DNA of 38,674 nt. Source: Clostridia bacterium (lineage in GTDB: Bacteria; Bacillota; Clostridia; Oscillospirales; CAG-272). The notes beneath the pieces were generated by a model, which saw only the letters and a list, made by a program, of their open reading frames with translations, was not told where the DNA came from and did no database searches. The stretch is taken from positions 1 to 38,674 of the forward strand of contig JAFUQP010000039.1 of NCBI GenBank assembly GCA_017472305.1, read 5' to 3'. Positions 1 through 38,674 of the stretch are shown here, piece by piece (position 1 is the first letter of the stretch; each line of letters starts with the position of its first letter). A program made the translations under genes and the position numbers.

Positions 1-160
1 AAAAAAGCCCCGAATGTACTATATGCCACCCCTTTTTGCTCATAGATTTCAGCCATTTATCAAGCCGAAAATACAGAAAATACGGGTAAAATCTATACAC
101 CTTTTTGTATTCCGATTGTGAATTTATTTCGAAGCGCCTATGCTTGCTCTTGCCCTTCAT
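1..160 (-). CDS. DUF2812-like protein, N-terminal part (cut by window edge)
   Basis: An open frame of 53 codons runs from an ATG at 160 off the left edge with no stop. A good ribosome binding site (AGGTGA) lies 5 nt upstream at 165-170. The end of the visible part reads RLDKWLKSMSKKGWHIVHSG. This resembles the start of DUF2812 proteins, where a tryptophan-containing helix is followed by 'M..KGWHLV'. Those are small membrane proteins of Firmicutes, often paired with PadR regulators. No PadR gene is visible upstream here. The family call rests on about 25 residues and is an inference; that this is a real gene start is better supported. Confidence 0.5.
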   Translation of the reverse strand, partial: MKGKSKHRRFEINSQSEYKKVYRFYPYFLYFRLDKWLKSMSKKGWHIVHSGLF

Positions 161-336
161 TATATCACCTCTCTTCTTTATCCATATCCCCACTTCGATA
201 TAAATCCAGTCGAAGCTTATAACTCTCGCCCGGAAGTTCGTTATATTTCTGTAATTGACGAATACCACTATTTAATCCTTGCGGATTAATTGGTTTTAAC
301 TTATAATTATTATGTCAAAATTAATGTTTTGAGGTT

Positions 337-1788
337 TTATTTATTTGAAAGGAGCTTATCGGCAAGCGAGGTAAGGCGTGCGTGGCACTCGAGAAGCTCG
401 GCGGGGGAAGAGGTGGCTTCGGTGTTCCATACGCGCTCGCTCATTGCGGCGAGGTTCTCCTTGACCGCGAGGATATCGTTTTCGTAAGAGTCCTCCCATG
501 CACAGAAGGTTGCGCCGAGAAGCGCGTCGGTGGACTCGACGTCAATGGGCTTTTCGTAGGCGGCGGTTTTCTTGTTCCAGTTCTGCCACCTGTATACGTT
601 CCAGGAGAATATATCCGACGGCGACCATCTTCCCTCGGTGACTACTCTGTGTCCCCTCGGAACGGCGTAGAGCGGCTGCCACGAGGCGTTGGTTATAGTG
701 AAGCCCTCCTCGAGAAGATCGGGCGCGAGGTGGTAATACGACTCCCACGCGGTAACCAGCACCTTGCGCGAGATTTTCTCAGCGCCTTCACGCGGGAAGC
801 CCTCCCAGACGATAGGCGTTTTACCAAGCTCGAGCACCCTGTCGGTTACTCTCTTAACGAAATCGGTATAAAGCGCGCGGACTCCGTCAATAGAGTGCTC
901 CTTCATATAGCGGCGGCACTCACGGCAGTTGTCCCAGTCGGAAATCTTCGCCTCGTCACCGCCGATATGCAGATACTCGGAGTCAGGGAACATTTCTATA
1001 ATCTCCTTAGCAAGCTCCGTTACGGTATCGATAATACCGGGCTTACCCGCGCAGATAATATTCCACTTGCCCGTCGCGTTGAAGAGCGAATAGGTGTCTA
1101 CGGAATTCTCGTCAATAAGGTCGTCGGCGAACAGCTCGGGATAGGCTGTAACCATAGCCTTCGCGTGCCCCGGGACCTCCATTTCGGGAATGATTTCAAC
1201 GCCGCGCGATTTAGCGTAGCGGTTAAGCTCTCTGATTTCCTCTCTCGTATAGTGCCTACCCTCCGTGGGCATCTTCGGGAAGCGCTCACTCGGGAGAGTA
1301 TAGCTCTGCGAGTCTATGAAATGAATATGGAAATATCTGATTTTATATAGGTAGCAAAGGTCGATATAGTTAAGAAGCGTATCGAATGGATGCCACTTTC
1401 TCGCGACGTCAACCATAAGGGTACGATAGCCCTTATCCGGCTTGTCGGAAATCTCCACAAGCGGAAGCGAGATGCCCGAAGGCTCACTCTCCATAATCTG
1501 AAGGAGCGTTGCGGCGGCGCGGTGAGCGCCAATCGCCGTGGCGGCATAGACAGTCGCACAGCTTTCCAAAACGGTTATTCTGTACTCCTCGAGAGCAAGC
1601 GAGCCGTCATAAGCAAATCGAATTCCGCCCACGCCGTCAGAAAGACCTATTCCGTGAATTCTGTCCGAAAGCTCTCTGAAGCTGTCCAGAGCTTCCGCAA
1701 ATAGCTTGCAGTCCGAGGAAATAGCGGCGGAAAGATTTGCCATTCCCTTCTTTTCTTTTACTGTTTTTGGTATCGGTAATATTTTCAT
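337..1788 (-). CDS. Family 20 glycoside hydrolase (beta-N-acetylhexosaminidase)
   Basis: A 483-residue protein expected to remove terminal beta-linked N-acetylglucosamine or N-acetylgalactosamine by substrate-assisted catalysis. Residues 1-115 look like the small GH20b domain and about 120-440 like the TIM barrel. The family signature HIGGDE is at 274-279, making Asp278-Glu279 the expected catalytic pair. EVPGH at 204-208 matches the conserved 'E.PGH' strand. There is no signal peptide or membrane segment, so it should act in the cytoplasm on imported oligosaccharides or muropeptides. It is the last gene of the minus-strand operon, 23 nt after the foldase gene, with ribosome binding site GAGGAC before the ATG. 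A link to cell-wall recycling is inference. Confidence 0.9.
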   Translation of the reverse strand: MKILPIPKTVKEKKGMANLSAAISSDCKLFAEALDSFRELSDRIHGIGLSDGVGGIRFAYDGSLALEEYRITVLESCATVYAATAIGAHRAAATLLQIMESEPSGISLPLVEISDKPDKGYRTLMVDVARKWHPFDTLLNYIDLCYLYKIRYFHIHFIDSQSYTLPSERFPKMPTEGRHYTREEIRELNRYAKSRGVEIIPEMEVPGHAKAMVTAYPELFADDLIDENSVDTYSLFNATGKWNIICAGKPGIIDTVTELAKEIIEMFPDSEYLHIGGDEAKISDWDNCRECRRYMKEHSIDGVRALYTDFVKRVTDRVLELGKTPIVWEGFPREGAEKISRKVLVTAWESYYHLAPDLLEEGFTITNASWQPLYAVPRGHRVVTEGRWSPSDIFSWNVYRWQNWNKKTAAYEKPIDVESTDALLGATFCAWEDSYENDILAVKENLAAMSERVWNTEATSSPAELLECHARLTSLADKLLSNK

Positions 1789-1811
1789 TTTTTTGTCCTC
1801 TGGGTCTGAAA

Positions 1812-3074
1812 TTATTTTACGAATGCGTAGATATCAAATTTGCCGGATTTTTTCTGCTTGACAAGGTCGATTTCGGAATATGGCTTTCCAAAGCTTATCT
1901 CGTTACTGTAAGTTTCAATCACCTCGCCGTAAATGTGGCTTGCCACGTTCTCGTAGAAATCGGTGAAGAATGGGTTTTCCTCATTCTTATAAGCCTTGCT
2001 GTCAACCTCGCATCTGTAGAGAAGGCATACGCCGTCAATCGTGGGACAGTCAACTATTCTGTATTCGCCGACCTTCATATCGAAAGCCGCCTCGACCACC
2101 CCCTCGTATCTTTTTGAGAATAGAGCTGTCGCGCGCGAGCGCTCGTTAAAATAGTAGCCTATATACGCGCCGTCAGGCCAATACGGGTCACCGTCGCTCT
2201 TTTCATAATCGCCCGAAGCTACCCTTTGATAATAGTCAACGGTGTCCTCGGTAATCGACTCGCCGCCCTCTCCCGCGACAAGCGAGCGTAGCCTCTCGAT
2301 AAGAGCCGCCCTCGACGCCTTCTCCGACTCACTCATAGGGTGAGTAAGCGCGGTTTCGCCGCCGTCCTCAGGGTTTTCGATATAATCGCCGTTTTCGTCA
2401 ACGGAATATCTGTCATTCTCCATAAGAAACAGTATCTTGACTCGAGCGAAATTGTCGAGATAATCGACGCACTGCTCGGGATAGCTCGCGAGGTTCTCTC
2501 CGTTCTTACCGTATATCGACTCCATCGCCGCCGACTCGCAGTAGAGCAGCTCAATAGCGTCAATATAGTCGTCGTAGTCAAAGCCGTAGGACGCTGACTC
2601 GGTATTGAATTTGCTCATGTCGGAGTCAAACCGAAGAGATAGAATGTTCTCCGCGGTTTTCTCGGCTACCTCTCTCGAATCCTTCTTTCCTAGGGTGTCC
2701 TTGTAGATGCTCGCCGAGGCGGCAAGTGAAAGAAGTCTGTCCTTTATATAGGAATCAAGCATATCGCGGTAGGTTTTTCCGTCCTCCGCCTCCGTATTCC
2801 AGAACCTCTCGCTGTCGTACGCTGAGATTTTGTTGTTTGAAAGCAGCGCGATATAATCGCTCTTGAAGGTCGAAACGAGAAATCTCGCGCTTCCCTCGCT
2901 CACTGAAACGCTGCCGAGCTTCACCGCCGTATTTGCATTCTTTATCGCAAGATAAATACCCGCACCCGAGCCTATTCCGATAACAAGAACCAGGAAAATG
3001 CAAACAAATATTATCAAAAAGCGCTTTCCTTTAGCTTTTTTTCGGAGTCTTGCTTCGTCTGTCTGTCCGTTCAC
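1812..3074 (-). CDS. Membrane-anchored SurA/PrsA-like foldase (degenerate parvulin-type peptidyl-prolyl isomerase)
   Basis: A 420-residue protein with a charged N-terminus, one hydrophobic segment at about residues 19-45 and a long extracytoplasmic part. The region 210-380 has the outline of a parvulin domain: a 'KILFLMEND' strand, a helix, then 'FDMKVGEYRIVDCPTIDGV', which resembles the 'F.L..GE.S.PV.T..G.H' block of PrsA/SurA. The usual histidines are not clear, so isomerase activity is uncertain and a chaperone role may be likelier. There is no lipobox, so it is anchored by the transmembrane segment. The start is GTG at 3074, overlapping the mfd stop (GTGA), with GGGAGAAG upstream. Foldase genes beside mfd are common in Clostridia. 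Confidence 0.7.
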   Translation of the reverse strand: MNGQTDEARLRKKAKGKRFLIIFVCIFLVLVIGIGSGAGIYLAIKNANTAVKLGSVSVSEGSARFLVSTFKSDYIALLSNNKISAYDSERFWNTEAEDGKTYRDMLDSYIKDRLLSLAASASIYKDTLGKKDSREVAEKTAENILSLRFDSDMSKFNTESASYGFDYDDYIDAIELLYCESAAMESIYGKNGENLASYPEQCVDYLDNFARVKILFLMENDRYSVDENGDYIENPEDGGETALTHPMSESEKASRAALIERLRSLVAGEGGESITEDTVDYYQRVASGDYEKSDGDPYWPDGAYIGYYFNERSRATALFSKRYEGVVEAAFDMKVGEYRIVDCPTIDGVCLLYRCEVDSKAYKNEENPFFTDFYENVASHIYGEVIETYSNEISFGKPYSEIDLVKQKKSGKFDIYAFVK

Positions 3075-6000
3075 TTTACTTCTTCTCCCTTCACGTTCTT
3101 CTCAGCCGCAAAGAGTGCGGCGAGTATTTCTCTTGCCATAAGCGAGGGGTCCTCGCCCGAATATTTATATATTACTTTATCTCCGCTCGGCGCAAAGCGC
3201 ATTCCTCTGTAAGAGGAGAACACCTCACTCCATACGGCGAGGTTCGGCTTTCCTGTATGAAGAGTCAGAACGCCGTCGCGAGCCTCAACGCGAGAAATCC
3301 CTGCCCTCTCGGCAAGAGCCTTGACGAGTGCTACCGATATAAGCCTGACAACAGGCTTCGGCATATCTCCGAAGCGGTCGATAAACTCGTCGGTTATATC
3401 CTCTGCGTCCTCGGGGGAGAGTATCTGGGATATCTTCTTATACATCTCCATTCTGTCGGCAGAGGCGCGTATATAGCTCTCGGGTATGTTGGCGTTAATT
3501 CTCATGTCGACAACTGTTTCGACCTTCTTTTCCGCGGGTGTGCCGCGCTCCTCAAGAACTGCCTCGGAGAGGAGCTTGACGTAGAGGTCGTAGCCCACAC
3601 TCTCGATATATCCGTGCTGCTCCGCGCCGAGAAGATTTCCCGCGCCGCGTATCTCGAGGTCGCAAAGGGCAATCTTGAAGCCCGCGCCGAACTCGGCGTA
3701 TTCCTTTATCGCCGAAAGCCTCTTTTCGGCAATCTCCGAGAGTGCCTTGCCGCGCCTGTAGGTAAAGTACGCGTACGCCTGCCTCTCGCTTCTTCCGACA
3801 CGTCCCCTTATCTGGTGAAGCTGGGAAAGTCCGAAGCGGTCTGCGTTCTCAATAATCAGGGTATTTGCCGAAGGCATGTCTATACCCGTTTCAATAATCG
3901 TCGTGCAAACGAGGATATCGATATCCCCCCTGACGAGCATCTGCCAGATGTCCTCAAGCTCGTCGCGCTCCATCTGTCCGTGAGCGTAGGCAACCCTTGC
4001 CGAGGGAAGAGCGCGCATAATTTCGCCGGCCTTCATATCAATATTTTCAACCTTGTTGTATAGATAAAGCACCTGTCCGCCGCGCGCAAGCTCCTTTGCC
4101 ATAGCGTCGAACACCACGGCATCGTCGTGCTCGAGAACGTAGGTTTCCACAGGACGCCTCTCGCCGGGTGCCTCGTCGAGAATAGAGATGTCGCTGATAC
4201 CGTTCATAGCCATATTGAGCGTACGCGGTATCGGGGTTGCGGTAAGCGTGAGAACGTCGACTCCCACCGCCATCTCCTTAAGCTTCTCCTTCTGAGAAAC
4301 GCCAAAGCGCTGCTCCTCGTCCACAACGAGAAGTCCGAGGTCGGAGAACTCGAGCTTCTTTGAGAGAAGCTTGTGCGTTCCTATGAGAATATCCACCGCG
4401 CCTCGCTTTACTCGGCGAAGAATTTCCTCCTGCTCCTTCGGCTTCTTGAAGCGAGTGAGCATCTCGACTGTGACGGGATATCCCCTCATACGCGAGAGGG
4501 CAGTCTGATAGTGCTGCATAGCAAGTATCGTCGTGGGAACGAGAATTGCCACCTGCTTGCCGCCCATAATAGCCTTGAATGCCGCGCGAAGCGCAACCTC
4601 GGTTTTACCGAAGCCGACGTCGCCGCAAAGCAGTCTGTTCATAGGCACAGGCTTCTGCATATCTGCCTTGATTTCTCTGATAGCTATTGCCTGCGACTCG
4701 GTTTCCTCGTAGCCGAAGGAGTCGGCAAAGGCATATTCAAGGTCGGAGTCCTCGGGGAAGGCAAAGCCCTCTGTCCTCTGCCTCTCGGCATAAAGCGCAA
4801 TAAGGCTCTTTGCGATATCCTTTGCCGCGCTCTTTGCACGGCTCTTGGTTCTCGCCCAGTCGCCGCCGCCCATTTTTGAGAGCTTTACCTTGCCGTCCTT
4901 GTCGCGCTGGCCGATATATTTTCCTATCATTTCAAGGCGGTCGCAGGGGACGAACAGCTTATCGGTGCCTGCGTACCTTATTGTGATATAATCCTTTGTA
5001 ATTCCGTCAACGGTTACGGTTTCAATTCCCTCGAAAAGACCGATACCGTAGCTCGCGTGAACGACGTAGTCGCCGACCGAGAGGTCTGCGTGGCTCATAA
5101 GCCGCTTACCCGCGCCCCCGACCTTTCTTAAAATTCTGTTACGGCGGCGGTTTGCCATAATCGCCTTGCCCTCGTCCTCTGCCATTGAGAGAACGGCAAT
5201 CTTGGGCATAAGAAGGTCATAGCCCTCGGTTATGCCGACGGTGACGAATATTCTGCCGCCCTCCGCCTTCGTTAAGTCGAAGTCGGGCTTATCGTAGACG
5301 GGAACCGCAGGGATATCCGCCTCTGTCAGCGCCGAGGCGAGCGAGTCCGCGCCCTGCTTCGTTTCACAGACTATGACAGTCCTGTAAAGCGATTTTCTGA
5401 AGCTCATAAGGTCCTCGTGGAGCATAGAGGCGTTGCCGCCGTATGACACCGTTCGGCGAGTTCTGAAGCCGAAGAGCCCCGAGAGCCTCACCGAGCCGAG
5501 CGACGAGGCAAACGGATTTATATAAACCGTGAGGTTTTCACGAAGAAAGCTCTCGTAGTATTCCTTGTCGGAGGTGTACTCTGCCGCCGCGGTGCTGACC
5601 TCTCCGAGAGAGAGAAGCGTCGCCCTGTCGTCTGAAATAACCGAAAGCCTTGTATCAAGCTCCTCGCGGCACGCCGCCGTGCCGAGGTTTATTACAACAG
5701 CGCGCTTGTAGGTCGAAAAATACGAGTAAAGGTTTGCCCTCTCCTCATAGGCAAGCCCGAGGTATTTATCTCTGAAATCCACCGAGAGTCCCGCATCAAG
5801 AACACAAAGCTCACGCGAAAGCCGCTCTCGGCTCTCGGTGGATTTTGCAGAGCGAAGAAGCTCTCCGACGGTTTTCTTTATACGCTCTCTTGCCTCTGCG
5901 GTAAGGGTGACTTCGGTTGCGGGCAGAAGCTTTACAGAGTCAATAATGCCAACACTTCTTTGCGTTATAGGGTCAAAGGCGGCTATTCTGTCAATCTCGT

Positions 6001-6613
6001 CGCCAAAAAATTCTATTCTTACGGGATACTCGGTCTCGCCCCCGAAGAAGTCGAGAATTCCGCCGCGGCGGGAGAACTGTCCCCTGCCGTCAACCGTTTC
6101 GACGGCGAGATAGCCGAGCGAGGAAAGCCTCTCGGCAAGCGCCTCGGGCGAAAGAATATCCCCGACCTTAAAGGATATGGAGAGCGATAACAGCATATCC
6201 TCGGGGATAGTATACAGAGATGCCGCTGAGGGCGTGGTCACAACCGCGTCGCACTCGCCCGCCATAACCTCCGAAAGCACCGATAGCCTCTCACGCTCAA
6301 CGTCGTGGGAGGCTTTTATGTTATGAAATACAAGGCTTCTATCCTGAAAGCTCCTCGCCTTCAGTCCTTGCGACAGAAGTCTTTCGCAAAGCTTATCCCG
6401 CTCCGCCTCGCTGCCCGTAATTATCAGCACGGGCGCGCCCGAAAGTCGGCGAGCCTCGTATACGCTCTCGCATATAAAGGCAAGCTCCGAGCCGCCCGAA
6501 AGTCCGTTGACCGATATCGGGAGCGGCTCCTTTGCCGAGTATGCCTCGGCGAGCGTGCGAAGATAGCCCGAAAATTCTCTGTCGGCGCGTATCAGAGAAG
6601 TAAGTCTGTTCAT
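3071..6613 (-). CDS. mfd: Transcription-repair coupling factor Mfd
   Basis: About 1180 residues, the full length for Mfd. The ATP-dependent translocase releases RNA polymerase stalled at DNA damage and recruits UvrA. Domains in order are a UvrB-like N-terminal module (1-350), an RNA-polymerase-interacting CarD-like domain near 510-575 (GDYVVHASYGIGLFEG), a RecG-type helicase with Walker A GDVGFGKTE near 664-672 and DEEQ near 766-769, and a C-terminal TRCF domain that normally masks UvrA binding. Two starts are possible: GTG at 6619, overlapping the pth stop, or ATG at 6613. AAGGTG sits at the right distance only for 6613, so that is chosen. Repair is coupled here to tRNA and NAD genes only by operon position. 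Confidence 0.97.
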   Translation of the reverse strand: MNRLTSLIRADREFSGYLRTLAEAYSAKEPLPISVNGLSGGSELAFICESVYEARRLSGAPVLIITGSEAERDKLCERLLSQGLKARSFQDRSLVFHNIKASHDVERERLSVLSEVMAGECDAVVTTPSAASLYTIPEDMLLSLSISFKVGDILSPEALAERLSSLGYLAVETVDGRGQFSRRGGILDFFGGETEYPVRIEFFGDEIDRIAAFDPITQRSVGIIDSVKLLPATEVTLTAEARERIKKTVGELLRSAKSTESRERLSRELCVLDAGLSVDFRDKYLGLAYEERANLYSYFSTYKRAVVINLGTAACREELDTRLSVISDDRATLLSLGEVSTAAAEYTSDKEYYESFLRENLTVYINPFASSLGSVRLSGLFGFRTRRTVSYGGNASMLHEDLMSFRKSLYRTVIVCETKQGADSLASALTEADIPAVPVYDKPDFDLTKAEGGRIFVTVGITEGYDLLMPKIAVLSMAEDEGKAIMANRRRNRILRKVGGAGKRLMSHADLSVGDYVVHASYGIGLFEGIETVTVDGITKDYITIRYAGTDKLFVPCDRLEMIGKYIGQRDKDGKVKLSKMGGGDWARTKSRAKSAAKDIAKSLIALYAERQRTEGFAFPEDSDLEYAFADSFGYEETESQAIAIREIKADMQKPVPMNRLLCGDVGFGKTEVALRAAFKAIMGGKQVAILVPTTILAMQHYQTALSRMRGYPVTVEMLTRFKKPKEQEEILRRVKRGAVDILIGTHKLLSKKLEFSDLGLLVVDEEQRFGVSQKEKLKEMAVGVDVLTLTATPIPRTLNMAMNGISDISILDEAPGERRPVETYVLEHDDAVVFDAMAKELARGGQVLYLYNKVENIDMKAGEIMRALPSARVAYAHGQMERDELEDIWQMLVRGDIDILVCTTIIETGIDMPSANTLIIENADRFGLSQLHQIRGRVGRSERQAYAYFTYRRGKALSEIAEKRLSAIKEYAEFGAGFKIALCDLEIRGAGNLLGAEQHGYIESVGYDLYVKLLSEAVLEERGTPAEKKVETVVDMRINANIPESYIRASADRMEMYKKISQILSPEDAEDITDEFIDRFGDMPKPVVRLISVALVKALAERAGISRVEARDGVLTLHTGKPNLAVWSEVFSSYRGMRFAPSGDKVIYKYSGEDPSLMAREILAALFAAEKNVKGEEVK

Positions 6614-6615
6614 AT

Positions 6616-7242
6616 TCACCTTGAATATTTGTTCATTGCCGTATCAATCTCACCGCGCACGGTGAGGCTTGCCGCCTCGTAAATATCCGAAAATCTCTCA
6701 GAAAGCAACGTCATGTCCGACACGGGAAGCGTGCCAAGCACCCAGCTTACGAGGTCGTATTCGGGCGTAGGCTTCTGCCCAACGCCGATTTTTATTCTCG
6801 GGAAGGCGTCGGAGGAGAGCGAGGCGATAATGCTCTTAAGTCCGTTGTGACCGCCTGCCGAGCCCTTTCTTCTTATGCGGATTACACCCGGGGAGAGGCT
6901 GATGTCGTCAACGAGCACCAGTACTCTTTCAGGCGCAATTTTATAAAATGCCGCCGCCTCACCGATAGCGACTCCGGAGTTGTTCATAAGAGTCGTCGGC
7001 TTCATAAGCAGAAGTCTGGTATCACCGAGTGTCGCCTCGGCAACCGTCGCGTGGAACTTCACCCTGTCAATTTTCACACCGAGCCTCTCGGCAATAGCGT
7101 CGATAGCCATAAATCCGGCGTTGTGGCGGGTTCTCTCATACTGCTTGCCGATATTGCCAAGCCCCGCAATTATAAAGGATACGGGAGAGGTTGACTCTTC
7201 CTTCTTTTCAATTTTCTTAAAGAGGTCAAAGATATTTGCCAT
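6616..7242 (-). CDS. pth: Peptidyl-tRNA hydrolase
   Basis: A 208-residue cytoplasmic enzyme that cleaves peptidyl-tRNAs dropped by stalled ribosomes. The signature GLGNIGKQYERTRHNAGF is at 27-44, with the catalytic histidine at about residue 40. VLVDDISLSPG, a GSAGGHNGLKS block and KIGVGQKP follow in the usual order. An N-terminal stretch of about 20 mostly charged residues precedes the conserved fold, slightly longer than in the E. coli enzyme. The ATG follows GGAGTAAAA, which is itself the end of nadE (2-nt gap). Pth next to mfd is a conserved Firmicutes arrangement. Confidence 0.97.
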   Translation of the reverse strand: MANIFDLFKKIEKKEESTSPVSFIIAGLGNIGKQYERTRHNAGFMAIDAIAERLGVKIDRVKFHATVAEATLGDTRLLLMKPTTLMNNSGVAIGEAAAFYKIAPERVLVLVDDISLSPGVIRIRRKGSAGGHNGLKSIIASLSSDAFPRIKIGVGQKPTPEYDLVSWVLGTLPVSDMTLLSERFSDIYEAASLTVRGEIDTAMNKYSR

Positions 7243-7244
7243 TT

Positions 7245-9143
7245 TTACTCCAAATCCGAAAGCCAGTCTGCCGACGAGGAATCAGAGGGCATAATAAGCC
7301 CGCCCCTCGGCGAGAGCGAAAGCGAGCCTACCCTCGGTCCGTCGGGAAGGCAGGAGCGCTTGAACTGCTGCGAGAAGAAGCGCCTGTAGAACATCTTAAG
7401 CCAGCCAAGAATTACCTCGGGCGCGTACTCGTCACAAAACGCACGCTCGGCAAGCCTTCTCACCTTCGAGGGAGAGTAGCCGCGGCGCACAGAATAGTAG
7501 AGGAAGAAATCGTGAAGCTCGTAAGGGCCGACAATTCCCTCTGTGCACTGTGCTATCTCACCGTCCTTCGGGGGGAGAAGCTCGGGGCTTACGGGAGTTG
7601 CGAGTATATCGCGAAGCACGCCTGCCGCCCTGTCAGCGCCCTCTTTTTCGAGCTTGTCGGCAACGTATGACACGAGCCTTCTCATAAGCGTTTTGGGAAT
7701 ATCGGCGTTAACGCCGTACATAGACATATGGTCGCCGTTATAGGTTGCAAAGCCGAGCGCAAGCTCCGAGAGGTCACCTGTTCCGACAACGAGAGCACCC
7801 CTTTGGTTTGCCATATCCATAAGCACCTGCGTGCGCTCTCTTGCCTGCGCGTTCTCATAGACGACACTGTAGTCGTCTGCCGAATGTCCTATATCCGAGA
7901 AGTGCTGATTTACCGCCGCCTTGATGTCTATTACCGCAAGGCTCGTGCCGAGCGCCTCTGCAAGCAGCTCTGCATTGCTCCTCGTTCTCTCGGTCGTGCC
8001 AAAGCAGGGCATCGTAACCGAGAGAATATTTTTTCTGTCAAGTCCAAGTATATCCATAGCTCTCACCGTAACGAGCAGAGCAAGCGTCGAGTCAAGGCCG
8101 CCCGAAAGACCGAGAACTGCGCCCTTTGAATAGGAGCGCTTAATTCTGTTTGCAAGCGAGCGTGACTGAATTGTCAGTATCTCTTCGGCGCGGTGAAGGA
8201 ATTCCCTATCGCACTCGGGAATGAAGGGCGATTTTCCGAGCTTCGGCGTTTCGCACTCCGAGAGAGGAAGCTCAAATTCAACGTATTCGTAGGACGCCGT
8301 GTCAGCGTCTGCGGAACTTCCCGTACGCACCGATTCAAGAGCGCATCTCTCAACGTCGCATACGGCGGTGAGAGTACCCCCGTCAAAGGCATCTCTCTCG
8401 CAAAGCAGCTTACCGCACTCGGCAACAAGCGCCCTTCCCGAGTAAATGCCGTCGGTTCCGCTCTCGCCCTCGCCTGCCTCGGAAACGATAATAGCCGCAG
8501 AGAGCACCCTCGACTCGCTCTTGATAAAATCGCGAAGCACCTCGCCGCGTGTAACGGCTTCGGCAGCATACGAGGGGTTTACTATAATATTAGCGCCTGC
8601 CGCCGCGTGACGGCGTGCAGGAGAATAGATATTTGAGATATCAGAGCCGACAGCAACCGCAACCGAAAGCTCGGGCATAGACTCGGTTCCGAAGATAATA
8701 TCGGTGCCAAAGAGGGTTTCTCTGCCCGCAAAGACTATTTCCGAGATGCCAAGCGGAGCCTCGGCAAACCAGCGCGACTCCTCACGCGTCGGGTAGCTCT
8801 TCGGGATTACGGCAAGAAGCTCGCCGCGGTAAATTGCCGCAACCGAATCGTACAGTCTGCCATCAACGAGCGTCGGCAGGCCGATAAACGAGAGAAGCTC
8901 AAGCTCCTCCGTTGCCTCAATGTATTCGGAGAGTGCCGACTCGCATAGCGAGATAAGCCTTCTCTGTAAGAACAGGTCGCCCGCGGTTGCTCCCGTGAGG
9001 GTAAGCTCGGGGAACACTAGTATTTTCACACCAGAAAGTGCCGCCTCGCGTGCCGCGGTGACAGCCGCGCCTGTGTTGTCCCTGACAGCCGCAACGGCTA
9101 TCTCGGGAGCGTTTGCACCAACCTTTATAAATCCGTCCTTCAT
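7245..9143 (-). CDS. nadE: NAD+ synthetase, two-domain type with a catalytically impaired glutaminase domain
   Basis: A 632-residue enzyme for the last step of NAD synthesis (nicotinate adenine dinucleotide to NAD). Residues 1-290 form a nitrilase-like glutaminase domain and about 310-632 the ATP-dependent synthetase with the pyrophosphatase loop SGGLDS at 347-352. In the glutaminase domain the expected Glu46 (FPEL) and Lys115 (IPKSY) are present. The block that normally reads EICEDLW reads AVGSDIS here (164-170), putting glycine at the nucleophilic cysteine; no cysteine occurs between residues 67 and 243. Synthesis from free ammonia is therefore predicted. The start is placed at 9143 because AAGGA lies 7 nt upstream; the longer open frame to 9314 adds 57 residues unlike the family and overlaps the upstream gene. 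Confidence 0.92.
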   Translation of the reverse strand: MKDGFIKVGANAPEIAVAAVRDNTGAAVTAAREAALSGVKILVFPELTLTGATAGDLFLQRRLISLCESALSEYIEATEELELLSFIGLPTLVDGRLYDSVAAIYRGELLAVIPKSYPTREESRWFAEAPLGISEIVFAGRETLFGTDIIFGTESMPELSVAVAVGSDISNIYSPARRHAAAGANIIVNPSYAAEAVTRGEVLRDFIKSESRVLSAAIIVSEAGEGESGTDGIYSGRALVAECGKLLCERDAFDGGTLTAVCDVERCALESVRTGSSADADTASYEYVEFELPLSECETPKLGKSPFIPECDREFLHRAEEILTIQSRSLANRIKRSYSKGAVLGLSGGLDSTLALLVTVRAMDILGLDRKNILSVTMPCFGTTERTRSNAELLAEALGTSLAVIDIKAAVNQHFSDIGHSADDYSVVYENAQARERTQVLMDMANQRGALVVGTGDLSELALGFATYNGDHMSMYGVNADIPKTLMRRLVSYVADKLEKEGADRAAGVLRDILATPVSPELLPPKDGEIAQCTEGIVGPYELHDFFLYYSVRRGYSPSKVRRLAERAFCDEYAPEVILGWLKMFYRRFFSQQFKRSCLPDGPRVGSLSLSPRGGLIMPSDSSSADWLSDLE

Positions 9144-9232
9144 TTTTTCGTCCTTCGTTTCTTGTTTTTGGATATTTGCGGAAAAGGGGCCTCTGTAGCC
9201 TGAGCGAAAGAATTTCCCCCAGACCGTCAAAA

Positions 9233-9865
9233 TCAGCCCTCTGACTCCTCTTTTACAAGGATAAGCTCCTTCGCGTAAGGAAGCGCCTCTATAGCCTCGC
9301 AGAGGGTGTGCCACTCGGCAAGCTTATGATGCCTTCTCGCATAATAGATGTTAATAAGAACCTCGTAATTCAAGGTAACCGTTCTCATCTGATTAAAGGA
9401 AGAGGGCAAAAGCTGAATCATATTGTGCCAGTGAGCCTTCTCCTTCGTTTCGTTGAATTTCTGTCTTTCAGACTCAAGATAGGCAATAACAGAATCGAGA
9501 ACGGCAAGGCAATCCTCGCTCATTCTGTCACAGGAGAAGTCCTCGCGAGAGAATTCCTTTGCCTGAATTTTATGCATAGTAGAGGTCGAATTTGCAACCG
9601 TGCCAACCTTGTAGGTGTCAAATTCCTTCCACCAATATAGCGGAGCTGTAATGTCCATAGATACCATAATCTGACGGAGATATTTTCTGTGGTCGGAGCC
9701 CGCCTTTGCAAGCCTTCTTGCAAGCGAGAGGTCGTTCTCTCCGAGAACGAAATTTCCGCGCTCGTCATAATAAGAATCCATTCTTGCCCAGCTGTTAAGA
9801 GGATTTCTTGCGCCTCTTATAGCGTTCTCCATATTCATTACCGAAACTCTTTCCACTAAAAGCAT
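9233..9865 (-). CDS. ThyX-like protein without the RHR signature
   Basis: A 210-residue soluble protein and first gene of the minus-strand operon. The layout resembles flavin-dependent thymidylate synthase ThyX: an N-terminal RGARNPLNSW, a central DITAPLYWWKEFDTYKVGTV followed by NSTSTMHK, and a C-terminal RRHHKLAEWHTLCEAI that parallels the ThyX helix 'R...AQ.EIR'. The diagnostic ThyX motif RHRxxSxNExSxR is absent: the matching stretch is tryptophan- and acid-rich. Thymidylate synthase activity is therefore doubtful, and a divergent flavin- or nucleotide-binding role is possible. The start is ATG 9865, with GGAGG 8 nt upstream; the longer open frame begins inside that ribosome binding site. 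It lies 89 nt ahead of nadE. The fold call is my recollection of family patterns. Confidence 0.55.
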   Translation of the reverse strand: MLLVERVSVMNMENAIRGARNPLNSWARMDSYYDERGNFVLGENDLSLARRLAKAGSDHRKYLRQIMVSMDITAPLYWWKEFDTYKVGTVANSTSTMHKIQAKEFSREDFSCDRMSEDCLAVLDSVIAYLESERQKFNETKEKAHWHNMIQLLPSSFNQMRTVTLNYEVLINIYYARRHHKLAEWHTLCEAIEALPYAKELILVKEESEG

Positions 9866-9889
9866 AGGGTAAACCTCCAAAAATATTTT

Positions 9890-9903
9890 AAACGTAATCG
9901 TTT
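9890..9903. promoter_or_regulatory. Inverted repeat overlapping a transcription start (possible operator)
   Basis: AAACG (9890-9894) and CGTTT (9899-9903) form a perfect inverted repeat with a 4-nt spacer. It sits directly downstream of the minus-strand -10 box at 9905-9910, where transcription should start. The position suits a repressor site, but the repeat is short and AT-rich and no binding protein can be named. Confidence 0.25.
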
Positions 9904-9904
9904 T

Positions 9905-9933
9905 ATTTTAACATATTTATACAGACTTGTCAA
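9905..9933 (-). promoter_or_regulatory. Sigma-A promoter for the thyX-like/nadE/pth/mfd operon
   Basis: On the minus strand TTGACA (9928-9933) is followed by exactly 17 bp and TAAAAT (9905-9910). The predicted start near 9898 gives a leader of about 33 nt that includes GGAGG for the first gene. Confidence 0.85.
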
Positions 9934-10050
9934 TTATCAAAAACAATATTTAGTGGGCAATTTGCTCGTTTGCCTATCTCAACAAGAATTAACGCTCACC
10001 CTGTAGCCGACCGACCGTCCTATGATGCAACGGACTGCCGCAGAGGAAAA

Positions 10051-10120
10051 GGTGGCTTAGGGGCTGAACGTCAGACAAGCAGCCAACGACACATCGCTCA
10101 GTCAAGCACTCTTTACCACC
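10051..10120 (-). ncRNA. Possible structured leader or small RNA upstream of the thyX-like gene
   Basis: The interval between two minus-strand promoters (about 9935-10196) carries no convincing gene. Paired segments are visible: GGTGG (10051-10055) with CCACC (10116-10120) as an outer closing stem, enclosing GGCTG/CAGCC (10062-10066 with 10080-10084) and CGA/TCG (10087-10089 with 10094-10096). A weak hairpin GGCAA/TTGCC at 9956-9974 could mark an end. It does not match tmRNA, RNase P, SRP RNA, T-box or cobalamin elements as I know them. Direction is assigned only from the promoter at 10203-10231, so both the RNA and its ends are tentative. Confidence 0.3.
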
Positions 10121-10202
10121 GGTCAAAGCGCTCAAAAAAGCCGTGTTTTTGACTATCACAGTTTACATTTTACGGGTTTTTCGTTGTTAATCAACCTTTC
10201 TT

Positions 10203-10231
10203 GTTATAAAGCTCGGTTCGTTCTCTGTCAA
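10203..10231 (-). promoter_or_regulatory. Upstream minus-strand sigma-A promoter
   Basis: TTGACA (10226-10231, minus strand) is followed by 17 bp and TATAAC (10203-10208). It would start transcription near 10196, about 330 nt before the thyX-like ATG. It either drives a long leader for the operon or a separate small RNA. Confidence 0.7.
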
Positions 10232-10322
10232 AAAAATCCTCTCGTCACGCCACTTCTGCCGAATGTAATAAGGAGGCAATTTGTTAAAATTTTAAAAACC
10301 TATTTATTTTTGTACAAATTTA

Positions 10323-10331
10323 TGTTATAAT
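10323..10331 (+). promoter_or_regulatory. Extended -10 promoter for yqhQ
   Basis: TGTTATAAT is an extended -10 element (TGn plus TATAAT at 10326-10331) with no good -35 box at 17 bp but a very AT-rich upstream region. Transcription should begin near 10338, giving a leader of about 57 nt that contains the hairpin at 10365-10379. Confidence 0.65.
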
Positions 10332-10364
10332 GATTTAATAGCGAAATAATTTCGGTTTTGTACA

Positions 10365-10379
10365 GTCGCCACAGGCGAC
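10365..10379 (+). promoter_or_regulatory. Leader hairpin before yqhQ
   Basis: GTCGCC-ACA-GGCGAC is a perfect 6-bp stem ending 15 nt before the ATG and 5 nt before the GGAG ribosome binding site. Similar hairpins precede ddl and rbfA further on. A role in translation or mRNA stability is possible but unproven. Confidence 0.35.
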
Positions 10380-10394
10380 GGATTGGAGAATATT

Positions 10395-11681
10395 ATGAAA
10401 AAGAAATGTGAAGGCACCGACTGCCGCCTCGGCAAGGTTGGCGGACAGGCAGTGCTCGAGGGTGTTATGATGAAGGCGGGCAACCGCACCGTCACCACCT
10501 GCAGAAAGGACGACGGCACACTCGTCGTCACCGACGACAGCTTCGTGTCGGTGAGAAAAAAGCATAAGATACTTAATATCCCAATTCTTCGCGGAATTAT
10601 CAGCTTCGTGGAGTCGCTTATACTCAGCGTTAAGACGCTCGGAGCATCGGCTGAGGCACTCGGGCTCGAGGAGGAGGAAAATCCCGGAAAATTCGAGCTT
10701 TGGCTCAAGAATAAGCTTGGCGTAAAGATTACCGACGTAATAATGGTTATTGCCACGGTGCTGGGCGTTGCGCTCTCGGTTTTCCTGTTTATCTGCCTTC
10801 CCGGCTGGCTATCCTACGGTCTTGACGCTCTTCTGAACTTCTTCTTTAACGTCAGACTCGGTGCGTTTACCGCTGTTGTCGAGGGTGTTGTCAAGGTTGG
10901 AATATTCCTTGCATACCTCTCGCTCGTATCGCTTATGCCAGACATAAAGCGCACCTTTATGTATCACGGCGCGGAGCACAAGTCTATCGCCTGCTTTGAG
11001 GCGGGTGAGGAGCTTACTCCCGAGAACGCGAGAAAGCACACACGCTTCCACCCGAGATGCGGCACGAGCTTTATGTTCTTTATGATACTTATCGGAATTA
11101 TCGCAGGTCTGTTTATTAAGCTCTTAATTCCCGGTCTTGATATGTGGGCGTATACCCTTATAAGACTCCTTATTCTTCCCCTGCTTGTAGGCCTCGGATT
11201 TGAGGTGATTATGCTTGCGGGCAAGCACGTAAATCCCGTGACGAAGGCAATCTCCGCCCCCGGACTCTGGGTACAAAGAATTACCACGAAGGAGCCGACC
11301 GACGATATGCTCGAGGTCGCTATAACCTCTATCAAGTGCGCGCTTCGCGACGACTTCCCCGAATTTTCGGAGTTCTTTGAAGCTCGCGGCTGGGAAAAGA
11401 AGCCCGACGGTGGGGCAGATGCCGCAGTCGGCGAGTCCTCTCTTGAGGTCGGTGAGTCTACCGTAATTGAAGACGCCGAAGCATTCGGCGAGGAAACCAT
11501 CACCTCGGCAGAGCAGTCTGCGAATATCCCCGAATCTACAGAGCCACAGGCACAAATCACCGACACAGCAGCCCCCGCAGAAAATACCGAGGCCAAAGAG
11601 CCCTCTGCTATTAACACGGCTACAGAGGATATTCCCGAAGCCGTAGAGCCTCAGACGAAAGATAACGGAAATGACGCTTAA
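10395..11681 (+). CDS. yqhQ: DUF1385 (YqhQ-like) membrane protein with acidic C-terminal tail
   Basis: A 428-residue protein of the DUF1385 family. Hallmarks are GGQAVLEGVMMKA near the N-terminus, HGAEHKSIACFEAGEELT in the middle and HPRCGTSFM shortly after. At least four hydrophobic segments are visible (about residues 115-143, 150-185, 225-250 and 255-275). Residues from about 335 on are a low-complexity acidic Ala/Glu/Thr/Pro tail that the family core does not need. The molecular function of DUF1385 is unknown; the gene commonly sits upstream of prmC in Clostridia, as here. ATG 10395 is preferred over TTG 10383 because GGAG at 10385-10388 then serves as the ribosome binding site. It overlaps prmC by 11 nt. 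Confidence 0.9.
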   Translation: MKKKCEGTDCRLGKVGGQAVLEGVMMKAGNRTVTTCRKDDGTLVVTDDSFVSVRKKHKILNIPILRGIISFVESLILSVKTLGASAEALGLEEEENPGKFELWLKNKLGVKITDVIMVIATVLGVALSVFLFICLPGWLSYGLDALLNFFFNVRLGAFTAVVEGVVKVGIFLAYLSLVSLMPDIKRTFMYHGAEHKSIACFEAGEELTPENARKHTRFHPRCGTSFMFFMILIGIIAGLFIKLLIPGLDMWAYTLIRLLILPLLVGLGFEVIMLAGKHVNPVTKAISAPGLWVQRITTKEPTDDMLEVAITSIKCALRDDFPEFSEFFEARGWEKKPDGGADAAVGESSLEVGESTVIEDAEAFGEETITSAEQSANIPESTEPQAQITDTAAPAENTEAKEPSAINTATEDIPEAVEPQTKDNGNDA

Positions 11682-12483
11682 GGAAGCTGCGGCAAGGCTT
11701 ACCGCTAAAGGTATTGAGGACGGCAGAGCCGAGGCAAGACGGCTGTTCCGTCATTTCGGCAGCTTTGCCGACTACGAGCTGCTCTCGCCGACGCTTGAAT
11801 GTGACAGCGAGGCACTCTCCGAGGCAATTGCGCGGCGGGAGAAAAGAGAGCCGCTCCAATACATTATCGGTGAGGTTGACTTCTACCGCGAGAGCTACAA
11901 GGTCACCCCCGACTGCCTTATACCGAGGCAGGACACCGAGGTGCTGGTTGACTACGCGGTTAAAAATCTGCCCGAGGGAGCAAGAATCCTCGACCTCTGC
12001 ACAGGCAGCGGCTGCGTCGGACTCTCGGTTATTAACAATGTAAAGGGTGCAACTGCGGTGCTTCTGGATATTTCCGAGGGGGCACTTACGGTTGCAAAGG
12101 AAAACGCCGAGCGGCTCGGGCTATCAGACAGAGTTACACTTGTCTGTTGCGATGCAACCAAGACGAAAATTGACGGAAGGTTTGACGCGGTGCTCTCAAA
12201 CCCGCCCTACGTCACAGATAGCGCGTACAAAGAGCTTGAAGCCGAAATTTACTTTGAGCCGAAGCTCGCGTTTGTCGGCGGTACTGACGGCGGTGACCTA
12301 TACCGAGCGATAACTCCGCTTTACAGAGAAATTGCAAAGGAAGGCTTTATAGCCTATGAAATCGGCTACGACCAAGCCGAGCTTATAACGGAAATCGCCG
12401 AGGAGAATGACCTCTCAGCGAGAATAATCCCCGACCTGTCGGGCAATTCGCGCGTTGCGGTGCTAAGAAAAGAAAAGCCCTGA
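11671..12483 (+). CDS. prmC: Peptide chain release factor N5-glutamine methyltransferase
   Basis: A 270-residue SAM-dependent enzyme that methylates the glutamine of the GGQ loop in release factors RF1 and RF2. It has an N-terminal helical domain (1-75), IPRQDTE at 84-90, the SAM motif LDLCTGSGC at 107-115 and the catalytic NPPY at 177-180. Length and motif order are normal. The start codon lies inside the last codons of yqhQ, so the two are likely translationally coupled. The usual partner prfA is not adjacent here; ddl follows. Confidence 0.96.
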   Translation: MTLKEAAARLTAKGIEDGRAEARRLFRHFGSFADYELLSPTLECDSEALSEAIARREKREPLQYIIGEVDFYRESYKVTPDCLIPRQDTEVLVDYAVKNLPEGARILDLCTGSGCVGLSVINNVKGATAVLLDISEGALTVAKENAERLGLSDRVTLVCCDATKTKIDGRFDAVLSNPPYVTDSAYKELEAEIYFEPKLAFVGGTDGGDLYRAITPLYREIAKEGFIAYEIGYDQAELITEIAEENDLSARIIPDLSGNSRVAVLRKEKP

Positions 12484-12498
12484 CTCACCTAAAAGTCG

Positions 12499-12520
12499 GG
12501 CGACCTTTCCCCATGTCGCC
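12499..12520 (+). promoter_or_regulatory. Hairpin in the prmC-ddl gap
   Basis: GGCGAC (12499-12504) pairs with GTCGCC (12515-12520) around a 10-nt loop, extendable by a G-U pair. It sits in the 115-nt gap between prmC and ddl. No T-run follows on the plus strand, so it is not an intrinsic terminator. It may be an mRNA processing or stability element. Confidence 0.35.
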
Positions 12521-12598
12521 TATCAAAGGCGCAAGCCCCCGAGTGTGTTCCCGACACCTTTTTGCCCGTCTTTCATATTCTGCATTGAGGTGATGAAT

Positions 12599-13651
12599 AT
12601 GAAAGATGATACGAGAAAGACCGCCCTGATTATATTCGGCGGTATGGGATATGAGCATAGCGTTTCCGTACGGAGCGCCGAGCTTGTACTTAAGGAAATT
12701 GACAGGGAGCGCTTTAATCCCCTGCCCGTCTACGTGACGGAAGGCGGCGACTGGCTTATCCCGAGAGAGGGCGACGTGCCGCTCTCGAAAATCGTGGGAG
12801 CGAAGGCACCGCTCGCAACCTCTGCCCCCGCGCAGTACCGCGGAGAGGGTGGGCTGATTTGCGGAGGCGGCTTTATACGCGTTGACGTCGCTTTCTCTCT
12901 TATCCACGGAAATCTCGGCGAGGACGGGGTAATTTCGGGTTGTCTTGAAAACGCGAAAATTCCCTACGTCGGCTGCGACACTGTTGCCTCTGCCGTCACG
13001 GCAGACAAGGCATACACGAAAATTCTGGCAAAAAGCATAGGAATACCAACCGCCCGCTTTACGGTTTCGTCGGGCAAGAAGGAGGAGGCAGTCCTCGAGG
13101 CAGAGGGTGCGCTATCCTACCCTATGTTCGTTAAGCCCGCGAGACTCGGAAGCTCCTATGGGGCAGGGGCGGCGGCAACGCGCGACGAGCTTATGTGCAG
13201 GTATGGAATTGCCCGCTCGCTCGACAGTCGCGTTCTGATAGAGGAAAAACTGGATATCCTATGCGAGCTTGAGGTAGCTTATCTTTCGGCTTTTGGTAAA
13301 GAACTGTTTACATCTCCCGGCAAAATCTGCTACGGCGGAGGATTTTACGACTACGACAGCAAATATTCCTCAGAGTCAGATGCAAGCGTTTCGGAAAATT
13401 CCGAGCTGTCACCCGACACAGAGAATACTCTAATCGAATATTCAAAATCGCTTGCAAGGCTTATCGGACTGCGCGACCTCTCGCGAATTGATTTCTTCCT
13501 TACTCGGGACGGAAATATCTATTTTAACGAAATTAACACAATACCGGGCTTCACCGATTCAAGCCTCTATCCGAGGCTTCTTTCAAAGCACGGAATAGAG
13601 CCCTCGGAGCTTATCTCGCTTCTTCTGTCCGAGGCAATGAGAAGGGCTTGA
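12599..13651 (+). CDS. ddl: D-alanine--D-alanine ligase
   Basis: A 350-residue ATP-grasp ligase that makes the D-Ala-D-Ala dipeptide of peptidoglycan precursors in the cytoplasm. The N-terminal IIFGGMGYEHSVSV matches the Ddl signature 'GG.S.EH.VS'. ATP-grasp elements follow: FVKPARLGSSYGA, a catalytic loop around LEVAYLS, and the magnesium site RIDFFLTRDGNIYFNEINTI with PGFT. Two close ATGs exist (12593 and 12599). GAGG at 12587-12590 is 8 nt from 12599 and only 2 nt from 12593, so 12599 is used. It is followed directly by murI, giving a peptidoglycan precursor pair. Confidence 0.95.
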   Translation: MKDDTRKTALIIFGGMGYEHSVSVRSAELVLKEIDRERFNPLPVYVTEGGDWLIPREGDVPLSKIVGAKAPLATSAPAQYRGEGGLICGGGFIRVDVAFSLIHGNLGEDGVISGCLENAKIPYVGCDTVASAVTADKAYTKILAKSIGIPTARFTVSSGKKEEAVLEAEGALSYPMFVKPARLGSSYGAGAAATRDELMCRYGIARSLDSRVLIEEKLDILCELEVAYLSAFGKELFTSPGKICYGGGFYDYDSKYSSESDASVSENSELSPDTENTLIEYSKSLARLIGLRDLSRIDFFLTRDGNIYFNEINTIPGFTDSSLYPRLLSKHGIEPSELISLLLSEAMRRA

Positions 13652-14331
13652 TTGGAATTTTCGACAGCGGTGTCGGTGGGCTTACCGCCTACAGCGAGCT
13701 GGCGAGGCTTCTTCCGCGAGCCGATATTCTCTATCTTGCGGACAGAAAAAACGCGCCCTACGGCACAAAAGAAAAGGATGAGCTGATAAGCCTTGTAAGA
13801 CGGGACATTCAAAGGCTTCGCGCGCTCGGCGCGGAGAAAATCCTCGTTGCCTGCTGCACCGCCTCGACGGTCTGTTCCTTTATTCCGAGAGAGGAAGCTA
13901 CGGGAGTTATTCCGATTATTCTGCCGACTGCGCGCATAGCGGCGGCAAGGTCGGAGAAAATAGCAGTTATAGCAACGAAATACACGGTCAACTCACAAGA
14001 GTTCACCAAGCAAATCAGAAGCCTCAACGAAAGGGCCACTGTTACCGAAATTGAGGCAGGAAGACTCGTATCGCTCGTTGAGAGCGGTGCTCGCGACGGA
14101 AGGCTTGACAGGGCAGCCGAAGAATACCTTGACGCGCTTGCTGAAAAAATCGCTAAAACCGGAGCCGATACTCTGATTTTCGGCTGCACGCACTTTACCC
14201 ACGTCGAGGGCGAGCTTAAGTCGAGGCTTCCCCATATTTCCACGCTCCACCCCTCGAGAATCGGTGCGGCGGCGCTCGCCTCGCTACCGCTTGTCGGCAT
14301 GGGACGCGGAAAACGGATTTATACAGAATAA
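13648..14331 (+). CDS. murI: Glutamate racemase
   Basis: A 227-residue cofactor-independent racemase that supplies D-glutamate for peptidoglycan. The N-terminus reads GIFDSGVGGL with the first catalytic Asp/Ser, followed by YLADRKNAPYGTK. The two catalytic cysteines lie in ACCTAST and GCTHF. It is shorter than the usual 250-285 residues, mainly at the C-terminus. The start is an unusual TTG at 13648 that overlaps the ddl stop (TTGA), with GAGAAGGG just upstream. No alternative start would keep the intact GIFDSGVGG strand. Confidence 0.94.
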   Translation: MIGIFDSGVGGLTAYSELARLLPRADILYLADRKNAPYGTKEKDELISLVRRDIQRLRALGAEKILVACCTASTVCSFIPREEATGVIPIILPTARIAAARSEKIAVIATKYTVNSQEFTKQIRSLNERATVTEIEAGRLVSLVESGARDGRLDRAAEEYLDALAEKIAKTGADTLIFGCTHFTHVEGELKSRLPHISTLHPSRIGAAALASLPLVGMGRGKRIYTE

Positions 14332-14360
14332 AAAACCCAGAGGGCTAAAATATAAACGGC

Positions 14361-14384
14361 GGCCGTTCGCCGAAGGCGACGGTC
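14361..14384 (+). promoter_or_regulatory. Leader hairpin before rbfA
   Basis: A stem of about 10 bp with a single bulged T: GGCCG-t-TCGCC, loop GAA, then GGCGA-CGGTC. It lies 24 nt before the rbfA ATG, upstream of the ribosome binding site AAAGGACG. No T-run follows. Its TCGCC/GGCGA core resembles the hairpins before yqhQ and ddl. Confidence 0.4.
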
Positions 14385-14408
14385 AAGAGCAAAGGAAAGG
14401 ACGAAAAA

Positions 14409-14774
14409 ATGGCAAAATACAGACGCGGCAGAATTAACGACGCCGTCGCCGAGGAGCTGGCAATCGCGCTCGGCGAGGTAAGAGAGCCGAAGGTAATCAA
14501 TAACTTTATCAGCATAACGAGAGCAGAGGTTGCTCCCGACCTTAAATATGCTACCGTTTACTTCTCATGTATAGGAGATACAAAGGAAGCGGGCGAGGGT
14601 CTGAAGAAGTGCACGGGTATGCTCCGTCACCACCTCGCTGTGACACTTAATCTCCGAATCACTCCCGAGCTTCGCTTCGTCAAGGACGGCTCTATCGAGC
14701 ACGGCGCGAAGATTGCGAAGTTCCTAGAGGAAATCAAGGCTCAGGAAAAGAAGGGGGAGGACTCCGATGTCTAA
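14409..14774 (+). CDS. rbfA: Ribosome-binding factor A
   Basis: A 121-residue KH-like-fold protein that helps mature the 30S subunit and the 5' end of 16S rRNA. The N-terminus YRRGRINDAVAEELAIAL and the central RAEVAPDLKYATVYFS match the family, ending with LRFVKDGSIEHGAKI, where RbfA normally has 'F..D.S...G..I'. It is preceded by a strong AAAGGAAAGGACG ribosome binding site. It overlaps nrnA by 8 nt; the rbfA-nrnA pair is conserved in Firmicutes, usually downstream of infB. Confidence 0.96.
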   Translation: MAKYRRGRINDAVAEELAIALGEVREPKVINNFISITRAEVAPDLKYATVYFSCIGDTKEAGEGLKKCTGMLRHHLAVTLNLRITPELRFVKDGSIEHGAKIAKFLEEIKAQEKKGEDSDV

Positions 14775-15729
14775 GGTTCGTCCTATTGGTCTTTCGGAGC
14801 TTTGCGACCTGCTTTTGTCAATTGAAAATCCGCTGGTTGTAATGCATATCCGTCCCGACGGCGACACGGTAGGCTCTGCCGCGGCTCTCGCGGAAATCTT
14901 CAAGGGGCTGGGAAAAAACGCTCCCTACGCCTGTGCCGACGAAATTCCCGAAAGGCTTCGGTTCCTGGTCGAGGGCATTGAGCCCGCAGAGCACCCCGAG
15001 AGCTACGAAGCGGTGACGGTTGACGTCCCCTCTCCTATGCAGGTCGGGGAGCTTCTCGATAGGCTGAACGTTATTTGCAGCATCGACCATCACAAAAGAA
15101 GCACGCCCTTCGCTCCACACTACACCCTCGGCGATATTTCAAGCGCGGGCGAGGTTATGTACCTTGTGGCAGAGGAGCTTGTGCGGCGCGGTGTACTCAA
15201 GATGACAAAGAGAATAGCCGAGAGACTCTATGCCGCGATAAGCTCGGACACGGGCAGATTCGCCTATACCTCGGCAACAGCCGAAACCTACAGAATTGCC
15301 GCAAGCCTTATCTCGGTGGGAATAGACCACGCCGAGATTAACCGCCGCCTCTTTGCAAGCAAGTCGCTTGATGAGATACGCGCAGAGGGGTTTGTTGGCG
15401 AACGCGTAAGAAGCGCCGGGGACGGCTCAATTGCCTACGCGGTTATCTCTAAAGCCGAAAGAGATGCGGCAGGCATTCCCTTCCCCGCATTTGAAACGGC
15501 GATTGATATAGTAAGACAGCTCCGCGGCAGCAGCCTCTCCTTCATTGTCAAGGAAACCGACAAGGGTGAGTTCAAGGCTTCGCTTCGCTCTGTTGAGCGC
15601 GACGTATCCGAGATAGCCTCGCGCCACTCGGGCGGCGGTCATATCCGCGCGGCAGGCTGTACCGTTATGGCAGGCTCTGCCGAGGAAGCGGCTGCAATTC
15701 TTATAGACGAGCTAACTTCAATTATATAA
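14767..15729 (+). CDS. nrnA: Bifunctional oligoribonuclease / PAP phosphatase (DHH-DHHA1)
   Basis: A 320-residue manganese-dependent phosphoesterase that degrades nanoRNAs and dephosphorylates 3'-phosphoadenosine 5'-phosphate. The first metal motif is HIRPDGDTVGS (family form H.NPDGD.IGS), then a VDVPSP strand and the DHH motif in SIDHHKRS. The C-terminal DHHA1 domain ends with SGGGHIRAAGC, the nucleotide-binding GGGH motif. The start is inside rbfA, with GGGGGAGG as the ribosome binding site. It recycles RNA ends and sulfur-assimilation by-products in the cytoplasm. Confidence 0.95.
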   Translation: MSKVRPIGLSELCDLLLSIENPLVVMHIRPDGDTVGSAAALAEIFKGLGKNAPYACADEIPERLRFLVEGIEPAEHPESYEAVTVDVPSPMQVGELLDRLNVICSIDHHKRSTPFAPHYTLGDISSAGEVMYLVAEELVRRGVLKMTKRIAERLYAAISSDTGRFAYTSATAETYRIAASLISVGIDHAEINRRLFASKSLDEIRAEGFVGERVRSAGDGSIAYAVISKAERDAAGIPFPAFETAIDIVRQLRGSSLSFIVKETDKGEFKASLRSVERDVSEIASRHSGGGHIRAAGCTVMAGSAEEAAAILIDELTSII

Positions 15730-15739
15730 TCAAAGCACT

Positions 15740-15763
15740 CGGGCGAAGTTTTTCATTCGCTCG
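15740..15763 (+). promoter_or_regulatory. Hairpin in the nrnA-galU gap
   Basis: CGGGCGAA (15740-15747) pairs with TTCGCTCG (15756-15763) as an 8-bp stem with one G-U pair and a T-rich loop. The downstream side is A-rich, not T-rich, so it is a leader or processing hairpin of the galU message and not a terminator for this strand. Confidence 0.35.
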
Positions 15764-15796
15764 GACTGACAAAACAAAAAAAGAGAGGACATTAAA

Positions 15797-16675
15797 ATGA
15801 AGAAAATCACAAAGGCAATAATCCCCGCGGCAGGTCTTGGCACAAGAATGCTTCCGATTTCCCACGCAGTTTGCAAGGAGATGCTTCCTATAGTTGACCT
15901 TCCCGCAGTTTACCATCTCGTGGAGGAAGCGGCAAAGAGCGGAATCACAGACGTTCTCATTATCACCAATCGCGACAAGGATGCAATGGAGAGCTTCTTC
16001 GACCTCTCTATCGAATACGAGAAGGCACTGACCGCAAAGGGCAAGACCGAGGAGGTTAAAAGGCTTCACGAGATTGCCGACATGGCAAACGTATACTTCC
16101 TTCGTCAAAAGGAAACAAAGGGCCTCGGTCATGCGGTTGGCAGAGCGAGAAAGTTTGTCGGTGACGAGCCCTTCGTTGTTCTATACGGCGACGATATAGT
16201 ATTTTCAAAAACACCCGTATGCCGTCAGCTTATCGACGTGTACGAGAAGTACGGCAAGTCGGTTGTCGGAGTTAAGCCCGTACCTATGGAGGACGTAAGA
16301 AAATATTCCTCTCTTAAGGTTGAGAAAATCGAGGGCGAGGATTCTGTCACCTACTGCACCGATATGATAGAAAAGCCGAAGCCCGGCGAGGAGTTCTCGA
16401 ACCTCTCGATACTCGGCAGAGTGCTTCTTACCCCCGACATCTTCGACGTTATCGATAACCTTGAGCCGGGTGCAGGCGGAGAGTATCAGCTCACCGACGC
16501 TATGAAGAAGGTTGCTCGCGAGTCCGGTATCTACGCTCTTGAATTCGAGGGTGACAGATACGATATGGGCTCGAAGCTCGGATTCCTTATGGCTAACGTA
16601 AGACGCGGCCTTGAGCATCCCGAAACCGCCGATGCCTTCCGCGAATACCTTAAGTCGCTTTCCGAAACCCTTTAA
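15797..16675 (+). CDS. galU: UTP--glucose-1-phosphate uridylyltransferase
   Basis: A 292-residue nucleotidyltransferase that makes UDP-glucose for cell-envelope polysaccharides and glycolipids. The N-terminal IIPAAGLGTRMLP is the nucleotide-binding signature, followed by KEMLPIVDLP, where the lysine contacts the substrate. FVVLYGDDIV carries the metal-binding aspartates, and PGAGGEYQLTDAM matches the sugar-binding region of GalU. The stretch after the signature reads PISHAVCKEM instead of the usual PATKA.PKEM, a mild divergence. Ribosome binding site AGAGAGGAC precedes the ATG. rimI follows 8 nt later. Confidence 0.94.
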   Translation: MKKITKAIIPAAGLGTRMLPISHAVCKEMLPIVDLPAVYHLVEEAAKSGITDVLIITNRDKDAMESFFDLSIEYEKALTAKGKTEEVKRLHEIADMANVYFLRQKETKGLGHAVGRARKFVGDEPFVVLYGDDIVFSKTPVCRQLIDVYEKYGKSVVGVKPVPMEDVRKYSSLKVEKIEGEDSVTYCTDMIEKPKPGEEFSNLSILGRVLLTPDIFDVIDNLEPGAGGEYQLTDAMKKVARESGIYALEFEGDRYDMGSKLGFLMANVRRGLEHPETADAFREYLKSLSETL

Positions 16676-16683
16676 TTCTTAAG

Positions 16684-17127
16684 ATGGAAATAAGACGCTC
16701 GCGCCCCGACGACGCAACGAGAATATCCGAGCTGGAGGGCGAAATATTCTCCGACCCGTGGCAGAAAAAGGACATCTTCTCATATATCTGCTCCGAGGAC
16801 GGAATGTGCTTTACAGCGCTCGATGGCGACGTGCCGATTGCCTATGTTATCGGCAGACTTATAGCACCCGAGGGAGAAATATACAGGATAGCGGTTGACG
16901 AAAAATACAGGGGGCGCGGTATCGGATACCGCCTGCTCTCCTACGCCTTAAAGAGCGAGAGAGGCCGCGGACTTGAAACCGTCTTTCTTGAGGTGAGGAG
17001 CAAAAATGCCGCGGCAATAGCCCTCTACTCGTCATACGGCTTTCGCAAAATGGGTGTGCGCCGTGGATACTATAAGAATCCCGACGACGACGCGATAGTA
17101 ATGATTTACGGAAAGCTTGGAGAGTAG
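16684..17127 (+). CDS. rimI: Ribosomal protein S18 alanine N-acetyltransferase (RimI-type GNAT)
   Basis: A 147-residue single-domain GNAT acetyltransferase. The acetyl-CoA motif A is visible as IYRIAVDEKYRGRGIGYRLL near 64-83. It is followed by VFLEVRSKNAAAIALYSSYGF, the 'N..A..LY...GF' motif typical of RimI. It acetylates the N-terminal alanine of ribosomal protein S18 in known relatives. Position directly upstream of tsaD supports RimI, since the two are usually linked, although tsaB and tsaE are missing here. The ribosome binding site is poor; coupling to galU is possible. Confidence 0.9.
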   Translation: MEIRRSRPDDATRISELEGEIFSDPWQKKDIFSYICSEDGMCFTALDGDVPIAYVIGRLIAPEGEIYRIAVDEKYRGRGIGYRLLSYALKSERGRGLETVFLEVRSKNAAAIALYSSYGFRKMGVRRGYYKNPDDDAIVMIYGKLGE

Positions 17128-17269
17128 CGCTTAGAAGCTCCGATAATACTGCGCGCTCACGACATAGTGTTCTCGACCGTCCGACGCCGCGTGCTTTTCC
17201 GTCACGGCAGGTAAACAGCCTGCAAAAAGTCAACAAAACATTACATAATCTACATATTTGGAGATAAAA

Positions 17270-18346
17270 ATGATAATTCTTGCATTTGAGAGCTCCTGCG
17301 ACGAAACCGCCGCTGCGGTGGTTTTCCATAGCAGTGAGGGATTCAGTGTAAAATCGAATATCGTAGCCTCGCAGATAGAAACTCACAGGCTATACGGCGG
17401 TGTAGTTCCCGAGATTGCAAGCCGCGCGCACACCGAGGCAATATCAAGAATAACCTATGAGGCGCTCGAGGCGGCGGGAGTGTCGCTTTCCGAGGTTGAC
17501 CTCATTGCAGTCACGGCAAATCCCGGGCTTATCGGCGCGCTTCTTGTGGGTGTGAACTTTGCAAAGGCCCTCGCCGCGCAGAACAAAATTCCGCTTGTCG
17601 CAGTTGACCATATCAAGGGGCACGTCGCGGCGGCGTACCTCACAGCTCCGAGCCCAAAGCCGCCGTTTATCGCGCTTGCGCTCTCAGGCGGTCACACGGC
17701 GATATACAGAGTTTCTGACTATACCGAATATGAGATTATCGGCACCACTCGCGACGATGCTATCGGCGAGTCATTTGATAAAATCGGCAGGCTGATAGGA
17801 ATTCCCTACCCCGCAGGGCGAGGCTTTGACGAGCTCTCGCGCGAGGGCTTCATTAAAGCGACGGGCGACCCCACGGACTTCTACGGAAAATACAAAAAGA
17901 GCGATAGCTACAAGGATAGGGAGCTATCCCTTCCCTCTCCCGCGCTATCCGACGGCTCTCTTGACTTCTCCTTCTCTGGACTCAAGACGGCAGCTATAAA
18001 TCTGCTTCACCGCTACGAGCAGTCAGGGCGAGAGCTCGACTCTGCCCTCTTTGCGGCAAGATACACCTACGAGGCAACCGAGGCTGTGGCGAAGAAGCTT
18101 TCGATGGCGCTTGACAAATACCCCGACTGTGACGTTGCGGTCGCGGGCGGCGTTGCGGCAAACTCACACCTGCGAAAAAGGCTTACAGAGGTCGCAGAGG
18201 CAAAGGGCAGACGGATTTTCATACCGCCGCTTGTCTACTGCGGCGACAACGCGGCAATGATTGCCGCCGAGGGCTACTATGAGTACATAAAGGGCAACCT
18301 TTCCGACTCCTCTCTTAACGCCTCGGCGCTCGACAGTATTGTATAA
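17270..18346 (+). CDS. tsaD: tRNA N6-adenosine threonylcarbamoyltransferase
   Basis: A 358-residue ASKHA-fold enzyme that transfers threonylcarbamoyl to A37 of ANN-decoding tRNAs. The N-terminus ILAFESSCDETAAA and HRLYGGVVPEIASRAH are family signatures. The metal ligands His114 and His118 lie in DHIKGHVAAAYL; the C-terminal CGDNAAMIAAEG supplies the acidic ligand. ATG 17270 is used because GGAG lies 7 nt upstream; TTG 17258 would place that site inside the gene. It needs TsaB and TsaE partners, which are not in this window. Confidence 0.97.
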   Translation: MIILAFESSCDETAAAVVFHSSEGFSVKSNIVASQIETHRLYGGVVPEIASRAHTEAISRITYEALEAAGVSLSEVDLIAVTANPGLIGALLVGVNFAKALAAQNKIPLVAVDHIKGHVAAAYLTAPSPKPPFIALALSGGHTAIYRVSDYTEYEIIGTTRDDAIGESFDKIGRLIGIPYPAGRGFDELSREGFIKATGDPTDFYGKYKKSDSYKDRELSLPSPALSDGSLDFSFSGLKTAAINLLHRYEQSGRELDSALFAARYTYEATEAVAKKLSMALDKYPDCDVAVAGGVAANSHLRKRLTEVAEAKGRRIFIPPLVYCGDNAAMIAAEGYYEYIKGNLSDSSLNASALDSIV

Positions 18347-18408
18347 AAACCTGCTGAACGGCAGTTATCTAAATTATTCGGTAATCTCTAACCGAGAAGG
18401 ACGGAAAA

Positions 18409-19140
18409 ATGGAACATATAGACAAGCTTCACGGAACCTTTGAAAGAAGAATTGCGGACACACAGAAGCCGACGGTCCCCACCGCGGTAATCAAGAGGCT
18501 TCCCCGCTATCACAGATATCTTGGCGACCTGCTCGCCGACGGAAGGCTCCGTATATCAAGCGCAGAGCTTTCAAAAATTATGAACGTTACCGCATCTCAG
18601 ATAAGGCAGGACCTTAACTGCTTCGGCGGCTTCGGTCAGCAGGGATACGGCTATAACATTAAGTATCTCTACGGCAAAATCAGCGAGCTGCTCGGAGTAA
18701 CGCAGGGCTTCACCGCCGTTATCGTAGGCGCGGGCAACCTCGGAAAGGCGCTCGCCGCAACGAGAATGTTCGGCAGACGCGGAGTAACGAGGCTTGCGCT
18801 CTTCGATGTTGACGAGAAAATAATCGGTACCGAAATTTACGGAATTCCCGTTCACTCGGTTGACTCGCTATATGACTTCTGCCGAAGTGAGAAGGTAGAT
18901 ATCGGCGTTCTTACCGTACCGAAGGATGCGGCGTACAGTGTCGCAAAAACGCTGATTTATGCGGGCGTCAAGGGTATATGGAACTTTGCCAACACCGAGC
19001 TTTCCTTCGAGGACGAGTGCGTTACGGTTGAAAACATTCACCTCGGTGACTCGCTTATGACTCTCTGCTATGAAATTAAATCGAAAAACGATAAAGAGAA
19101 TGCCGAGGACTCCGATGAAAGTGCCGAGGTCGAGCAGTAA
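18409..19140 (+). CDS. rex: Redox-sensing transcriptional repressor Rex
   Basis: A 243-residue repressor that senses the NADH/NAD+ ratio and in fermenters controls alcohol, lactate, butyrate and formate pathways. Residues 15-85 form the winged helix (RLPRYHRYLGDLL, ITSS-like AELSKIMNVTASQIRQDL, GYGYN). From about 100 on lies the Rossmann domain with VIVGAGNLGKALA. A leader hairpin TCGGT/ACCGA (18378-18395) precedes the AAGGACG ribosome binding site. I see no convincing Rex palindrome in the window, including upstream of pflB, so targets cannot be assigned. dnaD starts immediately after its stop. Confidence 0.96.
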   Translation: MEHIDKLHGTFERRIADTQKPTVPTAVIKRLPRYHRYLGDLLADGRLRISSAELSKIMNVTASQIRQDLNCFGGFGQQGYGYNIKYLYGKISELLGVTQGFTAVIVGAGNLGKALAATRMFGRRGVTRLALFDVDEKIIGTEIYGIPVHSVDSLYDFCRSEKVDIGVLTVPKDAAYSVAKTLIYAGVKGIWNFANTELSFEDECVTVENIHLGDSLMTLCYEIKSKNDKENAEDSDESAEVEQ

Positions 19141-20115
19141 ATGAGAAAATACATAATAGACGGCAAGGCTCTCACGGGCTCGTCGGTTTTTCTCGAGGCA
19201 TCTAGGGAGGAGCTTCGCGTTCTGCTCGCACTTATGGCGAAGGACGGCGTATTTGAGAGCACCGAGGAGCTTGCAAATCTTGCACAGACGACGAAGGCGA
19301 GAGCTCTCTCTGCGCTCACGCTCTTTGAGGAAGAGGGCATCATCAAGGCTGACAGCGGAACTTTGGGCAGCGCGGCTACCGAAATAATCGAGGAGTTCGA
19401 GGAGAGAATCACCAAGGGAATGATTCTCGAGGAGCCCACGGCAGAGGTAGCAAAAAGCATCAGATGCGAGGCTTTAGCCGAGCTTTTTGAGGAGCTCTGC
19501 AGGCTCATGGGAACTCCGTCGTTCTCAACCCCCGAAAGCAAGGCAATCACCGCCCTTGTAACCCAGTATTCGCTCTCACCCGATTATATCGCAACTCTCG
19601 CGACGCATATGAAAGACAAGAGCCGCTCGCTTACGGTAAACCTTCTTGTAAACAAAGCAATCCACCTCTCGGGCAAGGGTATTGACTCGACCGAAAGGCT
19701 CGAGGAGTATCTTAAGAGCTCCGAGAAAATGTCGGCGGCAACCTACGAATACTGCCGCGTTATCGGGCTGCACAGAAAGCTCTCCGACAGCGAAATCGCT
19801 TATTTTGAGCGCTGGGACAAGGAGCTTGGATATTCGGTTGAGATTGTCAAGGAGGCATTCAATATCGCGACAATAAACACCTCGAAGGTTTCTATCCCTT
19901 ATATGGACAAGGTGCTAACCGCCTGGCACGCGGCAGGCTGCAAAACCGTCGAGGACTGCAAAAGAGAGAGCGAAAAGGGACAAAAGCTTGCCAGAACCTC
20001 TCCGAAAAAGGGCTCGAAAACCCAGCCCGAACCCCCTCGCTACGGCGACTTTGACGTCGAGGATGCGTTTATGAAGGCTCTTGAGCGGAGCTACAGCACA
20101 GAGGATAAAAAATAA
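19141..20115 (+). CDS. dnaD: DnaD-domain primosome protein
   Basis: A 324-residue protein with an N-terminal winged-helix region (about 20-80, containing LANLAQTTKARALSALTLFEEEG) and a C-terminal DnaD/DnaB-like domain. The typical closing block is IPYMDKVLTAWHAAGCKTVE near 260-280. The family remodels DNA and helps load the replicative helicase at origin or restart. A Lys/Ser/Pro-rich linker and a short acidic end follow. The ATG directly abuts the rex stop. The helicase loader gene follows 19 nt later, a classical partnership. Confidence 0.9.
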   Translation: MRKYIIDGKALTGSSVFLEASREELRVLLALMAKDGVFESTEELANLAQTTKARALSALTLFEEEGIIKADSGTLGSAATEIIEEFEERITKGMILEEPTAEVAKSIRCEALAELFEELCRLMGTPSFSTPESKAITALVTQYSLSPDYIATLATHMKDKSRSLTVNLLVNKAIHLSGKGIDSTERLEEYLKSSEKMSAATYEYCRVIGLHRKLSDSEIAYFERWDKELGYSVEIVKEAFNIATINTSKVSIPYMDKVLTAWHAAGCKTVEDCKRESEKGQKLARTSPKKGSKTQPEPPRYGDFDVEDAFMKALERSYSTEDKK

Positions 20116-20134
20116 TGCGAAGGAAGTAAGCCTT

Positions 20135-21088
20135 ATGTATAATTACGAAAATTACACCAAGGTAAAGGAAGAGCTTGAAAGAAGGCGACTTGACTCTATA
20201 GAGGCGGCAGATGCGAGAGCCGAGCTTCTTCGCTCGCAGTCTGAGGAGATTGCAGAGATAGACAAGGAGCTCTCGGGAACGGGACTCTTACTGTTCAAGA
20301 CTGCCTGCTCGGGAGGCGATATAGCGCCTATCAAGAAGCGAAACCAGGAGCTGGTAAAAAAGAAAAGGGCGGCAATCGTGGCGCTCGGCTACCCCGAGGA
20401 CTTTGCCGAGGTTAAGTACCACTGCCCCGACTGCTCGGACACAGGCTATAATGAAAAGGGGGCGGTCTGCCACTGCCTGCGCGAGGAGCTAATTCGCGCT
20501 ACTATCGTATCCTCGGGTATAGGAAAGCTTATCGAGAGACAGTCGTTTGAAAACTTTGACCTTAACTGGTATAAGGACAACCCCGACGCCTATGCGAGAA
20601 TGGCGGCAAACCTCTCTGTAGCCAAGAGCTACGTGAAGAATTTCCCGAAGAAAAAGGACAATCTTCTTCTTATAGGTAAGACAGGCACGGGAAAAACCCA
20701 CGTTTCCACGGCTATCGCAAGAGAGATTATCTCTATGGGCTACGACGTGGTTTACGATAGCACGCATAACATTATCACCGACTTTGAGGCAGATAAATTC
20801 AGAAGCGGATACGGCGCAGGATATCAGCCAAAGAGCGAAAAGTATCTTGAATGCGACCTTTTGATTATAGACGACCTGGGCACGGAATTCTCCAGCCAGT
20901 TTACCGTATCCTGCCTCTACAATCTCCTCAACACTAGACTTAACCGCGGACTCGCAACCATAATTTCGACCAACCTCTCCGCTGACGAGCTTGCAAGAAA
21001 ATACGAGGACAGAATTTACTCACGTATCGTCGGCACCGACTCCAGAGTGCTCGTATTCGTGGGTCGCGACCACAGGCTCAATGCATAA
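20135..21088 (+). CDS. dnaI: DnaI/DnaC-type helicase loader ATPase
   Basis: A 317-residue AAA+ ATPase that loads replicative helicase onto DNA. Residues 1-90 are a charged coiled-coil-like segment. A four-cysteine cluster (CPDC at 97-100 and CHC at 112-114) corresponds to the zinc module of DnaI. Walker A GKTGTGKT is at 181-188, Walker B LLIIDD at 242-247, and ISTNLS is the sensor strand. The ATG at 20135 follows AAGGAAG. An upstream in-frame start would overlap the end of dnaD without a ribosome binding site. With dnaD it forms a replication initiation pair; a terminator follows. Confidence 0.9.
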   Translation: MYNYENYTKVKEELERRRLDSIEAADARAELLRSQSEEIAEIDKELSGTGLLLFKTACSGGDIAPIKKRNQELVKKKRAAIVALGYPEDFAEVKYHCPDCSDTGYNEKGAVCHCLREELIRATIVSSGIGKLIERQSFENFDLNWYKDNPDAYARMAANLSVAKSYVKNFPKKKDNLLLIGKTGTGKTHVSTAIAREIISMGYDVVYDSTHNIITDFEADKFRSGYGAGYQPKSEKYLECDLLIIDDLGTEFSSQFTVSCLYNLLNTRLNRGLATIISTNLSADELARKYEDRIYSRIVGTDSRVLVFVGRDHRLNA

Positions 21089-21188
21089 CGTAGCTCAAAG
21101 CCACCCCAAAAACGCAGTATTTTGCACACTTTGCTTTGCATTTTAGGAGCAATCACTGCAAAAATAAGTATAATCCGTTTTTCAAAAG

Positions 21189-21240
21189 CCGCAGATTTTT
21201 TGGCGAGTATTTTGCCATAAGAATTTGCGGTTTTTTCTTT
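21189..21240 (+). terminator. Strong intrinsic terminator after dnaI
   Basis: A long stem runs from 21189 to 21230: CCGCAGATTTTT pairs back to GAATTTGCGG and the inner TGGC/GCCA closes a 9-nt loop, with a single bulge. It is followed by TTTTTTCTTT. It ends the yqhQ-to-dnaI transcription run. Confidence 0.9.
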
Positions 21241-21340
21241 TCACTCCGGCGAAATGAATATTCTCTCCCTCAAATCCAACTGCCTGAATTAAATTCATCG
21301 AACCTACAAAGAATAAGGCAAACGAAAGGTAGGTAGGCTC

Positions 21341-22714
21341 GTGAACGCAACAGAAACAACAAAACCGGAACGAAGGACTTTAATAGATTTCAAATTCATA
21401 AAATTATTGCTTTTGACCTCACTGCCGCTTATGCTCGCCTCAGCTCTGTCCTACGGAATAGGACTTTCCGACAGTCTGATGCTTGCCGCGGCGGGAGAGG
21501 GCGAGGTCGGCGCTATCAGTGCAGGAGTTCAGATACAAAATCTGGTAACAACCGTCACGCTTGGATTCGATGCTGCAATTCTCCTGCTCTGTGCCCGTTA
21601 TCTTGGCGGTGGCAAGGAGCGCGAGGCGCTCTCCTGCGGCTCGCTCGGAACGCTTCTCTCGCTCGGCTTCGGTCTTCTGTGCTTCGCCGCCTTTTTCTTC
21701 TTTCCCGACCTTTTCGTATCGCTTCTATCCCGCGAAGAGAAGGTTATTTCTCTTGGCGGAGAATATCTTCGCACGCTTTCGCTTTCCTTCCCCCTTTTCT
21801 GCGCCTCGGGTGCGCTTGCCGCAATTCTAAAATCAAGAAAGCAGGTTGGCGCGGTGTTCTCTGCTTCGCTTATTTCGCTGGGGGTCAAGGTAGCATTGAA
21901 TTTTCTCCTTATCCCGGACTACTCGCTCGGGCTCGGCGCGCGCGGGGCGGCGCTTTCCACCGTCCTTGCAAGAGGAGCAGAGCTTGCCTTTCTTGCCGTA
22001 TGCTTTCTCTTATCGGTAAAGGATAAGCTTCGCCGCTTTTTGCCGACAAGCTCTGCCGCACGGGCGTTTGTGCGATACGGCACTCCTCTACTTCTCTCAC
22101 AGCTTGTATGGGCGGCAAATCTCTTCTACTCGACCTCTGTTATGGGCAGATACGGCGAGGGGCTGATTTCCGCGATCGGGATTGCAAACACGCTTAATAC
22201 GCTCTCCGCCGTTGTCACGTCGGGTATTGCAGGCGGCGCGGCTATACTTCTATCACGTGAGATTGGCAACGGAAAAACCGATACCGTCAGACTTCATACA
22301 CGCTCAGCGGAAATCACCTTTCTTCTTCTCGGCATTGCCGTCGGGGCGGTAATTTTCATTCTTCACAAGCCCTTTGTCTCGCTTTACTCGGTGAGTGGCG
22401 AGGTACGTGCGACGGCATTGTCGCTTCTCCTCTTTCTCTCGCTTCTGGCACCGATAACAGGATATCAATCCGCTGCTATGCTGGGGATTATAAAGAGCGG
22501 CGGTGACGTAGGCTTCGTCCTTTTCTCGGAGAGTGTGTCGGTCTTTCTCATCATCATTCCTCTCTCCCTCCTCGGCTCGGCGCTCTCGGTAACTCCAACG
22601 CTTCTCTACGTCGCCTTGAAGGCAGACGGAATACCGAAATGCTTTCTCGCCTTCAGACGTATTCGGAGCAGCTCCTATCCAAAGAGGCAAGCCGCAGAGC
22701 AATTCGGCACATAG
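21341..22714 (+). CDS. MATE-family multidrug/metabolite exporter
   Basis: A 457-residue integral membrane protein with about 12 hydrophobic segments in two similar halves. The first reads LTSLPLMLASALSYGIGLSD and has a QIQNLVTTVTLGFDAA stretch, typical of Na+/H+-coupled MATE transporters that extrude cationic drugs or metabolites. FVRYGTPLLLSQLVWA starts the second half. The start is GTG 21341 with AGGTAGG upstream; there is no better ATG before the first membrane segment. It stands alone between two terminators, so its substrate cannot be inferred from neighbours. Confidence 0.9.
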   Translation: MNATETTKPERRTLIDFKFIKLLLLTSLPLMLASALSYGIGLSDSLMLAAAGEGEVGAISAGVQIQNLVTTVTLGFDAAILLLCARYLGGGKEREALSCGSLGTLLSLGFGLLCFAAFFFFPDLFVSLLSREEKVISLGGEYLRTLSLSFPLFCASGALAAILKSRKQVGAVFSASLISLGVKVALNFLLIPDYSLGLGARGAALSTVLARGAELAFLAVCFLLSVKDKLRRFLPTSSAARAFVRYGTPLLLSQLVWAANLFYSTSVMGRYGEGLISAIGIANTLNTLSAVVTSGIAGGAAILLSREIGNGKTDTVRLHTRSAEITFLLLGIAVGAVIFILHKPFVSLYSVSGEVRATALSLLLFLSLLAPITGYQSAAMLGIIKSGGDVGFVLFSESVSVFLIIIPLSLLGSALSVTPTLLYVALKADGIPKCFLAFRRIRSSSYPKRQAAEQFGT

Positions 22715-22742
22715 CCCATACAAAACGGAATACAGCTGCGTT

Positions 22743-22762
22743 CCGATAGTGTATCGGTTTTT
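22743..22762 (+). terminator. Intrinsic terminator after the MATE gene
   Basis: CCGATA-GTG-TATCGG is a perfect 6-bp stem followed by TTTTT and a second T-run at 22766-22772. The left arm overlaps an alternative hairpin, CGGAA (22726-22730) with TTCCG (22741-22745), so two mutually exclusive folds are possible. Confidence 0.85.
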
Positions 22763-22860
22763 GCCTTTTTTTCTTTGGGTAATTTGCACAAAATTTCACT
22801 CCCTTTTTTATTACTGAAAAACAATTTTCTTTTCTTTTAATTTTAATTATTATTTTTCTA

Positions 22861-22889
22861 TTGACTTTGAACTTTTTTTAGGTTAAAAT
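22861..22889 (+). promoter_or_regulatory. Sigma-A promoter of the Cys-repeat lipoprotein
   Basis: TTGACT (22861-22866), 17 bp, TAAAAT (22884-22889). A very AT-rich stretch upstream could act as an UP element. The predicted start near 22896 gives a leader of about 28 nt with GAGGAAAGGA. Confidence 0.85.
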
Positions 22890-22924
22890 GTATATAACTT
22901 ACCATGAGGAAAGGATTTTAACTT

Positions 22925-24361
22925 ATGAAGAAGCTTTTGATAATGCTCATGGCTTTAATGCTCGTGATGCTTTCATTTACAGCCTGCGGAGATGACGACG
23001 ACAACGGCGGCGGAGACGGCGGAAGCGGCGGCTCCAGCGATACCGGCAACGGCAGCGGAGCAGGTGACACCGGAAGCGGTGACAGCACTGCTTGCCAGCA
23101 CACCAACACCACCGTTACCAAGCCCAGAGTTCCGGGTACTTGTACCGACAGAGAGCTGACTGCAGAGATTACCTGTAATGACTGTAACAAGGTAATTCAG
23201 GCACAGGAGGAGGGTAAGAGAGATTACGATAATCACTGCAAATACCCTGAAGGCAACTTCACCTTTACTGCTGCTGTAAGCCCCACCTGTACCGAGAAAG
23301 GCAACGGCCCCAAGGTTCAGTGCAAACATTGTAACAAAATACTTGATATGGGCGTAGCAATTGACGCGCTCGGACACGATTGGGTAGCAAACGCAGAGGT
23401 TCCGGCAACCTGTACCCGCCCCGGCTCCACCGGCGGTCAGCACTGCTCTGTCTGCTTCATTGAGAACCCCGAGAATAGGGCTACCGTTGTTCCCGCCCTC
23501 AATCACAAGGTAGGCGAAGAGTCGAAGCTCACCGAGGACACTACTTTTGAAGCGGTCTCCGCTACCTGTACCGAACAGGGTATCTCCAAGAAATATCACT
23601 GCTCTCTTTGTGACGAGGACGTATTTGAATACACTCCTGCTAAAAACCACATGGAAGACGGCGTAAGCAAGCTCGTTAAAGACGACGCTTTCGTAGCAGT
23701 AGACGCGACCTGCACCGAGAAGGGCAAGTCCGAGAGATATGTATGCTCGCTTTGCGGCGCCGAAGAGTTTACCGAAACCGATATGATAGCTCACAACTAC
23801 GGCACTGTAGAAGAACAGGCTGCCACCTGTGTAGCAGAGGGTCATAAAGCGGGCGAGAAGTGTACCGTGTGCGGTGATATCAAGATCGGATGCGAGGTTA
23901 TTCCTGTTGACCCCACGGCTCACGGTGAAAAAGAGGAGTACTCCGGCACAGGAGTCGATGCAGCCAACGTAGACTGCACTCACCGCGTTTGCACGACACT
24001 GGGTGAGAAGTGCAAGGATTGCGGCGAGGTAACTAAAGAGCCCGTCTACGGCGATTACGGCACAAACCACACCGCCGGCCATACCGAGGTTGAGGTTATC
24101 ATCAAGGAGGCTGCTTGCGGCGTTGCCGGAGAAAAGCAGTTCAAGTGCTCCGAGTGCGGTGCCTTTATCCTTGCTGAAGGCGGAACCGACAACAAGAAAG
24201 AAGAAATTCCCGCGCTCGACTGTGTTGACGAGGACGAGGACGGCTTCTGCGATGCTTGCGGCGAATGCATGGGTCACGTTGACGCAGAGCCCGCAGGTGC
24301 TGTTGACGGCAAGTGTGACGTTTGCGGCGAGGATATGCCCGCGGCAGAGCCTGCTGCATAA
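22925..24361 (+). CDS. Secreted lipoprotein with tandem CX10CX2C repeats
   Basis: A 478-residue predicted lipoprotein: a hydrophobic signal peptide ends in the lipobox SFTAC (Cys21), followed by a Gly/Ser/Asp-rich linker to about residue 55. The rest is a string of about eight degenerate repeats of 35-50 residues. Their core is C-x10-C-x2-C, seen at C73/84/87, C122/133/136, C163/174/177, C215/226/229, C263/274/277 and C302/313/316. Several are followed by a histidine 13-17 residues later; later copies are looser. The C-terminus DEDEDGFCDACGEC looks like an acidic metal loop. The pattern suggests zinc-knuckle-like modules on the cell surface, for metal binding or adhesion. I know no assigned function. 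Confidence 0.85.
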   Translation: MKKLLIMLMALMLVMLSFTACGDDDDNGGGDGGSGGSSDTGNGSGAGDTGSGDSTACQHTNTTVTKPRVPGTCTDRELTAEITCNDCNKVIQAQEEGKRDYDNHCKYPEGNFTFTAAVSPTCTEKGNGPKVQCKHCNKILDMGVAIDALGHDWVANAEVPATCTRPGSTGGQHCSVCFIENPENRATVVPALNHKVGEESKLTEDTTFEAVSATCTEQGISKKYHCSLCDEDVFEYTPAKNHMEDGVSKLVKDDAFVAVDATCTEKGKSERYVCSLCGAEEFTETDMIAHNYGTVEEQAATCVAEGHKAGEKCTVCGDIKIGCEVIPVDPTAHGEKEEYSGTGVDAANVDCTHRVCTTLGEKCKDCGEVTKEPVYGDYGTNHTAGHTEVEVIIKEAACGVAGEKQFKCSECGAFILAEGGTDNKKEEIPALDCVDEDEDGFCDACGECMGHVDAEPAGAVDGKCDVCGEDMPAAEPAA

Positions 24362-24400
24362 CCCGAATTTCTACATAATAATTATATAGCCTGTACGGCA

Positions 24401-24439
24401 AAGAGGAGCAGACATAGCGTCTGCTCCTCTTGTTTTTTT
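24401..24439 (+). terminator. Strong intrinsic terminator after the Cys-repeat lipoprotein
   Basis: AAGAGGAGCAGAC (24401-24413) and GTCTGCTCCTCTT (24419-24431) form a perfect 13-bp stem with a 5-nt loop, followed by GTTTTTTTG. It separates this gene from the convergent flavoprotein operon. Confidence 0.95.
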
Positions 24440-24528
24440 GTTTTTCCTACTCTTCCGACTTCCGCGGCTTTTTTATTTAATCAGCCGAGGCACGCTTGTA
24501 TCTCCGCACAGAAAAAGGCGGCTTTGTC

Positions 24529-24888
24529 CTACTCCTTATTAGCAGTAGCAACAACCGATACTCCCGTGCCTGCAACGTCTGCAATAATCACGTCACCAAT
24601 ACTTAAGGGAAGAGCGGCTGTGACGGAGTTAATCTCCTTCATAACCTCGAATATTTTCTCCTTTGGAACAGTGCCGAGTGTCTTTACCGCAACCACCGAG
24701 CCGTCGGTAGCTCTAACGGTGCTTGTAACCGTTCTTCTCGGGTGAGTGCATTCGTCGGTCGCGTATGTCACACCCCTTTTGCAGGCATTGCCGACAACCG
24801 AGGCAACCTTCCCCTCAGAGTCAAACGAAACCTCGAGAGTACAGCCGCGAGGGCATACAATACAGGTTAAAATTCTATTTTCCTTCAT
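24529..24888 (-). CDS. DUF1667 protein (cysteine-rich partner of flavoprotein dehydrogenases)
   Basis: A 119-residue soluble protein. CIVCPRGC at 10-17 and two more cysteines (NACKRG and DECTHP) give the four-to-five-cysteine pattern of DUF1667, suggesting an iron-sulfur or zinc site. The family is almost always encoded with a GlpA-like flavoprotein and a second FAD/NAD reductase, as here, where it is last in the operon with a 4-nt gap. GAGGAGTGA, overlapping the end of the previous gene, is its ribosome binding site. It is probably a small electron-transfer or assembly subunit; that is inference. Confidence 0.9.
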   Translation of the reverse strand: MKENRILTCIVCPRGCTLEVSFDSEGKVASVVGNACKRGVTYATDECTHPRRTVTSTVRATDGSVVAVKTLGTVPKEKIFEVMKEINSVTAALPLSIGDVIIADVAGTGVSVVATANKE

Positions 24889-24892
24889 ACCG

Positions 24893-26143
24893 TCACTCCT
24901 CTATCGAAACACTGATTTTTCCGTCGCACTCACGGAGCATCTTCTCGGTCAGCTTCACTGTTTCCATCTCGCCGGGCGCAAGCTTATTAGCCTTCTTCGA
25001 GAGAAGAACCGACTCTCCCGAGCGCACGACTACCTTCTTATCTCTGAACACCTCGCTGACTCTGAAGTAAACCGAGGTATCCTTGTACTCGGTGATTTTC
25101 TCGGGAACAGTATATCTTACGCGTCCGTCAACAGAAATTCCGATATCGCACTCCTTCCTTCTCTCACCGCGGATAAACTCCGCAGCACTCCGTCCGGCAA
25201 TAACCGCTTCCTCTGAAACGTAGTCAACAAGGTCGTGTACGTGAAGAACGTTTCCGCAGGCAAACACTCCGGGAATTTCGGTTTCTCTACCGCCGTCAAC
25301 AACGGCTCCGCCCGTCACTCTGTCAAGTGCAATTCCCGCTTCCTTTGTCAGCTCGTTCTCGGGAATAAGCCCGCAGGAGAGCAGAAGCGTGTCGCAGGGA
25401 ATATATTCGGCAGTTTCGGCAATAGGCTGAAGCCTTCCGTCAACCTGACAAACCGTTACGCCCTCAAGCCTTTCCTTTCCGTGTATCTCGGTAACTGTGT
25501 GCGAGAGCTTCAAGGGAATATTAAAGTCGTTAAGGCACTGCTCAATGTTTCTTGCAAGACCGCCCGAATAAGGCATAAGCTCGCAAACCGCGTGCACCTT
25601 CGCTCCCTCGAGTGTCATTCTTCTCGCCATAATAAGACCGATATCACCCGAGCCGAGAATTACGACCTCGCGACCCGGCATATAGCCCTTCATATTAACA
25701 AACTTCTGTGCTGTTCCCGCAGTATAAATTCCCGAGGGCCTGCGACCCGCGATATTCAGAGCGCCCTTCGGACGCTCGCGGCAGCCCATAGCAAGAACAA
25801 CAGCGCCCGCCTCGACGGTAAAAATGCCGTCCTTCTTGTTCATAGCAGTCACCGTTCTGTCGGGCGAGAGTCCTACGACGGTGGTTTCGAGGCAATAAGG
25901 GATACCGAGCCTCTTAACCTCTTTTTCATATCTGTATGCATACTCCGGGCCGGTCAGCTCCTCACCGAAGCGGTGAAGTCCGAAGCCGTTGTGTATGCAC
26001 TGACGGAGAATACCGCCAAGCGCTTCCTCTCTCTCGAGAATAAGTATGTCTTCTATTCCCGCCTCGCGTGCCGCGATAGCCGCCGCCATTCCCGCGGGGC
26101 CGCCGCCTATGACTACCAGCTCGCATTTCCTGTGTAAGGTCAT
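24893..26143 (-). CDS. FAD/NAD(P)-dependent oxidoreductase (pyridine nucleotide-disulfide type)
   Basis: A 416-residue flavoprotein. The FAD-binding motif GGGPAGMAAAIAAREAG lies at about 13-29, a second nucleotide-binding motif VVILGSGDIGLIMARR at about 155-170, and the closing FAD motif GVFACGNVLHVHD near 292-304. It probably passes electrons between NAD(H) and the neighbouring GlpA-like oxidase. Homologues in Clostridia and Thermotogae form the same three-gene set, sometimes with glycerol kinase, which is missing here. Ribosome binding site GGAGG precedes ATG 26143, which directly follows the stop of the upstream gene. Confidence 0.9.
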   Translation of the reverse strand: MTLHRKCELVVIGGGPAGMAAAIAAREAGIEDILILEREEALGGILRQCIHNGFGLHRFGEELTGPEYAYRYEKEVKRLGIPYCLETTVVGLSPDRTVTAMNKKDGIFTVEAGAVVLAMGCRERPKGALNIAGRRPSGIYTAGTAQKFVNMKGYMPGREVVILGSGDIGLIMARRMTLEGAKVHAVCELMPYSGGLARNIEQCLNDFNIPLKLSHTVTEIHGKERLEGVTVCQVDGRLQPIAETAEYIPCDTLLLSCGLIPENELTKEAGIALDRVTGGAVVDGGRETEIPGVFACGNVLHVHDLVDYVSEEAVIAGRSAAEFIRGERRKECDIGISVDGRVRYTVPEKITEYKDTSVYFRVSEVFRDKKVVVRSGESVLLSKKANKLAPGEMETVKLTEKMLRECDGKISVSIEE

Positions 26144-26144
26144 A

Positions 26145-27575
26145 TCAGTGCGCCTCCTTCGTTTTTCCTACGATAAGCCTCGAGCCGCCGCCGAATTTCG
26201 TCACCTCGGTACAGTCAACCGAAAGCTCGCGAGCAAGAAGCTCGGTAATATAAGGCGTGCAGAAGCCGCCCTGGCATCTTCCCATAGATGCCCTCGTACG
26301 CCTCTTGACACCGTCAAGGTCTGTAGGGCGGGGATTGGTTCTTATCGCCTCGAGAATTTCGCCCTCGGTAACCGTTTCACAACGGCAAATCACCTGAGCA
26401 AACGAGGGATTTTCCTTGATAATCTCATTCTTTTCGTCAATCGAAAGCTCACGGAAATAGTGCATCGGACGTCTTGTTTTTACGAAGTCCTCACGCTCAC
26501 GCATCTCGACTCCCATTTCACCAAGCATCTCTCTTACGTATTCCGCGATTGCGGGAGAAGCCGAAAGGCCGGGGCTCTCTATCGCAGCAACGTTAATAAA
26601 TTTGTCCTTTGCGTTAATAATAAAGTCACCCGTGCTTCCAACCGCGCGAAGTCCTGTAAACGAGGTTATTACCTTACGCATATCTATTCCGCGCACCTGC
26701 TTTGTGACCGAAGAGCGGATTTTTGCAAGCCCCTCTCTGGTCGTGGACTTATCCTCCTTGTCGAGAATATTCTCGGCAGTAGGTCCAAGAAGAAGGTTAC
26801 CGTCAACCGTGGGAGTTACGAGCATTCCCTTACCCATAGCGGAGGGGCAACGGAATACAGTGTGGCTGATAAGGTCGCCAACCTCTCTGTCAAGAAGAAG
26901 ATACTCGCCTCTTCTCGGGGTTATACTGAAGCCGCCTACACCGCACATCTCGGCAATTTTGTCGGAATAAAGTCCCGCGCAGTTAATCACAAATCTGGCT
27001 GAAATCTCCTCGTTTGACGACTTAACTTTACAAAAATCGCCCATATCGGTAATTTCCGTAACCTCAAACGAGCACTTAAGCATAGCTCCGTTATCCATTG
27101 CATTGCCTATTGCCGCCATACAAAGCTCATAGGGGCAAACTATAGCACCCGTCGGCGCATAGAGTGCCGCGGTAACCTCGTCACCGATATTCGGCTCAAG
27201 TGCTACGACCTCGTCGCGAGAGAGAAGCTTAAGCCCACGGACACCGTTTTTCTCTCCTCGGGAGAGAAGCTCCGAGAGTGTTGCCTCGTCATCGCCGTCA
27301 AAGCCCACGACAAGCGAGCCGTTCCTTCTGTACTTCACACCAAGCTCACGGCAAACCGACTCCATCATTTCAGAGCCGCGTACGTTGAGCCTTGCCTTGA
27401 GAGAGCCCACCTTTGCATCAAATCCTGCGTGAACAATTGCACTGTTTGCGCGCGTCGCACCCATTGCCACGTCGGATTCCTTTTCAACAATCACGACCGA
27501 TAGCCCGTACCTCGTCAGCTCTCTTGCAACGAAACCGCCGACGACACCCGCGCCGATTATACAAGCGTCAAACAT
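26145..27575 (-). CDS. GlpA/LhgO-like FAD-dependent dehydrogenase with C-terminal BFD [2Fe-2S] domain
   Basis: A 476-residue protein. Residues 1-370 are a DAO-type flavoprotein with the dinucleotide motif CIIGAGVVGGFVARELTRYG at the N-terminus. Residues from about 385 hold a bacterioferritin-associated-ferredoxin-like domain with VICRCETVTEGEI and later GRCQGGFC, giving four cysteines in CxC and CxxxxC spacing. Relatives oxidise sn-glycerol 3-phosphate or L-2-hydroxyglutarate; the substrate here cannot be decided. It heads the operon, with GGAGGTG at the ribosome binding site and a consensus promoter about 65 nt upstream. The Fe-S domain would connect it to the following reductase and DUF1667 protein. 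Confidence 0.9.
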   Translation of the reverse strand: MFDACIIGAGVVGGFVARELTRYGLSVVIVEKESDVAMGATRANSAIVHAGFDAKVGSLKARLNVRGSEMMESVCRELGVKYRRNGSLVVGFDGDDEATLSELLSRGEKNGVRGLKLLSRDEVVALEPNIGDEVTAALYAPTGAIVCPYELCMAAIGNAMDNGAMLKCSFEVTEITDMGDFCKVKSSNEEISARFVINCAGLYSDKIAEMCGVGGFSITPRRGEYLLLDREVGDLISHTVFRCPSAMGKGMLVTPTVDGNLLLGPTAENILDKEDKSTTREGLAKIRSSVTKQVRGIDMRKVITSFTGLRAVGSTGDFIINAKDKFINVAAIESPGLSASPAIAEYVREMLGEMGVEMREREDFVKTRRPMHYFRELSIDEKNEIIKENPSFAQVICRCETVTEGEILEAIRTNPRPTDLDGVKRRTRASMGRCQGGFCTPYITELLARELSVDCTEVTKFGGGSRLIVGKTKEAH

Positions 27576-27598
27576 TATCTGCCACCTCCGTCAAATTA

Positions 27599-27622
27599 AC
27601 CGCACAAGATTTCCCGTGCGGT
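27599..27622. promoter_or_regulatory. Inverted repeat in the leader of the flavoprotein operon
   Basis: ACCGCAC (27599-27605) and GTGCGGT (27616-27622) form a perfect 7-bp inverted repeat with a 10-nt spacer, located between the -10 box and the first ATG on the minus strand. It could be an operator or an mRNA hairpin. No regulator gene is adjacent. Confidence 0.4.
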
Positions 27623-27638
27623 AGTTGTTTACGCTACT

Positions 27639-27667
27639 ATTGTATAACAAAACATTATTTGTGTCAA
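27639..27667 (-). promoter_or_regulatory. Sigma-A promoter of the flavoprotein operon
   Basis: Minus strand TTGACA (27662-27667), 17 bp, TACAAT (27639-27644), upstream of the gene starting at 27575. The 318-bp intergenic region 27576-27893 holds this promoter, the divergent one at 27835-27863, and about 165 bp between them in which I see no gene. Confidence 0.85.
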
Positions 27668-27834
27668 TATACGGCTAAAAAGTTGAGAAGCAATCAAAAT
27701 CAATCATATTTTTCTATTTAAAACCGATCATACCCTGTCAGAACACGTCTTAGCCGACGGGTCTGTTACTGCCTGCGCCCAACCGTTACACCTATACTCA
27801 CATCTTTCGGCTACATAAGTTCTGCAGTCGGCTA

Positions 27835-27863
27835 TTGACTTTCGCGTGCGCGCGTGATAAAAT
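27835..27863 (+). promoter_or_regulatory. Sigma-A promoter of the M16C peptidase gene
   Basis: TTGACT (27835-27840), 17 bp containing an alternating GC stretch (CGCGTGCGCGCG), then TAAAAT (27858-27863). The predicted start near 27870 gives a short leader with AGGTG before ATG 27894. Confidence 0.85.
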
Positions 27864-27893
27864 ATAACTGATAATCATAAAAACAGGTGCAAA

Positions 27894-30770
27894 ATGGAAA
27901 TTAACGAGATAATCCACGGCTTTACCGTGGCGGAAAAGAAAAAAATCGCCTCACCCGAGGGAAATATTTATATCCTCGAGCATAAAAACACCGGTGCGAG
28001 AGTAGTTTACTTTGAGCGCGAGGACAGAAACAAGACCTTTGCAATAGGCTTCAGAACCCTGCCCACCGACGACACGGGTGTATTCCATATAATTGAGCAT
28101 TCAACCCTCTGCGGCTCGAAGAAATTCCCGACAAAGGAGCCCTTCGTTGAGCTTCTCAAATGCTCGCTTAACACCTTCCTCAACGCATTCACCTGCGAGG
28201 ATAAAACCGTTTATCCCGTTTCTTCACAGAACGATAAGGACTTCTACAACCTTGTTTCGGTCTATCTTGATGCAGTTTTCAGTCCTCTTATGATTGAAAA
28301 CGAAAACATTTTTCTCCAAGAGGGTTGGCACTACTCCTTTGACGGAGAGGGCAAGGCAGGCTACAACGGCGTTGTTTACAACGAAATGACAGGCGCGTAT
28401 TCCTCGCCCGAGGAGCTTTCTGCGCTCGAGCTATCTCGCTCGCTCTTTGAGGGAACGCCCTATGCCTTTGACTCGGGCGGAAATCCCGAGAGTATACCGA
28501 CACTCACCTACGATGATTTCCGTTCGGCACATAAGAAGCACTACCACCCGTCAAACTCGACGGTAATCCTTGACGGCAGCGTTGACCTTGACGGTATACT
28601 GCCACTTATCGACTCATATTTCTCACGCTACGAAAGGCATACCCCTGCCCTTCCCGACTACGAAATAACCCCCACGATTTCCGAGCCAAGACGAGTATTC
28701 TATCGCGCTGACGACGGCGACGGCAGAGGACGCGTAAGAATAAGCATAGGCTCTGTTTTCGCCGATTACAAGAACCGTCTTGAAAATCTTGCGGCAACCG
28801 TGCTAATCAGTACTCTCGCAGGCTCAAACGAGTCACCCATTAAGAAGGCTCTGCTAGACAAGAGGCTCTGCGACGACGTCTATATGTACGTCAATCGCGG
28901 CGAAATGCAAACTTTTATTGTCGAAATCATAGGTGTTAAAGAGGAAAAAGCCGACGAAGCCATAAGCGAGCTTCAAATTGCTGCCCAAAGGCTTATTACA
29001 GAGGGCATCTCCAAAAACGAGCTTTCCGCAACTCTCTCACACCTGGAGTTCAAGCTTACAGAGGGAGAGAGCGGCAGTATGCCGAAGGGCGTCAGCCACG
29101 CGCTGGCAATTATCGACGCACTCTATTACGGTGAGGATATCGGCTCGGTCTTTGAGGACGAGGGCAAGCTTGCAGAGCTATCCGCACTCATTCCCACAGG
29201 CTATTTTGAAGAGCTGCTTGAGAGAATTCTCTTGAAGCCCACCCACGCGGCGACGGTACTCCTTATTCCCGACCCCGAACTAAAATCAGCGCCGTCACCC
29301 GACCTCTCAGGACTGACCGAGGACCAAATAACGGCACTTATGGAAAAAGAGGTCGCGCTTCTCACCGCCCAGTCGGAGCAGGACTCGCCCGAGGCACTCA
29401 AGACAATCCCTACCCTTGAAATTTCCGACCTCGACAGAATAGGTGAATTCAACACTCCCAAAGAGGACAGCCACCTCGGAAGAAGAATTATTCTTCCCAC
29501 CGTTAAGTCGGAGTCTATTCTCTACACCTCGCTCTTCTTCAATTGCTCCGACCTCGACGAGGAATCCCTGACGCTTCTCACCCTGCTCTCTGCGGCGATA
29601 ACCAATCTGGAAACCGAGAATTACTCGCCGCTGGAGCTATCCAGTAAAATAAAGGCAACTCTCGGCTCCTTTGCCACCGTTACAGGCTCCACCTCGCCAA
29701 TAGACGGAAGAGCTATGCCGTATATCAAGCTTATCGGCTCGGCGCTTGCAAAAAACGCAAACGAGCTTGTGAAGCTAACCGAGGAAGCATTGCTCAGAAC
29801 CCGCTATACCGACAGAGATATGCTTGAAAAGCTGCTGCTGCAAATCCGCTCTGTCACCGAGGACTCTATGCGTGAGAGCGGCGACTCATTAGCACTCGGC
29901 AGAGCCGAGGCGCACACCACCCCATACGGAAAAATTATGGAGTCGCTCGTCGGTCTTGATGCCTACCTGCGAATAAAGCAATATATCAAGACTCACAGCG
30001 AGCACCCCGAGGCTCTCTCCGAGGCACTTGCGGCACTTTCAAAAAAGGTCTTCGTGCGCGAGCGAATAACCGTGTCAGTCGCCTCGAGTGAAAGAGAGGG
30101 CGAGTGCGCGAGGTCGCTTGCAAGGCGTCTTACGGAGCTATTCCCCTGCTCGAATACAGAAGTGGTCCCGATAGATTATAAGCCCCTTGAACGCGGGCGA
30201 GAGGTTATAGAAATTCCGACCGACACGTCCTACACCGCCCTCGCGCTCTATTCAGAGGAGGCGAAGAGAAACTACGGAATTCTCCGCATAGCCCGCACAG
30301 CTCTCTCCTACGGATACCTTTGGGAGAACGTCAGAGTCAAGGGCGGTGCCTACGGCACAGGCTTTTCGGCGAGAAGAATGGGCGCTATGTCCTTCCATTC
30401 ATACCGCGACCCCTCGCCCGAGCAATCTCTCGCAACGTACAGGAGTGCGCCCGAGGCGCTTCGCGCGCTGGCGAGCGATACCGACCTTTCAAGGTATATT
30501 ATAGGCGTTATCGGCGACCTTGACCAGCCTAAATCCCCAAGACTCGAGGCAGCGCAGGCTACCGCCGACGCGCTAAACGGCTGGACTGCCGAAAGAGATG
30601 CCGCCGAGAGAGAAAAAATTCTCACGGCAAATAAGGACTCGCTTCTTCTGGCTGCGGACATCATAGAGCAGGCAGAGAAATCAAGCTCCGAGGCAGTCGT
30701 CACAGGCGAGAGGACCGCACGCGAGCTTCGGGCACGCGGCTTTACGGTAATATCTCCCGAGAAGGCGTAG
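27894..30770 (+). CDS. M16C metallopeptidase (presequence protease/Cym1-like)
   Basis: A 958-residue zinc peptidase of the insulinase superfamily. The inverted zinc motif HIIEH is at 65-69, followed by STLCGSKKFPTKEPFVELLK, typical of the PreP/falcilysin branch. The distal glutamate lies in NEMTGAYSSPEE. Residues up to about 430 and from about 500 on form the two halves of the clam-shell chamber, the second being catalytically inactive. It degrades short unfolded peptides in the cytoplasm; no signal peptide is present. C-terminal GGAYGTGFSARR resembles the substrate C-terminus-binding region. It is monocistronic with its own promoter. Confidence 0.93.
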   Translation: MEINEIIHGFTVAEKKKIASPEGNIYILEHKNTGARVVYFEREDRNKTFAIGFRTLPTDDTGVFHIIEHSTLCGSKKFPTKEPFVELLKCSLNTFLNAFTCEDKTVYPVSSQNDKDFYNLVSVYLDAVFSPLMIENENIFLQEGWHYSFDGEGKAGYNGVVYNEMTGAYSSPEELSALELSRSLFEGTPYAFDSGGNPESIPTLTYDDFRSAHKKHYHPSNSTVILDGSVDLDGILPLIDSYFSRYERHTPALPDYEITPTISEPRRVFYRADDGDGRGRVRISIGSVFADYKNRLENLAATVLISTLAGSNESPIKKALLDKRLCDDVYMYVNRGEMQTFIVEIIGVKEEKADEAISELQIAAQRLITEGISKNELSATLSHLEFKLTEGESGSMPKGVSHALAIIDALYYGEDIGSVFEDEGKLAELSALIPTGYFEELLERILLKPTHAATVLLIPDPELKSAPSPDLSGLTEDQITALMEKEVALLTAQSEQDSPEALKTIPTLEISDLDRIGEFNTPKEDSHLGRRIILPTVKSESILYTSLFFNCSDLDEESLTLLTLLSAAITNLETENYSPLELSSKIKATLGSFATVTGSTSPIDGRAMPYIKLIGSALAKNANELVKLTEEALLRTRYTDRDMLEKLLLQIRSVTEDSMRESGDSLALGRAEAHTTPYGKIMESLVGLDAYLRIKQYIKTHSEHPEALSEALAALSKKVFVRERITVSVASSEREGECARSLARRLTELFPCSNTEVVPIDYKPLERGREVIEIPTDTSYTALALYSEEAKRNYGILRIARTALSYGYLWENVRVKGGAYGTGFSARRMGAMSFHSYRDPSPEQSLATYRSAPEALRALASDTDLSRYIIGVIGDLDQPKSPRLEAAQATADALNGWTAERDAAEREKILTANKDSLLLAADIIEQAEKSSSEAVVTGERTARELRARGFTVISPEKA

Positions 30771-30852
30771 GAGTGCTTGTTCGCTTGTCAAATTTATAAC
30801 GGATTTCGCAATTTTTTAACAGATTTTACCCAAGAAACCAAGCTTTTTTTAC

Positions 30853-30881
30853 TTGACATTACGTGTCGGATATTGTATAAT
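30853..30881 (+). promoter_or_regulatory. Sigma-A promoter of the pyruvate formate-lyase operon
   Basis: A near-perfect TTGACA (30853-30858), 17 bp, TATAAT (30876-30881). Transcription should start near 30888, giving a leader of about 128 nt before ATG 31016. I could not find a Rex or Fnr-like palindrome next to it. Confidence 0.92.
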
Positions 30882-30891
30882 ATTTTGATGT

Positions 30892-30971
30892 GCGAGCGAT
30901 GGTAGTGCGGCATATAAGCAGCCCGACGTCAGTCGGCGGCACTCCGAAAAACCTTGGTATAAAGCGCTCGC
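30892..30971 (+). promoter_or_regulatory. Structured 5' leader of the pflB message
   Basis: Three nested perfect stems: GCGAGCG (30892-30898) with CGCTCGC (30965-30971); AGTGC (30904-30908) with GCACT (30939-30943); CCGAC (30923-30927) with GTCGG (30932-30936) closed by GTCA. The ribosome binding site AAGGACAT lies beyond the fold. It does not contain the conserved blocks of the ZTP (pfl) riboswitch as I know them. Confidence 0.45.
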
Positions 30972-31015
30972 CGTCAATCAATACTAGTAAAAAAAGCAGA
31001 AAGGCAAGGACATAT

Positions 31016-33121
31016 ATGGATTACAAATACGAGGGCTGGGAAGGCTTCGAGACAGGCAAATGGACCAAAGAAATTAACGTAAGAAGCTTTATCACCCATA
31101 ACTACACCCCCTACGACGGAGACGAGAGCTTCCTTGAGGGAGCAACAGACGATACAAAGTCTCTCTGGGACCAGGTACTCGAGCTTACAAAAAAGGAGCG
31201 CGAGGCAGGCGGTGTCCTCGATATGGACACCAAGGTTATCTCTACCATAACCTCTCACGGTCCCGGCTATCTCGACAAGGATAAGGAAAAGATAGTCGGC
31301 TTCCAGACCGACAAGCCCTTAAAACGCGCGCTTATGCCCTACGGCGGTATCCGTATGGCGGAGAAGGCGTGCAAGGACAACGGCTATGAGCTCGACCCCT
31401 CGGTCAAGGAGTTCTTCACCATTCACAGAAAAACCCACAACGCAGGCGTTTTCGACGCATACACCCCCGAGATGAGAGCCTGCCGCTCGAGCCACATTAT
31501 CACAGGTCTTCCCGACGCATACGGCAGAGGCAGAATTATCGGCGACTACCGCCGAGTTGCGCTCTACGGCGTTGACCGCCTCATTGAGGACAAGCAGATG
31601 CAGAAGGACACCTCAAGAACCACGATGCTTGCCGACAATATCCGCGACAGAGAGGAGCTTTCCGAGCAGATAAGAGCTCTCGAGGAGCTTAAGAAAATGG
31701 CGGCGTCCTATGGCTACGACATCTCGCTGCCCGCACGCGACACAAAGGAAGCTATTCAGTGGCTCTACTTCGGATATCTTGCTGCGGTCAAGGAGCAGAA
31801 CGGTGCGGCGATGTCGCTCGGAAGAACCTCGACCTTCCTCGATATCTACGCAGAGCGTGACCTTAAGCGCGGCACCTATACAGAGCGTGAGCTTCAGGAG
31901 CTCGTTGACCACTTCATTATGAAGCTTCGCCTTGTAAAGTTTGCGCGCACACCCGAGTACAACGCGCTCTTCTCAGGCGACCCCCAGTGGGTTACCGAGT
32001 CTATCGCAGGTATGTCGACCGACGGCAGACACATGGTTACCAAGATGTCCTACCGTTACCTTCACACCCTCGAGAACCTCGGCGCGGCGCCCGAGCCCAA
32101 CCTCACGGTTCTCTGGTCTACAAGACTTCCCGATAACTTCAAGCGCTTCTGCGCGAGAATCTCTATCGAAACAAGCTCTGTTCAGTACGAGAACGACGAC
32201 CTTATGAGATTCACCCACGGCGACGACTATGCTATCGCCTGCTGCGTATCCTCTATGAGAATCGGAAAGGAAATGCAGTTCTTCGGAGCGAGAGCTAACC
32301 TTGCAAAGTGCCTTCTCTACGCAATCAACGGCGGCGTTGACGAAATTTCCGGAAAGCAGATAGGTCCGGAATACAGACCCGTCACCACCGAATATCTTGA
32401 GTTTGATGACGTAATGAAAAAATACGACTTTATGCTCAAGTGGCTCTCCGAGGTATACGTCAATACCCTTAATATTATTCACTATATGCACGACAAGTAC
32501 TGCTACGAGAAGATTCAGATGGCTCTTCACGACAAGAACGTTACCCGTTGGTTTGCTACGGGAATTGCAGGACTCTCGGTCGTTGCAGACTCGCTTTCGG
32601 CTATTAAGTACGCGCGCGTAAAGCCGATACGCGACGAAAGAGGAATCGCTGTTGACTTCGAGATTGAGGGCGACTTCCCCAAGTTCGGAAACGACGACGA
32701 CAGAGTTGACTCTCTCGCATACGAGGTCGTTCAGATGTTTATGAATCACATCAGAAAGAAGCAGACCTACCGCGATAGCATTCCCACAACGTCTATTCTC
32801 ACCATCACCTCGAACGTCGTATACGGTAATAACACCGGTGCAACCCCCGACGGAAGAAAGAAGGGTGAGGCGTTCGCTCCCGGTGCAAACCCCATGCACA
32901 GACGCGACACTCACGGCGCAATAGCTTCTCTTGCCTCGGTATCGAAGCTTCCCTTCAAGGACGCGCAGGACGGAATTTCCAATACCTTCTCGATTATCCC
33001 CGGTGCGCTCGGCAAGGACGATACAATATTCGCAGGAGATATTGAGGTAGACCTCGACTGCTCTACCGGCGCATGCTCCACCCCCACCCTCTTCGAGGCA
33101 CTCGATTCCGACGAGGACTAA
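31016..33121 (+). CDS. pflB: Pyruvate formate-lyase catalytic core lacking the glycyl-radical domain
   Basis: A 701-residue protein matching formate C-acetyltransferase from the N-terminus through the ten-stranded barrel. It converts pyruvate and CoA to acetyl-CoA and formate in anaerobic fermentation. The active cysteine pair Cys409-Cys410 lies in [20 protein letters not shown]. Homology holds to [17 protein letters not shown] (ending about residue 669). Here normal PflB (E. coli, 760 residues) runs on into the glycine loop with RVSGYA; this protein has a 32-residue unrelated tail with CSTGAC (Cys682, Cys687) and ends in DSDED. The radical domain is the next gene. ATG 31016 follows AAGGACAT; an upstream in-frame ATG lies in the leader. 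No activase gene is adjacent. Confidence 0.95.
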
Positions 33122-33175
33122 ATCACCCGTATTTGCAAACATTACTTTGCAAAAACGCGCAAAACAGATAAAAAT

Positions 33176-33213
33176 CATAGCAAAGCAAGAAGTAAAGACA
33201 CTAGTCTGCTATG
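33176..33213 (+). promoter_or_regulatory. Hairpin between the pflB core and the radical-domain gene
   Basis: CATAGCA (33176-33182) pairs with TGCTATG (33207-33213); a small AGAC/GTCT stem lies inside. Upstream, the self-complementary octamer TTTGCAAA occurs at 33133-33140 and again at 33147-33154. A weak promoter-like TTGCAA/16 bp/TAAAAA (33147-33174) is also possible. The 120-nt gap may therefore process the message or start the small gene separately. Confidence 0.35.
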
Positions 33214-33241
33214 AAAAACGCAAGGAAAGGAAACAGAGAAA

Positions 33242-33484
33242 ATGGCAGCAACAAAAAATCAGATAGACAACCTCGTATCTCTCCTTGACGGATACGTCAA
33301 GAAGGGCGGACATCATCTTAACGTTAACGTTTTCACCCGCGAAACGCTTCTCGACGCGCAGGCGCACCCCGAGAAGTACCCCCAGCTTACCGTCAGAGTA
33401 AGCGGCTACGCGGTTAACTTCATCAAGCTCACAAAGGAGCAGCAGGACGAGGTTATCTCGAGAACCTTCCACGATAAGATTTAA
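33242..33484 (+). CDS. grcA: Stand-alone glycyl-radical domain of pyruvate formate-lyase (GrcA/YfiD-like subunit)
   Basis: An 80-residue protein equal to the C-terminal domain of PflB. It begins with a linker-like [11 protein letters not shown], then [35 protein letters not shown] with the radical-bearing Gly55, and ends ISRTFHDKI like full-length enzymes. In E. coli the related YfiD replaces an oxygen-damaged domain of an otherwise complete PflB; here the core gene has none of its own, so this protein should be an obligatory subunit. It has its own ATG and ribosome binding site (AAGGAAAGG) 120 nt after the core stop, and a terminator follows. It is shorter than YfiD (127 residues), lacking its N-terminal extension. 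Confidence 0.95.
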
Positions 33485-33509
33485 GAAAGCAACAATCCCC
33501 ATAGAAACG

Positions 33510-33552
33510 CGGCAAAGCAAAGAGGGCGCATACCTCTCGGCTTTGCCGTTTT
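33510..33552 (+). terminator. Intrinsic terminator of the pfl operon
   Basis: CGGCAAAGC (33510-33518) and GCTTTGCCG (33540-33548) form a perfect 9-bp stem with an inner AGAGG/CCTCT stem, followed by TTTTC. Confidence 0.9.
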
Positions 33553-33582
33553 CTAATATTTAATAGCTAATAAAACAAGAGA

Positions 33583-33644
33583 GGACGGGAAAGAAGCCGC
33601 CGACCTCGGTACGAGGTCATGGCGGGGGAAGATGCCCCTACCGC
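33583..33644. repeat. 62-bp structured repeat, copy 1
   Basis: Sixty of 62 positions match copy 2 at 33987-34048. The unit holds a palindrome, CCGCC-GACCTCG-GTA-CGAGGTC-AT-GGCGG, then GGGG-aagat-GCCCC. The 604-bp stretch 33485-34088 contains no convincing gene: besides the pfl terminator it consists of such repeats and hairpins. Confidence 0.9.
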
Positions 33645-33677
33645 TCCAAAGCAAAAGGACACCCACAAGGAGTGTCC
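33644..33677. repeat. 34-bp direct repeat with hairpin, copy 1
   Basis: CTCCAAAGCAAAAGGACAC, a short loop and GTGTCC. The same 34 bp recur at 33823-33856 with two differences, 179 bp further on. In this copy the right arm lacks the TTTTG extension, so the terminator-like fold is incomplete. Confidence 0.85.
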
Positions 33678-33822
33678 CTGAAGCGTGATTACTAAAGCAT
33701 TTCGCTTTAGTGCGAAAAGCTTTCCGCAGTTTTGCCGACGGCAAAACATGACGCAAAATCGCTCTGTTGCGCTTTTGCTCGAGGGCTAGCCTCGCTTTTT
33801 GCGAGGCAGCTCCGCGCCACAT

Positions 33823-33869
33823 CTCCAAAGCAAAAGGACACTCACAGGGAGTGTCCTTTTGTTTTGGAG
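33823..33869. terminator. 20-bp hairpin with A/T flanks (bidirectional terminator-like), repeat copy 2
   Basis: Bases 33823-33842 pair with 33850-33869 over 20 bp with a single G-U pair. The core is AAAAGGACACT/AGTGTCCTTTT, the usual layout of a bidirectional intrinsic terminator. It adjoins the tRNA-Gly 3' remnant at 33864-33881. Confidence 0.7.
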
Positions 33870-33881
33870 CGGATTACGGGG
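33864..33881 (-). repeat. Duplicated 3' end of tRNA-Gly (18 bp)
   Basis: TTGGAGCGGATTACGGGG is identical to 34088-34105, which is the 3' end (acceptor strand, CCA, part of the T arm) of the intact tRNA-Gly on the minus strand. The rest of the tRNA is missing here. It could be an attachment-site scar or a product of repeat duplication. Confidence 0.85.
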
Positions 33882-33986
33882 AGAGCAAGGCAAAAACTGT
33901 TGATAACAGTTTTTGCCGAAGCGATGTCCCGCGTTGCGACAAAGGCAAGCCGAGCCGGCGCAGGCGAAGTCTTTGGACACAAAAGC

Positions 33987-34048
33987 GGACGGGAGAGAAG
34001 CCGCCGACCTCGGTACGAGGTCATGGCGGGTGAAGATGCCCCTACCGC
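33987..34048. repeat. 62-bp structured repeat, copy 2
   Basis: Differs from copy 1 (33583-33644) at two positions. On the minus strand it follows directly after the tRNA-Gly terminator hairpin. Confidence 0.9.
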
Positions 34049-34050
34049 CA

Positions 34051-34089
34051 AATGTAAAAGGACACCCACAAGGAGTGTCCTTTTACATT
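34051..34089 (-). terminator. Terminator hairpin of the tRNA operon
   Basis: A perfect 15-bp stem: 34051-34065 pairs with 34075-34089, core AAAAGGACAC/GTGTCCTTTT. It begins at the CCA end of tRNA-Gly, so on the minus strand it follows the tRNA directly. The symmetric A/T flanks allow termination in both directions. Confidence 0.8.
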
Positions 34090-34164
34090 GGAGCGGATTA
34101 CGGGGCTCGAACCCGCCACCTCCACCTTGGCAAGGTGGCGCTCTACCAAATGAGCTAAATCCGC
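34089..34164 (-). tRNA. tRNA-Gly (anticodon GCC)
   Basis: 76 nt with an encoded CCA. Acceptor GCGGATT/AATCCGC, D stem GCTC/GAGC, anticodon stem CCACC/GGTGG with loop TTGCCAA (GCC), T loop TTCGAAC, discriminator T. It is third in the tRNA operon. Confidence 0.97.
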
Positions 34165-34177
34165 AGGTATATTAAAA

Positions 34178-34254
34178 TGGCGACTCGGATGGGGCTCGAA
34201 CCCACGACCTCTAGCGTGACAGGCTAGCGCTCTAACCAACTGAGCTACCAAGCC
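34178..34254 (-). tRNA. tRNA-Asp (anticodon GTC)
   Basis: 77 nt with an encoded CCA. Acceptor GGCTTGG/CCGAGTC with two G-U pairs, anticodon stem CTAGC/GCTAG with loop CTGTCAC (GTC), T loop TTCGAGC. It lies 13 nt upstream of tRNA-Gly on the minus strand. Confidence 0.97.
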
Positions 34255-34287
34255 ATAGCGTATACAGGAACGGTTAAAGCCTATACG

Positions 34288-34340
34288 CTCGGCCAAAACC
34301 AGTATCCCGTGCACTTTAAGTGGTGGAAAGTACATGGGCT
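34288..34340 (-). repeat. Degenerate duplicate of the tRNA-Val 3' end and flank
   Basis: 53 bp about 85% identical to 34423-34475, which spans the 3' end of tRNA-Val plus about 35 bp downstream. GTGGTGGAAAGTACA, the acceptor strand with CCA on the minus strand, is preserved; the remainder of the tRNA is absent. Confidence 0.8.
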
Positions 34341-34342
34341 TT

Positions 34343-34405
34343 GGAGATGCAAGCATCTCCGTCAAGTTTGCTTACGCAAACATTACGTGCTCGGCTTACG
34401 CCGAG
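34343..34405 (-). repeat. Three perfect hairpins in the Val-Asp tRNA spacer
   Basis: GGAGATGC-AA-GCATCTCC (34343-34360), GTTTGC-TTAC-GCAAAC (34366-34381) and CTCGGC-TTAC-GCCGAG (34390-34405). On the minus-strand RNA the last two have GUAA loops, a stable GNRA tetraloop. This suggests a folded spacer in the tRNA precursor. Confidence 0.7.
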
Positions 34406-34456
34406 AGGTTCGAGCCGATATGCTCGGCTAAAACCGCTATCCTGTGTACTTTTAGG

Positions 34457-34532
34457 TGGTGGAAAGTACAGGGCTCGAACCTGTGACCCTCTGCTTGTAA
34501 GGCAGATGCTCTCCCAACTGAGCTAACCTTCC
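34457..34532 (-). tRNA. tRNA-Val (anticodon TAC)
   Basis: 76 nt with an encoded CCA. Acceptor GGAAGGT/ACTTTCC, anticodon stem TCTGC/GCAGA with loop CTTACAA (TAC), T loop TTCGAGC. It is first in the operon, 9 nt after the predicted transcription start. Confidence 0.97.
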
Positions 34533-34547
34533 GTCAAACGCCATATT

Positions 34548-34576
34548 ATTATAACAGACTATCTCTCATTTGTCAA
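34548..34576 (-). promoter_or_regulatory. Consensus promoter of the tRNA Val-Asp-Gly operon
   Basis: Minus strand TTGACA (34571-34576), 17 bp, TATAAT (34548-34553): a perfect sigma-A promoter with the start near 34541, as expected for stable RNA genes. Confidence 0.95.
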
Positions 34577-34699
34577 GAGCGTTTTTATAAAAATATTATA
34601 TTTTCTGCAAGAAAAGCTTTTCTCAATCTTTAACCAAGAAAATTCCGTAAACTTTAGTAGGCATTTTCCTCGCGCAATCAATAAATCAAAAGCATAATG

Positions 34700-34728
34700 T
34701 TGACATATAATAATTAATATGATAAAAT
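34700..34728 (+). promoter_or_regulatory. Sigma-A promoter of the small lipoprotein
   Basis: TTGACA (34700-34705), 17 AT-only or nearly AT-only bases, TAAAAT (34723-34728). The start near 34735 gives a short leader with GGGAGA before ATG 34758. Confidence 0.88.
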
Positions 34729-34757
34729 ACTGTCATAAACTAACGGGAGAACAACCG

Positions 34758-35111
34758 ATGAAGCTTATATATAAAATAATTATTGTTGCTTTGGCTATTG
34801 CGCTTTTTCTGCCGCTTTCAGCCTGCAAGGATGGCGACGACGGCGACACCGGCAACGGTGACGGAGTAAAAATGAAGGCGAAGATACTGAAGGTCAGCGA
34901 GTATATTGAGGTCGAGGTGCTCGAGAGCGAGTACACATCCGGACCTCACTGGGTTATCACGTCCGACCAAACCACAATTAAAAGCTCGCATGGGATAAAA
35001 ATCTCGCGCGAAGCTCTCGCCGTCGGCGACGAGGTCGAAATCACCTATAACGGTCAGGTTATGATGAGCTATCCGCCGAAAATCGTCGCTCTATCAATCC
35101 GAGTGCTATAA
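34758..35111 (+). CDS. Small lipoprotein with OB-fold-like (DUF3221-like) domain
   Basis: A 117-residue predicted lipoprotein. The signal peptide ends in the lipobox PLSAC (Cys23), followed by an Asp/Gly linker. Residues about 38-117 are rich in beta strands: KAKILKVSEYIEVEVLE, then ALAVGDEVEITYNGQVMMSYP and a final IVALSIRVL. This resembles DUF3221/YobA-type OB-fold proteins of Firmicutes, of unknown function. ATG 34758 is used because GGGAGA lies 7 nt upstream and the signal peptide starts there; the open frame to 34719 adds 13 polar residues. It is monocistronic with its own promoter and terminator. Confidence 0.8.
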   Translation: MKLIYKIIIVALAIALFLPLSACKDGDDGDTGNGDGVKMKAKILKVSEYIEVEVLESEYTSGPHWVITSDQTTIKSSHGIKISREALAVGDEVEITYNGQVMMSYPPKIVALSIRVL

Positions 35112-35173
35112 GCTCCTGCGGCGAAAACCTTGCTCTCTTTTCAACCGCCACGAATATTCTGTAAATAAAATAC

Positions 35174-35229
35174 AAAAGAACTGCCAAGCAGAGAGCCCTG
35201 TGGGTTTATCAGCCGTGCAGTTCTTTTTT
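35174..35229. terminator. Bidirectional terminator between convergent genes
   Basis: AAAAGAACTGC (35174-35184) pairs with GCAGTTCTTTT (35217-35227) over 11 bp with a long, partly folded loop. T-runs lie on both outer sides, so it can serve the lipoprotein gene and the convergent sugar operon. Confidence 0.8.
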
Positions 35230-35307
35230 AATGCAAGCGTGTGCTTTTATGAGAGCGAATAACAGCGACTGCTCCCGAGCCGAATATTTCAGTTCTTCGC
35301 CTATTGT

Positions 35308-35949
35308 CTAATATTCAAATGCCTCGTTCTCAACGAAGGCGCAGAGATAGTGATAGACCGGAAGGTGAAGCTCCTGAACCTTGAAGGTTTCACTCTCGGG
35401 CACCTTAACCGTAAGGTCACATATTGCCGAAAGCGCACTGTCAGAGCCACCCGTCAAGGCAACCGTTCTAACACCTAAAACTGAGGCAACCTCGACTGCG
35501 GCGACGGCATTTTTTGAGTTGCCCGAGGTGGAAATGGCTATAAGCAAATCCCCCTTGCGTCCATATCCCATAACAAGCTGTGCATATACAAGCTCGGGGT
35601 CGACGTCGTTTGCAAACGCCGAAAGAACACCGCACTGCGACGGAAGCGAAATTGCAGGGATAGCGCACTGCAACGACTCAACCAGTCTATCGGCTCTTTC
35701 GCCAAGCTTTGCGCGGAATTTCTCCTTCATAGGCTCGCTCATCTCGCGCTTTTTCATAAAGCCCTTCATCAGCTCACCGACTATGTGCTCCGAGTCGGAA
35801 GCCGAGCCACCGTTTCCAAGCACGAGAATTTTGCCGCCATGCCTATAGACTTCAAGCATCATCTCTGCTGCGCGAAGTATCTCCTCTTTGCAGGAGGACA
35901 GCGCAGGATAGCGTGTAAGAAGCTCGCATAATAGTTGTGAATTTTCCAT
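35308..35949 (-). CDS. SIS-domain phosphosugar isomerase (GmhA/DiaA-like)
   Basis: A 213-residue protein with a single SIS domain. GNGGSASDSEH at 45-55 is the phosphosugar-binding loop and ISTSGNSKNAV the second phosphate loop. The C-terminal VQELHLPVYHYLC carries the Glu and His residues seen in sedoheptulose-7-phosphate isomerase GmhA. A heptose pathway is not otherwise visible; linked to a ROK kinase and a glycoside hydrolase it may act on an amino-sugar phosphate. ATG 35949 follows GGGAGAT located inside the end of the kinase gene (1-nt gap); the longer open frame is read through that gene. Confidence 0.88.
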   Translation of the reverse strand: MENSQLLCELLTRYPALSSCKEEILRAAEMMLEVYRHGGKILVLGNGGSASDSEHIVGELMKGFMKKREMSEPMKEKFRAKLGERADRLVESLQCAIPAISLPSQCGVLSAFANDVDPELVYAQLVMGYGRKGDLLIAISTSGNSKNAVAAVEVASVLGVRTVALTGGSDSALSAICDLTVKVPESETFKVQELHLPVYHYLCAFVENEAFEY

Positions 35950-35950
35950 T

Positions 35951-36877
35951 TTATTTATCTCCCAGATATGCCACCGAAAGCGCAGCGTAATCACCGATTT
36001 CTTCTCCAAGCCCCGAAGGAAGAATTTTGCAGGCAGAAAGCGAGAGCGACAGAGCCTCACAGGAAAGCGTTCTTTCCATATGAGGCCGTAAGAGGTCCTC
36101 TGCTCTTGTAAATATACTTCCGATAATTATTCTCTCGGGGTTGAGAAGGTCAACGACTATAGCCAGCGCGCGACCGAGAGCCTCTCCGCTTATTCTGTAA
36201 ACCTCAAGAGCCGTTCTGTCGCCGAGCCTTGCCGCATCGGCAAGGATTTTCGCATTGATAGAAGAGAGGTCGTCCTCGCTTTTGCAATATGGCATAATCT
36301 CGCCGAGAAGAAGCGCCTCTTTAGCCATTTGTATACCGAGCTGTCTTATTCCCGAACCGCTGCAAAAGCCCTCGACAGACCCTGCCTTGCCATAGCCGAT
36401 AGGTCCGCTGTCAGAGAGCCGCACGTGGCCAAGCTCTCCCGCCATACCCGAAAAGCCGGATATAAGCCCCCCGTTCATAATAATTCCTGCACCAAGCCCC
36501 GTACCGAAGGTGAGAAACACCATATTGTCAGTGCCCTGCCCGGCGCCGTAGTGCCACTCGGCAAGCGCTGATGCGTTGGCATCATTACAGAGGTATGCAG
36601 GTACTCCGAATTTATCAGAGAGCATCTCTGTAATCGGAATATTGTCCCACCCGGGAAGATTGGGTGGTGACATTATCACGCCTCTCCTCTCGTCAAGCGG
36701 CCCCCCCGAGCTTACGCCGATGCTATCGCCCTTACCTATTGCCCCCACGGCATCATATATTCTCTCAAGCGTGGTCTTGCAGTCCTCGGTATTGAATTTA
36801 ATCTTCTCGGCAACACCGTTTTCGTCCCCGAGAACAACGGCGCATTTCGTTCCGCCGATGTCAACGCCTATCCTCAT
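35951..36877 (-). CDS. ROK-family sugar kinase lacking the zinc cysteines
   Basis: A 308-residue ASKHA kinase with GVDIGGTKCAVVLG at the N-terminus (phosphate loop), catalytic Asn98-Asp99 in NDANASALAE, FGTGLGAGI, and the substrate motif ExGH at 148-151. The next block normally holds the zinc motif CxCGxxGCxE, but here it reads IGYGKAGSVEGF, so all the cysteines are gone. A DNA-binding N-terminal domain is absent, which makes it a kinase and not a repressor. Probable substrates are glucose, N-acetylglucosamine or N-acetylmannosamine. ATG 36877 overlaps the upstream stop (TAATG), with GGAGGGG before it. Confidence 0.9.
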   Translation of the reverse strand: MRIGVDIGGTKCAVVLGDENGVAEKIKFNTEDCKTTLERIYDAVGAIGKGDSIGVSSGGPLDERRGVIMSPPNLPGWDNIPITEMLSDKFGVPAYLCNDANASALAEWHYGAGQGTDNMVFLTFGTGLGAGIIMNGGLISGFSGMAGELGHVRLSDSGPIGYGKAGSVEGFCSGSGIRQLGIQMAKEALLLGEIMPYCKSEDDLSSINAKILADAARLGDRTALEVYRISGEALGRALAIVVDLLNPERIIIGSIFTRAEDLLRPHMERTLSCEALSLSLSACKILPSGLGEEIGDYAALSVAYLGDK

Positions 36878-38674
36878 TACGCATTCCCCTCCGGCTTTCT
36901 CGTCGGGCGCTCGAAGATATTTGCCAACAAAAAGCTCATCCATAGCATATGGTCGTAGTTTCTCTCTATCGCTACCTCGCAACTGCCGAATTCTAAACGC
37001 ATTTTCTCGAACAGTGCCTTTGCCTCGGAGTCATTTCCGAGGCATTTCTCGGCAAGCGCTGAGGCAAGCAGGTCGCAGAAATCTGCGTGGTGCTCAAGCA
37101 GTCTTACCGATGCAGTCTGCACTCTGTATTTCGAATTGTAATGCCTTCTTATAAGCTCCCTGCCATCTCTTGTGATTTCTTTAACAGAGCGTATCGCCCC
37201 GAGCCTCTCGGGAGCGTAATGTCCGTATCTCTCCGAGCCGCACACGTACCCGTAAGGCAGTGCCTCGGAAATTTTCTCGAAATAGGAATAAAACTCTCGC
37301 CAATCCTCGCCAAACGCCGTGGAAAAGTAGTCCTCGCATATCATATCGTAGCTATAGCTCGAGTCAAAAAGCGCCCTTGCATAGGTGTAGAAGGCAAAGC
37401 CGGTCGGGAAGAACGAGCGCTGCGAGCCGTCCTCAATAATTCCGCTGATGCCGTTCTCTCTGTAGACGGCAATATCCTCTATAATGCGCCTTGCTATAGC
37501 TATACCAGTAAGGTCAAAGCACTGAGGACGCCAGAAGTGATATTCGTAGCACACGCTTGGCCCGTGCCAAACCTCTCGCCAAGCCGAGAACTCGGCAAGA
37601 AACTCGTCGAGATTTCGAGGTCGTCTTATGTTGTTTCTTACGTACTGAGTTGGAGAAGCCGTCACCCTGCCCTCAGGGAGAGTTTCGGTGTACTTACGCG
37701 ATATTGGTGCGAGCATAAGCATAAATCTCTCGGGGTTATCAAGGCGCAATTCCGTCGGTGCCCAGGTCGTATCAGCATAGGCTATATACACTATGCGCGT
37801 GGGAAGTCCCCTAGCTGTCAGACCTCTGTCGAGCTCGTTGAGAAGCAGCATATACCAGTCCGAGGCAGTGCGTGCTTTGCACTCCTCGCATTCGCAGTGA
37901 TTGTTGAAATCGTCTGCGAGCCATACGTGAAGATAATCTACGTTAGAGTGCTTCTCGGCATAGTCGAGAACGCAGTCTACAAACTTCTCCCTTGCGCGTC
38001 CGTTGGACATACAGAAATTCGTTCCCTGCGGCTTACCCTGAAAGAGCCCACGCTTGCCGTCAATCATAGCAAGGTAGGAGCGATTTTCCTCGCTTATGCC
38101 GCTCTCGTCTATAACTGCGCCGCACCTTGCGGCATCAATTCCAAACGGGTCAACCGCCCAACCGTGCCCAATATCGTGAAATTGTAAACCGCGCTTTGCA
38201 ATTTCTGCCTCGCACTGCCTCTTCCACTGCAAAACCTGTTCGTCGGTGATAGGCTCGGGAGCTCTGTTCTCACTGTTGAATTTATGCTCGTAATAGCCTT
38301 GATAATACTGCGTGGGAATTCGAAATTCCATCATATAGACGTTCATACCGACCTTGGGTGTGAACTCAATCGTTTCAAGCATACACTGCTGGCTCTCCGC
38401 ACCCTCGTTGCACTGACCGCGATAGCGGCAGGAGGGCTTATGGCGGTACTTGACAGGTACAATATCCTTCATAGGAATGTACTCGCCGTCAACACCCGGG
38501 TACAGCCAGCGACAGCCGTTCTGACGAAGGTACTCGTATACCGAAAGAAGCACCGAGCGAGGGTTGTCGCCCGCAATGATGCCGCCGCACTCGTCACAGT
38601 CTATGTAGAGTATATCGTCAAGCTCTGTGTTCTCGGCATCCGACACGTCAAGCCCGAAGTCCTGCATAAGTCCG
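36877..38674 (-). CDS. DUF4838-type glycoside hydrolase-like protein (5' end cut by window edge)
   Basis: At least 596 residues; the frame stays open to the right edge, and the first in-frame ATG (38667) lies inside the conserved N-terminal region, so the true start is probably outside. An alpha-glucuronidase-like N-terminal part (ending VYEYLRQNGCRWLYPG) is followed by the DUF4838 core with HVWLADDFNNHCECEECKAR. Two more conserved patches are CEYHFWRPQCFDLTGIAIAR and a helical C-terminus. The family belongs to glycoside-hydrolase-like barrels linked to host glycan or hexosamine use, with no well-defined activity that I can name. No signal peptide can be judged. The kinase and isomerase genes follow in the same operon. 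Confidence 0.82.
   Translation of the reverse strand, partial: GLMQDFGLDVSDAENTELDDILYIDCDECGGIIAGDNPRSVLLSVYEYLRQNGCRWLYPGVDGEYIPMKDIVPVKYRHKPSCRYRGQCNEGAESQQCMLETIEFTPKVGMNVYMMEFRIPTQYYQGYYEHKFNSENRAPEPITDEQVLQWKRQCEAEIAKRGLQFHDIGHGWAVDPFGIDAARCGAVIDESGISEENRSYLAMIDGKRGLFQGKPQGTNFCMSNGRAREKFVDCVLDYAEKHSNVDYLHVWLADDFNNHCECEECKARTASDWYMLLLNELDRGLTARGLPTRIVYIAYADTTWAPTELRLDNPERFMLMLAPISRKYTETLPEGRVTASPTQYVRNNIRRPRNLDEFLAEFSAWREVWHGPSVCYEYHFWRPQCFDLTGIAIARRIIEDIAVYRENGISGIIEDGSQRSFFPTGFAFYTYARALFDSSYSYDMICEDYFSTAFGEDWREFYSYFEKISEALPYGYVCGSERYGHYAPERLGAIRSVKEITRDGRELIRRHYNSKYRVQTASVRLLEHHADFCDLLASALAEKCLGNDSEAKALFEKMRLEFGSCEVAIERNYDHMLWMSFLLANIFERPTRKPEGNA

Follow-up and report, generated by a model that had tools for sequence, protein, structure and literature searches.

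Organisation of the locus

We analysed a 38,674-nucleotide window from a Clostridia bacterium of the gut in which two consecutive genes on the forward strand, the strand of the promoter- to terminator-like features of the unit given below, appear to encode one pyruvate formate-lyase (PFL) in two pieces. PFL is central to the fermentation of sugars and is normally a single protein. The first, at 31016..33121, starts with ATG and encodes a pflB-like core of 701 aa without a glycyl-radical domain. It matches TIGR01255 over model positions 2-664 of 744 (1103 bits, cut-off 994.2) and PF02901 over core residues 18-604, and the codons of its catalytic pair, Cys409-Cys410, lie at 32240..32245 within an ACCVS motif. 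In its body and adjacent cysteine pair the window core is a TIGR01255 protein, but the glycyl-radical domain that belongs on the same polypeptide is found in the next ORF. That ORF, grcA3 at 33242..33484, encodes a stand-alone glycyl-radical domain of 80 aa, with the codon of the radical glycine, Gly55, at 33404..33406 in an RVSGYA motif. The small protein belongs to NCBIfam NF038360 (GrcA3), scoring 168.3 bits against the curated cut-off of 158, and it covers TIGR01255 positions 664-744, so that core and small protein are complementary parts of one PFL. It falls outside TIGR04365, the GrcA/YfiD family, where it scores 93.5 bits against a cut-off of 170 and matches model positions 67-125 of 126 only; the N-terminal extension of YfiD is absent from GrcA3. 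A preliminary description of this DNA had placed both ORFs at these coordinates and had reported the gap of 120 nt, the Cys409/Cys410 pair and Gly55, all of which we recovered on re-reading the sequence, and had overlooked that NCBIfam already names the small protein.

The same description held that the core stops after GALGKDD, which is wrong. The window core continues for 32 residues beyond this point, forming a core-specific C-terminal tail (residues 670-701, 33023..33118) with an FAGDI motif, itself conserved, and two cysteines. In the form F.G[DE][LI], the motif is carried by 81 of the 100 split-core tails left after removal of two duplicate loci, at one common offset in 78, against a mean of 0.6 and a maximum of 4 in shuffled tails; since the rows share ancestry, these counts are not independent. 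It is found in none of 52 full-length PFLs, a set that includes four genes present twice, within the 60 residues before SGYA, and in 0/46 in another count. With duplicates kept, 82 of 102 tails have the motif and 51 a cysteine, and four cores are without a tail, which means that some split PFLs manage without one. Among the 19 misses is L187 of genome G230, where the core frame is interrupted and falls into two ORFs (291 and 420 aa); its tail and small gene are undamaged, and the real tail does carry the motif. Tail cysteines are often paired, as in CACC, GCCE or C...GAC, and could possibly serve as a redox switch, a metal site or a radical guard. We give about even odds to the idea that GrcA3 docks on, or is recognised by, the FxGD(L/I) tail.

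Upstream of the core gene, at 30853..30881, lies a sigma-70-type promoter-like site, TTGACA-17-TATAAT, that matches the consensus at 12/12 positions. It is the one such site in 30650-33700, where shuffles gave a mean of 2.4 at the scan threshold, and as a candidate it stands out by its perfect match alone, the count being no higher than in shuffles. The intergenic region of 120 nt (33122..33241) gave no listed terminator- or promoter-like sites when its forward strand was scanned, and its RNA fold has a z-score of -1.93, with 7 of 200 shuffles equally stable. Within it, at 33222..33230, the sequence AAGGAAAGG is the likely ribosome-binding site of the small gene. An inverted repeat followed by a T run at 33510..33553 (arms 33510-33525 and 33533-33548) is a possible terminator of the two-gene unit, a hairpin that the terminator scan did not list. 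Between grcA3 and three tRNA genes there are also three copies of the palindrome AAAGGACACnCnnnnGGnGTGTCCTT (33654-33680, 33833-33859 and 34057-34083; none in 100 shuffles) and a 70-nt repeat whose copies at 33575 and 33979 are 94% identical.

The split across genomes

In the source genome both ORFs share one frame; exactly 40 codons separate them, and two stops, a TAA and a TGA, stand in between. This geometry could reflect a normal pflB gene broken by a frameshift or stop, or mis-assembled, with the two ORFs as its remnants; it would also suit stop-codon read-through or frameshifting that yields some fused full-length PFL from the same mRNA. To weigh these readings we draw on 100 core/small-gene pairs, mostly from Clostridia (leaving out L100, L182 and L183, as well as five small genes that have no core). 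The same arrangement recurs throughout, in isolates and complete chromosomes as well, which bears out the view that the split is natural and conserved. The gap ranges from -38 to 868 nt, with a median of 90, and is a multiple of three in only 30 of the pairs; counting the stop that ends the core, these 30 gaps contain from 1 to 12 stops in frame. In 98 of the 100 the small gene follows a Shine-Dalgarno 4-mer taken from AGGAGG, in agreement with the earlier claim that this gene has its own start and ribosome-binding site. Because so few gaps are in frame, read-through is not the mechanism, and with the small gene's own Shine-Dalgarno sequence we regard a fused product as extremely improbable.

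Selection bears on decay in the same direction. In comparisons with relatives, dN/dS is 0.057-0.094 for the core body (7/7 comparisons), 0.016-0.042 for the small gene (6/7, the seventh being saturated), and 0.18 and 0.21 for the tail in the two computable comparisons of seven, the others being saturated; with synonymous sites near saturation, all these values are rough. They nonetheless indicate strong purifying selection on both the core body and the small gene. The catalytic residues are likewise kept, with ACCVS in 98/98 split cores that cover the site and R[VI]SGYA in 107/107 other small proteins (two duplicate loci counted in each), so the conservation check across homologues that had been proposed came out in favour of the split. 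Together with the variable gaps, the Shine-Dalgarno counts, and a tail motif that is absent from the 52 full-length PFLs, this selection agrees with the earlier statement that the small gene is not a frameshifted remainder. Decay or assembly error is, in our view, refuted by conservation across genera and phyla.

A further explanation is that GrcA3 is a spare part of the E. coli YfiD/GrcA type for a full-length PFL, with the truncated core as a side product. The NCBIfam name, autonomous glycyl radical cofactor GrcA3, points this way, and the content of the genomes bears on it directly. The source genome (2.03 Mb, 42 contigs, 86% complete) has one canonical PFL core and one GrcA3, and a search of this 86% complete assembly for a second, full-length PFL found none, so that, unlike a GrcA/YfiD, the small protein has no full-length PFL to serve in the genome as assembled. 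Its only other PF01228 match lies inside a 724-aa ORF that by eye we take to be the class III ribonucleotide reductase NrdD. A PflA-type activase is present on a different contig from the pair (G000:C18:19905-20609; 304.5 bits, cut-off 231.75), and its ORF, L066, contains the CxxxCxxC motif. The whole-genome checks proposed earlier thus returned no full-length PflB and one pflA above cut-off, and neither joined frames, a second complete pflB nor lost residues, which had been named as evidence against the split, turned up in the material searched.

Among 59 relatives, the source included, GrcA3 scores above its cut-off in seven, each time adjoining a truncated core, and no full-length PFL was found in those seven genomes (the source and six relatives); other members of the source genus have a full-length PFL. 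A wider contig scan with the glycyl-radical domain as query (P0002) kept the best 80 of at least 581 confirmed relatives. Stand-alone status is clear for 79 of these best 80 small ORFs, the remaining one, L146, beginning at a contig edge; a core ORF lies directly upstream in 76, some cut by contig ends. The four without an upstream core are L095, L136 and L146, all less than 400 nt from the contig start, and L096, an extra copy whose genome has a split pair elsewhere. By record title the hosts include Ruminococcus bicirculans, Blautia sp. An81, Lacrimispora amygdalina and Claveliimonas bilis, along with Gastranaerophilales MAGs and one Spirochaetales MAG. Every sample we used is biased toward GrcA3-like proteins except a class sample of 393 genomes with a requested completeness of at least 90%, a level below which the source genome falls. 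In that sample 222/393 have a canonical PFL at E 1e-150 and, among the matches listed, at least 21 genomes have a stand-alone GrcA3 frame (at least 22 frames); 21 of the 22 listed frames adjoin a truncated core, and contig ends interrupt a few of these cores.

A further 50 split-bearing genomes, many of them incomplete, were reached through their loci; a full-length PFL turned up in two and was not found in the other 48 (9/10 and 39/40), and Ruminococcus bicirculans 80/3 and Blautia sp. An81 have the split PFL alone. At least three genomes do hold both forms, as the spare-part explanation would have it: G449 (Claveliimonas bilis) and G462, the two exceptions among the 50, and G364 of the class sample, with split L188 and full-length L200. 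In the class sample, G274 has two core matches, of which one was inspected. With the source at 86% completeness and many of the others being MAGs, unassembled regions could still hide a second PFL. Three genomes also carry extra unlinked GrcA3 genes that have no neighbouring core (L190 in G438, L096 on C6 of G453, and C44 of G456), again in line with a spare part; each of the three has a split pair as well. Set against this are the scarcity of full-length PFLs among split-bearing genomes, the truncated core beside nearly every listed GrcA3 of the class sample, and the missing YfiD-type extension, and on balance we consider a spare part for a full-length enzyme highly unlikely.

The activase PflA scores above cut-off in 27/27 split genomes searched. 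A comparison of positions puts it no more than about 1.1 kb away from the pair, on one contig with it, in 23 of the 27, which makes core-grcA3-pflA the usual unit. The exceptions, with PflA elsewhere in the genome, are the source (G000), G451, G468 and G476.

From these sequence data we consider it very likely, with a probability of about 0.9, that the PFL of the source bacterium is encoded as two obligatory subunits, the core and GrcA3. The preliminary description had proposed that a former spare part has become an obligatory, exchangeable subunit. Its first half very probably stands, given the lack of a full-length PFL in the source, the six relatives and nearly all the further genomes, the presence of an activase and the purifying selection; its second half, exchange after oxygen cleavage, is conjecture.

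Split PFLs were also seen outside Clostridia, in records titled Muribaculaceae (L132) and Spirochaetales (L138) and in Collinsella (L203, a circular replicon), possibly through horizontal transfer. The L132 core is 97.1% identical to a Melainabacteria core, L131, and its record may be mis-binned. Phage records contain glycyl-radical domains as well: 1539 of 50,697 have one like P0002, 42 of them covering at least 80% of the query. These phages are mainly named for Escherichia, Salmonella and Klebsiella, and the two best matches are short unverified faecal contigs.

Known relatives and history of the split

One close known relative is E. coli PflB (TIGR01255), which is 64% identical to the window core and shares its body, its cysteine pair, the RVSGYA domain and a PflA-type activase in the genome. 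It is, however, a single chain of 760 codons rather than two chains, and it continues into the radical domain where the window core has its tail. E. coli GrcA/YfiD resembles the small protein in being a stand-alone glycyl-radical domain (68% identity over 60 residues), but it is 127 aa long with an N-terminal part, whereas the window GrcA3 has 80 aa and no extension, and it serves a full-length PFL, whereas GrcA3 of the window type usually occurs without one in the genome.

Experiments on the E. coli proteins, as reported in the portions of PMC8683613 consulted, offer a close parallel. According to these portions, YfiD binding requires PFL residues 696-733 and the N-terminal 60 residues of YfiD, and PFL truncated after residue 695 shows no YfiD binding detectable by ITC and a 32-fold lower activation (PMC8683613). 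Truncated PFL with truncated YfiD still takes up a glycyl radical, at 2.7 uM compared with 15.9 uM for cleaved PFL with whole YfiD, and the truncated complexes, once activated, match wild-type activity (same portions of PMC8683613). The natural split pair resembles this hand-made, doubly truncated pair as described there, with the differences that the natural core has a new tail and is cut somewhat earlier in the chain. We count the activity of the hand-made pair in favour of a two-subunit enzyme, and its low radical yield against it.

Parts of this system are already known. The GrcA3 family has its name, with the window small protein scoring above the NF038360 cut-off, and the RefSeq annotation of Collinsella aerofaciens has a 683-aa pflB followed by an 83-aa grcA3 in the same gene order, its core carrying the tail motif. 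The annotation viewed presents GrcA3 as an autonomous cofactor, and obligatory pairing, the tail and re-fusion do not appear in that part of it. Among the open-access papers listed, judged from titles and the starts of abstracts, we recognised no description of a natural split PFL, nor do the portions consulted of PMC12338860, PMC12288474, PMC13278490 and PMC8683613 describe one.

Two structures in the PDB may already represent such cores. The chains 38la_A and 38lb_A, both named "Formate acetyltransferase", are 72% (38la) and 73% (38lb) identical to the window core. The 739-aa 38lb falls in the tailed split clade (97*) and continues after LGK with SGNVMFGECDMCEMKEL and then 37 more residues; 38la, of 687 aa, stops at LGKED and clusters with L196 and L198, two cores that have no tail (95). 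The radical domain gave no match to either at E 0.001 in a PDB search, and no separate GrcA3-like chain of theirs was matched in the PDB. We infer that both are solved split cores, although 38la could instead be an engineered truncation.

The history of the split was read from a tree of 138 cores, 88 split and 50 full-length, from which nine near-duplicates, L100, L106 and short fragments had been dropped. The split state requires three changes on this tree, compared with a mean of 40.7 when states are shuffled, and the starred branches force at least two changes. Rooted with E. coli PflB as outgroup, the tree is compatible with an early split. Its base is occupied by the two tail-less cores L196 and L198 and by the long-branched full-length L200, and for this reason one origin and two origins are both possible.

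Nested inside the split clade are two full-length PFLs, L039 from G005, a genome of the same genus as the source, and L199 from G339. Their position holds under a mixture model with 58 chosen rows, and grouping the 37 tailed split rows of that subset without them is rejected (p-AU 0.00077), the group of 37 having been picked after the tree was seen. The radical domains of L039 and L199 have mean identities of 0.80 and 0.81 to GrcA3, against 0.68 and 0.70 to the domains of other full-length PFLs, and both proteins are without the tail. These two genes probably arose by re-fusion of the split pair.

A probable two-subunit enzyme and its possible repair

If the two-subunit reading is correct, the division of labour can be sketched. 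By sequence, the PFL body and Cys409/Cys410 belong to the large subunit, and the radical domain with Gly55 is GrcA3, the small one. GrcA3 would dock at the site that the covalent domain occupies in E. coli PFL, perhaps recognised by the tail of the core, a step to which we give about even odds and which is weaker than the two-subunit enzyme itself. PflA would then generate the radical on Gly55, and from there the radical would move to the cysteine pair, where pyruvate and CoA would be converted to formate and acetyl-CoA. For species with a split PFL only, we found no measured formate production in the literature searched.

Oxygen destroys glycyl radical enzymes by cleaving their chain at the glycine that holds the radical. 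In a split enzyme, oxygen would cleave GrcA3 at Gly55, and a new 80-aa GrcA3 could replace the damaged one while the 701-aa body is reused. We hold the exchange of oxygen-damaged GrcA3 with reuse of the core to be a balanced proposition, with which the extra unlinked copies of GrcA3 in three genomes are compatible without being proof. A rival to this repair step, and to this step only, is that the split is regulatory: separate translation would set the ratio of core to radical domain, with oxygen uninvolved. The separate Shine-Dalgarno sequence, the variable gap and the extra unlinked GrcA3 copies would all suit such a role, and most hosts of the split PFL are strict anaerobes. We regard regulation as a serious contender, albeit somewhat short of an even bet.

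Taken to its fullest extent, the two-subunit reading leads to a self-repairing enzyme with a reusable body and swapped radical subunits, in which the tail, with cysteines in about half of the cases, docks or gates GrcA3 and PflA, and which arose once, spread between gut phyla and was re-fused at least once. We offer this combined picture tentatively, as something that may be true but that we would not expect to hold in all its parts.

The two-subunit reading has consequences for annotation and for the study of radical enzymes. Truncated pflB genes of this kind are not broken, and GrcA3 is probably not an optional spare. A PFL made of two chains in nature would demonstrate that a radical domain can serve permanently as a subunit. 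The split PFL is also a ready system for asking how spare radical domains dock and become activated, and the obvious target for such tests is the tail motif, which occurs in split cores and in none of the full-length PFLs that we examined. If exchange is true as well, the cell would replace only the piece of its fermentation enzyme that oxygen has destroyed.
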